Part shown: positions 1-38,192 of the stretch, in pieces
How the letters are laid out: every line of letters starts with the position of its first letter
Numbering within the stretch: position 1 is the first letter of the stretch
Assembly: GCA_944319735.1 (NCBI GenBank)
Contig: CALUEU010000008.1
Span: 1 to 38,192 of the forward strand
Length of the DNA stretch: 38,192 bases
Direction: 5' to 3'
Origin: an uncultured Methanomassiliicoccus sp.
GTDB taxonomy: Archaea; Thermoplasmatota; Thermoplasmata; Methanomassiliicoccales; Methanomassiliicoccaceae
The notes under the pieces: generated by a model
The model's input: the letters and a program-made list of their open reading frames with translations, nothing else
Database searches by the model: none
What the model was told of the DNA's origin: nothing
Translations under genes and position numbers: made by a program

Positions 1-261
1 GGTGAACTCCAGTTAAGAGTACTTTCTTCTACAGATTTGATGTCAGAATATTTGATGATTATTTTTTTCGATCCGAGAGACTCTATTTTTAAAGAAGTAT
101 CTTCCAGAATGTACCTGGTTTTTAGAGGTAATGCAACGAACAAAGCGATGATTGCAACTTCAGCGAGACACATGATTATGAAGTACAATGTGTCTGCATA
201 TGTCCAGAGTATCAATACTAATGCAGATACAACACATATTGAGATTATTGCACATAAATAG
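1..261 (+). CDS. C-terminal end of an unidentified protein (5' end outside window)
   Basis: Frame 1 is open from the first base and ends at a TAG at 259-261, so this is the last 86 codons of a gene that begins upstream. A TTG and an ATG at 37-42 could be starts, but no ribosome binding site is visible and the frame stays open to the edge, so I read it as a partial gene. The tail is mixed alpha/beta in character, contains FDPRDSIFKEVSSRMYLVF and ends THIEIIAHK. I see no membrane segment and no cysteine motif. I do not recognise the family. The TAG stop is probably a true stop, because the frame ends again within about 30 codons and downstream codons look non-coding. Confidence 0.5.
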   Translation, partial: GELQLRVLSSTDLMSEYLMIIFFDPRDSIFKEVSSRMYLVFRGNATNKAMIATSARHMIMKYNVSAYVQSINTNADTTHIEIIAHK

Positions 262-412
262 TACCATGCATCTATTTTACTTCTGAATATGACTGCATTC
301 ATGAAATGCCTCATGAGAATTATACAGTTAATCAATATATGATTTTAGAAAGTGTGTTATTTTGAAAATGTATAACCTATTTAGGTAATACTACTCCGAT
401 TTTTTGTCTACG

Positions 413-420
413 TTTAAATA
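413..420 (+). promoter_or_regulatory. TATA box of hdrC-hdrB
   Basis: TTTAAATA lies 35 bp before the hdrC ATG at 455. Initiation about 25 bp downstream would give a leader of roughly 10-15 nt, just enough for the AAAGGTG ribosome binding site at 444-450. This is typical archaeal geometry. The rest of 262-454 is AT-rich and shows no other gene. Confidence 0.5.
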
Positions 421-454
421 GCATGGTTAACTTCTCCGATTCAAAGGTGTATCT

Positions 455-967
455 ATGGTTACCATCGATCAAGCCAATCAGGATTTTGCCCAGAAGGTAC
501 AATCCATGGGAGGAGGAGAAACCCTCATGCTCTGCTTCCAATGCGGAACATGCACGGCAAGCTGCCCCTCTGGAAGACTAACTGCATACAAGACAAGAAA
601 GCTCATCCGCAAGGCACAGCTCGGTTTAGAGGATGAGGTTCTGAGCTCACCAGATCTCTGGATGTGCACAACCTGTTATTCCTGCATGGAACGCTGCCCT
701 CGTGGTGTTGAAATCGTTGATTTAATCACACTTCTCAGAAACTTAGCTGTTGAGAAAGGCGTAATGTCTGCTCCACACAAGAAAGTAGGAGAAATGCTCG
801 TGAAATACGGTGCTACAGTTCCTCTTAACGATGAATATGAAAACAAGAGAGAATCAATAGGACTTGCCCGCAAACCCGCAAACACAATGGGAGACGACAA
901 AGCCCTTGCCGATGTCAAGAAGATTCTGAAAGCTACCGGATTTGAAGACCTTGTTGGAGGTAATTAA
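455..967 (+). CDS. hdrC: CoB-CoM heterodisulfide reductase subunit C (HdrC)
   Basis: 170 residues, soluble. HdrC is the iron-sulfur subunit of the cytoplasmic HdrABC complex. It relays electrons from flavoprotein HdrA to HdrB, where the CoM-S-S-CoB heterodisulfide made by methyl-CoM reductase is reduced. Two classical [4Fe-4S] motifs are visible: C27-x2-C30-x2-C33-x3-C37-P and C71-x2-C74-x2-C77-x3-C81-P. This is the HdrC/GlpC-type ferredoxin layout, and the length is normal for the family. The ATG at 455 has an AAAGGTG site in front. hdrB starts one base after the stop, so the two genes are co-transcribed. hdrA and the Mvh hydrogenase are not in the window; in this kind of methanogen they are usually encoded elsewhere. 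Confidence 0.95.
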   Translation: MVTIDQANQDFAQKVQSMGGGETLMLCFQCGTCTASCPSGRLTAYKTRKLIRKAQLGLEDEVLSSPDLWMCTTCYSCMERCPRGVEIVDLITLLRNLAVEKGVMSAPHKKVGEMLVKYGATVPLNDEYENKRESIGLARKPANTMGDDKALADVKKILKATGFEDLVGGN

Positions 968-968
968 A

Positions 969-1790
969 ATGGCTAAATACGCTTTATTCCTAGGATGCGT
1001 TGCTCCTGCCAGGTACCCTGGTGTTGAACTCGCTACCCGTGAAGTCTGTAAAGCTCTCGGAATTGAACTTGTTGAATTAGAAGGCGCTAGCTGCTGCCCT
1101 GCACCTGGTGTAATCAAATCATTCGACCAGAACACATGGCTAGCTGTAGCTGCCCGTAACCTCGCTCTCGCTGAGAAGCAGGGTGTAGATATCATCACAA
1201 TCTGCAACGGTTGCTATGGATCACTATTTGATGCAGCCCACATTCTCAACAATGACCCAGAAAAGCTTGCAGCAGTCAACAAGATCCTCAGTGAAGTAGG
1301 AGTCCAGTACAACGGCAAGACCAAAGTACACCACTTCGCAGAAGTATTCTACAAGGACCTTGGAGTTGACGCTATCAAAGCAAAGTTCACCAACCCTCTT
1401 GATGTTAATGTTGCAGTCCACTACGGATGCCACTTCCTCAAGCCAAGCAACATCAAGAACCTTGACGACCCTGAGCGTCCAAAGATTCTCGATGAACTTG
1501 TCGAAGCTACCGGTGCAAAATCAATCGACTACAAAGACAAGCAGATGTGTTGCGGAGCCGGCGGCGGTGTAAGATCTGGTAACCCTGAACTCTCTTCAAA
1601 GTTCACAGAAGAGAAAATGAAGAACATGAAAGCTGTAGGAGCTGAATACATCATTGATGTCTGTCCATTCTGTCACCTTCAATTTGACAGGACACAGAAA
1701 GATGTCAAAGATTACGGCCTTCAGGTTGTCCACCTTGCTCAGCTCTATGGTCTTGCTTTAGGCATACCAAAAGAGAAGCTCGGAATGTAA
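969..1790 (+). CDS. hdrB: CoB-CoM heterodisulfide reductase subunit B (HdrB)
   Basis: 273 residues from the ATG at 969. That start follows the hdrC stop by one base and has a GGAGGTAA site overlapping the end of hdrC. A start at 942 is possible in frame but would add nine residues that overlap hdrC. HdrB is the catalytic subunit holding two non-cubane [4Fe-4S] clusters that split the heterodisulfide. Both CCG domains are complete: C10, C42-C43, C79, C82, and C154, C194-C195, C232, C235. The core motifs read SCCPAPG, CNGC, MCCGAGGG and CPFC. The protein is soluble, with no membrane segment, which fits the cytoplasmic HdrABC-Mvh type rather than membrane HdrDE. Confidence 0.95.
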   Translation: MAKYALFLGCVAPARYPGVELATREVCKALGIELVELEGASCCPAPGVIKSFDQNTWLAVAARNLALAEKQGVDIITICNGCYGSLFDAAHILNNDPEKLAAVNKILSEVGVQYNGKTKVHHFAEVFYKDLGVDAIKAKFTNPLDVNVAVHYGCHFLKPSNIKNLDDPERPKILDELVEATGAKSIDYKDKQMCCGAGGGVRSGNPELSSKFTEEKMKNMKAVGAEYIIDVCPFCHLQFDRTQKDVKDYGLQVVHLAQLYGLALGIPKEKLGM

Positions 1791-1815
1791 GTCCGGGACT
1801 GAATAAAACTTCTTC

Positions 1816-1834
1816 GACCGCTCTGCGGTCTTTT
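1816..1834 (+). terminator. Terminator of hdrC-hdrB
   Basis: A perfect 6-bp stem GACCGC/GCGGTC (1816-1821, 1825-1830) with a TCT loop is followed by TTTT and, a few bases later, another T run. It lies 26 bp after the hdrB stop. Confidence 0.6.
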
Positions 1835-2000
1835 CACATTTTTTTATCACTTTTTAGAAAAACTGAGCACACTATATAACGCTGAAAATGGATTTTCTCC
1901 AGTCTTCAAACTGCGATGCTGCTGAATAAACACTAGTGTCGTGTGTTTCAGATTATTTACAATATTTACAGATTAAAGTACATTCTAAAGAGGTGAAATT

Positions 2001-3371
2001 GTGAAAAAAGAAGGAAGGTGGGCAACGGTAGCTGCATTCATTGTCGCTATTGTAATATTTTTAGCCAGTGTCTTCGTCTGCATTTCCAGTGATACACTTG
2101 AAGCTAAGGAGTCACCGGTCAATCCAGAGGAAGAACTGATTGATTTGTCAGAACATTACATGAATGAACTGAGAGCAGGCAATGTTGAAGCAGTTTATGA
2201 AAACATGTCTGGAGAGTTCCAGAGCACATATTCACTAGAGGAATATACAGTAACCATAGCTTTGGTTTTTTCACAAACTGGACCTTACCATAAGACTATT
2301 GACGTTGTCGCACAGAGCGTAGCTGCCAATACTGCAGTAGTCATCACTGAAGAATATGCTAAGTACATTTTGAAATCTACTTTTGTGTATAATGACGATA
2401 AAGAAATAGTTGGTTCGTCCCATTTATATTCAGACATTATAGTCAATGAACCTCAATCAACCGACAAGTGGGAAGAAACAGCACTTAAGGTAGGATTTGA
2501 CGGCAAATTGAACGCTTTGCTGACAACTCCCAAAGGTGAAGGTTTAGCACCACTTGTGATTTTAGTTCATGGTTCTGGAGCACAAGAGATGAATGAAATT
2601 AGCGGTGCTTCAGAGAATAAGCCATTTGAAGATCTTGCACACGGTCTCGCCGATAAGGGAATTGCTTCCCTAAGATATGATAAGAGAACATATTACCCAG
2701 GCTTAATTGGAACAGATGTTACAATACAAGGTGAAGTTCTAAATGATGTAAATTCGATCGTAAAACAAATGTCTCAGCGTAATGACATTGACACTAACAG
2801 AATTTATGTGATTGGTCACAGTCTCGGCGGAATGTTGGTACCTGTAATAGCTGCAGAAAATCCCGAAGTAAAAGGCGTTGTATCAATGGCTGGGACTCTT
2901 CGCAACATGGAAGATATATCATATGATCAAAGCGTCATGATCGTTAAACAAAGTGGACTCAGCGAAGCAGAAGAAGAGCTTGCAATAGCTATACTCACTC
3001 AGCAGTTAGAGGCGATAAAGAATATTCAAGAAGGGGATACTAGCACATATTGGAATATCCCTGCAGAATATTGGTACAGTCTCAGTTCATTGGACCGTAT
3101 AAATATAGCAAAAAATCTCGAAATCCCAATGCTGATACTTCAGGGAGAGGATGATTTCCAGGTATATGCTGATGTAGATTATGTTCTCTGGAAAGAAACA
3201 TTAGCTGACAAGGATAATGTAACCTATCAGCTGTATGATGGACTGAATCATCTATTCATGGAGTCTGACTCTCAGAAAGATGTTATCGACCTAACTGTGT
3301 ATGATGCTCCAGCAAATGTTGATCAGAGAGTAATTGATGATATTGCCAACTGGATAAACAGTTTAAACTGA
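2001..3371 (+). CDS. Membrane-anchored alpha/beta hydrolase with N-terminal DUF3887-like domain
   Basis: 456 residues. The GTG at 2001 is chosen because AAAGAGGTG lies six bases upstream. Residues about 6-30 form a signal anchor, placing the rest outside the cell. Residues about 45-155 resemble the DUF3887 domain often found before extracytoplasmic hydrolases. From about 170 on there is an alpha/beta hydrolase: the oxyanion strand LVILVHGSG, the nucleophile elbow GHSLGG (Ser), the acid strand LILQGEDD (Asp) and the late His in YDGLNHLF. The fold and triad indicate an esterase or peptidase of the S9/dienelactone-hydrolase type; the substrate cannot be read from sequence. The gene ends inside a terminator hairpin and is followed by small membrane-protein genes on the same strand. 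Confidence 0.85.
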   Translation: MKKEGRWATVAAFIVAIVIFLASVFVCISSDTLEAKESPVNPEEELIDLSEHYMNELRAGNVEAVYENMSGEFQSTYSLEEYTVTIALVFSQTGPYHKTIDVVAQSVAANTAVVITEEYAKYILKSTFVYNDDKEIVGSSHLYSDIIVNEPQSTDKWEETALKVGFDGKLNALLTTPKGEGLAPLVILVHGSGAQEMNEISGASENKPFEDLAHGLADKGIASLRYDKRTYYPGLIGTDVTIQGEVLNDVNSIVKQMSQRNDIDTNRIYVIGHSLGGMLVPVIAAENPEVKGVVSMAGTLRNMEDISYDQSVMIVKQSGLSEAEEELAIAILTQQLEAIKNIQEGDTSTYWNIPAEYWYSLSSLDRINIAKNLEIPMLILQGEDDFQVYADVDYVLWKETLADKDNVTYQLYDGLNHLFMESDSQKDVIDLTVYDAPANVDQRVIDDIANWINSLN

Positions 3372-3397
3372 TGACTTTTAAGTCATCTTTTTATTTT
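3370..3397 (+). terminator. Terminator overlapping the hydrolase stop codon
   Basis: GATGACTT/AAGTCATC (3370-3377, 3380-3387) is a perfect 8-bp stem with a two-base loop followed by a T-rich run. Its first arm includes the last two bases of the TGA stop. The next gene starts 22 bases later with its own ribosome binding site. Confidence 0.55.
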
Positions 3398-3418
3398 TAT
3401 ATCTGATAAGGTGAAAAT

Positions 3419-3754
3419 ATGAACAGATGGTTGTATCAAACTTTGGGAATTGTAACGTTTGCACCACTGATCATATTTATGATTTCAGTTCTATTCCTTC
3501 CTGACAATATACCCAGTCTGGTTAATGATGGAAGTGGAGAGCAACACTATGGAAATAAATTCACAATATTGTTCATTCCAATCATTTCATTAATATTAGG
3601 TTTCATATATTACGAGATATCAAAATGGGCCCCAAGAGAAGTAAAAGAACCCAGTTATGAAAGGATACTACTGGTCGTATTCATAGCTGCACAACTGATA
3701 TGGTTAGCTATGACTATTTCGTGCATTATTGATGGTTTCAAGTTTGGATATTGA
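3419..3754 (+). CDS. Small membrane protein, DUF1648/SdpI-like
   Basis: 111 residues with three predicted membrane segments (about 8-28, 48-65, 83-103). The ATG at 3419 has AAGGTGA eight bases upstream. The motif FLPDNIPSLVNDG after the first helix resembles the extracytoplasmic LPxxIPxHxxxxG pattern of DUF1648 proteins, the N-terminal part of the SdpI immunity family. A second protein of the same kind is encoded on the other strand at 11793-12155. Both share FLPD-x-[IV]-P and end in GFK[FY]GY, so they are paralogs. SdpI gives immunity to a secreted toxin in Bacillus, but nothing here shows that role. It is the first of four small membrane-protein genes in a row. Confidence 0.6.
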   Translation: MNRWLYQTLGIVTFAPLIIFMISVLFLPDNIPSLVNDGSGEQHYGNKFTILFIPIISLILGFIYYEISKWAPREVKEPSYERILLVVFIAAQLIWLAMTISCIIDGFKFGY

Positions 3755-3776
3755 TTGTTTAAATCTGGTGATCGAA

Positions 3777-4142
3777 ATGAAATGTAAATATTGCAACAAC
3801 GAATCAAATTTCCAATACTGCGACGATGTGTGCAAACAAGAATATGAAAAATTTGAGTCGTGTTGTGAAAAATACAAATATTTGTTTTTAACATTAATTG
3901 TAATTGAAATACTTGGATTTTTATTGGTTACGCTATTAACCACATCAGGTGATTTTTATCTCTACATAAGTGTATGGATCATTGCACTGGGCATAACAAT
4001 GTATGTCTTTCCATTTGCGACTCCAGAAACTATTGATATGATTGGACTCAAAAAATGTATCAAATTAGTTAGAGCAATAAGCATTGGTTTATGTGTTGCA
4101 GGCATAATAATTGCAGTGCTGTGCACAGCACATCTTGGATGA
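3777..4142 (+). CDS. Small zinc-ribbon membrane protein (DUF2116-like)
   Basis: 121 residues from the ATG at 3777, which has CTGGTGAT just upstream. An in-frame start at 3729 would add 16 residues overlapping the preceding gene and has no binding site. The N-terminus reads CKYC, then about ten residues, then YCDDVCKQEYEKF: four cysteines arranged as a short zinc ribbon, like the archaeal DUF2116 proteins that join such a ribbon to membrane helices. Three hydrophobic segments follow (about residues 34-55, 62-80 and 96-117). Function unknown. Its neighbours are all small membrane proteins on the same strand. Confidence 0.55.
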   Translation: MKCKYCNNESNFQYCDDVCKQEYEKFESCCEKYKYLFLTLIVIEILGFLLVTLLTTSGDFYLYISVWIIALGITMYVFPFATPETIDMIGLKKCIKLVRAISIGLCVAGIIIAVLCTAHLG

Positions 4143-4181
4143 AAATCAGATGGAATACAAATTGAACTGAGGTGATTGTAG

Positions 4182-4607
4182 ATGCACATTAAAGGAAGAG
4201 GAAGAAACGCGTTGATCATGAGCGTTGTCTGGATCATCGTACCGATAATCACTGCAGTTTACATTTCATCAGGACACGTGGGCAATGATCTGATCGTATT
4301 CATGCTAATAGGTGCAGTGTTTCATTTTTTCGGAGTGATTTTGTATACTGGATCATATGAAAACTTTGCAGGATTTAACACGATGTCAAAAGAAGAAATT
4401 GAAGAGTACAATATTGAAAGGATTACTTCATTTCTAGGTATTTCATGGGTGCTTGGATCCTACATATATTTCTTTACATTATTAATTGGTTTGACAATGT
4501 TCAGCAAATTAACTGCAATCATGGTGTCAATAATATTACTTGTTGTGATTGCAATTTCAAGCAGCATATACAGCGGAGTTGGAAAAAGATTCAAAGCTCA
4601 AAATTAA
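4182..4607 (+). CDS. DUF3784-like membrane protein
   Basis: 141 residues with four predicted helices. The ATG at 4182 follows GAGGTGATTGTAG. The segment AGFNTMSKEEIEEYNIERI after the second helix is the hallmark of DUF3784 proteins, small integral membrane proteins of unknown function common in Firmicutes and gut archaea. Gene order and spacing suggest it is transcribed with the zinc-ribbon gene before it and the frameshifted gene after it. Confidence 0.6.
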   Translation: MHIKGRGRNALIMSVVWIIVPIITAVYISSGHVGNDLIVFMLIGAVFHFFGVILYTGSYENFAGFNTMSKEEIEEYNIERITSFLGISWVLGSYIYFFTLLIGLTMFSKLTAIMVSIILLVVIAISSSIYSGVGKRFKAQN

Positions 4608-4624
4608 GACAATGATCCAATCGG

Positions 4625-4989
4625 GTGAGAATTTATGGAAATAGATACAGAGACCAATTTGTTACAGTTTCTGTAATTCTATTTTTAGTTGACATTATCT
4701 TTGTGTTGATTTGTGTATATGCATATCAAAAAAAAGCCCTATGTATTTTTATGCAGGGTCCGACACCGATGATTCTAAAATTACAGATGTCAAAGTATAC
4801 AACAGCGCCAATGGAATAATGTGGATGACATATGGTGCATTATATTTCATACCGATGCTTGTGTATATTTTAGTACCAGATAAAATAAATGATACTGTTC
4901 TTTCTGTCAGCGTTGTAATCTGCTTTTTAGGTCTGCTTGCAGTATTATGGATATATCAAAAAATAGACGACAAATACCGCATAGAATAA
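4625..4989 (+). pseudogene. Small membrane protein gene split by a frameshift in an A8 run
   Basis: Two reading frames together make one sensible protein. The first frame, from GTG 4625, encodes a charged start and a membrane helix ending VYAYQKK at about 4735. The second frame (open across 4711-4989) continues with KSPMYFYAGSDTDDSKI, TDVKVYNSANG and two more helices. Small membrane proteins of this general kind have a helix, a [KR]KP-x-x-F segment, a DVKxYN segment and two helices. The join falls at eight A residues (4728-4735) and needs a -1 shift, which means one base is missing. It may be a true mutation, a sequencing error in a homopolymer, or slippage that restores the frame. The start is uncertain: GTG 4625 has only a weak site, and the ATG at 4635 is out of frame. 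Confidence 0.5.
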
Positions 4990-5027
4990 AATCGCGATAT
5001 TTCAAAATTAGAAAAGAAGGATCTTAG

Positions 5028-5101
5028 TGCCGAGGGTGGGCTTTGAACCCACGACCTATGGATTATGAGTCCATCGCTCTACCAGGCTGAGCCACCTCGG
5101 C
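5028..5101 (-). tRNA. tRNA-Met (CAT), elongator type
   Basis: On the minus strand a full cloverleaf can be drawn: acceptor GCCGAGG/CCTCGGC, D stem GCTC/GAGC, anticodon stem ATGGA/TCCAT with loop CTCATAA, T stem GTGGG/CCCAC, and discriminator A. There is no intron and CCA is not encoded. The G1-C72 pair argues against the archaeal initiator, which begins with A1-U72. A CAT anticodon could also be the Ile2 tRNA that needs agmatidine, but the acceptor and D arm look more like elongator Met. Two more base pairs beyond the acceptor (5027/5103 and 5028/5102) extend the stem in the precursor. The gene lies 17 bases after eS1 on the same strand, and a T-rich stretch follows at about 5004-5018. Confidence 0.92.
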
Positions 5102-5118
5102 ACGGTTTAGTGTTAGGT

Positions 5119-5904
5119 TTAGTTTTCTTCTGCTGGGGTTTCTTCTGCAGATTCTTCAGCAATCTCTTCGGATTCAGCCTCTTCAGAAACAGCTTCTTCA
5201 GCTGGTGCTTCCTCAGATACTTCCTCTTCGGGTTCTGATTCTTCAGGTTCAGCGACAGCAGTTTCCTGCCCGATTCTTTCCTGAATACTTAATTCATTCT
5301 CATCAGGAGTTCCGGCTTTGATGACTTCGGACTTTCTGATTTCAATCCTCTTGATTGGAATGATTACTTTAACTGCATTGGAAAGATCCCTTGAAAGATC
5401 TCCAGAGATGATTGATTTTACGAGATCAGAGATAGACATGTCTGCAGCCATGGTGGTGAGTGTCTCTGTAAGGATGTTTCTTACAGCGGTCTCCTGAGCT
5501 GCCTGAATACGCTGTTCTGTGATGCTCATGGGTTTGATACGAACAACGAAGTTGTCCTTTGTGCGAACATCAACTACATGATCGGTCTTTGTTCTCTTTC
5601 TTCTTGTTAACCTGCGAACGTAATCGCTGGTGAGTTCGTGTCCGATGAATGCAGTGTGTGCTTCAAATCCGTTTACATCAGATACATTGAAGCGCATTTT
5701 GATGTGCATTTTAGAGAAATCACCGGTTAGTTCGTGTACTGTAACTTCAATATTTCTTCCAATAAGCGAGGCTGGGTCAGCGCTAGGTGTCTCTCCGAGT
5801 TCAACCTGATTAAACATACGGGGAGCATAGAGTTTGTACCACTCTTTTGCCTTCCACTTGTCCTTCACCTTACGCGCTGCGGCCTTGCCTTTTTTAACTG
5901 CCAT
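5119..5904 (-). CDS. rps3ae: 30S ribosomal protein eS1 (S3Ae)
   Basis: 261 residues. The basic N-terminus (MAVKKGKAAARKVKDKWK) and the following WYKLYAPRMFNQVELGET, the central DYVRRLTRRKRTK and the VKVIIPIKRIEIRKSEV strand identify archaeal/eukaryotic eS1, a small-subunit protein near the mRNA exit. Archaeal members are usually about 200-225 residues. Here residues from about 214 onward form an unusual, highly acidic tail of Glu, Ala, Ser and Pro. The ATG at 5904 is preceded on the minus strand by GGAGGC. A TATA-like TTTAAATT at about 5940-5947 gives a short leader; a second, TTTAAATATA at about 6000-6009, would give a leader of about 70 nt. tRNA-Met follows directly and probably shares the transcript. 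Confidence 0.95.
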   Translation of the reverse strand: MAVKKGKAAARKVKDKWKAKEWYKLYAPRMFNQVELGETPSADPASLIGRNIEVTVHELTGDFSKMHIKMRFNVSDVNGFEAHTAFIGHELTSDYVRRLTRRKRTKTDHVVDVRTKDNFVVRIKPMSITEQRIQAAQETAVRNILTETLTTMAADMSISDLVKSIISGDLSRDLSNAVKVIIPIKRIEIRKSEVIKAGTPDENELSIQERIGQETAVAEPEESEPEEEVSEEAPAEEAVSEEAESEEIAEESAEETPAEEN

Positions 5905-6108
5905 TGTTTTGCCTCCACATTGGCGGCAGACCCCGCAGCAATTTAAAGGAACTACTGCACTTCTGCCAGATTAAATGAGATAAATTAGGCATGTACCGCT
6001 TATATTTAAAAATTACGCTAGCTGCCCCATAGAATTTTAAAGAGCATGATACAGAACAATAGAAAAAAGTTAAGGGGAAGGGGTTTGGTTTCAAGAATCT
6101 GAACTCGC

Positions 6109-7512
6109 TTAGAGCTCGTAGTTCTTGGGGTTGAATGCAGGAACATCCTTGTACTCTTTGAGAGCCCAGTCGACGAATTTGCCTTCCTCGTCTGGCAGAG
6201 AGTTGAGATCGGTAATGATCTTGTTTAAGGTGTCTTTTTCCTGCTTGTTGAGTTTCAGTTTTCCCTTGTTGTTGGAGTCCCTGATTAACTCAGCAGCTTT
6301 GAGACCGGCAGCTTTTGCCCTTAGGTAGTAGCTGTCGCCTGCTTCGATGATTGCCTGTCCGATCTTGTAGGCGTTGTCGTATGCAAGGATATATGGTTCT
6401 GCTCCTCTGAACCTGTCGGAAGCGACGTAAATGTCCCTGAGGACTTTGTCCTGCTTCATCTGTTTTGCAGCGTTCATTAATGCAGCTTCGTATCCAATTA
6501 CACCGAGCCAACACTGAACTGATGATCCACCGAATTCTGGGTGGTATTCAACGGACTCGTTTGACCACATGTCGCAGGTAGCGGCGATTAAGTTACCCAT
6601 CAGATCAGCGTGGGCATCCTGAGCGCCTTTTCCTTCCTGGCAGATTGGGTTACCGGAGATTGCTTTGAGTATAGGTCCTTCGTAACCGCAGTCTTTGTCA
6701 GGTCCAGTTGCACCGCATTCGAAAGCGACTAAGGATCTTGCAGAAGCGATTGCACGGGTAACTGCAGAGAATGTCTTTGGAACATCTTTGTCTAAGTATC
6801 CGCCGGCCATGAACATGGCTGTGTTTGCACCAGCGCAGTTTGTGTCTCCACCGGCAATTACGTTCTTTCTCTTTGCAAGGTCAACGATCTGGGTCCAGAG
6901 CCATTCCATATCAATGGATCCAAGGTAACCGATACCGAAGAGCCATCCTCTGATATCCTGACGGACAACAGCGAAGTCTGAGATTTCTTTTCCACCGACA
7001 GATTCAATGGAGATTACATCAGCTCCGGCTTCAGCAGCCACTTCGAATGATTCCATCATCTTTTCTGGGTAGTTGTGGGTCTTGTCCTGTCCGTACCTCA
7101 TTCCATTTTCGTGGAGACGGGAGTCAGCGCAGGTGTGTCTTACAGCGCAAGCAATTCCGTACTGGTCGTGGAATTTCTCAATGACTGCTTTCTGACCGGC
7201 AACGACAGGTTTTGCGAATTTCTCAGGCTCGTTGCTCATCTGGAAGATCCATTCGTTTTCCAGCTGAACGGCTGGGAAACCGAGTGTAACTGCTCTGTTC
7301 ATAATGTCTGTTGCGATGTAGTCGACGTACTCTTTTGTAAGAGACTCGGGACTCTTCTCGCTTCCTGGTCTAGGAGCGAAGTTAATTTCAGGGATAACTA
7401 AGCCCTGTCCTACTTTAATTCCTAATCCGTATGAAATTGGCTTCTTTGCTTCTCCGAAGACCATTTCGTCTGCAGAGGCATATGCCATCTTTGTGTATTT
7501 TGTAGTAGCCAT
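6109..7512 (-). CDS. mtaB: Methanol:corrinoid methyltransferase MtaB
   Basis: 467 residues, the normal size. MtaB is the zinc enzyme that moves the methyl group of methanol to the cob(I)amide bound by MtaC, the first step of methanogenesis from methanol. The known zinc ligands of the Methanosarcina barkeri enzyme (E164, C220, C269) are matched here with identical spacing by E170 (in ISIESVGGKE), C226 (in GGDTNCAGANTAMF) and C275 (in PDKDCGYEGP). The gene lies 15 bases after mtaC with GAGGTGA before the ATG, so the two form an operon. A T-rich stretch on the minus strand at about 6058-6067 may terminate transcription. mtaA, which passes the methyl group to coenzyme M, is not in the window. Confidence 0.97.
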   Translation of the reverse strand: MATTKYTKMAYASADEMVFGEAKKPISYGLGIKVGQGLVIPEINFAPRPGSEKSPESLTKEYVDYIATDIMNRAVTLGFPAVQLENEWIFQMSNEPEKFAKPVVAGQKAVIEKFHDQYGIACAVRHTCADSRLHENGMRYGQDKTHNYPEKMMESFEVAAEAGADVISIESVGGKEISDFAVVRQDIRGWLFGIGYLGSIDMEWLWTQIVDLAKRKNVIAGGDTNCAGANTAMFMAGGYLDKDVPKTFSAVTRAIASARSLVAFECGATGPDKDCGYEGPILKAISGNPICQEGKGAQDAHADLMGNLIAATCDMWSNESVEYHPEFGGSSVQCWLGVIGYEAALMNAAKQMKQDKVLRDIYVASDRFRGAEPYILAYDNAYKIGQAIIEAGDSYYLRAKAAGLKAAELIRDSNNKGKLKLNKQEKDTLNKIITDLNSLPDEEGKFVDWALKEYKDVPAFNPKNYEL

Positions 7513-7527
7513 CTTAAATCACCTCAT

Positions 7528-8316
7528 TCATGCCTTTCCGTTAATTATATCGTCCCAGTTGGATCTGATCTTCTTCCAGTCCCATCCCTCAATTGCCTTG
7601 TTTGCAAGACCTGGGCCTTCTGCAGCTTTTGCACTGTAGATACCCATATCGTAGGATTCTACGTACTCTCTGTTAACTGCACCACCGGCGCATATGAATG
7701 GAAGTTCTACTCCGACTTCTTTGAGTCTGCTGGAAATCCTGGAGAATGCAGACATGGTGGTTGTCATGAGTGCAGTTCCGGTAAGTACGTCTGGTTTCTG
7801 TTTCTGTACTTCATCAACGACGGTGTCAACGAGGATATCTTTTCCAAGATCTACTACATTAAATCCATTTGATTTTAGAAGAACTGCTGCGATATTCTTT
7901 CCGATATCGTGAGGATCTCCCTCAGCTGCGTGCATCATTACTACGCCTTTGTACTTTCTCTCTCCGCTCAAAGCTGCTTCTGCAACTTTTGTTCCACGGG
8001 TCATTGCATCAGATGCAACCATCACGTGTGGCAGGTAGTAGATACCGCGTCCGTATAATTCAGCTACAATGTCCATTCCGGCAAGGAGACCTTTCTCGAT
8101 GATCTCTTCTGCGCTTAAGGTCTCGAGAGCCTCACTAACATGCTTTTCAATGTCCTTTGACTTAAGGTTCATGACATCTTGTGCGATCTGCCTTAAGAAT
8201 TGATTCTCAGGTAGATACTGCTTTGCGATGTCTTCCGGCTTCTCACTTGATTCGACAACGATATCGTATCTAATCAAGATTTTATCCGCATTTACTGCAT
8301 CAAAATCTAAACTCAT
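7528..8316 (-). CDS. mtaC: Methanol-specific corrinoid protein MtaC
   Basis: 262 residues. MtaC carries the corrinoid that accepts the methyl group from methanol (by MtaB) and donates it to coenzyme M (by MtaA). An N-terminal helical cap domain (to about residue 110) is followed by the B12-binding Rossmann domain with D134-P-H136-D-I-G139-K-N. His136 is the lower axial cobalt ligand and has the same number as in M. barkeri MtaC. Later glycines (TGTALMTTTMS, CAGGAVN) bind the nucleotide tail. The ATG at 8316 follows AAGGAGTGAGTAA. The leader is about 85-90 nt long and holds a hairpin beside the ribosome binding site, which suggests control after transcription starts. Confidence 0.97.
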   Translation of the reverse strand: MSLDFDAVNADKILIRYDIVVESSEKPEDIAKQYLPENQFLRQIAQDVMNLKSKDIEKHVSEALETLSAEEIIEKGLLAGMDIVAELYGRGIYYLPHVMVASDAMTRGTKVAEAALSGERKYKGVVMMHAAEGDPHDIGKNIAAVLLKSNGFNVVDLGKDILVDTVVDEVQKQKPDVLTGTALMTTTMSAFSRISSRLKEVGVELPFICAGGAVNREYVESYDMGIYSAKAAEGPGLANKAIEGWDWKKIRSNWDDIINGKA

Positions 8317-8331
8317 TTACTCACTCCTTGA

Positions 8332-8366
8332 TGCGAGTTTATCAAATTTCCCTGCTTAAACTCGCA
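8332..8366 (-). promoter_or_regulatory. Hairpin in the mtaC-mtaB leader beside the ribosome binding site
   Basis: A perfect 10-bp inverted repeat, TGCGAGTTTA (8332-8341) and TAAACTCGCA (8357-8366), has a 15-base loop. On the mtaC transcript the stem ends 15 bases before the ATG, immediately upstream of AAGGAGTG. There is no T run after it, so it is unlikely to be a simple terminator. It could control ribosome access or transcript stability. Confidence 0.55.
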
Positions 8367-8424
8367 CATAATTAACAGTGATAACAATGCGTCCAATATA
8401 CTTTACGGTACGTTTTTTAGAAAA

Positions 8425-8436
8425 ATATTTAAACAC
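8425..8436 (-). promoter_or_regulatory. TATA box of mtaC-mtaB
   Basis: The minus strand reads GTTTAAATATTT here, the best TATA element upstream of mtaC. Initiation about 25 bp further would leave a leader of roughly 85-90 nt. Long leaders are described for mta operons of Methanosarcina. The rest of 8437-8599 is very AT-rich with no gene visible. Confidence 0.5.
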
Positions 8437-8599
8437 TGGCTTCAAAGCGGTTGGTACATCCATCCAGTAAAATAAAAGTTAAAGATATATAAAACACTCA
8501 TTATTTAATATTATTACAGTATCAGATAAAACTTATAAAAATACAATAAACACGCTAATAATATCATATACAGGAATTAATAAAAAAATATAAAGAGAC

Positions 8600-9742
8600 T
8601 TAAGCAGAGGCGGTTAGTTTCTGTATATATGATATAGAAAAGAAAGAGGGGAAGTCAAATCCCCTAGAAGGCTTTGAAATTGTAAGAGTGTTGTTAGAAT
8701 CGTTTACATCATGTGTATTGTAACTGTCCGAAGTTGTTATTTTAGATCCTTGGATTTTGTAAGTGTAATGGTACATATTGTAGTACATATTCAGAAAATC
8801 CCCGTCTCCGATATCAGTGGCTAAATGGAACAACCTTGAAGTATGTGCCAAAAAGTTGTCATTTACAACATCAATCGTAACTTTAGAACCGCCTTCTGTA
8901 GTAGGAATATATGCCTGTGCCCAGACATGATTTATCCAAGTACCTTTTGAGGTATTGTATAGAGCACCCATTTCCAGCCATGCCGGGACTCCGACTGCTC
9001 GAGCCAGAGAGCAGAAAAGAACGGACTGGTCATCACAGTCTCCGCGCTTGCTGTTAAGAAGCTGCAGTGCAGTCTGCGGAATTCCACCATATTCCTTGTA
9101 GGAAATGTTGTCGTCAATCCATTCGTAAATAAGTTTGAGAATCATGTATACGTTTGTTTCATCCCCCACAATCTTATCAGCCAGTTCTTTTATTTCTCCT
9201 CCCGTGTAGATCACATAACCCTTATTCCAGCCCGATACAGCTGGTATCCATTCACTTCCGTCGCCGCTTTCAGAGATAAGATATGGCTTCATGCTGCTGA
9301 GGGAACCGTTGAGATTCTGCTGAATGTAATCAACATTCAGAGAATTTGACTTGTCGATATCCCAGACATGTGTGTAGCATTCAACATCGTAAGAAATAGT
9401 TGAAGTATATGTTCCGACTCCGGTCCCGTTCCACCGGATCCAGTCAATGCCATACTCTGAAAATTCCTGATGATTGTTTACACTAGACTGACTGTTTACC
9501 TTCTGCAGGGTGATTCCATCCACCACATAATCTGTAGCTTTGGGGATTGTGACTGAATAGGTCATTCCTTCATTAGGCAGTGTGACTGAAATGTTCCTAT
9601 CCATCGTATACTGAGCATTTTCAGGATACTTTGCAGACGGATCAAAAACGTAATCTAGAAAACTATGTCCGACGGGAGTGAAAAGCAGGGAAGCCACGAC
9701 AAGGATCGCGGCAATTCCCGCAACTGCTTTTCCTGCACCCAT
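8600..9742 (-). CDS. Membrane-anchored transglutaminase-like protein
   Basis: 380 residues. One N-terminal helix (about 5-30) anchors the protein, with the bulk probably outside the cell. The transglutaminase-like core holds the Cys-His-Asp triad: C236 in KRGDCDDQSVLF, H272 in WINHVWAQAY and D291 in TIDVVND. Archaeal proteins of this type are usually thought to act as cysteine proteases or peptide-processing enzymes rather than cross-linkers; the substrate is unknown. Residues about 45-190 form a beta-rich region without a recognised motif. It lies 28 bases after the PrsW-like protease gene on the same strand. No clear ribosome binding site precedes the ATG, and a CTTTAAAT element lies only a few bases upstream. 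Confidence 0.82.
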   Translation of the reverse strand: MGAGKAVAGIAAILVVASLLFTPVGHSFLDYVFDPSAKYPENAQYTMDRNISVTLPNEGMTYSVTIPKATDYVVDGITLQKVNSQSSVNNHQEFSEYGIDWIRWNGTGVGTYTSTISYDVECYTHVWDIDKSNSLNVDYIQQNLNGSLSSMKPYLISESGDGSEWIPAVSGWNKGYVIYTGGEIKELADKIVGDETNVYMILKLIYEWIDDNISYKEYGGIPQTALQLLNSKRGDCDDQSVLFCSLARAVGVPAWLEMGALYNTSKGTWINHVWAQAYIPTTEGGSKVTIDVVNDNFLAHTSRLFHLATDIGDGDFLNMYYNMYHYTYKIQGSKITTSDSYNTHDVNDSNNTLTISKPSRGFDFPSFFSISYIQKLTASA

Positions 9743-9770
9743 GCGGATTTAAAGTTGAGGTAAAGGAGTA

Positions 9771-10496
9771 TTAATGTTTCTGCTGCTGGCGTTCTCTCCT
9801 TTCTTTCCTTGCAGTCTGTTTAGAAAGATGCCTGAGAGCCTCTTTAACATATGCCGGGAAGATCTTATTGAACAGATACCAGTAGTAGCCGAATACAAAG
9901 ACTATTGAAAGTCCGTAGAGGACATAGCCGATCGTATCAAAGCCACCGGTAGTCAGCTTGTATCCCAGAAGGAATACTGCTAAGTGGATGACTGCTGCCT
10001 GAGCAAAGTATGACCACATGCGTCCGCGGGCTGCACCGATACCTATGGTAACTGACGTAGAGATTGTCAGAAGTGCAGTCTGGACAGAGATCATAATCAT
10101 GATCACGAGGGAAGTTATCTCAATGCCGGTATCAGACATTCCAGATATGGCAGCGTTCATCGTACCAAACGCAAGTGCAGCAGCCATACCAGCACCTAAA
10201 CCAAAGGCATAGAACGGTGTATCGGCTTTAAGCTGGAAGCGGCGGAGGTTGAGAATAACCAGCTTGACTAATTCCTCTATTACAAAAGCTAAGAAGAAAT
10301 ATCCTGGAATTATAATCGATACTGCGTAGAGCGCCACTCCAATGAAGATACCTACAGCAAACATTCCAAAAAAGGTCGGGTCGCTAAAATATGGCTTCTC
10401 TACCTTAGGGTATGTATAGTTACGTAGAGAAATAAACATGAGCGCCACAGGCGGTGCAAAGCCTATCAAGGCCGCGAGCATCGATATGAAGTTCAT
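9771..10496 (-). CDS. PrsW-family intramembrane protease
   Basis: 241 residues from the ATG at 10496. A longer frame from 10571 is open, but the extra 25 residues are hydrophilic and unlike the family, and a TATA box (minus strand, 10521-10530) sits just the right distance upstream for a leaderless transcript starting at 10496. About seven or eight membrane helices are visible. The PrsW signature EELVK (E74, E75, K78) is followed by FYAFGLGAGMAAALAF, and H171 lies in a later helix. Members are glutamic-type intramembrane proteases; Bacillus PrsW cleaves an anti-sigma factor, which archaea lack, so the substrate here is unknown. The C-terminus is a basic, Gln- and Arg-rich tail. Confidence 0.8.
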   Translation of the reverse strand: MNFISMLAALIGFAPPVALMFISLRNYTYPKVEKPYFSDPTFFGMFAVGIFIGVALYAVSIIIPGYFFLAFVIEELVKLVILNLRRFQLKADTPFYAFGLGAGMAAALAFGTMNAAISGMSDTGIEITSLVIMIMISVQTALLTISTSVTIGIGAARGRMWSYFAQAAVIHLAVFLLGYKLTTGGFDTIGYVLYGLSIVFVFGYYWYLFNKIFPAYVKEALRHLSKQTARKERRERQQQKH

Positions 10497-10520
10497 CTGA
10501 GGCTCGCGACGATGTTTCGA

Positions 10521-10530
10521 TATATAGTTT
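10521..10530 (-). promoter_or_regulatory. TATA box of the PrsW-like gene
   Basis: The minus strand reads AAACTATATA, about 25-30 bp before the ATG at 10496. This spacing puts the transcription start at or next to the start codon, so the mRNA is probably leaderless. Confidence 0.5.
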
Positions 10531-10701
10531 TTTGTAGACTCTACCTCTGTCGCACAACTAACAATCTGCAATTTTGTTTATGCCTGACATACGGCATAAT
10601 TTCTTACATGATTGTGTTAAAGTCGGTTTCTATCACTGTCACCGCGAATATTACATAATGTGATCGCTATCCTGCGCAGGCACTTTACGGCGGATTGATG
10701 T

Positions 10702-11757
10702 ATGTTACATGAAAGTATTGCAATAATAACTGATGTTCCTCTTGAAAAAATGATGGAACATCTTCCTCCCATCAAAAGCCCAGTTGAGACTATAAATATC
10801 AAAATTGACGGGGAATTCATACCGATGGGCACTGATGTTTTGATGCCCTATGTATATAGAGAAAGATTAGCCCACGGGTGCATCCATCTGGTGTATCTCG
10901 GTCTTGGTCCAGTAAGCATAAAACGCGGAATTAAGGAACCTCCGTATGTTGATGATATAAAAGCTCTTGTTGACAGCGGTTCTGAATGTTGGTATGAATA
11001 CGGATTCGTATCAACAGAGTATCCTTCATATGAGTTGCATCTGATGATGTTTGTTTACTGGTACCTTGCTAACGGTGGTAAAAACATCATACTTTACAGA
11101 CAGGTAGACATGCCGCCGTTAGATCCAGAAACTCCTGTGTCAAAAGTAGATATTTCAAATAAACTGCCTGGACAGACACCAATGTGCAGCAGATTGATCC
11201 ATGATGTTCTTTACTGGTTCTTTGACTCTAAAAATACTGCAAAAAATCATGATACTGCGATACTTGAAAGAATTGCTGAAGACAAAGATTTGGATTTCTA
11301 CCAGTCACAAAGAGCATTGATACGCCCTCATGACGATCTCACACTTGGCGAATTGATGAAGATCTGCGGAAATGCAGCAGCATACACTGAAGTCTATGAT
11401 TATGAAAAATTACTGGACACTTGGAATAAAGAGTATCAAGCTAAAGCAGATGAAAACACGGAAGAAAAACCTCCTGTTAAACCTCTGGAATCTGTAGAGA
11501 TAATCACAGACATGCCAAAGTTCTGGGAAAAGGAAAAGGATGGATGGATAGGACCTCCTTGCACCAAGGGACCAAGCATCTATGAGGATTGTCCTGTTCG
11601 TTTCTATACTTTTTACAGCTATAACGCGCTTGATTCCCTGCAGCTCAAAAGTGGAATAGATCTTGACGGCAGTTTTATTTATGTCGATCATTCCAGCATA
11701 GGACTTGCAGCAGTTGTTGACACTAAATACAAAAAAGGTGCAGAGCAGGAGATGTAA
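10702..11757 (+). CDS. Unrecognised soluble protein, 351 residues
   Basis: I do not recognise the family. There is no signal peptide or membrane segment, and the protein is acidic and rich in aromatic residues. A short motif near the start (IAIITDVPLEKMMEHLPP) recurs in looser form at about residue 268 (VEIITDMPKFWEKEKDGW), which hints at two related halves joined by a charged linker (about 248-263, KADENTEEKPPVK). The middle has CSRLIHDVLYWFF and a possible nucleic-acid or phosphate loop rich in His and Arg (RALIRPHDDLTL), but no catalytic motif stands out. The ATG at 10702 has only a poor binding site and a competing out-of-frame ATG lies four bases upstream. It is divergent from the PrsW-like gene. 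Confidence 0.75.
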   Translation: MLHESIAIITDVPLEKMMEHLPPIKSPVETINIKIDGEFIPMGTDVLMPYVYRERLAHGCIHLVYLGLGPVSIKRGIKEPPYVDDIKALVDSGSECWYEYGFVSTEYPSYELHLMMFVYWYLANGGKNIILYRQVDMPPLDPETPVSKVDISNKLPGQTPMCSRLIHDVLYWFFDSKNTAKNHDTAILERIAEDKDLDFYQSQRALIRPHDDLTLGELMKICGNAAAYTEVYDYEKLLDTWNKEYQAKADENTEEKPPVKPLESVEIITDMPKFWEKEKDGWIGPPCTKGPSIYEDCPVRFYTFYSYNALDSLQLKSGIDLDGSFIYVDHSSIGLAAVVDTKYKKGAEQEM

Positions 11758-11792
11758 AGTCGAGTCAACGACTACAGCAAGAATCTGGCTTA

Positions 11793-12155
11793 TCAATATC
11801 CATATTTAAAGCCTAGATAAACAAACCAGATATCCACGGCTGATAATACCGTCAAACCCATCATTGAACATATCAGAGTTATTTTTTCTCCAGTTTTTAC
11901 CTTTTCATCTTCTTCCAACAGCCTGACAAGCCTGCATATTCCAAAAAGAAATAGCCATAAGACTAAGCCAATTATAGAAGTAGTTAGAAGGGAGTATTTA
12001 CCGGCATAGTCTGTGATGTTTCCATTAAAGTCTGTATGTATAGGCACATGATCAGGCAGGAATGGCATGGAAGGTATAGCGACGATCCACGGTAAAATGG
12101 CGATTATTGCCATTAAAACGTAGTATCCTCGGTACATCCCCTTCTTCCGATTCAT
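11793..12155 (-). CDS. Small membrane protein, DUF1648/SdpI-like (second copy)
   Basis: 120 residues from the ATG at 12155; a TTG three codons upstream is in frame but less likely, since GCAGGTTG lies about ten bases before the ATG. It has three membrane helices. After the first is FLPDHVPIHTDFNG, which matches the LPxH[VI]PxHxxxxG pattern of DUF1648 better than its paralog at 3419-3754 does. The end GFKYGY is shared with that paralog. SdpI-type proteins confer immunity to a toxin in Bacillus; here the role is open. Convergent with the unknown gene at 10702-11757. Confidence 0.65.
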   Translation of the reverse strand: MNRKKGMYRGYYVLMAIIAILPWIVAIPSMPFLPDHVPIHTDFNGNITDYAGKYSLLTTSIIGLVLWLFLFGICRLVRLLEEDEKVKTGEKITLICSMMGLTVLSAVDIWFVYLGFKYGY

Positions 12156-12197
12156 TTGAATCAACCTGCAGTAATTCCAATCAGAGAGTGAATTATT

Positions 12198-14081
12198 TCA
12201 GGATACCAATTTGTCATAGTAGTGGGCTACAACGCAGGCGTCGGCACATTTCATGCAGTGCGTACAGCGCTTTTCATTAATCTCCACAACACCCTTTGTG
12301 AATTTGATGGCGTGTGATTTGCAGTTTCTCACACAAATGCCGCAGTCTGTGCACATCTGAGCTCTCAATATTGCTTTTGCACCGTCTTCAAAGAGCTTTT
12401 CAGCCTCTTCCTGCGTCTGTGCTGTGGAAACTATCTGCCCTCCGCCGAATATTTTGAGTGTGCCGCCTTTCTTAGTTTTTACAAGTGCGATGTCAAACTC
12501 AGGAGAATATTTCACTGAGCCGATGGTTTTTAGCATTTCGGCAGTCATCTGAAAACCATGTTCGCCTGGAACAGAAAGAATTCCTTCGGCAGAATAACCG
12601 CCCATCAGACACGGTGAGACTCCCTTAACCCATTTGAGATCCAGATTGTCAGAGCGCGTCTTAGGAATGTTTACATTTAACTCTTCTGCAACCTTGATCA
12701 TTTTTTTAGGAAGCGCCTTCCATCTCCAGAATCCGTATTTTATGAAGTCCTCGCCGTCCTTGCCTGCCCAGCTGACCAAGTATGAATTCCATTTGTCATG
12801 CAGTTCGGGATGAATGATGCCCGTATTCTTCCATTCTGATTCCAGACAGGAAGGGCAGAGATAGCATCCTATTCTTTCAAAGTCCTCATCATAGAGCGGG
12901 TTGTACTCAAGATTCTTCCACCAGATGTATCCCCAGACATCAATGGCTCTCCAATGCCGTATCGGATTGAGAATTGTCTGATTGGGAACAAATGGATTTC
13001 TTGAAACAAATGCCAGATTTGAACGTGCAAATGATTCAAAACTCCTGTTTCCCTCTACAGTGACTGTTCCTCTGGGAAAATTCCTTTCAATCAAGGAAGT
13101 CAGTGGAGCTAACTTACAGACTTTACAGCACCATCTAAAGTCTTTGGCAGGAGGCCCGAAGTTGTCAATCTGCTCTTTGAAGGCATCCCTTGCATCAGCA
13201 ATAAGCAGCCTTTCACCGTGGTTTCTGGCAAATCTATCTACAAAGCTTACAGTCTCAGGAAACTCTAAACCAGTGTTTACGAACATCAATGAGAATTTCT
13301 TTCCTGTCTTAGACAGCAAACCGTATGCTGCCAGTGAATCTTTTCCACCTGAGAAGGATAATGTCACAGGAAGTTCACTGTTGTTGATAAAGGACTTCAG
13401 ATCTGAGACGCCGTTAGACTCCAGTGCGCTGAAGTAGGCTTTGTTTACATTGATGAATCCAGTCCAGGAAGACTTGCGGCTGGAAACTTCCAGCTCTCCT
13501 TTTCCCACATCCCTTATGCCGATGGCCTTGTTAGATGTCCAGGAGTCGTCGCTGTCAACTTTAGCTACAGCACTGCAGATCATGCTTCCAGACAAGACAA
13601 TTAATGGATCTCCGGCTTTGAAATTGCCTTTGATCTCTTTGATAAAACTGCCTGGAATCGATTTTCCTTTCAGATGGCCACTGTCTTTAGAGAGTATGAC
13701 CACTCCTTTTGAAGCCTCCTTGGAAATCATTCTTGCCCCGTCAAGTTTCAGATCAAGGGCGAAATTTCTGATTCTGAGGTCATAACGCAGAGTGGCGACT
13801 ACTCTTCCCTGCACAACCACTTCATCTGTACGGTCCTCTCCGGCAGTCTTGTTGAGAAAAATTGTCTTTCCCTTGAGGAATTTGTCGGTGCCGAAGTACC
13901 TGCGGAAAAGAGAAGCGATGAGATCGTTCGTTTTTCCCATTGACGGTCTGAGATCACCAGGATTTGAAACTGAGAATTCTCTGCCTGCAGAAGAGCACAC
14001 GCTGCATTCTCTTCCTAAAACCAGAGTACCGCATTGGTCACACCATCTGAATGCAGTCTTACCATGCTCGAATTGAGGCAT
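12198..14081 (-). CDS. PAPS-reductase-like multidomain iron-sulfur protein
   Basis: 627 residues in four parts: an N-terminal zinc ribbon (C14, C17, C26, C29); a PUA-like RNA-binding domain around residues 120-195; an ATP-pyrophosphatase/PAPS-reductase domain with the PP-loop SGGKDS at 244-249 and cysteines C318-C319, C322 and C406, C409, C412; and a two-cluster ferredoxin (C577, C580, C583, C587; C606, C609, C612, C616). This layout matches archaeal proteins annotated as phosphoadenosine phosphosulfate reductase family. The ferredoxin suggests direct electron supply, while the PUA domain and zinc ribbon point to RNA, so sulfur transfer to tRNA is an alternative to sulfate assimilation. The ATG at 14081 is leaderless or nearly so. 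Confidence 0.85.
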   Translation of the reverse strand: MPQFEHGKTAFRWCDQCGTLVLGRECSVCSSAGREFSVSNPGDLRPSMGKTNDLIASLFRRYFGTDKFLKGKTIFLNKTAGEDRTDEVVVQGRVVATLRYDLRIRNFALDLKLDGARMISKEASKGVVILSKDSGHLKGKSIPGSFIKEIKGNFKAGDPLIVLSGSMICSAVAKVDSDDSWTSNKAIGIRDVGKGELEVSSRKSSWTGFINVNKAYFSALESNGVSDLKSFINNSELPVTLSFSGGKDSLAAYGLLSKTGKKFSLMFVNTGLEFPETVSFVDRFARNHGERLLIADARDAFKEQIDNFGPPAKDFRWCCKVCKLAPLTSLIERNFPRGTVTVEGNRSFESFARSNLAFVSRNPFVPNQTILNPIRHWRAIDVWGYIWWKNLEYNPLYDEDFERIGCYLCPSCLESEWKNTGIIHPELHDKWNSYLVSWAGKDGEDFIKYGFWRWKALPKKMIKVAEELNVNIPKTRSDNLDLKWVKGVSPCLMGGYSAEGILSVPGEHGFQMTAEMLKTIGSVKYSPEFDIALVKTKKGGTLKIFGGGQIVSTAQTQEEAEKLFEDGAKAILRAQMCTDCGICVRNCKSHAIKFTKGVVEINEKRCTHCMKCADACVVAHYYDKLVS

Positions 14082-14131
14082 ACAGATTGATCAATGTATC
14101 CTACTTCAAAGTTGCTATGCGATCAATAACG

Positions 14132-14139
14132 TTTATACA
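14132..14139 (+). promoter_or_regulatory. TATA box of the site-2 protease gene
   Basis: TTTATACA is centred about 28 bp before the ATG at 14163, the spacing of a leaderless archaeal transcript. No ribosome binding site is visible between them. Confidence 0.45.
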
Positions 14140-14162
14140 CTCAATAGAGAATAAGTGAAAAG

Positions 14163-14828
14163 ATGTACAGACCGGCACCAATGAATATTCCACAAGATTA
14201 CGGTAAAATCAAATTCAGCAAGGAGGAAATGAGACACATCTTGTTTTCCGTCATAGTGCTGACGATTGCTTTTACGCTAGCGTTTTCAGGAATAATATTA
14301 GGAGACAGATACATAATCGGCCTCAGTACGGCAGAGTATCTATTATACTATCTAGCGGTATCATTTGTTGCAGTATTAAGCGGATTTCTGTTACATGAAC
14401 TGGCACATAAATTCGTGGCACAGAAGAATGGGGCCTGGGCAGAGTTCAGATCATTTCCGATGGGACTGGCTGTAGCGTTATTCTTCTCAGTACTGGGAGT
14501 GCTGTTTGCAGCTCCGGGTGCTGTGTACATTCAAGGAATGATCAGCAAAAAGCAGAACGGGCACATCAGCATCGCCGGACCGGTGACGAACTTAGTCCTG
14601 GGTACAGGTTTCATTCTGATTGCCATGGCATTCGGTACAAATGACCTCATCGGCTACGGATTATACCTAGTAGGCTCCATCAACCTGCTGCTTGCAGTCT
14701 TTAACTTACTGCCGGTACCACCGCTTGACGGTTACAAGGTACTAAGATGGAACCTTCCGGCATATATTGTAGTAATGGCAGCCGCCATTGTCATGGCAGC
14801 TGGTGTTTACACAGGCTGGTGGTTTTAA
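14163..14828 (+). CDS. Site-2 protease family (M50) intramembrane metalloprotease
   Basis: 221 residues, about six membrane helices. The zinc motif HELAH (78-82) lies in a helix, and the third ligand motif NLLPVPPLDG (181-190, Asp189) is present, so both halves of the M50 active site are intact. Such enzymes cut membrane-bound substrates. There is no PDZ or CBS domain; this is the minimal archaeal form. The start is supported by the TATA spacing. The last bases overlap the end of the flavoprotein gene on the opposite strand by four bases. Confidence 0.88.
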   Translation: MYRPAPMNIPQDYGKIKFSKEEMRHILFSVIVLTIAFTLAFSGIILGDRYIIGLSTAEYLLYYLAVSFVAVLSGFLLHELAHKFVAQKNGAWAEFRSFPMGLAVALFFSVLGVLFAAPGAVYIQGMISKKQNGHISIAGPVTNLVLGTGFILIAMAFGTNDLIGYGLYLVGSINLLLAVFNLLPVPPLDGYKVLRWNLPAYIVVMAAAIVMAAGVYTGWWF

Positions 14829-16255
14829 AGATCTTCACATGGGTAACGAAGGTGCTTGATAATGCATCCTTCTTCCCATTCCTGCTGTTTTCCAGGGTTC
14901 ATGATGTTGTTGGGATCTAACGCCTTTTTTATTGTCTTCATGACTCCCAAGGCAGAAGACCTTTCTTTTTGGAAGTAAGGAGCTTTGGAGATACCGACGC
15001 CGTGTTCTCCTGTGACGGTTCCGCCCAGTCTTACACAGGTCTCAAAGATCTCACGCACAGCATTTTCACCGTTTTTCCAGGCTTCTTTGGATTCTGGATT
15101 AAGAAGCATCTTTGTGTGAAGGTTTCCGTCTGCAGCGTGACCGTATGTTCCTACGATAACGTGATTGCGCTCTGCAATTTCTGCAAAGGCCATGACAGCA
15201 TCGGGAATTTTGGAAATCGGTACAGCCATATCATCTGCCAGTGAAACTGACACTAAACCCTGGCCGTATCTGGAAAGGGCGGACATAACGCTCTTTCTGG
15301 AATTTGTCCACTGAGCCATCTGCTTTGGGTCATCAGACTGGTCAAGACCTACAGCGCCGAGATCATTTGCCACCTGGGCAACTTCCACAAGCTCTTTTGC
15401 TACAATTTCTGGCTCTCCGTCGACTTCAATCATACAGAGCGCGGCGACATCAGGCAGTCCGGCGTTGATTGCCTTGTTGACTGCACGAATGCATGTAGAA
15501 TCCATCAGCTCCATGGCGGAAGGCAGGAGGGGCTTGGCAATAAGATTGGATACACACTGTCCGGCCTTCTCTAGGGAGTCAAAGCCAGCAAGCACCATTG
15601 CCATTTTCTTCGGCTTGGGGACTACTTTCAGAGTTACCTCGGTAATTACTCCCAGTGTTCCCTCGCTTCCTACAAAGAATTTCTCCAGCTGGTATCCGGA
15701 AGCATCTTTCAGCGTCTTTGTTCCCACTTTGATAATGTCTCCATTAGGAAGAACTACTTCCAGTCCCAGAACGTAATCTCTGGTTCCTCCGTATTTTACA
15801 GCGCGCATTCCTGAAGCATTCGTCGCAACCATGCCGCCGATTGTACAGGCTTCAGCGCTTCCCGGAGTCGGCGGGAATGTAAACTTGTAAGGTGCCAGTG
15901 CCTTCTGGAGCTTGTCGTAAACTACACCGGCCTCACACACGCAGTATAAATCTGGAACTCTGACTTCCTTGATTTTGTTCATGCGTGTAAGGTCCATAAC
16001 AATGCCGCTTTTCAGTGGCACAGCTCCGCCGCACAAACCGGTTCCAGCTCCGCGGGGGACTACCGGAATTTTGTACTTGTTAGCCATCTTCAATATGGCT
16101 GAGACTTCTTCTGTTGAGGATGGACGTACCACAACAGATGGTGTCACATGATGAATAGAAGCGTCAAAGCCATAGGTGTACAAATCTGCGATATTTGTGG
16201 AGAAATTGCCATCTCCTACGATTGTTTGAATTTCAGAAACTACAGTTTGATCCAT
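14825..16255 (-). CDS. FAD-linked oxidase, GlcD / D-lactate dehydrogenase type
   Basis: 476 residues, full length. The N-terminal PCMH-type FAD-binding domain has PRGAGTGLCGGAV (67-79), the GSAEACTIGGMVATNASG stretch and GSEGTLGVITEVTLKV. The C-terminal FAD-oxidase domain has TYGHAADGNLHTKML and GTVTGEHGVGISK, with its flavin-side histidines. The fold catalyses oxidation of a 2-hydroxyacid such as D-lactate or glycolate. No CCG/GlcF-type iron-sulfur partner is adjacent, so the electron acceptor is not shown by context; an HdrD-like partner elsewhere is possible. An AT-rich TATA-like stretch at about 16283-16295 lies upstream of the ATG at 16255 (minus strand). Confidence 0.88.
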   Translation of the reverse strand: MDQTVVSEIQTIVGDGNFSTNIADLYTYGFDASIHHVTPSVVVRPSSTEEVSAILKMANKYKIPVVPRGAGTGLCGGAVPLKSGIVMDLTRMNKIKEVRVPDLYCVCEAGVVYDKLQKALAPYKFTFPPTPGSAEACTIGGMVATNASGMRAVKYGGTRDYVLGLEVVLPNGDIIKVGTKTLKDASGYQLEKFFVGSEGTLGVITEVTLKVVPKPKKMAMVLAGFDSLEKAGQCVSNLIAKPLLPSAMELMDSTCIRAVNKAINAGLPDVAALCMIEVDGEPEIVAKELVEVAQVANDLGAVGLDQSDDPKQMAQWTNSRKSVMSALSRYGQGLVSVSLADDMAVPISKIPDAVMAFAEIAERNHVIVGTYGHAADGNLHTKMLLNPESKEAWKNGENAVREIFETCVRLGGTVTGEHGVGISKAPYFQKERSSALGVMKTIKKALDPNNIMNPGKQQEWEEGCIIKHLRYPCEDL

Positions 16256-16374
16256 GGTCTCACTGATTGCGCATTGCGTATGAATATTAAAAAAACTATC
16301 CCAAAAATAGGAGTTAAAGGGAGAAGGGGCTTTCTAAAAATACGAAAGCCGTTGGATTTGATGTGTAAAACTGC

Positions 16375-16770
16375 TTATTCAACATCAATGATTACGCCGT
16401 TCTCTTCCAGAACCTCAACAGCACGTTTCAGATACTTCTCTTTCATAAAGATGTGATCTGTTGAGAAGGCAGACAGGGCAAAGATGCTGATGTCTTGGTC
16501 GGCGAGAAGTTTGGTGATGTATGCCAAGAAGCCGATCAGATCAAAAGGAAGCTTTGTGTCAAAGCTGATTATCTTAAGCTGTGTTTCCTGTGAAATGCAG
16601 TCCAGATCAAGATCTGATTCCGCTACCACGCTTATTTCCCTTCCATCTGTGATTATCGCGAATATCTTATCATTCTGTTCAGGGAAGTCCTTCACTTTAG
16701 AGATTGTATAATTCTTATGTCTGACAGATGCACGGATCTCTGTATCCTTGGTAATTTCCTCAAAGCGCAT
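16375..16770 (-). CDS. ACT domain-containing protein
   Basis: 131 residues from the ATG at 16770; an open frame from 16791 adds seven residues, but a TATA-like TGATATACTC (16781-16790) overlaps that stretch. The second half (LKIISFDTKLPFDLIGFLAY, then LADQDISIFALSAFSTDHIF and a final AVEVLEENGV) has the beta-alpha-beta-beta-alpha-beta pattern of an ACT domain, similar to the stand-alone ACT proteins related to aspartokinase regulatory domains. It probably binds an amino acid; no enzyme domain is attached. Confidence 0.7.
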   Translation of the reverse strand: MRFEEITKDTEIRASVRHKNYTISKVKDFPEQNDKIFAIITDGREISVVAESDLDLDCISQETQLKIISFDTKLPFDLIGFLAYITKLLADQDISIFALSAFSTDHIFMKEKYLKRAVEVLEENGVIIDVE

Positions 16771-16824
16771 AGTTATGACCGAGTATATCAAAAGGCCAAG
16801 GGATATTAAGCGTTGGCGTTAGGA

Positions 16825-17712
16825 TTAGACAAGTTGATCATCGGTCATCTTTTTCTTCATAAATTCCAAGGCTACCAGAATGAGCCCGCCCAGTACAAAG
16901 AAGAGAATGTGGAATGTACTCAGGGACATAGCTGGCTGTGGAACCTCTAAAGTTGTGGCTCCCATGATGATTGAATAAATGGAACCGATCATCAATCCCA
17001 GAATGAGATAGACTGTCTGAGAGCGGTAAGTATCCAGACAGTGTTTCACAATTTTAATCACTAAAAATATGCCGACAATTAGGCCTAAAGCAAATATGCC
17101 GAGCATAAGGAGATATGACGTGTCCATATGGATTACTTCTTTTACAGCATTCAGCAGGGGCAGGTAGAGTCCCATTGCCAGAAGCAGTGTAGATCCGGAT
17201 ATTCCCGGCAGAACCATCGCCGAGATAGTTATGATTGCGGCAACGAAAACATACAATGCCAGCTCAATTGAGGGCTGAGTTAGGTTTACACTGCTGCCTT
17301 CTCCAGATACCGGGTTGTAATATGTAATCAGACAGACTATGATAATGCCGATTATTGTGAAAATGAGATTCGCATACTTTCCTTTGAGACAATCCTTTTC
17401 AGCCATCGCTATGACGGGAATTGCAAAGATGATTAATCCAAGGAATAAGGAGCTTATCTGATAGATGTTCGATTGAAAAACGCTGGATAGGATAAGAACA
17501 CAGATTACAAAACCAATTATCCATCCTACTCCCAACTTCAACAGGAATTTGGCAGCGTTGATGCGCTGTTCCTTGGTACCAGAAAGAATGTTGTTGAATG
17601 CACCTACAAACTTGTCATAAAAACCGAGCAGAAAAGCTATGGTTCCCCCAGAAACTCCTGGCACGCTGTCAGCGATTGCCATGCAGAATCCCCTGACAAA
17701 GTTAATGAGCAT
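16825..17712 (-). CDS. DUF368 membrane protein (PopT-type polyprenyl-phosphate transporter family)
   Basis: 295 residues with about eight membrane helices. The first, re-entrant-like segment reads GFCMAIADSVPGVSGGTIAF, and a second related segment, ITISAMVLPGISGSTLLLAM, shows the PGxSG repeat typical of DUF368. Bacterial DUF368 proteins (PopT) were shown to recycle undecaprenyl phosphate across the membrane; an archaeal member could move dolichyl/polyprenyl phosphate for glycan building, which is inference. The ATG at 17712 follows GGAGATATCA, with a TATA-like TATAAATATA (minus strand) at about 17748-17757. Confidence 0.85.
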   Translation of the reverse strand: MLINFVRGFCMAIADSVPGVSGGTIAFLLGFYDKFVGAFNNILSGTKEQRINAAKFLLKLGVGWIIGFVICVLILSSVFQSNIYQISSLFLGLIIFAIPVIAMAEKDCLKGKYANLIFTIIGIIIVCLITYYNPVSGEGSSVNLTQPSIELALYVFVAAIITISAMVLPGISGSTLLLAMGLYLPLLNAVKEVIHMDTSYLLMLGIFALGLIVGIFLVIKIVKHCLDTYRSQTVYLILGLMIGSIYSIIMGATTLEVPQPAMSLSTFHILFFVLGGLILVALEFMKKKMTDDQLV

Positions 17713-17831
17713 TGATATCTCCGCAGTCCGTGATACGGATTTTATCAGAGATATATTTATACTTACCCATAGTCAGTTAATTCTTCACATGCAGCGGCGG
17801 TAAAACGATATAATGACATGATGATAATGAA

Positions 17832-18368
17832 GTGACAGACATGCAGGATATTCTGATTGTTATCGATATGCAGAATGATTTTATTAGCGGCCCGCTCGGC
17901 AGTGAAGAGGCCGCATCTATTGTTCCCAATGTAGTAAAAAAGATTGAAGGATTCAAAGGCGGAGTCATGTTCACAAGGGACACACATCATGAAAACTATC
18001 TCGAAACACAAGAAGGAAAGAATCTTCCAATTGTACACTGCATAAAAGGAACTGAAGGATGGGAACTGCATCCTCAGATTGAAAAACTGAGAAAGTGTGA
18101 ACCGATTGACAAACCTGCTTTCGGATCAATTGAACTCGGAGAGATCCTCAAGTCACTTGATCAAAAGAATAAGATCAGAAAAATCGTTCTGATCGGTGTC
18201 TGCACAGACATATGCGTAATCTCCAATGCAATGATTATAAAATCATCTCTTCCTGATACGGAGGTGTCTGTTGATGCTTCCTGTTGTGCCGGTTCCAGCA
18301 GAGAGAATCATCTGACCGCTCTCAAAGCCATGGAACTCTGCCAGATCAAGATTGAAAACAAAGGCTGA
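17832..18368 (+). CDS. Isochorismatase-family cysteine hydrolase (nicotinamidase-like)
   Basis: 178 residues from GTG 17832; an ATG at 17841 is equally acceptable. The catalytic triad is visible: D12 in VIDMQNDF, K94 in DKPAFGS and C128 in GVCTDICV. TRDTHHENY (48-56) resembles the metal-binding DxHxxN of nicotinamidases, though the usual DWH-P motif is altered. The likely reaction is amide hydrolysis, perhaps nicotinamide salvage, but the family is broad. A TATA-like CGATATAATG lies at 17806-17815. It is divergent from the DUF368 gene. The small basic gene on the other strand ends directly against its stop. Confidence 0.82.
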   Translation: MTDMQDILIVIDMQNDFISGPLGSEEAASIVPNVVKKIEGFKGGVMFTRDTHHENYLETQEGKNLPIVHCIKGTEGWELHPQIEKLRKCEPIDKPAFGSIELGEILKSLDQKNKIRKIVLIGVCTDICVISNAMIIKSSLPDTEVSVDASCCAGSSRENHLTALKAMELCQIKIENKG

Positions 18369-18530
18369 TCATCGTCTGAGCATAGTTTTTGCAGACCGTT
18401 TCCATCGTCTCAGGGTATTTCTTGTCCTGAGTTTTCTTGTTTCTCTCCTTACTTTCTTGACTGTTCTCTTCTTCAATCTGAATATTTCAGCATGGATGTC
18501 ATCAAGATCCATATCTTTGCTGTTTCTCAT
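18369..18530 (-). CDS. Small basic protein, 53 residues
   Basis: A minus-strand frame from the ATG at 18530 to TGA at 18371-18369 encodes a very basic protein. It starts MRNSKDMDLDDIHAEIFRLK and continues with dense Arg/Lys, ending KRSAKTMLRR. About 40 percent of residues are Arg or Lys, and the pattern is that of a helical nucleic-acid-binding peptide. It ends exactly where the convergent cysteine hydrolase gene ends, which is what a real gene pair would look like. The plus-strand frame over the same bases gives a hydrophobic product that I take as the shadow. No strong ribosome binding site is seen, and a short ATG frame overlaps the start, so confidence is moderate. Confidence 0.42.
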   Translation of the reverse strand: MRNSKDMDLDDIHAEIFRLKKRTVKKVRRETRKLRTRNTLRRWKRSAKTMLRR

Positions 18531-18825
18531 GAGTGTTTTTTGGAGCCCATGTTATTAGTTTATTTCATTTAAGAATTAAAAACAACAGAAATATAATTTT
18601 AAAAGTAAGATGATTGTTTATATTAAATTCTATATGAATAATTATTGCTATGATCAACTTCGATAATCTGAGCTGTACCTTCTTATGTGATGCGGTGATA
18701 GAGCGCTGATTGTTGATGACAATGAGAGTAGTCCAGTAAGTAAAGAAATAATGATGTGCTCGATCTGAAAATTAGGAAAGTGATAGATTTAGGAATGAAA
18801 TAAATAATAAAAAATATATGATAAA
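18531..18825. other. Intergenic region between the basic protein and the MATE gene
   Basis: About 295 bases, AT-rich. The minus-strand promoter of the 53-residue protein and the plus-strand promoter of the MATE gene should both lie here. A TAAATAATA element at about 18801-18809 sits about 20-25 bp before the MATE ATG, suggesting a leaderless or nearly leaderless mRNA. I see no RNA gene or further reading frame. Confidence 0.4.
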
Positions 18826-20205
18826 ATGACCGCGAACGGACATGTAAAAAATTTGACAGAAGGGCGTCCGCTCAAATTGATTTTGATGTTTGCACTTCCG
18901 ATGATAATCGGAGGAGTTGTTCAACAGCTTTACAGCGTTGTTGATACACTCATCGTAGGAAACACACTTGGATCCCAGGCCCTGGCGGCTGTGGGGGCAA
19001 CTGGTTCTACGATCTTTTTCATGATTTCATTCATGATTGGGCTGACAAATGCATTTTCGATTGTAACGGCCCATCATTTCGGAGCAGGTAATCAGGCAAT
19101 GGTCAAAAAGACTGTGGTGAACGCCATATTCCTGTCAGCAATATGTGCCGTTGCTCTTTCACTTGTCGGCATATACGGTGCAAGACCGCTGATGGAGCTG
19201 CTTCAGACACCTGCAGACATCATAAATGAATCAGTAATCTACATTCAGATCTGCATCGGATTCAGCGTTGCACAGTTAGCATACGACGTGGCAGCAGCAA
19301 TTCTGCGTGCCATAGGCGACAGCAAAACTCCCCTGTATTTCCTGATAATCTCTGCCTTTTCCAATATCGTCCTCGATTTAGTGTTTATACTTGGAATGGA
19401 CATGGGTGTTGCCGGTGCAGCAATAGCAACCGTGATCTCGCAGGCGATCTCTGCTATTTTATGTATAGTTTATATCATAAAAAAATATCCAATATTCCAC
19501 ATATCACGCAGTGAGTTCAGGCCGGACTTCAAGCAGCTTAAACTTGTAACGAAGATGGGCATCACCATGGGTCTGCAGAGCTGCTTCATTTCAGTAGGAG
19601 AAATGGCAGCTACCGGAGTTATCAACGGTTTCGGTACGACTGTTGTCGCGGCATACACTACAGGAATCAGAGTGGAAGAGTTTGCTACGCTAGCATTCAT
19701 AAATCTGTCTCAGGCTTTCTCAATATATGCAGGACAGAATATAGGTGCTCACAAGACGGCCCGTATCCAAGAGGGATTTAGAAAAATATCTGTGCTGATC
19801 ATACTCCTGAGCTTCATATCAATGGCATTGATCTTTAATTTCGGAGATGATGTCGCACGCTGGTTCATATCAGATGCAGATTCGCAGATCGACAGCGTAG
19901 TCAGCATAGCGTATCAATATCTGTGCACATCAGCCTGCTTTTACCCGTTCTTAGGGATGATTCTGCTTTACAACAATACTCTGAGAGGCATGGGAGAACT
20001 TGGAGTTCCGCTTATGTCAGGAATAATCGAACTTCTTTCTAAAGTAGGTCTATCGATCATCTTAGCAAGCCTCTTCGGCTATTCAGGAATATGGTACGCA
20101 GCTCCAATCGGGTGGATACTAGGAATGCTGCCTTCACTGATCAGGTATCATCAGGGCAATTGGAAAAAATGTCCCAGCAAGATTGCAGATGCATATCCGG
20201 AGTAA
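18826..20205 (+). CDS. MATE family efflux transporter
   Basis: 459 residues and twelve membrane helices. The N-terminal half begins EGRPLKLILMFALPMIIGGV and has QQLYSVVDTLIVGNTLG, the usual start of DinF/NorM-like MATE proteins, and the second half repeats the pattern (MGLQSCFISVGEMAATGVIN). MATE proteins export cationic compounds in exchange for sodium or protons; the substrate is not readable. It is a complete, ordinary-length gene. The next gene (MaoC-like) starts 49 bases later with its own promoter. Confidence 0.92.
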   Translation: MTANGHVKNLTEGRPLKLILMFALPMIIGGVVQQLYSVVDTLIVGNTLGSQALAAVGATGSTIFFMISFMIGLTNAFSIVTAHHFGAGNQAMVKKTVVNAIFLSAICAVALSLVGIYGARPLMELLQTPADIINESVIYIQICIGFSVAQLAYDVAAAILRAIGDSKTPLYFLIISAFSNIVLDLVFILGMDMGVAGAAIATVISQAISAILCIVYIIKKYPIFHISRSEFRPDFKQLKLVTKMGITMGLQSCFISVGEMAATGVINGFGTTVVAAYTTGIRVEEFATLAFINLSQAFSIYAGQNIGAHKTARIQEGFRKISVLIILLSFISMALIFNFGDDVARWFISDADSQIDSVVSIAYQYLCTSACFYPFLGMILLYNNTLRGMGELGVPLMSGIIELLSKVGLSIILASLFGYSGIWYAAPIGWILGMLPSLIRYHQGNWKKCPSKIADAYPE

Positions 20206-20223
20206 TCTCTCCGGATGTGAATC

Positions 20224-20231
20224 TGTATAAA
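20224..20231 (+). promoter_or_regulatory. TATA box of the MaoC-like gene
   Basis: TGTATAAA is centred about 28 bp before the ATG at 20255, the spacing expected for a leaderless transcript; no ribosome binding site lies between. Confidence 0.45.
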
Positions 20232-20254
20232 CAACAATCATATGTCTGATTGAT

Positions 20255-20704
20255 ATGTTCCTAGAAGACTGCAAGATCGGACAGAAATATGATATTCCTG
20301 AAGTATTGATCACAAAAGAAGACATTATTGATTTTGCTAAAAAGTACGATAACATTCCGCTTCATACTGATGAGGAGTATGCTAAGACTACCAGATTCAA
20401 AGATATGATTGCATCAGGAATGATGAGTTTATTAGTCATGTGGGGAAAATTTCAGGAGCAGGACATTTTGGGAGACGGACTGGTAGCCGGAAAATGTTTC
20501 AGCACTGAATGGTTTGTGCCTGTCTTTGCCGGAGACATTCTAAGAGGAGAAGTGGAGATTGTTGGAACATATCCCAGAAATAAATACAACGGCGTCATAC
20601 AAACTAAAATGACTGTTTATAATCAAAAAGATGAGATTGTTCTGATAAACTCTACAGAAGCCGTCATTAAAAGAAAAGATGCACCGGGCATCCTGCAAGC
20701 TTAA
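20255..20704 (+). CDS. MaoC-like hotdog dehydratase
   Basis: 149 residues, single hotdog domain. The hydratase-2 motif is recognisable in YDNIPLHTDEEYAKTTRF: D32 and H37 are the catalytic pair, followed by the usual acidic and aromatic positions and IASGM. Members hydrate enoyl-CoA or enoyl-like thioesters. Archaea without bacterial fatty-acid synthesis still keep such proteins and the substrate is often unknown. The start is set by the TATA spacing. Confidence 0.8.
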   Translation: MFLEDCKIGQKYDIPEVLITKEDIIDFAKKYDNIPLHTDEEYAKTTRFKDMIASGMMSLLVMWGKFQEQDILGDGLVAGKCFSTEWFVPVFAGDILRGEVEIVGTYPRNKYNGVIQTKMTVYNQKDEIVLINSTEAVIKRKDAPGILQA

Positions 20705-20750
20705 TGCAAGAGGATCTAATAAAATGAGAAAAAGGTTTGGTGTGATGTGT

Positions 20751-21104
20751 TCATGTAAATTTACCTTGCATCTTTAATATCACACCTCTAATTGCACCCA
20801 TTCCCAATACACTTTCAAGGAATAACAGTTCTATAAATTGGAATCCTAATGGAGATATGATATTGTATACAATTGTAATGGTAATGATAGATATGATCAC
20901 TATCACTAATGATTTGAGGCAATTCGATGAACTTAATCTTGACCATTCAAAATCCATACTTACAAAAGCAATTGCAATTATCAAATCTGCAACCACTAGT
21001 ATAAGTATAGCTAGCTGATCGGACTCCTGAGAATACGCATAAGCTATGGATATTATAAATGCAGCAATTATTGTAGCGAGTGCAATTATATTCGGCATTT
21101 TCAT
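20751..21104 (-). CDS. Four-helix small membrane protein
   Basis: 117 residues with hydrophobic segments at about 5-24, 30-48, 65-85 and 88-105 and almost no loops. The ATG at 21104 follows GAGGTGATATA. No family is recognised. It lies 32 bases after the split secreted precursor on the same strand and probably shares its transcript. A small helical protein beside a secreted hydrophobic product is the arrangement seen for immunity or export partners of bacteriocins, but this is only context. Confidence 0.55.
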   Translation of the reverse strand: MKMPNIIALATIIAAFIISIAYAYSQESDQLAILILVVADLIIAIAFVSMDFEWSRLSSSNCLKSLVIVIISIITITIVYNIISPLGFQFIELLFLESVLGMGAIRGVILKMQGKFT

Positions 21105-21136
21105 TATATCACCTCATCTTTTCTCATCGTGGTATC

Positions 21137-21385
21137 TTATTGGGAGTACACCTCCAATAATATTGGTCCACCAACAATTGGTATGGTTATAGATGGGGTT
21201 AGGTATATAGATAAGGCCATCACAAATACAGCTCCATTTGGATAGTAAGTGGTTATATCTATACCAATGAGGTCTAGAGCAGCTATAATTGCTGCAACGC
21301 CTACTGTCCCAATACCCCCAATATATCCCAATGCTGATGCTCCTACATCAACTACTGCTTTTAATGTATTAGCAGATAAGTACAC
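21137..21385 (-). CDS. Hydrophobic Gly/Ala-rich segment, probably the C-terminal part of the secreted precursor
   Basis: 82 codons from a GTG at 21385. The frame stays open for about 29 more codons upstream, back to a TGA, and reads HTTAGITEHYSGNFVYLSAN before and across the GTG, which looks coding. The product is rich in Gly, Ala, Ile and Val (GASALGYIGGIGTVGVAAII) and holds two or three membrane-spanning stretches. It overlaps the preceding frame by 25 bases in the -1 frame. It is either a separate, translationally coupled small protein or, more likely, the end of the upstream protein after a frameshift. Confidence 0.5.
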   Translation of the reverse strand: MYLSANTLKAVVDVGASALGYIGGIGTVGVAAIIAALDLIGIDITTYYPNGAVFVMALSIYLTPSITIPIVGGPILLEVYSQ

Positions 21386-21738
21386 AAAATTTCCACTATA
21401 GTGCTCGGTAATTCCGGCAGTAGTGTGAGATAATAAAAGAACGGTTCAACTTTGGTTACTCCACCATCTGTGACAGCTACGCTAGCCTGTGCAAGCGTTT
21501 CATGGTGAAAAGTCACTTCAGTATATTCAGTTGATGAATATGTTCCAGTCGTTGAATCATAAGATGGTAATACAATTGTAATACAATCAGAACTCACGGC
21601 CTCTTCACTTTCTAACATAGACAGCACTGGTGCATCGTCTAGGGCAGCATCAGAGTCTCCTGGACCCAATGCTGCAAAACATCCTACAGACGTAATCATC
21701 AATGCAACAGCTACACATAATATACTCTTGCAGTTCAT
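21361..21738 (-). CDS. Secreted precursor, N-terminal part (possible frameshift)
   Basis: 125 residues from the ATG at 21738, which has GGATGTG upstream; a longer frame to 21882 lacks a binding site and adds unlikely sequence. The start MNCKSILCVAVALMITSVGC is a clear signal peptide, possibly lipoprotein-like because of the Cys after VG. An acidic region (DSDAALDDAP, MLESEEAVSS) and a Thr/Ser/Tyr-rich stretch follow. After about residue 96 (KVEPFF) the composition changes to an odd tail, while the -1 frame there continues with better coding character. A frameshift at the TTCTTTTATTAT stretch would join both frames into a product of about 205 residues. Homologs are not recognised. Confidence 0.5.
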   Translation of the reverse strand: MNCKSILCVAVALMITSVGCFAALGPGDSDAALDDAPVLSMLESEEAVSSDCITIVLPSYDSTTGTYSSTEYTEVTFHHETLAQASVAVTDGGVTKVEPFFYYLTLLPELPSTIVEILCTYLLIH

Positions 21739-22623
21739 GTTTTCACATCCATCTAAATCTAAAAAGCTAAAGCTAGTTTCTGACAAAGCATAGATAAAGA
21801 CTAAACTAACTTTAGATGCTAATTTAGATAATAAATTTAACGAATTAGTACTATATAAACTAACATTGTATGAAATATACATTTATAAATCATTTTGTAA
21901 TTGATAACCATATTTATAAGGTTTACACAATTTTATATATAAATTAACTATAGATAATTTAATGTATTAAATATAACAACAATCTGGAACATAAATTGTT
22001 TTGAAAAATGATATTATCATTTTTAATAAAAATAATATCAATCAACATTGATTATTTTAATCAATTAGATATTAAAGGTAATCTGGGTTATATATCACGA
22101 CTCAAAATATACACATTTTTCCTAATTTGATCAGCACATTGTATGGATTCTAATTAACAAATGTTTAATCTTATGCGCTGGATATACTAAGTACATGAAC
22201 CTAAATCATATCTAAAGGTAAAATAATGAATCATATCAGAATATGAGTACTAGTTGGTAAAAACTTCTGAATTACAGGGTGTAGATAAATCAGTTAAATA
22301 ATGCAAATTGGATTGTATGTAAAAATTTTGTATCAAATGAAAAGATGATGAGAGTTTGAAAAATAATCTTGTGAAATGCTCATACTACAATAGATGATGC
22401 AATTCAATTGATATTAATACTATTAACATTGACTATATCAAATCATCTGAAAAGTACCTGCCAATCATGGATAACCTTCACCCCTCTCACACAATGTTCA
22501 TGACATGAAGAAATGAAGACAAGATTGTGTAAAGTATCTTAAGATGAAGATATTAAGCGCTTTTCTACATAATAAGAGGGCGTCAAAATCTAAAAATCTT
22601 TTATTCTTATTATTCAAATGAGA
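21739..22623. other. AT-rich gene-free region
   Basis: About 885 bases of markedly lower GC than the flanks with no frame that looks coding. It holds a perfect palindrome at 22004-22024 (AAAAATGATA, T, TATCATTTTT) and further AT-rich inverted repeats just after it. The segment next to 21739 must contain the promoter of the secreted precursor. The composition and the intron relic at its right end suggest a decayed or foreign stretch. Confidence 0.5.
22004..22024. repeat. Perfect 10-bp-arm palindrome
   Basis: AAAAATGATA and TATCATTTTT flank a single T. It lies in gene-free AT-rich DNA. It could be a protein binding site, a DNA cruciform or a terminator-like structure; no neighbouring gene decides which. 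Confidence 0.5.
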
Positions 22624-22700
22624 ATCAAGTAGGAGGCTGTGATTAATTCACCCGCCGTCCTCTCACAGCACCGTATGTATCTGCTGATATATGGCGGTTC
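22624..22700 (-). mobile_element. Probable relic of a group II intron 3' end (domains V-VI)
   Basis: On the minus strand the sequence TACGGTGCTGTGAGAGGACG, then GCGGGTGAAT, then CCTCCTACTTGAT closely resembles the end of bacterial-type group II introns: the second arm of domain V (ACGGT-CTGTGAGAGG) followed by domain VI ending in CCTACTCGAT. The conserved 3' AT would be at 22624. The domain V first arm (GAACCGCC, near 22693-22700) is degenerate: the catalytic AGC triad reads AAC and no GNRA loop is seen. A 66-codon frame across it (22643-22843) ends YGAVRGRRVN, the usual translation of such introns. No reverse transcriptase remains nearby. Confidence 0.42.
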
Positions 22701-23036
22701 AGCAATCTTGAATGTGCTTCATTGTACAGTTCCAGCATGTTAAGAAACTTTGAGATTCTAAGTATTCGTTGTTCAGCGTATTTGCTACTGAATAATAAAA
22801 AGACATTTTCCAGATACTGTGTATATTTCAGATTGTTCCACATTACTTTCCATTTCAGCAGACATGCTTCTTTCCCAGTGTTTCTCTGCTAATGCCGTGA
22901 TGCTCTTCCTTCTGCAGGGGTTCGCAGAGAAATTTCATCCCTGAGAATTAAAAAAACCGTTTGAAAAGGTTTTTGGAAGTCTCGAAAAGACTTCCTGAGT
23001 GTGCCAGACACACAAAAAGTTTTGAGAAGTTTCAGC
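22701..23036. other. Gene-free region with terminator hairpins
   Basis: About 336 bases. The left two thirds may be further decayed mobile DNA, because a frame reading RNTGKEACLLKWKVMWNN continues into the intron relic. The right third holds the stacked hairpins that follow the ABC permease gene. No intact gene is seen. Confidence 0.35.
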
Positions 23037-23049
23037 TTAGAAACTTCTC
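22954..23049 (-). terminator. Stack of four hairpins after the ABC permease
   Basis: Reading leftwards from the stop codon there are: a 10-bp stem GAGAAGTTTC/GAAACTTCTC (23024-23033, 23040-23049) that includes part of the stop; GTGTG/CACAC at about 22999-23013; GGAAGTCT/AGACTTCC at 22975-22995 with a TCGA-type loop; and AAACC/GGTTT at about 22955-22973, followed on the minus strand by TTTTTTT. The last has the form of a strong terminator. Confidence 0.55.
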
Positions 23050-23852
23050 CTCTTGAAGAGGAAGTATGCTATTAAGGTAGTAATCAGACCCCATGCGATG
23101 AACACACCGGATGTCTGGACTAAATCTACAGTAACAGCTGGTATCATACCGCCAAATGTGAAGCCGAACACATCATAAATTGCACCTGATGCGATATCTG
23201 GTAACCACCAATTTTCAACATCATATGCACCCAGCAGAGTCGATACTATTGAAAAGATCAGCAGTGACATCACGAATGTTATGATTGTTGCCGTGCTTCC
23301 CTTTTTCATCACAGAGCTTATCAGTAAAGCTATTCCCACCATGCAGAACAGGTAGAGAACTGCAAGGCCGAATGATGTCAGGAGGGTTGCGTCCACAGAT
23401 CCTGCAACTGCTAAAGACACTACTGATGTGAATACATAGTAGAATGCAAGGAATGCAATCCCTATCACCATCGATGCAGTCAGCTTTCCGAGAAGGATAG
23501 ATGACTTCTTTACTGGTCTCGTGAAGAGAATTAGTGCGGTTCTTTCCTCAAATTCAGAAACTAGCGAAGTAGATGCAAAGAGTGTAGCAAACAGCAGTAC
23601 AATCAAAGCAATGAATGATGAATAACTGGCTGCCAGTTCTGTAGCATTGTCGGATAACCCCTCACCAAGTATGTAAGGTACTGCAGTGAGTAAGATAAGT
23701 ACCAGAAAGATAAGCGCCGTGAACAGCAGCATCTTTTTTCCTCTAGTGAACTTAACTATCTCATTTTTCATTACCACATAAGATTGTTTCAGATAGGTGA
23801 CGATGCCACCGTTCATTCTGGTATAGTTGTTAGAATTCTGAGTTTCTGACAT
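23037..23852 (-). CDS. ABC-2 type transporter permease
   Basis: 271 residues with six membrane helices. The N-terminus is cytoplasmic; the first helix begins after KFTRGKKMLLF, and a charged loop reads EFEERTALILFTRPVKKSSI, the conserved ABC-2 segment that contacts the ATPase. The ATG at 23852 follows AAGGTGATTTA, four bases after the ATPase gene, so the pair forms an operon. The exported substrate is unknown. Similar permeases serve lipids, drugs or peptides such as bacteriocins. Confidence 0.87.
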   Translation of the reverse strand: MSETQNSNNYTRMNGGIVTYLKQSYVVMKNEIVKFTRGKKMLLFTALIFLVLILLTAVPYILGEGLSDNATELAASYSSFIALIVLLFATLFASTSLVSEFEERTALILFTRPVKKSSILLGKLTASMVIGIAFLAFYYVFTSVVSLAVAGSVDATLLTSFGLAVLYLFCMVGIALLISSVMKKGSTATIITFVMSLLIFSIVSTLLGAYDVENWWLPDIASGAIYDVFGFTFGGMIPAVTVDLVQTSGVFIAWGLITTLIAYFLFKRRSF

Positions 23853-23856
23853 TAAA

Positions 23857-24801
23857 TCACCTTGAGTCCTTAATTAAACTGAGATACTTATTCTCTAATG
23901 CATTTGAGTCCTCAGACATGCTGTAAACTGTAATGTTCATGTTTGCCAGAGTGTTGAATAGATTCATCTGTTCAGACTTGCCGCCTTTGAAGCGTATCTC
24001 AATTCCGTTGTCATACAATCTAGCGCTTGCAACATTGGAGACTTCACTGATCTTTTCAACCATGGCGTTATCTGGTTTTTCCACAGTCTTTACAATCACA
24101 GTTCTAGATTCAGAGTCTCCAAGAATTCTATCAATCTCATCGTGGACAAGGAGCTTTCCGTGGTCAACCATTGCCACATGGTCGCATAAATCACTGACTT
24201 CATGCAGCATATGTGAGCTCATTAAGACAGTGAGGTCCTTGCTGCCGCTTCTGAGAGTTTTGAGAATCTCTCTCATCTCTGCCATACCTCTGGGATCTAA
24301 TCCAGATGTAGGTTCATCAAGGATGATTATGTCGGGATTGTTTAGCAGTGCCTGACCAAGAGCAATTCTCTGCCTCATTCCTTTGGAGAATGTTCCGAGT
24401 TTCTTGTCAGCCCACTGAGTCATTTTAACTTTCTCCAGAATCGTGTCTGTTTCGTATTTAATGGACTCAGAACTCATTCCCAGCAACTGCCCGAGATATC
24501 TGAATGTCTCTCTTGGTGTGAGATAAAGATAAAATTCAGGTGTCTCAACGACAGTTCCCACAGTAAGCAATGCTTCCCAGGAATTTTTCGTAACATTTAT
24601 TCCATTAATCTCAACAGCTCCGGAAGTTGGAGTAGTAAGGTTTGTTAAGATTTTTAACGAGGTACTTTTGCCTGCTCCATTTGGTCCCAGTAGCCCAGTA
24701 AAACTATTTTTCTTAATTTTAAGGCTGAGATCATCTACGGCAACAAAAGTGCCATATTCTTTTCTTAAGTTTATCAGTTCTATCGGATATTCTGAAGTCA
24801 T
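23857..24801 (-). CDS. ABC transporter ATP-binding protein
   Basis: 314 residues. Walker A GPNGAGKS (39-46), signature FSKGMRQR (138-145), Walker B IIILDEP (158-164), D-loop SGLDPRG and the switch His197 (SSHMLHE) are all intact. It belongs to the ABC-2 export family (CcmA/NatA-like) with an extra C-terminal domain of about 90 residues. The start has GGTAAG at a short distance, and a TATA-like stretch lies at about 24825-24836 on the minus strand. The operon faces a DUF2975/HTH pair across a palindrome-containing region. Confidence 0.92.
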   Translation of the reverse strand: MTSEYPIELINLRKEYGTFVAVDDLSLKIKKNSFTGLLGPNGAGKSTSLKILTNLTTPTSGAVEINGINVTKNSWEALLTVGTVVETPEFYLYLTPRETFRYLGQLLGMSSESIKYETDTILEKVKMTQWADKKLGTFSKGMRQRIALGQALLNNPDIIILDEPTSGLDPRGMAEMREILKTLRSGSKDLTVLMSSHMLHEVSDLCDHVAMVDHGKLLVHDEIDRILGDSESRTVIVKTVEKPDNAMVEKISEVSNVASARLYDNGIEIRFKGGKSEQMNLFNTLANMNITVYSMSEDSNALENKYLSLIKDSR

Positions 24802-24899
24802 AATTTCTTACCATCTTTTTTAGTGTATTTTTATTCATATGATTATGTTGCATATTGACAGATTTTTGCCAATTTAAACCTCATATTAAACATTAAGTA

Positions 24900-24918
24900 T
24901 TTAATGATAGTCATTAAA
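24900..24918. promoter_or_regulatory. Perfect palindrome, candidate operator
   Basis: TTTAATGA-TAG-TCATTAAA: 8-bp arms and a 3-bp spacer. It lies between the divergent ABC operon and the DUF2975/HTH operon. Two further CATTAA boxes occur nearby (about 24890-24896 and 24933-24938), giving four in about 50 bp. The size suits a dimeric Cro/C1-type regulator such as the one encoded at 25504. Confidence 0.5.
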
Positions 24919-24946
24919 TCTTTGTTGAAAAACATTAAAGATAGTG

Positions 24947-24955
24947 TTATATATA
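24947..24955 (+). promoter_or_regulatory. TATA box of the DUF2975-HTH operon
   Basis: TTATATATA lies about 40 bp before the ATG at 24991, giving a leader of roughly 10-15 nt. It is about 29 bp from the palindrome, so a protein bound there would sit next to the TBP/TFB site. Confidence 0.5.
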
Positions 24956-24990
24956 CTTAACAGATTAAGCTCAGTAAAAGTGTATGGGCT

Positions 24991-25497
24991 ATGAATGAAA
25001 AATTTGAACTTAAGAGACTTCAGACTATCTGCAGATACGGTTCATACGGCATCATCCTAGTCATGGCAGTATTTATACTACTTCTATTTGCATTGGTAGT
25101 GCTGCTTTTTATCCCTGAAGTCTGGCAGACACTAATAGATGAAGGGATTCCCGAGTCAGAAATTATTCCGCTTATTGTTGTGCTAATTGCAACATCTGTG
25201 ATCATGTTGCTAGTTCTCGGAATTGTGTATAAACTGATGAAAGCTATAAGCAAGGAGAGAACGCCGTTTACGATTAAAAATGTGAAATATATAAAAATTA
25301 TAGCAGTATTAGTTTTCATAGCTGGATTGGTGATCCCAATCATAGAAAATACGATGGTGAAGATAACTCACCCTGAAATCGAATCTAGCATCAGCATAAA
25401 TTTCTTCATGGTGCTTGCAGCTGTGGCGATGTACTGTTTGTCTCTTGTATTCCAGTATGGTGTGTATCTCCAGACTGAATCCGATCAAACTCTGTGA
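24991..25497 (+). CDS. DUF2975-type membrane protein
   Basis: 168 residues with four membrane helices (about 15-42, 55-75, 100-120, 135-155) and a cytoplasmic N-terminus. The charged loop KAISKERTPFTIKNVKYIKI between helices two and three is typical of DUF2975 proteins. These are regularly encoded with a short Cro/C1-type regulator, as here (six bases separate the genes), and are thought to control its activity or sense a membrane signal. Function is not established. Confidence 0.78.
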   Translation: MNEKFELKRLQTICRYGSYGIILVMAVFILLLFALVVLLFIPEVWQTLIDEGIPESEIIPLIVVLIATSVIMLLVLGIVYKLMKAISKERTPFTIKNVKYIKIIAVLVFIAGLVIPIIENTMVKITHPEIESSISINFFMVLAAVAMYCLSLVFQYGVYLQTESDQTL

Positions 25498-25503
25498 TGA
25501 AAT

Positions 25504-25722
25504 ATGGCGATAGTACTGAGATTAGACAGGGTCATGGCGGACAGGAAGATCTCGTTGAATGAGCTGGCAGAAAAAGTAGGCATATCAAATGTAAATTTAT
25601 CGAATATAAAAACAGGTAAGATCTCAGCGATTCGGTTTTCAACACTTAATTCAATATGCAGAGTCTTGAAATGTCAGCCAGGAGACATACTAGAGTATGT
25701 TGACGATCTTGAAGATCAGTGA
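25504..25722 (+). CDS. Small Cro/C1-type helix-turn-helix regulator
   Basis: 72 residues, essentially only the HTH domain (HTH_26/YozG type). The recognition region reads ISLNELAEKVGISNVNLSNI, followed by KTGKISAIRFSTLNSICRVL and CQPGDILEYV, the family signature. It forms an operon with the DUF2975 gene and probably binds the palindrome upstream, controlling its own operon and possibly the divergent ABC transporter. Confidence 0.88.
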   Translation: MAIVLRLDRVMADRKISLNELAEKVGISNVNLSNIKTGKISAIRFSTLNSICRVLKCQPGDILEYVDDLEDQ

Positions 25723-25788
25723 TTATTTGTTGTGCAGATTTCATTTTTTAAAATAATATGTTTAGAGTATTTTGTCAATATCGAGTAA

Positions 25789-25905
25789 GACGGCACTGCT
25801 GCGTTCTTGATGCCATGAGATCTTCCGCAGCAAAACCGACTGGTGAGCAAAAATGCCGATCTTATCGCGTCAGTTCTTCTGTAAGAACTTTAAAGCAGTG
25901 CCGTC
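25789..25905. repeat. 117-bp structured element, copy A
   Basis: The ends are a perfect 12-bp inverted repeat (GACGGCACTGCT / AGCAGTGCCGTC). Inside are a 7-bp hairpin AGTTCTT/AAGAACT and a stem that competes with the outer one (TGCTGCG/CGCAGCA). It follows the terminator of the 467-residue protein gene. A second copy lies at 27441-27557. It may be an RNA element, a boundary or bidirectional terminator, or a small mobile repeat; no flanking target duplication is seen. Confidence 0.55.
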
Positions 25906-26373
25906 ATTGGTAAATGGTTTAAAACTGCCAGACTACTGGCAGTGTTTTGATTTTTATTTTAGAGTTTAAGCTGCTACTTTCTGAGTCTGAAGATTGAAGT
26001 AGAGTGTGACTGCTGGGTTATCTTTATTATTGTAACCGTTTGCTTCTTTTGACTCCACGTTCTGAGTTATTGCATTAGGTCCGATAATTATCTGGTCTGC
26101 TGACGTTTCATACTTGACAATACCGCCGAATGATCCTTGAATGTTAAGTGTTGAGTTACCTTTGAGAAGTATGTATGCTGCAGGACGATCAGGATATTCT
26201 GTGTTTCCTACATTGTCTACATCTTTGAATACATCATAGAAAACGACTTTCTTATTTTCAGGAACAGTCAAAGTTGCATCTTCAAATACTGTCAGAGTTG
26301 CTCCTGTTAAAAATTTGAAGTTATTGTTGAAAGTATAGTTTCCATTGTGAAGCTCGAAAGAAATGTCTCCATC
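25792..26373. repeat. 582-bp perfect direct repeat, copy A
   Basis: By eye identical to 27444-28025 with a constant offset of 1,652 bp. It covers most of the 117-bp element, the terminator and the last 136 codons of the 467-residue gene. Beyond 26374 the two genes differ at many sites, mostly synonymous or conservative. Confidence 0.85.
25924..25943 (-). terminator. Terminator of the 467-residue protein gene
   Basis: Stem ACTGCCAG/CTGGCAGT with a four-base loop; on the minus strand TTTTAAA follows. It begins 23 bases after the stop codon. A T run on the other side makes it possibly bidirectional, which would suit the convergent HTH gene. Confidence 0.6.
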
Positions 26374-27369
26374 GATCGGATAAGTGAACTTGCTTGAGGT
26401 CATAGGCTTCGTGATACCGCCGAATGAGAATGTAAGTGTGCTTTTTTCTGCACTTGCTCCTCCATAGATCGCTATGTTTACTCTGTCTGTTGCGGCATCG
26501 TATGTTTTGACTAAGTACGCATTGTCATTCAGGTGGATTAATCCGTTGTTGTTGTCAATCTGAGGATATCTAGTGTAATTGAAGGTACTTCCTCCGTACA
26601 TTTTCACGTTGCCCAATAATGAAGCTCCTGAGTTGATTGTTATTTTAGATTCTATGTTGTGGCAGTTGTATTCATTCAGAGGGAAGGGATCTCCATATTT
26701 GTTGAGAAGTACGTTTATTCTTCCTCCGATTAAGTTGAGACCATGAGTGCCTCCTCTCCAGCTTTCAATTACAAATAAGTCTCTTATCTCTGCTCCTGAC
26801 TCTGCAATTACTTCTCCATTTCCTTTGATGTAACCGCAGTTATCTAAGATGCCTCCGCTCTTGACAATGATGTTGCCTGAGAGATTAATCTGTGCATATC
26901 CCCCTCTGATATCTTGATCATAATCTCCCCCTCCAGGATATCCTGTTACAGCGTTGATTAGGACTTTTCCTTCAATTGTCAGAGTAGCGTTTTTGTCGAT
27001 TGTGAGTGTTCTATATTGAGACTTAACGCTTGTAGTAGTTCCATCAGGGTTGTATCCTGTTGATGTGTATCCAACATCGTTGTCCATGCACGGCAGCAGC
27101 AGAAATACTCCTGCTTTTACAGTTGCATTTGAAGTCATTGTGTAATCGCTGATTAACACAACTGTCTGACCGCTTACGGCTGTGTTCAATGCTTCTTCCA
27201 ACGTATTGTATGTTGTATCGCCTATGCTTGCTACAGGTGTAGCATTTCCTGCAGATAATGTCACATTACCGTCAGAATCAGAATCATTCAGTGTTCCGAC
27301 TGCAATGAAACAAAATGCTGCAAGCAGTACTGCTCCTACTGCAAGCATCAATTTATGTTTATTTTGCAT
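25966..27369 (-). CDS. Secreted beta-solenoid-like protein, paralog of the giant protein's C-terminal module
   Basis: 467 residues. The ATG at 27369 follows GGAGGAATGAATAA. Residues 7-27 form a signal peptide (LMLAVGAVLLAAFCFIAVG), and the mature part begins with an acidic linker. From about residue 48 on it is one module: TYNTLEEALNTAVSGQTVVL, then short turns rich in Gly, Asn and Thr (RTLTI-TLTIEG, GYAQINLSGNIIVKSGG, SGASLLGNVKMYGG), the pattern of a right-handed beta-helix. It closely matches the C-terminal module of the adjacent giant protein, and its last 136 codons are identical at DNA level. There is no C-terminal membrane anchor or sorting motif. Probably a surface or secreted adhesin-like protein; the ligand is unknown. 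Confidence 0.8.
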   Translation of the reverse strand: MQNKHKLMLAVGAVLLAAFCFIAVGTLNDSDSDGNVTLSAGNATPVASIGDTTYNTLEEALNTAVSGQTVVLISDYTMTSNATVKAGVFLLLPCMDNDVGYTSTGYNPDGTTTSVKSQYRTLTIDKNATLTIEGKVLINAVTGYPGGGDYDQDIRGGYAQINLSGNIIVKSGGILDNCGYIKGNGEVIAESGAEIRDLFVIESWRGGTHGLNLIGGRINVLLNKYGDPFPLNEYNCHNIESKITINSGASLLGNVKMYGGSTFNYTRYPQIDNNNGLIHLNDNAYLVKTYDAATDRVNIAIYGGASAEKSTLTFSFGGITKPMTSSKFTYPIDGDISFELHNGNYTFNNNFKFLTGATLTVFEDATLTVPENKKVVFYDVFKDVDNVGNTEYPDRPAAYILLKGNSTLNIQGSFGGIVKYETSADQIIIGPNAITQNVESKEANGYNNKDNPAVTLYFNLQTQKVAA

Positions 27370-27440
27370 TTATTCATTCCTCCAAATTTTTATTGAAATT
27401 TTATATTATCTCTCAGTTATGAAAGAATTTGCAAATGAGT
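27370..27440 (-). promoter_or_regulatory. Promoter region of the 467-residue protein gene
   Basis: 71 bases between the structured element and the start codon. An AT-rich ATAATATAAAA element (minus strand, about 27396-27406) is a likely TATA box and GGAGG at 27379-27383 is the ribosome binding site. The two are close together, so the leader must be very short. Confidence 0.45.
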
Positions 27441-27557
27441 GATGGCACTGCTGCGTTCTTGATGCCATGAGATCTTCCGCAGCAAAACCGACTGGTGAGC
27501 AAAAATGCCGATCTTATCGCGTCAGTTCTTCTGTAAGAACTTTAAAGCAGTGCCGTC
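27441..27557. repeat. 117-bp structured element, copy B
   Basis: Same element as at 25789-25905 except for one base in the left arm (GATGGC for GACGGC), which would pair as G-U in RNA. It sits between the terminator of the giant gene and the promoter of the 467-residue protein gene. Confidence 0.55.
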
Positions 27558-28025
27558 ATTGGTAAATGGTTTAAAACTGCCAGACTACTGGCAGTGTTTT
27601 GATTTTTATTTTAGAGTTTAAGCTGCTACTTTCTGAGTCTGAAGATTGAAGTAGAGTGTGACTGCTGGGTTATCTTTATTATTGTAACCGTTTGCTTCTT
27701 TTGACTCCACGTTCTGAGTTATTGCATTAGGTCCGATAATTATCTGGTCTGCTGACGTTTCATACTTGACAATACCGCCGAATGATCCTTGAATGTTAAG
27801 TGTTGAGTTACCTTTGAGAAGTATGTATGCTGCAGGACGATCAGGATATTCTGTGTTTCCTACATTGTCTACATCTTTGAATACATCATAGAAAACGACT
27901 TTCTTATTTTCAGGAACAGTCAAAGTTGCATCTTCAAATACTGTCAGAGTTGCTCCTGTTAAAAATTTGAAGTTATTGTTGAAAGTATAGTTTCCATTGT
28001 GAAGCTCGAAAGAAATGTCTCCATC
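27444..28025. repeat. 582-bp perfect direct repeat, copy B
   Basis: Partner of 25792-26373. It covers most of the structured element, the terminator and the last 136 codons of the giant gene. Confidence 0.85.
27576..27595 (-). terminator. Terminator of the giant gene
   Basis: Identical to the hairpin at 25924-25943, part of the duplicated block; it begins 23 bases after the stop codon. Confidence 0.6.
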
Positions 28026-31000
28026 AATCGGATATGTAAATTTGCTAGTCATCATATCTTTGGTGATACCCATCGAGAATGTGAGTGTACTGCTTTCTGC
28101 ACTTGCTCCTCCGTAGATTGCTATGTTTACTCTTTCTGTTGCAGCATCATATGTTTTGACTAAGTATGCATTATCATTCAGGTGGATTAACCCATTATTG
28201 TTATCGATCTGAGGGTACCTTGTATAATTATAACTGTCATTGCCATACATTTTCACGTTGCCTAATAATGAAGCTCCTGAGTGAATTATTATTTTAGATT
28301 CTATGTTGTGGCAGTTGTATTCATTCAGAGGGAAAGGATCTCCGTAATTATTAGAAAGTACTTTAGAAAGGCCCCCAATCAGATTAAGTGCGTGAGAGCC
28401 TCCTCTCCAGCTTTCAATTACAAATAAGTCTCTTATCTCTGCTCCTGATTCTGCAATTATTTCTCCGCTTCCTTTGATGTAACCGCAGTTATCCAAGATA
28501 CCTCCGCTCTTAACAATGATATTTCCTGAAAGATTGATCTGTGCATATCCTCCTCTGATATCTTGATCATAATCTCCGCCAGCTGGATAACCTGTAACGG
28601 CATTGACTAAAACACTTCCTTCAATTGTCAGAGTAATATTCTGCGGAATTGTTAAGGTTCTGTATTGATCCACGCTTGTTGTGGTTCCATCAGGATTGTA
28701 TCCCGTTGAAGTATACCCAACATCGTTATCCATGCAAGGAAGCAGCAGAAATACACCAGATTTTACAGTTGCATCTGAAGTCATCTCATAATCTTTTAAG
28801 AGTGTAAGCTTGTCTCCGGATTTAGCATCAGCTAAAGCAGCTTCAAGAGATGTATAGAAATTCTTACCGATCTGTGCTACATACTGCGTTTCAACTTCTG
28901 CGAAAACAGCAGTTATGTTGAGATTGTTTATCAATGAAAATGAATATGTTGAGTTGGTAGATAGCACATTATTGTTTTCATCAACCCAGCAATAAAACTT
29001 GTATCCAGCATTTGGAATGGCTGATAGTTTTATTGATGAAGCAGACGGGAGCATATTTTCAGAGCCTACTGCTAATTCTTGATCTCCAGAAGTTGCAGAG
29101 ATATTTCCATATTCGCTATTGTTAGAATCAACTTTCAAATGCATAGCAAGAGAGAAACTTAGATTCTTAATCCAAAGACCGTCTTCTTCAGCGCTATCAT
29201 CTGCTAGTTTTGCATAGGCAAAATAGACCGTTACTGATTCACCTTCAGCTGCATCAATAGCTACAGATGCTTTGGACCATAAGTCAGTAACTGCAAATGT
29301 TCCTGCGAGGTATTCAGTAGAACCTAACAAATAAAATCCATATATCCCATAATATGAGATTTGTGAAAAATTATAGCACAATGCATCCTGTGAGATGTTT
29401 GCAGAAGCTTTATTTGATTTAAGTATGTAATCAAATGACAAAACTCCGGGGCCAGTGAGTGTTACAGAAAATTCTGGAAGTGTTGTTGTACCATCATATT
29501 GATCAGGTGCTCCCGAATACAAAGAATGATAAGTACCATTCTGCTCATCATGTAACCAGGGTTTGTCACCAACATTTTCAAATACAGTTACACTGCCGTC
29601 TGATGAAAGCACGTTGTTCCATTTGGCATATAATGTAAGATTATTAGCAGGCATAGTTGTTGGTGCCTGAACTGACAATGCTGAATCAGAATACCAGCCG
29701 TCAAACTGATAACCGAATTTCTCAGAAGATGGTAATGAAAGTGCATCTCCTTGCTTCAGACTTTGGTAAGTTGTATCATCAACCGCACTTCCGCCGTTGG
29801 TTTCAAATGAGATTGAATATGTTTGAGCAGTTATCTGCACTGTTACAATACTGCTGGTTGACGTTGAAGAAGTAGTTCCAAGAGTGTTGGTTACTACACA
29901 GAAGTAATAGTACACTCCTTCAGGTTTGTTAGAAGGAATCGTGTAGGTAGCAGAATTTGCTACCTTTTTGGTTTCCTCCACTGTTGTATCAGATGGCCCA
30001 GTTGCAGCATACCAAGCGTATGATAAGATTCCGCCATCTGTGACTGAAGCAGAAACAGTGAGAGATTTTGAATCTCCAGCAATAATATCCACTGGAGAAT
30101 TGGGAGATTCTATTATTGGTGCCTCTGCTTCTAAAGATGTTTTGAGGGAGATTGTGACGTCTCCGTTGGGCATGATGAAGGTATTCCCATTTAATGTTAC
30201 ACTACCAGATGTTGACGTTACTTCAATATCATCTATGGTGTAACCCGAATTCGGATCAATATTTATGACTATCACTTCACCAGCAGACAGGTAATGATAT
30301 TCGTTTTGATAGTCTGCATTTATTGATGGTATGCCAGTTAAGAGTGAGTTGTTTGCAGTTACATAAACATACCATCTTGTCAATGGATCAAAATTATTAT
30401 TGAACCATGATGGTGTAAATGAGTCATCAGCATACATTAATTCATCGTTCAAGGATTCATTAGGGCCATGTCCAAGATACTTGAAGGTTGTGCCAGTCTG
30501 GGCTTCATCTACAATTAGTGAATGTTGCCCATATAAGGCAGCATCATAATGATTGAAGGAAAAGTGATAGATGTCTGTGTAACGTATACCGGTCACATCT
30601 GATGAGCAGTAGTATCGCCCATATCCATCATATCCCGTTCCATTGGACATAAATGCTTCAGATATTTTTCCATTTATGCCAGTGATTGGGATGTTCAGAT
30701 TTTTCAATAATCCCATTGCATCCCTATATAGGTTGTATTGATCATTTATTGCCCTCTCAATTCCAATTTTTACATTGGTAGTTGTAAATGATTTATCGAC
30801 TGAATAACAGCCATAAATCGCATCTGGGTGACCAACCATAGCAAATGGAACTGAAAAGTTAGCCATCAAGCCATTGAAAAATGATTCATCATCATTTTTA
30901 GAGACTACTTTAAGATACTTTTCATCATTTTCCACACCAACATATGCTGAAAGGATCGCAGAACTGGCATCATCACGAGCAAGTCTACATAACTGCTCTA

Positions 31001-34000
31001 TTTGTAAGAAATAAGTAAGTTTTGCTTCTTCGATTGCATCTGCATCCTGTTTGAATACAATTGTACATCCTGCTAAGTTTACAGTGTAGTCTGCAAGATT
31101 GTCAGCCCATAGGATATCATCATTGGGCAGATATGCAAGGAATGAAGTTATTCCTGTTCTACCAGAATTTGGATTCACAGGCACTTCCTGACTTGTTGCA
31201 GCATATATCTTCTGAATCAGATTTGAAACGTCTGCATTCGGGTTTATGATTGAAACTGTCAGTGTTGTTCCTTCAAGTATTAGCTTGTAATCATTCGATG
31301 TGTCTTGATTGACCAGCTCTTGTAATGCATTTTCTAAACTGGATACCAACTGCAATGACAAGTTTAGATTATCAGTAACGTTTGATATAGTAAATTCAAA
31401 CGTTAAATTATCATTTGTTGTTCCAGAGATTGTTTTATCACCAAATGCAATTACAGGACTATTGTTCCCGATTGAACTTTCAAAGGTAATCGTGAACTTG
31501 AAGTCCTTTCCATGTTCTACAGATGAAATGTTGTAACCGTCTACTACTGACGCATTATATGCAACTCCAACATTATTTGTTGGAAGAGTGATTGAATAAT
31601 GATTGATGCTCCAGACAGCATAGAGAGTTACTGTTGCTCCTTCTGTGGAAGTAAGATTGCTTACTGATTCGCTGTCAGCATATTTTACAGATTCACCAAG
31701 TGTATCAGACCATCCTGCAAATGTGTAACCTGTTTTTACAAATTCATTTGCTTTGAGATATTGTGCTTCACCATATGTGAAAGTTTGATTACTCATCTCT
31801 CCACTTGTTGATCCGTTGCCATTGAATTGTACGTTGTAAGTGATAGGAGTCCAATTGGCTGTGTATGTTCTAGCTCCAATGGAACCATTTTGGATCTGAA
31901 GATTTGTTGTAGTCTCAGATATGTCTGTACCGCTCCATCCTGCAAATGTGTAACCAGTCTTAGTCGGATTGTTAATTGTTATTGTTTCAGATTCAATTGT
32001 ATATTTGTCAGGATTTCCTGAAACGGTTCCTCCATTCAATTCATAAGTGATTTTATATTCAATCGGAGTCCATTTTGCGTAGAGAGTGATGTTTCCTGTT
32101 GTTGTTCCTTTTTCATAGCTAAATAGTGTTGTGCAGTCCGTGTCAGTAAACCAGCTTCCGAAATCATATCCTGATTTTGACACATTATTTGGAAGAATTA
32201 TTGATTCTGTATCAACATCATATGGGACTGGAGTCTGTGCAGGGCTGCCTCCTTTTGTATCAAATGAGATTGTATACTGTGTTTTTACAAACTTAGCGTA
32301 TATTGTGATGTCACCTGTTGTTCCATTAGATATTGAAGTTATCTGATTTGAGAAGTCTGAGTTTCTAAACCATCCCTTAAATTCATACCCGGATTTGGTA
32401 GGATTGGTGAAAGTTATTTCAGAGTCTATTGTATATGTAGCAGGATTTTCAGAGCTGTTTGCTCCCCCATCTAACACATATGTAATTGTGTACTCTGTTA
32501 ATTCCCAGACTGCATAAAGAGTCATGTTTCCTTCAACATTCCAATTGAAAGTTGCACTTAAGGAATAATTATCACCATTGCCGTCTGCCTGAGTGTTCCA
32601 TTTGATAAGATGGTATCCATTTCTGCTGAAGTCAGATCCATCACTCAAAGTTATCTCAGAACCGTATGTTGTGTTTTGACTGCTGATCGAACCTGATCCG
32701 CCGTTGTTGTCATATTGTATTGTGTATAAAATTGGATCCCAGACAGCATAGAGAGTTACTGTTGCTCCTTCTGTGGAAGTAAGATTGCTTACTGATTCGC
32801 TGTCAGCATATTTTACAGATTCACCAAGTGTATCAGACCATCCTGCAAATGTGTAACCTGTTTTTACAAATTCATTTGCTTTGAGATATTGTGCTTCACC
32901 ATATGTGAAAGTTTGATCAGTCATTGATCCACTTGTTGATCCGTTACCATCGAATTGTACTTTGTAAGTGATAGGATTCCAGTCTGCTTTGAGTGTAATA
33001 TTGCCAGTTACAGTAGTATTGAAATCATAACTGCTGCCTTCAAGTGTCCAGTCTTCAAATGTATAACCTTCTTTCGTCGGGTCTGTTGGCTTTGTAACTG
33101 TATTTCCGTGTGTTATTGTTTTTGTTGTTGATGGTGATTCGTTACTATATTCAAATGTAACTGAATATGTGTTCTTCTTGACACCTTCGACTGTAATGTT
33201 GATATCTGAAGTTACACTTTCAATCGTGAATTGATTGTTTGTTAATGTAACGACTGAACCATTCTGTTTGATTGTGTATTCTGATTGAGAATATGCTTCA
33301 TCAAGTGTAAATGTTAATGTTACACTATCTCCATACGCTACTGTGTTGGATGAAGAAGTTAATGTATATCCTTCTCCTGGTTGAATTGTCACATTATATG
33401 AGTTCTTTTCAATTCCTTCAACTGAAATAGTCTGATTTTCTGTTATGTTCTCAATCACATATTTTTCATCAGATTTTGTTAATGCAACTCCATTTGAGTT
33501 TACAATTATCTTGTTTATATCATACATTTCATCAACAGTGATTGTAAATTCGAAATCACTTCCGTAATTTACAGTGGTGCTTCCAACATAGGATATTTTG
33601 TAATCACTAGATGTAGGAACAGTAATGCTGAATGTGATTATTTCCCAGCTAGCATAAAGTGTGATGTTTCCTGTTGATCCTATTGCAATTTCAGTTACTT
33701 TGTTTCCTGAAAAGTCTGAGGTTGTATACCATCCCAAGAATTTGTATCCAAGTCTTGTGGGATCTTTGAGAGTTATTGTGTCTGTTTCACAGTTGTATTT
33801 GTCAGGATTGGATTGATCGTTATCTCCACCGTTTAAGACGTATGAAATTTCATAATCAATTGGAGTTTCTGCATAGACTGCTTTGTAAGTTGCATCTTCA
33901 GTTACACTTGTAATCTCTTTGTCCCAGCCTGAAAAAGTATAACTGTATCTATCGCCAGACGGTCTTTCAGGATCAGTCGGGATTGTGACAACATCGCCAT

Positions 34001-37000
34001 AATGATACTGTTTTGAACTGATCTCTGAATTATCCCAATTTACAAATGATACTGTGTATTCAACAGCTTCCCATTTTGCATAGAGTGTGATGTTTCCTGT
34101 TGATCCTATTGCAATTTCAGTTATTTGATTTTCGAAACTTTCGTCTGTGAACCATCCCTTGAATGTATATCCAAGTCTTGCAGGATCTTTGAGAGTTATT
34201 GTTTCAGTATCAATTGTGTATGAAATGGGATTGTCAGAGCTATTTGTTCCTTCATCTAATTCATAAGTTATGCTGTATGAAACTGCTTCCCATTTTGCAT
34301 ATAACGTCACATTGTTGATTACTTTGTCTTCATTGAAGTTCCACGGAGTTGAATAGCTGGAATCTCTATACCATCCTGTTAGGGTGTAACCTAGTCTATT
34401 CATACCAAGGTCATTTTCATTTAATACTGAATTATAATCAGCAGTTATTGTCTTGTTTGGTATGTCATCAGACACGTAATTCAATGTAACTGTGTATGTG
34501 TTGATAGTCCAGTTTGCATATAATGTTAGATCTTCAGCTTTTCCTGAAGTTTCAGTTATCTTATTATTGAATTCTGCATCTGTATACCATCCTACAAAGG
34601 TATGTCCAGTCTTTGAAGGAGCTAAGAATACCTTTGGAGTTTCTACATCATATTGCGATGGATTATTTTCATGATTTGATCCGCCGTTTAATTCATATGT
34701 AATTGAATAAGTTTCCAAGGTCCATCCTGCATACAATGTAAATGAATTTACCACAGGCGTGTTGAAATCATATTTCTGTGTGCAGTTTGAATCTATAAAC
34801 CATCCTGCAAATATATATCCAGTCCTTGACGGATTTTGTGGTTCTTTAATCTGCCCTTCATACAGCACTTTTTCTTCCTTTACATCGCTTCCTCCTTTGG
34901 AGTCGAATGTAACAGAGAACTCAGCACGATCATATTTGGCATACAAAGTGAAGTTGCTGTTGACTAAGGCATTTAGATCATATACCTGAGTAAACTCAGA
35001 ATCAGAATACCATCCTTTAAACTCATATCCTGTTTTTTCAGGAGCGTCTACAAGTGAAAGTTTCTGTCCATTTTCCACATAGATGTGTTCTATTTGCGAG
35101 TCTCCATAATCAAGAGATACTCTATTCTGAATTTTTGTTGCGAATGTATACAATACAGTCTTGGTAGATGCCCCTGAAGCATTTGCTTCTTTAGATTTAT
35201 ATATCAAAGTTTTCGAGTTGTGCGTATCAATAGATGCATTTCCAGTATCACCAGAAATATTAATTATTCCTCCAAAGCTCCCTTCAATTGTAAGTGACGT
35301 GCTGTCCATCATTATTAGATCTGCAGAGGGCCTGTTAGGATACTTTGTACTATCCGTGGGTGTACTACCTATAGTACACAAATCATCAAATTGGTCATAG
35401 AATACGGTTGCACCTGATTGAGATATTGTTAAATTTACACCTTCATGCAGAATTAATTCAGACCCTGTTAAGAATTTAAAGTGATTTTCAATTGTGTAAT
35501 CTCCACCATATAACTCAAAGGAGATATCTCCATCAACAGGGAAGATAAAATTTCCACTTGACAGATATCTGTCTACAATGTACAGCGAACTTTTGCTTGC
35601 TGTTGCCCCTCCATAAATTTCAATAGTTACTCTTCCCTTGTCTGATGAGGAAGAACCATTTAATGCATCAGGATTGAATGTTTTTACCAGATATGCGCCT
35701 TCGGCGAGTCTGATCAAACCATTTGTATTATTTACTTGGGGGAAACGAGTATAGTGATATCCAGAGATTTCCCCTTCAAACATCTTTACATTTCCAAGCA
35801 AAGATGCTCCTGAATAAATGACTAATTTGGATTGAATATTGTGGCAGTTATATTCATTGAAGGGAAACACACCATTATTATACATGGTGAGTGCCTGAGT
35901 TCCGCCCCTCCAGTGTTGTACAATATACATATCTCTGATTTCTGCACCTGATTCTGCTGTTATCTTTCCGTCTCCTGTAATGTAACCGCAGACTTCGAGA
36001 ATTCCTTCATTTTTGACAGAAATGTCTCCGTTGAGAATGATCTGTGCATATCCGCCTGTGATGTCCATGACGTGATAACCGCCGGCTGCACGGCCGGTTA
36101 CTGCATTAACAAGCAGTTGTCCTTGCAGATCAACTGTTATTCCTTCAGGAATGGTCAGAGTGCGATAGAGTACGCTGTGAGAATTACTGTCACTCATAGT
36201 TCCATTGGGATTGTGCTGCTGCTCATAATCTGCAGTCAGATCATATCCTGTGTCTTCATCAGAACACGGCAGAACTAAGAATACTCCTTTCTTCACAGTA
36301 ATGTTCTGCTTCAGAGTGTAATCATTCAGGAGAATTACTTTATCTCCGCTCACAGCAGCATTCAGCGCGTCTTCCAAGTTTTTGTAATTATTTCCATTCA
36401 GATTTGCTGCGTATGAATCAGAGTATGTTACTGTCACGGTTGTATCGTTCAGTATTGTTCCCGAAACTGCTGTCTTGTCTGGAAGCATGCCAGAGATTTC
36501 TGGAGATTCTACAGAATATTCAGAACCGTATGCCAGTGTTTCTATATGTTGAAGATAAGCTTGTGAATTGTCTTCATAAACATAGCTTATTGTCAGTGTG
36601 TATGAGTTCACAGTCCACTTTGCATACAGAGTGATGTCATCAGCAGGCATTGTTGAGAACTGATATTCGGTTTGCAATGATTCGTCCGAACACCAGTATG
36701 CAAATGTATAGCCATCCCTCATTGGATCGTTGGGTTTTGATACGCTTGTACTATAATCCTGAGTTATCACTGGTACGCTAGAACCGCCGTTGCTTTCAAA
36801 CGTTATGGTGTATTGATTCACTGAAAATTTAGAATAGAGATCGATGTCTCCTGCAGTTACTCCTTTAGAGTATACAAATTCAGTTTCTGCATCTAGTTCA
36901 TACCATCCCAGGAAATCATGTCCTGTTTTTGATACGGCAGGCAGTGAAATCGAGTCTTTTGTTATATCATAACCTACGGTTGAAGTTTCTTCTCCGTTGT

Positions 37001-38192
37001 GCAATGTTATCGTATATGTTTCCAAATTCCACTTTGCATAGAGATTGATATTGGAAGCCGGCATTCTGTTTGATTCGAAGTCCCACTTGTTTTGTAAAGA
37101 GGGGTCTGTATACCATCCATCAAGACTGTAACCTGTTTTAGAGACTGCAGGTGCAGTTATCAGACTATTGAATTCAAAGGTCTGAGTTATTTCATTATTT
37201 CCATTATTAGGATGGAATGATACATTGTATGAGTTCACAGTCCACTTTGCATACAGAGTGATGTTATCAGCAGGCATTGTTGAGAACTGATATTCATGCT
37301 GAAGACTTTCATCTGAATACCAGCCTGCAAATGCATACCCGGTTCTTTCAGGTTCCTGCGGAGCAGAAGTTGCATCACTATAATGATAAGTTTGTGTTGT
37401 GATTACAGACTTATCATAGTTCTGATACGTTATAGTATACTCTATGAATTCAGAAATATACTGTGCTTTATAAGTTGCATCAGCAGTTACTGAAGTTATC
37501 TCCGGAGACCATGAAGAGAATGTGTATCTATATGTTTCATCAGATTGTCTCACTGGTTTCTGAGGCGGAATTACAGTATCGCCATAGTGATAAGTTTCAG
37601 ACTGAATTTCATTCTCATCCCAGTCAATAAATGTTATTTTATATTCAATTAATTTAAATTCTGCTGAAATTGTTACATCATCGGCAGGCATTATAAATTT
37701 GCCATTTTCAATTGTAACATATTGTCCGTTTGAATCCCGTACGATCAGACTACTTAATTCATATCCCGTATTTGGTGAAATCGTAATGCTGATTTCAGAC
37801 TTAGGAGCAGCTGATGTTTCAGTCACTGATACTGAACCGTTTTCAGTGTCGTTTACAGTAATGTTGTATGCATTTCTAAGCCATACTGCATTCATGATTA
37901 CATCAATTGAAGATATTGTAAATTTATCACCTGGCTGATAGATTGTTCCATTATATTCCCAGCCGCCAAATGTGTATCCTTCTTTAGTAAGGATATATGA
38001 GCCGGGAGTAGGGTAGTTTGGACCAAAGAGAATTACTGTTGTTTCATTAGTATATCCTATTTTATAAGGAAGATATCCAATGCCTCCGTTTGCATTATAT
38101 TCTAAGTAGTAAACCTTAGTGAATTTTGAATGCAGGGTTACATCATGATCTGGCATCGTAGTGAATAAGTAAGGAGTTTTTTCATCAGATTC
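27618..38192 (-). CDS. Giant adhesin-like surface protein with InlB-type repeats and beta-solenoid modules (5' end outside window)
   Basis: More than 3,520 codons; the frame stays open to the right edge, so the signal peptide lies outside. The ATG at 38156 is inside a repeat and is not the start. Residue numbers here count from that ATG. 1-575: eight repeats, mostly InlB/Listeria-Bacteroides type (GYTFAGWY-x-LYAKW), with one MucBP-like. 580-1015: first beta-solenoid module. 1015-2185: about sixteen more repeats. 2185-2674: a divergent repeat running into a unique region (contains YGRYYCSSDVTGIRYTDIY). 2674-2775: Ig-like domain. 2775-3090: one repeat, a jelly-roll-like domain and a divergent repeat. 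3092-3512: second module, nearly identical to the 467-residue neighbour. No C-terminal anchor is visible. Such proteins are thought to bind host or microbial partners. Confidence 0.88.
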   Translation of the reverse strand, partial: ESDEKTPYLFTTMPDHDVTLHSKFTKVYYLEYNANGGIGYLPYKIGYTNETTVILFGPNYPTPGSYILTKEGYTFGGWEYNGTIYQPGDKFTISSIDVIMNAVWLRNAYNITVNDTENGSVSVTETSAAPKSEISITISPNTGYELSSLIVRDSNGQYVTIENGKFIMPADDVTISAEFKLIEYKITFIDWDENEIQSETYHYGDTVIPPQKPVRQSDETYRYTFSSWSPEITSVTADATYKAQYISEFIEYTITYQNYDKSVITTQTYHYSDATSAPQEPERTGYAFAGWYSDESLQHEYQFSTMPADNITLYAKWTVNSYNVSFHPNNGNNEITQTFEFNSLITAPAVSKTGYSLDGWYTDPSLQNKWDFESNRMPASNINLYAKWNLETYTITLHNGEETSTVGYDITKDSISLPAVSKTGHDFLGWYELDAETEFVYSKGVTAGDIDLYSKFSVNQYTITFESNGGSSVPVITQDYSTSVSKPNDPMRDGYTFAYWCSDESLQTEYQFSTMPADDITLYAKWTVNSYTLTISYVYEDNSQAYLQHIETLAYGSEYSVESPEISGMLPDKTAVSGTILNDTTVTVTYSDSYAANLNGNNYKNLEDALNAAVSGDKVILLNDYTLKQNITVKKGVFLVLPCSDEDTGYDLTADYEQQHNPNGTMSDSNSHSVLYRTLTIPEGITVDLQGQLLVNAVTGRAAGGYHVMDITGGYAQIILNGDISVKNEGILEVCGYITGDGKITAESGAEIRDMYIVQHWRGGTQALTMYNNGVFPFNEYNCHNIQSKLVIYSGASLLGNVKMFEGEISGYHYTRFPQVNNTNGLIRLAEGAYLVKTFNPDALNGSSSSDKGRVTIEIYGGATASKSSLYIVDRYLSSGNFIFPVDGDISFELYGGDYTIENHFKFLTGSELILHEGVNLTISQSGATVFYDQFDDLCTIGSTPTDSTKYPNRPSADLIMMDSTSLTIEGSFGGIINISGDTGNASIDTHNSKTLIYKSKEANASGASTKTVLYTFATKIQNRVSLDYGDSQIEHIYVENGQKLSLVDAPEKTGYEFKGWYSDSEFTQVYDLNALVNSNFTLYAKYDRAEFSVTFDSKGGSDVKEEKVLYEGQIKEPQNPSRTGYIFAGWFIDSNCTQKYDFNTPVVNSFTLYAGWTLETYSITYELNGGSNHENNPSQYDVETPKVFLAPSKTGHTFVGWYTDAEFNNKITETSGKAEDLTLYANWTINTYTVTLNYVSDDIPNKTITADYNSVLNENDLGMNRLGYTLTGWYRDSSYSTPWNFNEDKVINNVTLYAKWEAVSYSITYELDEGTNSSDNPISYTIDTETITLKDPARLGYTFKGWFTDESFENQITEIAIGSTGNITLYAKWEAVEYTVSFVNWDNSEISSKQYHYGDVVTIPTDPERPSGDRYSYTFSGWDKEITSVTEDATYKAVYAETPIDYEISYVLNGGDNDQSNPDKYNCETDTITLKDPTRLGYKFLGWYTTSDFSGNKVTEIAIGSTGNITLYASWEIITFSITVPTSSDYKISYVGSTTVNYGSDFEFTITVDEMYDINKIIVNSNGVALTKSDEKYVIENITENQTISVEGIEKNSYNVTIQPGEGYTLTSSSNTVAYGDSVTLTFTLDEAYSQSEYTIKQNGSVVTLTNNQFTIESVTSDINITVEGVKKNTYSVTFEYSNESPSTTKTITHGNTVTKPTDPTKEGYTFEDWTLEGSSYDFNTTVTGNITLKADWNPITYKVQFDGNGSTSGSMTDQTFTYGEAQYLKANEFVKTGYTFAGWSDTLGESVKYADSESVSNLTSTEGATVTLYAVWDPILYTIQYDNNGGSGSISSQNTTYGSEITLSDGSDFSRNGYHLIKWNTQADGNGDNYSLSATFNWNVEGNMTLYAVWELTEYTITYVLDGGANSSENPATYTIDSEITFTNPTKSGYEFKGWFRNSDFSNQITSISNGTTGDITIYAKFVKTQYTISFDTKGGSPAQTPVPYDVDTESIILPNNVSKSGYDFGSWFTDTDCTTLFSYEKGTTTGNITLYAKWTPIEYKITYELNGGTVSGNPDKYTIESETITINNPTKTGYTFAGWSGTDISETTTNLQIQNGSIGARTYTANWTPITYNVQFNGNGSTSGEMSNQTFTYGEAQYLKANEFVKTGYTFAGWSDTLGESVKYADSESVSNLTSTEGATVTLYAVWSINHYSITLPTNNVGVAYNASVVDGYNISSVEHGKDFKFTITFESSIGNNSPVIAFGDKTISGTTNDNLTFEFTISNVTDNLNLSLQLVSSLENALQELVNQDTSNDYKLILEGTTLTVSIINPNADVSNLIQKIYAATSQEVPVNPNSGRTGITSFLAYLPNDDILWADNLADYTVNLAGCTIVFKQDADAIEEAKLTYFLQIEQLCRLARDDASSAILSAYVGVENDEKYLKVVSKNDDESFFNGLMANFSVPFAMVGHPDAIYGCYSVDKSFTTTNVKIGIERAINDQYNLYRDAMGLLKNLNIPITGINGKISEAFMSNGTGYDGYGRYYCSSDVTGIRYTDIYHFSFNHYDAALYGQHSLIVDEAQTGTTFKYLGHGPNESLNDELMYADDSFTPSWFNNNFDPLTRWYVYVTANNSLLTGIPSINADYQNEYHYLSAGEVIVINIDPNSGYTIDDIEVTSTSGSVTLNGNTFIMPNGDVTISLKTSLEAEAPIIESPNSPVDIIAGDSKSLTVSASVTDGGILSYAWYAATGPSDTTVEETKKVANSATYTIPSNKPEGVYYYFCVVTNTLGTTSSTSTSSIVTVQITAQTYSISFETNGGSAVDDTTYQSLKQGDALSLPSSEKFGYQFDGWYSDSALSVQAPTTMPANNLTLYAKWNNVLSSDGSVTVFENVGDKPWLHDEQNGTYHSLYSGAPDQYDGTTTLPEFSVTLTGPGVLSFDYILKSNKASANISQDALCYNFSQISYYGIYGFYLLGSTEYLAGTFAVTDLWSKASVAIDAAEGESVTVYFAYAKLADDSAEEDGLWIKNLSFSLAMHLKVDSNNSEYGNISATSGDQELAVGSENMLPSASSIKLSAIPNAGYKFYCWVDENNNVLSTNSTYSFSLINNLNITAVFAEVETQYVAQIGKNFYTSLEAALADAKSGDKLTLLKDYEMTSDATVKSGVFLLLPCMDNDVGYTSTGYNPDGTTTSVDQYRTLTIPQNITLTIEGSVLVNAVTGYPAGGDYDQDIRGGYAQINLSGNIIVKSGGILDNCGYIKGSGEIIAESGAEIRDLFVIESWRGGSHALNLIGGLSKVLSNNYGDPFPLNEYNCHNIESKIIIHSGASLLGNVKMYGNDSYNYTRYPQIDNNNGLIHLNDNAYLVKTYDAATERVNIAIYGGASAESSTLTFSMGITKDMMTSKFTYPIDGDISFELHNGNYTFNNNFKFLTGATLTVFEDATLTVPENKKVVFYDVFKDVDNVGNTEYPDRPAAYILLKGNSTLNIQGSFGGIVKYETSADQIIIGPNAITQNVESKEANGYNNKDNPAVTLYFNLQTQKVAA
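31611..31789. repeat. 179-bp perfect repeat inside the giant gene, copy A
   Basis: Identical by eye to 32739-32917 (offset 1,128 bp, exactly 376 codons). It encodes most of one InlB-type repeat (QYLKANEFVKTGYTFAGW and the following part). Confidence 0.85.
32739..32917. repeat. 179-bp perfect repeat inside the giant gene, copy B
   Basis: Partner of 31611-31789. The offset is a multiple of three, so recombination between the copies would remove or add five repeats without breaking the frame. Confidence 0.85.
36599..36668. repeat. 70-bp near-perfect repeat inside the giant gene, copy A
   Basis: Matches 37226-37295 with one mismatch by eye (offset 627 bp, 209 codons). It encodes the end of one InlB-type repeat and the start of the next (YQFSTMPAD-x-TLYAKWTVNSY). 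Confidence 0.8.
37226..37295. repeat. 70-bp near-perfect repeat inside the giant gene, copy B
   Basis: Partner of 36599-36668; again the offset keeps the reading frame. Confidence 0.8.

Follow-up and report, generated by a model that had tools for sequence, protein, structure and literature searches.

A predicted RNA stem-loop in mtaC leaders, kept across the Methanomassiliicoccales while its sequence changes

Introduction

Some bacterial mRNAs, such as ompA, carry stabilising stem-loops at their 5' ends. Hydrogen-dependent methyl-reducing methanogens are abundant in animal guts, and to our knowledge little is known about how they set the expression of their methanol enzymes. In another methanogen, long 5' untranslated regions (UTRs) of mtaA and mtaC contribute to transcript stability at low temperature (excerpts of PMC5378194). 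MtaCB isozymes of Methanosarcina acetivorans are under post-transcriptional control, by factors that excerpts of the report describe as unknown (PMC3942078). Titles and abstracts of open-licence papers yielded no recognised mta leader structure from Methanomassiliicoccales.

Here we describe a predicted stem-loop in the leader of an mtaC gene of this order. Its resemblance to ompA is a stem-loop beside the ribosome binding site, predicted to be 5'-terminal in many relatives; unlike ompA, its setting is one of archaeal promoters and archaeal nucleases, and its stabilising function is putative. It concerns the same gene as the long UTRs of methylotrophic methanogens and likewise suggests a post-transcriptional 5' UTR effect. 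It differs from those UTRs, as excerpts of PMC5378194 present them, in that leaders in the present set have predicted lengths of mostly about 50 nt, contain a compact hairpin and belong to another order. The operon is of the same type as the MtaCB operons in the excerpted PMC3942078. The mtaC stem-loop would extend the 5' UTR effects on mta operons known from these two sources, so far as the excerpts cover them, to a new order and in a new form.

Results

The window mtaC leader

The stretch analysed, hereafter the window, is one entire contig of 38,192 nt from a 1.77-Mb genome (contig G000:C8). Ahead of mtaC, an inverted repeat, TGCGAGTTTA / TAAACTCGCA, forms a perfect 10-bp stem with its arms 15 nt apart, and the Shine-Dalgarno (SD) sequence AAGGAGTG follows almost at once (Table 1); the stem adjoins the SD and does not include it. 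This is the stem, loop and position that an earlier note on this DNA had claimed. Only three perfect inverted repeats of at least 10 bp, with arms at most 40 nt apart and no overlap between them, occur in the window, and this is one of them. The leader has a folding z score of -2.5 over 131 nt and of -3.3 over a 56-nt stretch.

Table 1. Positions of the mtaC leader features and neighbouring genes in the window
Feature	Position	Strand	Details	Basis
TATA box TTTAAATA	8426..8433	-	predicted transcription start ~8403, leader ~87 nt	TATA scan
UCACU	8377..8381	-	predicted to pair with AGUGA (8321-8325), overlapping the SD, in the long-leader fold	inference from a single genome
mtaC leader hairpin	8332..8366	-	in mRNA order: 5' arm 8366-8357, 15-nt loop 8356-8342, 3' arm 8341-8332	sequence and folds
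SD AAGGAGTG of mtaC	8322..8329	-	2 nt beyond the stem	sequence
mtaC start codon ATG	8314..8316	-		
mtaC, methanol corrinoid protein, 262 aa	7528..8316	-	B12-binding domains; best NCBIfam match MtaC, below the model cut-off	
mtaB, methanol:corrinoid methyltransferase	6109..7512	-	next gene 3' of mtaC; match above cut-off	

On its own genome alone, the case for this hairpin is moderate, since it ranks just 7th by energy of the best single hairpin in a set of 125 leaders that includes mtaC and requires 90 nt or more of free sequence upstream. That rank is what a chance origin has in its favour. The same 125 leaders contain no other perfect stem of at least 9 bp, and the pattern is repeated in relatives, which together leave chance a very improbable account.

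The stem does not read as a familiar element. It is followed by UCAAGGAGUGAGUAA, with no U run, and an intrinsic terminator or attenuator was dropped on that ground. The leaders gave no gathering-level match in Rfam (the top hit, IMES-4, scored 18.7 bits where the cut-off is 48, with E 0.68), and a riboswitch or other known RNA family was likewise set aside, as no curated family matched.

Elsewhere in the window, the product of a 467-aa open reading frame (25966-27369) matches no NCBIfam or Pfam model; this frame adjoins another of 3512 aa (27618-38156).

Conservation in relatives

For comparison, mtaC genes were drawn from 147 Methanomassiliicoccales genomes, 62 of which had a match at 1e-80, and from named genomes (79 loci). 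Collapsing identical leaders and dropping those with less than 100 nt upstream reduced 116 mtaC matches to 93 distinct leaders. These were set against 286 control leaders, two of which belong to mtaC genes of the window's own genome.

That genome encodes two further MtaC copies, L002 (87% identical protein) and L003 (60%). The window copy, L001, forms a young pair with L002 in the tree and has the longer branch. Their leaders have no visible sequence likeness, and both carry strong stems, of 10 bp in L001 and 13 bp (two G-U) in L002. The third copy, L003 (G000:C3:181273-182043), sits on a long branch and has ACG at the expected start, with no ATG, GTG or TTG; it is a degenerate copy, a gene with an unusual start or a sequence error.

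Structure recurs in mtaC leaders throughout the order. At positions -75 to -8 the 93 leaders have a mean folding z of -1.47, with 39% below -2, against a mean of -0.40 and 9% below -2 at -150 to -83 of the same leaders. The best single hairpin has a median energy of -12.3 kcal/mol in mtaC leaders and -8.2 kcal/mol in the 286 controls (p = 4.6e-10).

Two asymmetries bear on which molecule carries this structure. Counting the internal mismatches of the best inverted repeats, with G-U scored as a mismatch, mtaC stems contain 23 G-U, 3 A-C and 32 others (91 of 93 leaders; G-U to A-C 17:3 in the non-redundant set). Control stems contain 20, 18 and 78 (218 of 286 leaders), and stems in the upstream region 6, 6 and 46 (86 leaders). 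The mRNA strand also folds better than the antisense strand by 2.27 kcal/mol (p = 4e-5; p = 0.003 in 82 non-redundant leaders), the difference in controls being -0.03. The excess of G-U over A-C and the energy gain of the sense strand point to an RNA hairpin, not a DNA palindrome. The perfect symmetry of the window repeat and its closeness to the promoter would suit an operator bound by a transcription regulator, but both asymmetries in relatives argue against one, as do loops free to vary in length and sequence. With 23 G-U against 3 A-C mismatches the operator reading was dropped, and we give it hardly any credence.

In many relatives the hairpin is kept in quite different sequence, which suggests that the fold itself matters: the sequences of the leaders differ almost completely, and loop lengths and sequences vary freely. 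The earlier note had named covariation in related leaders as a check, and the answer was divided. In a six-leader f5 group that includes Ca. Methanomicula labiotermitis, 5 of 11 pairs have changed on both sides, and 98.5% of cells are paired against 18-46% when the alignment is slid. In a four-leader group of family f1, 93.8% are paired and covariation is not significant. Two mixed f5 groups (6 and 19 leaders) gave no RNAalifold consensus, a clear hairpin is absent in L003 and in one group of f5 leaders, and the leaders of L115, L119 and L120 rank as ordinary in structure within their own genomes.

Taken across the order, the sequence comparisons give good support to the view that selection has maintained an RNA stem-loop in the leaders of mtaC. 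The structural element that the earlier note had suspected in this lineage thus reappears, conserved as structure, among the 93 leaders. MtaC matches in other genomes are at most 69% identical in protein to the window copy, and genus g1 is represented by one genome in the set compared. The window stem likely belongs to the conserved pattern.

Position of the hairpin in the leader

Every TATA result given here depends on a consensus set by hand, which was adopted because a model learned from control leaders came out diffuse. TTTAAATA is the only strong box upstream of mtaC (score 10.4; runner-up 5.1). The earlier note had placed the box at 8425-8436 and put the leader at about 85-90 nt, in agreement with the scan. 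It had also held many window genes to be leaderless, which the scan, a weak guide to leaderless versus leadered genes, does not bear out: a strong TATA lies at leaderless distance in 1 of 14 window leaders and at leadered distance in 4 of 14.

The predicted start lies about 37 nt upstream of the stem, so by prediction the window hairpin is internal to the leader. A weaker box, TATATT (8396-8401), would make it nearly 5'-terminal; since this box falls outside the top eight, it is not claimed as a promoter.

Relatives differ on this point. A hairpin of at least -8 kcal/mol in strength is present in 67 non-redundant leaders. A strong TATA accompanies it in 47, and in 21 of the 67 the box lies 23-31 nt upstream of the hairpin core, against 7.9 +/- 2.3 when stem positions are permuted (p = 0.0005). 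A TATA-to-start spacing of about 26 nt is supported by the leaders of mcrB: 38 of them have a box 15-45 nt upstream of a conserved GCAAGGGG-type motif, and in every one of these the TATA centre precedes the motif by 26-28 nt. This agrees with the roughly 23 bp between TATA box and start in Methanosarcina (excerpts of PMC11409679). The two spacings together suggest that the stem starts at about the first mRNA base in many relatives. In the own-genome paralogue L002, the 13-bp stem begins at the predicted mRNA 5' end, and predicted mtaC leaders in the order are mostly about 50 nt long (median 51). In leaders with a good TATA, then, the start of the hairpin and the predicted start of the mRNA tend to coincide. 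By this model of the promoter the window leader appears atypical, with its promoter further upstream and its hairpin inside the leader.

Accessibility of the ribosome binding site

The earlier note had set the hairpin against the ribosome binding site. The comparison does not support this as something that relatives share: in 85 mtaC leaders the SD is predicted to be unpaired with probability 0.361, and shuffling the upstream sequence gives 0.383 (p = 0.18). The 74 non-redundant leaders give 0.345 against 0.383 (p = 0.04), and controls shift the same way (0.328 against 0.376, p = 0.009). Since mtaC leaders lie close to their shuffles and controls behave alike, conservation in mtaC does not extend to masking of the SD. 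An SD-masking switch as the conserved feature was dropped, the SD being paired no more than expected in the 85 leaders.

Single leaders keep translational control in play. On that reading, the hairpin places leader segments so that the SD and AUG can close, and a protein, an RNA or temperature opens them. The window transcript from 8403 is predicted to fold UCACU onto the SD and CAUU onto AAUG of the start region, a pairing that disappears from the predicted folds of leaders of 62 nt or less. In the window the SD is unpaired at 0.30 against 0.49 in shuffles, a difference that is not significant, as 18% of shuffles are as low. The SD is also strongly paired in L090, L014, L037 and L080. Methanosarcina MT1 isoforms offer a parallel: excerpts of PMC3942078 state that they too come under post-transcriptional regulation, besides other control, by factors described there as unknown. 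Against these stand the accessibility figures for the 85 leaders and the lack of any conserved loop sequence across the mtaC leader groups. We regard translational control as possible but rather unlikely.

Expression of M. luminyensis paralogues

The one expression data set identified, for M. luminyensis paralogues, bears on the hairpin. The six qPCR primers that PMC5688252 used for mtaC1-3 all match genome G015 exactly, which identifies G015 as M. luminyensis and L118, L116 and L088 as mtaC1, mtaC2 and mtaC3. According to excerpts of that paper, which reports mRNA levels only, mtaC2 is constitutive at 15-fold above the S15 reference, and mtaC1 and mtaC3 lie 10- to 50-fold below it. The mtaC2 leader has no hairpin (z +0.69); hairpins are present in mtaC1 (z -2.62) and mtaC3 (z -1.10).

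A hairpin missing from the abundant copy and present on the weak ones argues against a requirement for it in high expression and would be compatible with damping. Three genes prove nothing on this point. Hairpins on low-expressed copies would also suit translational control, but the figures are mRNA levels, not translation. With paralogues that have and lack the hairpin, and whose mRNA levels are known, M. luminyensis makes the question testable.

Proposed role

What the comparisons give is a structure of the mRNA strand, conserved as structure, tending to the predicted 5' end and without conserved masking of the SD. Its persistence across the order while its sequence turns over suggests selection on post-transcriptional control or mRNA lifetime. 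We tentatively propose, as a reading that may well prove wrong, that the 5' UTR of mtaCB mRNA in Methanomassiliicoccales carries a stem-loop kept for its pairing rather than its sequence, which acts as a leader structure against 5'-end-dependent decay, keeps the SD usable, or both. The hairpin may shield the 5' part of the mRNA from such decay. It may also, or instead, fold the short leader away and leave the adjoining SD usable. The window copy is a young duplicate whose predicted promoter lies further upstream. Its hairpin would be internal, and the additional leader might, to judge from this one sequence, cover part of the SD and AUG.

Between these options and a translational switch, we lean slightly towards mRNA decay or leader accessibility. 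The earlier note had seen in the hairpin's position a means to control ribosome loading or mRNA decay; for decay, the predicted 5'-terminal position in relatives fits and the hairpins on weakly expressed M. luminyensis copies do not. We count in favour of the proposed role a second beta-CASP nuclease gene in the window's own genome, and the contribution of long mtaA and mtaC 5' UTRs to transcript stability given in excerpts of PMC5378194. The hairpin is a small target for mutation.

Other structured leaders

Leader structure is partly special to mtaC. Where a promoter-like TATA is present, mtaC leaders (53 of 82) have a mean z of -1.92 and controls (28 of 286) one of -0.78 (p = 0.002). Significant leader structure (p <= 0.05) occurs in 8 of the 28 TATA-bearing controls, one being the paralogue L002; with the two own mtaC genes excluded it occurs in 7 of 26. 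These include S3ae, in the window, and the corrinoid-protein gene L146, whose layout is the same as that of mtaC. A general habit of the lineage would account for such controls, and for structured mcrB leaders as well: leadered genes would tend to carry a hairpin after the transcription start and ahead of the SD, and the one in mtaC would have no role of its own. Against such a habit stands the stronger structure of mtaC relative to TATA-bearing controls and to other free-standing corrinoid genes, and we consider it unlikely.

Those corrinoid genes have a mean z of -0.96 (n = 15, 4 below -2), after 18 operon-like genes had been set aside and L249, one of 30, dropped as partial. The pattern is weaker in them than in mtaC, and the case for extending it to other corrinoid genes is weak. 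As an observation in its own right, the leader of the ribosomal protein gene S3ae (5119-5904, minus strand) folds at -25.9 kcal/mol over 5902-5982 (z -2.6), just past the predicted start.

The leaders of mcrB (L156-L185 and L216-L234; L164 in the own genome) are structured too. Their starts were obtained for 48 of 50 loci; mtmB leaders were excluded, as many starts looked wrong. GCAAGGGG stands at the predicted first mRNA base of mcr leaders, exactly in 34 of 48 and in a loose form in 44 of 48, and is followed by a hairpin and then the SD. Rfam gave no match in the 20 mcr loci scanned, and the element is possibly a new leader RNA family. A longer form of the motif has its only exact match in the own genome at mcr. 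GCAAGGGG occurs in 0 of 93 mtaC leaders, and a motif common to both genes was dropped for that reason.

A joint reading of the two genes is conceivable, though we hold it doubtful. In it, core methanogenesis mRNAs of Methanomassiliicoccales would have a common leader layout, in which the position of the promoter (TATA centre plus about 26) brings the mRNA start to a hairpin or its immediate neighbourhood, with the SD directly after. The mtaC leader would be a sequence-free version and the mcrB leader one with a near-invariant 5' tag, GCAAGGGG. Together they would make up a new class of elements at archaeal mRNA 5' ends, governing how long the mRNAs of the main catabolic operons last or how they are loaded. 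In Methanosarcina, expression changed little when the stem of an upstream hairpin in an mcrB leader was altered, by the excerpted account in PMC11409679, which counsels caution about hairpin function.

Family f1 also has a second class of mtaC leader, with two hairpins (n = 7: L012, L097, L098, L020, L025, L118 and L120). Hairpin 2 reads CCCTAT-(A/T)GGAGG-ATAGGG, with the SD-like GGAGG in its loop, and another SD lies before the ATG. The GGAGG-loop segment occurs once each in 6 of 15 genomes of the family, and in 5 of those 6 it lies just upstream of an mtaC match.

Follow-up and report, generated by a model that had tools for sequence, protein, structure and literature searches.

Antigenic variation by gene conversion is known from vlsE of the Lyme spirochaetes and pilE of Neisseria. 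Among methanogens, mtrA-1 and mtrA-2 of the Methanococcales and Methanomicrobiales are paralogs within one operon, of which one was altered by fusion and domain shuffling and a single domain has been gene-converted (PMC4632066). We regard this pair as the nearest published parallel found for the locus described here; a survey of the literature on gene conversion of archaeal adhesins gave no direct match. Ca. Methanomassiliicoccus intestinalis has been described as an outlier rich in PF09479 repeats (PMC7883539). The genome analysed here, with 110 PF09479 matches, recalls that organism and may belong to the same species.

The window comprises the whole of contig C8 (38,192 bp), in a Methanomassiliicoccales genome of 1.77 Mb and 21 contigs; the parts of the locus described below lie on its minus strand unless otherwise stated. 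C8 encodes the methanol methyltransferase MtaB, one of its proteins has named relatives in Methanomassiliicoccales MAGs (58–60% identity), and ~1.15 kb (21883–23036) is free of open reading frames of 80 aa or more on both strands. Eleven pairs of contig ends in the genome share exactly 77 bp, the mark of a de Bruijn assembly with k = 77. One apparently palindromic contig, C19, was dropped, as it is masked to N and its palindromy is meaningless.

Two adjacent genes form the locus. Gene A (25966–27369) encodes a small secreted protein of 467 aa, in which an N-terminal, signal-peptide-like segment (MQNKHKLMLAVGAVLLAAFCFIAVG, read from the sequence) precedes a domain of ~420 aa built from short beta strands that recur. 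A structure prediction for A, made from three window sequences, reached a mean pLDDT of 48, so that the PDB matches of the model to the beta-helix proteins antigen 43, TibA and polygalacturonase (best E 0.0026) give no more than a hint, and a beta-helix fold is a possible, low-confidence prediction. The second gene (27618–38192) encodes a giant surface protein of at least 3,512 aa, its 5′ end lost at the contig end, with ~20 Listeria-Bacteroides (Flg_new) and 9 Flg_new_2 repeats; it scores 807.9 bits against PF09479 over 20 stretches, above the curated cut-off, as a repeat protein of this family, and in its ~20 repeats resembles the InlB B-repeat (PF09479) surface proteins of gut Methanomassiliicoccales. 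The C-terminal domain of the giant (domain B, 27621–28886) is homologous to mature A, with 88% protein identity, and the giant holds a further, internal copy of the domain (domain D, 51%) around 35172–36446. Unlike the PF09479 proteins, the domain shared by A, B and D matches no Pfam family above threshold (tested with A), and its relatives lie within a single further family of the order, the best of them ~28% identical by single-sequence search. Searches with protein A gave no match in a genome-contig collection that may leave out near-identical records, and neither the protein nor the exact element pattern was found in IMG/VR. The 71-nt spacer between the palindrome that follows the giant and the start of A (27370–27440) contains, as read from the sequence, a TATA-like motif (GATAATATAAAAT) and a GGAGG ribosome-binding site.

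An earlier sequence-only reading had proposed that a perfect direct repeat of 582 bp joins the two genes, and self-comparison of the window confirmed it. Positions 25792–26373 (the 3′ end of A, its untranslated region and most of a palindrome) and 27444–28025 (the equivalent parts of the giant) agree at 582 of 582 bases, the longest self-match at an offset of 1652, although both this 100% identity and the count of 1,652-bp units are as assembled, and assembly at k = 77 may have collapsed near-identical copies. In each gene the repeat holds 135 codons and the stop (25966 and 27618), a terminator-like hairpin (25925–25942 and 27577–27594) and, except for its last 3 nt, an imperfect palindrome of 117 nt (25789–25905 and 27441–27557). 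The earlier statement that most of a structured element is identical in both genes can be slightly refined: on the left, the repeat stops practically where the palindrome does, 3 nt inside it.

The sequence upstream of this tract is still homologous between A and B but differs at 21.4% of 856 aligned columns; among 288 codons there, 83 changes are synonymous and 50 nonsynonymous (dS ~0.98), whereas the 135 codons inside the tract have none (dS 0). In 5000 shuffles the longest identical run was 95, and none reached the run seen. The coding part of the tract in A also differs from the outgroup copy on contig C1 by 45 synonymous changes in 121 codons, which shows that this stretch is not constrained at the DNA level. 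The duplication is thus old and the identity young, a near-identical tract with a sharp edge within otherwise diverged homologous copies, as in gene-converted tandem paralogs. This comparison along both copies lends good support to the earlier suggestion that so sudden a shift from identity to divergence reflects gene conversion or unequal exchange, here upon an old duplication. Our main reading, to which we give a probability of about 0.8, is that the locus arose by duplication and fusion and was then homogenised by gene conversion or unequal exchange.

We think it very unlikely that the identity was instead produced by a short-read assembler which merged two merely similar 3′ ends or fixed a wrong copy number. 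The repeat exceeds k and needs read pairs for its resolution, and the collapsing of bulges by assemblers can erase isolated differences, which could include differences between A and B in the tract. However, copies that are 21% different outside the tract were kept apart, the outgroup locus stayed separate although its element is 93% identical, and a collapse would still demand at least ~97–98% identity in the tract, so that a recent exchange would be needed anyway. On either side, the junction of the A unit runs into the same repeat, which leaves a tandem layout (or an excised circle) as the only arrangement.

A paralogous locus at C1:372505–383283 is arranged differently, as a giant gene, its stop, 13 bp, a small gene and one palindrome. 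The small gene (474 aa) is 68% identical to A, and the giant, of which 3,052 aa are present, lacks domain B, which is therefore best read as a copy of the small gene fused to the C8 giant. Both giants are cut by contig ends, so that their 5′ ends are absent from C8 and C1; the truncated ends (38116–38192 and C1:383207–383283) are exactly identical over the last 77 bp, and over 278 bp their identity is 91%. For the spacer that carries the promoter of A, no counterpart was detectable at C1, its alignment to the 3′ end of the giant there being non-significant (p 0.76), a point against the main reading. Beside this locus, at approximately C1:371370–371460 (L016), lies a short tandem array with a 12-bp period.

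Under duplication and fusion followed by homogenisation, the starting point would have been a small secreted beta-strand-repeat gene with its own terminator and palindrome, directly downstream of a giant InlB-repeat gene, as at C1. A tandem copy of the small gene would then have joined the C-terminal end of the C8 giant through an in-frame fusion, becoming domain B and carrying its 3′ untranslated region along, which would leave the order giant, element, small gene, element. Long after the duplication (dS ~1), the last 582 bp would have been copied between A and B, presumably through general homologous recombination, either as gene conversion or as unequal crossing-over followed by contraction. 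Loss or amplification of the 1,652-bp unit would be a mechanically possible by-product. We infer this order of events and this machinery; the tract itself, being the same in A and B, bears no trace of when the exchange took place or which copy was the donor.

The two loci also share a conserved 3′ block of 211 bp (25796–26006), 201 of whose 211 positions are identical to the C1 copy at 372.5 kb. It contains the last 12–13 codons (..LYFxLQTQKVxA), the stop, the hairpin and the palindrome, and its 95% identity between C1 and C8 stands against ~68% in the flanking coding sequence, a difference matched by 0 of 2000 permutations. Selection on a functional RNA or DNA element together with a C-terminal sorting motif, in the absence of homogenisation between loci, could produce such a block, and the significant fold of the palindrome would suit it. 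Differences are nevertheless spread across the block, the linker is conserved to the same degree as the stems, and changes that break the structure are as frequent as those that keep it. Between A and the C1 copy, four paired sites of the palindrome differ, of which two keep pairing and two break it, with B adding one further break, a pattern that does not favour structure-keeping changes, and an older exchange therefore appears to fit the block at least as well as selection. As selection on the block also fails to account for 100% identity of A and B over 400 bp of coding sequence that the C1 copy marks as free to diverge, we consider it an unlikely explanation.

The palindrome itself invites another reading, in which it is a mobile or recombination element, such as an attC-like cassette end or a MITE, that carries or exchanges gene ends. 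The copy after A is bounded by a perfect 12-bp terminal inverted repeat (GACGGCACTGCT/AGCAGTGCCGTC), the copy after the giant differs from it by one base, with one terminal pair broken, and the RNA fold is strong (z about −4.4 to −5.7). Identity stops at the palindrome end both between A and B and between A and the C1 copy, and tandem units of gene and imperfect palindrome in the same orientation are reminiscent of integron cassettes. Unlike integron cassettes, though, the palindrome ends have no attC boxes (RYYYAAC or GTTRRRY), and three near-identical palindromes stand behind one gene type. These three are the only copies in the genome, and searches with its sequence and with a covariance model across 147 genomes from the order recovered nothing else besides a 21-nt match at chance level. 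By reading the flanks we found no matching target-site duplication, so that the dispersed copies with target-site duplications expected of MITE or REP-like elements are lacking; some diverged homology between A and the C1 copy, moreover, runs ~17 nt past the palindrome, and the paired-site changes described above speak against it as well. Matches to tyrosine recombinases as a whole class number four elsewhere in the genome and none on C8, and Rfam gave no match up to E = 1 across 25000–29000. We hold a mobile palindrome to be highly improbable; most simply, the palindrome is part of a shared 3′ untranslated or terminator region, together with the hairpin, read from the sequence as CTGCCAG-TAGT-CTGGCAG then TTTTA after A and identical after the giant. 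On its other side, between 24991 and 25725 on the plus strand, lie a DUF2975 membrane protein gene and a small helix-turn-helix-like open reading frame, convergent with gene A, and the palindrome sits between these and A.

The sequence-only reading had further calculated that recombination between the two 582-bp copies would remove 1,652 bp and the small gene with it, and the arithmetic holds: in silico, the open reading frame and C-terminus of the giant are unchanged by the loss. The direct repeats, spaced by 1,652 bp, thus have the geometry of a phase-variable cassette, in which recombination gives a viable in-frame product, here in silico. Frequent recombination of the RecA/RadA type could on this basis delete or amplify the unit whilst the giant remains intact, and so switch the small secreted protein on and off or alter its dose. 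Since gene A comes with a TATA-like and a Shine-Dalgarno sequence of its own, every extra unit would be a complete gene, and a de Bruijn graph would presumably look the same whether the locus contained one unit or several. Against this, a frame-preserving deletion is a property of any direct repeat so placed, none of the hallmarks of a recombination site that were sought at the palindrome is present, a single sequence cannot reveal switching, and similar perfect repeats lie inside the giants, where no gene cassette exists. An on/off or copy-number cassette is accordingly a decidedly unlikely account of the locus.

The repeats inside the giants support recurrent exchange more broadly. In the C8 giant, 179 bp are perfectly repeated in frame at an offset of 1128 (31611–31789 and 32739–32917), which we read as another, smaller trace of recent exchange, here between repeats of the InlB type. 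The C1 giant holds perfect internal repeats of 210 bp (C1:376768/377653) and 115 bp (C1:376343/377438; L016). Each of the three tracts has at least one sharp edge, and together the perfect tracts in both giants point to exchange as a recurrent outcome of general recombination among repeats and not of a dedicated switch. Further genomes of the order also contain perfect internal repeats, of 226, 157 and 91 bp, each inside one long open frame (L077:13731/13986, L085:14081/14471 and L079:5940/6192, respectively).

Elsewhere in the genome, five surface genes (C13:2824, C5:2804, C16:2344 and C15:2240 on the minus strand, C2:316766 on the plus strand; L092–L096) are identical from 147–184 nt 5′ of the ATG through the first 131–148 nt of coding sequence (MKTEKRLTMALSVLVALMMLAVPLASSSNLFVDGG..., ~codons 44–49). 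They then diverge abruptly, with 30–40% protein identity between the bodies of the four compared, and C13 and C16 have their last 77 bp in common. The set looks like a surface family with constant ends and variable bodies. It is conceivable, though quite unlikely in our estimate, that the surface is diversified by recombination in which constant 5′ blocks, as in these five genes with the same promoter and signal-peptide DNA, and constant 3′ blocks made up of C-terminus, terminator and palindrome serve as homology handles, with the 1,652-bp unit as one variable module; such handles would shuffle, delete or amplify surface-protein genes.

Within the surface genes of a gut-type methanogen, the locus illustrates cleanly how gene conversion can follow upon the fusion of a domain. 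Islands of identity, 77 to 582 bp long, are found repeatedly in the surface-protein genes here and are responsible for part of the breaks in the assembly, so that short-read genomes of these archaea may misstate the number and sequence of their surface genes. Should strains or long reads prove to vary at this locus, it would represent recombinational surface variation in a methanogenic archaeon. As it stands, the twin ends of A and the giant look like the result of ordinary recombination between repeated surface genes, and the finding is mostly an ordinary one.

Set beside the described systems, A and the giant share with vlsE and pilE that they are surface genes with islands of identity whose sharp edges stem from homologous recombination, but they differ in that no silent, promoterless cassette array feeds a single expression site, and both copies of the tract lie in apparently complete genes. 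With mtrA-1 and mtrA-2 they share adjacency of paralogs in a methanogen, the fusion of one of them and a partial homogenisation. The mtrA pair, however, encodes a conserved enzyme of methanogenesis under very long-term conversion, whereas A and the giant are surface proteins with one recent tract, which takes in the 3′ untranslated region and palindrome, in one genome.
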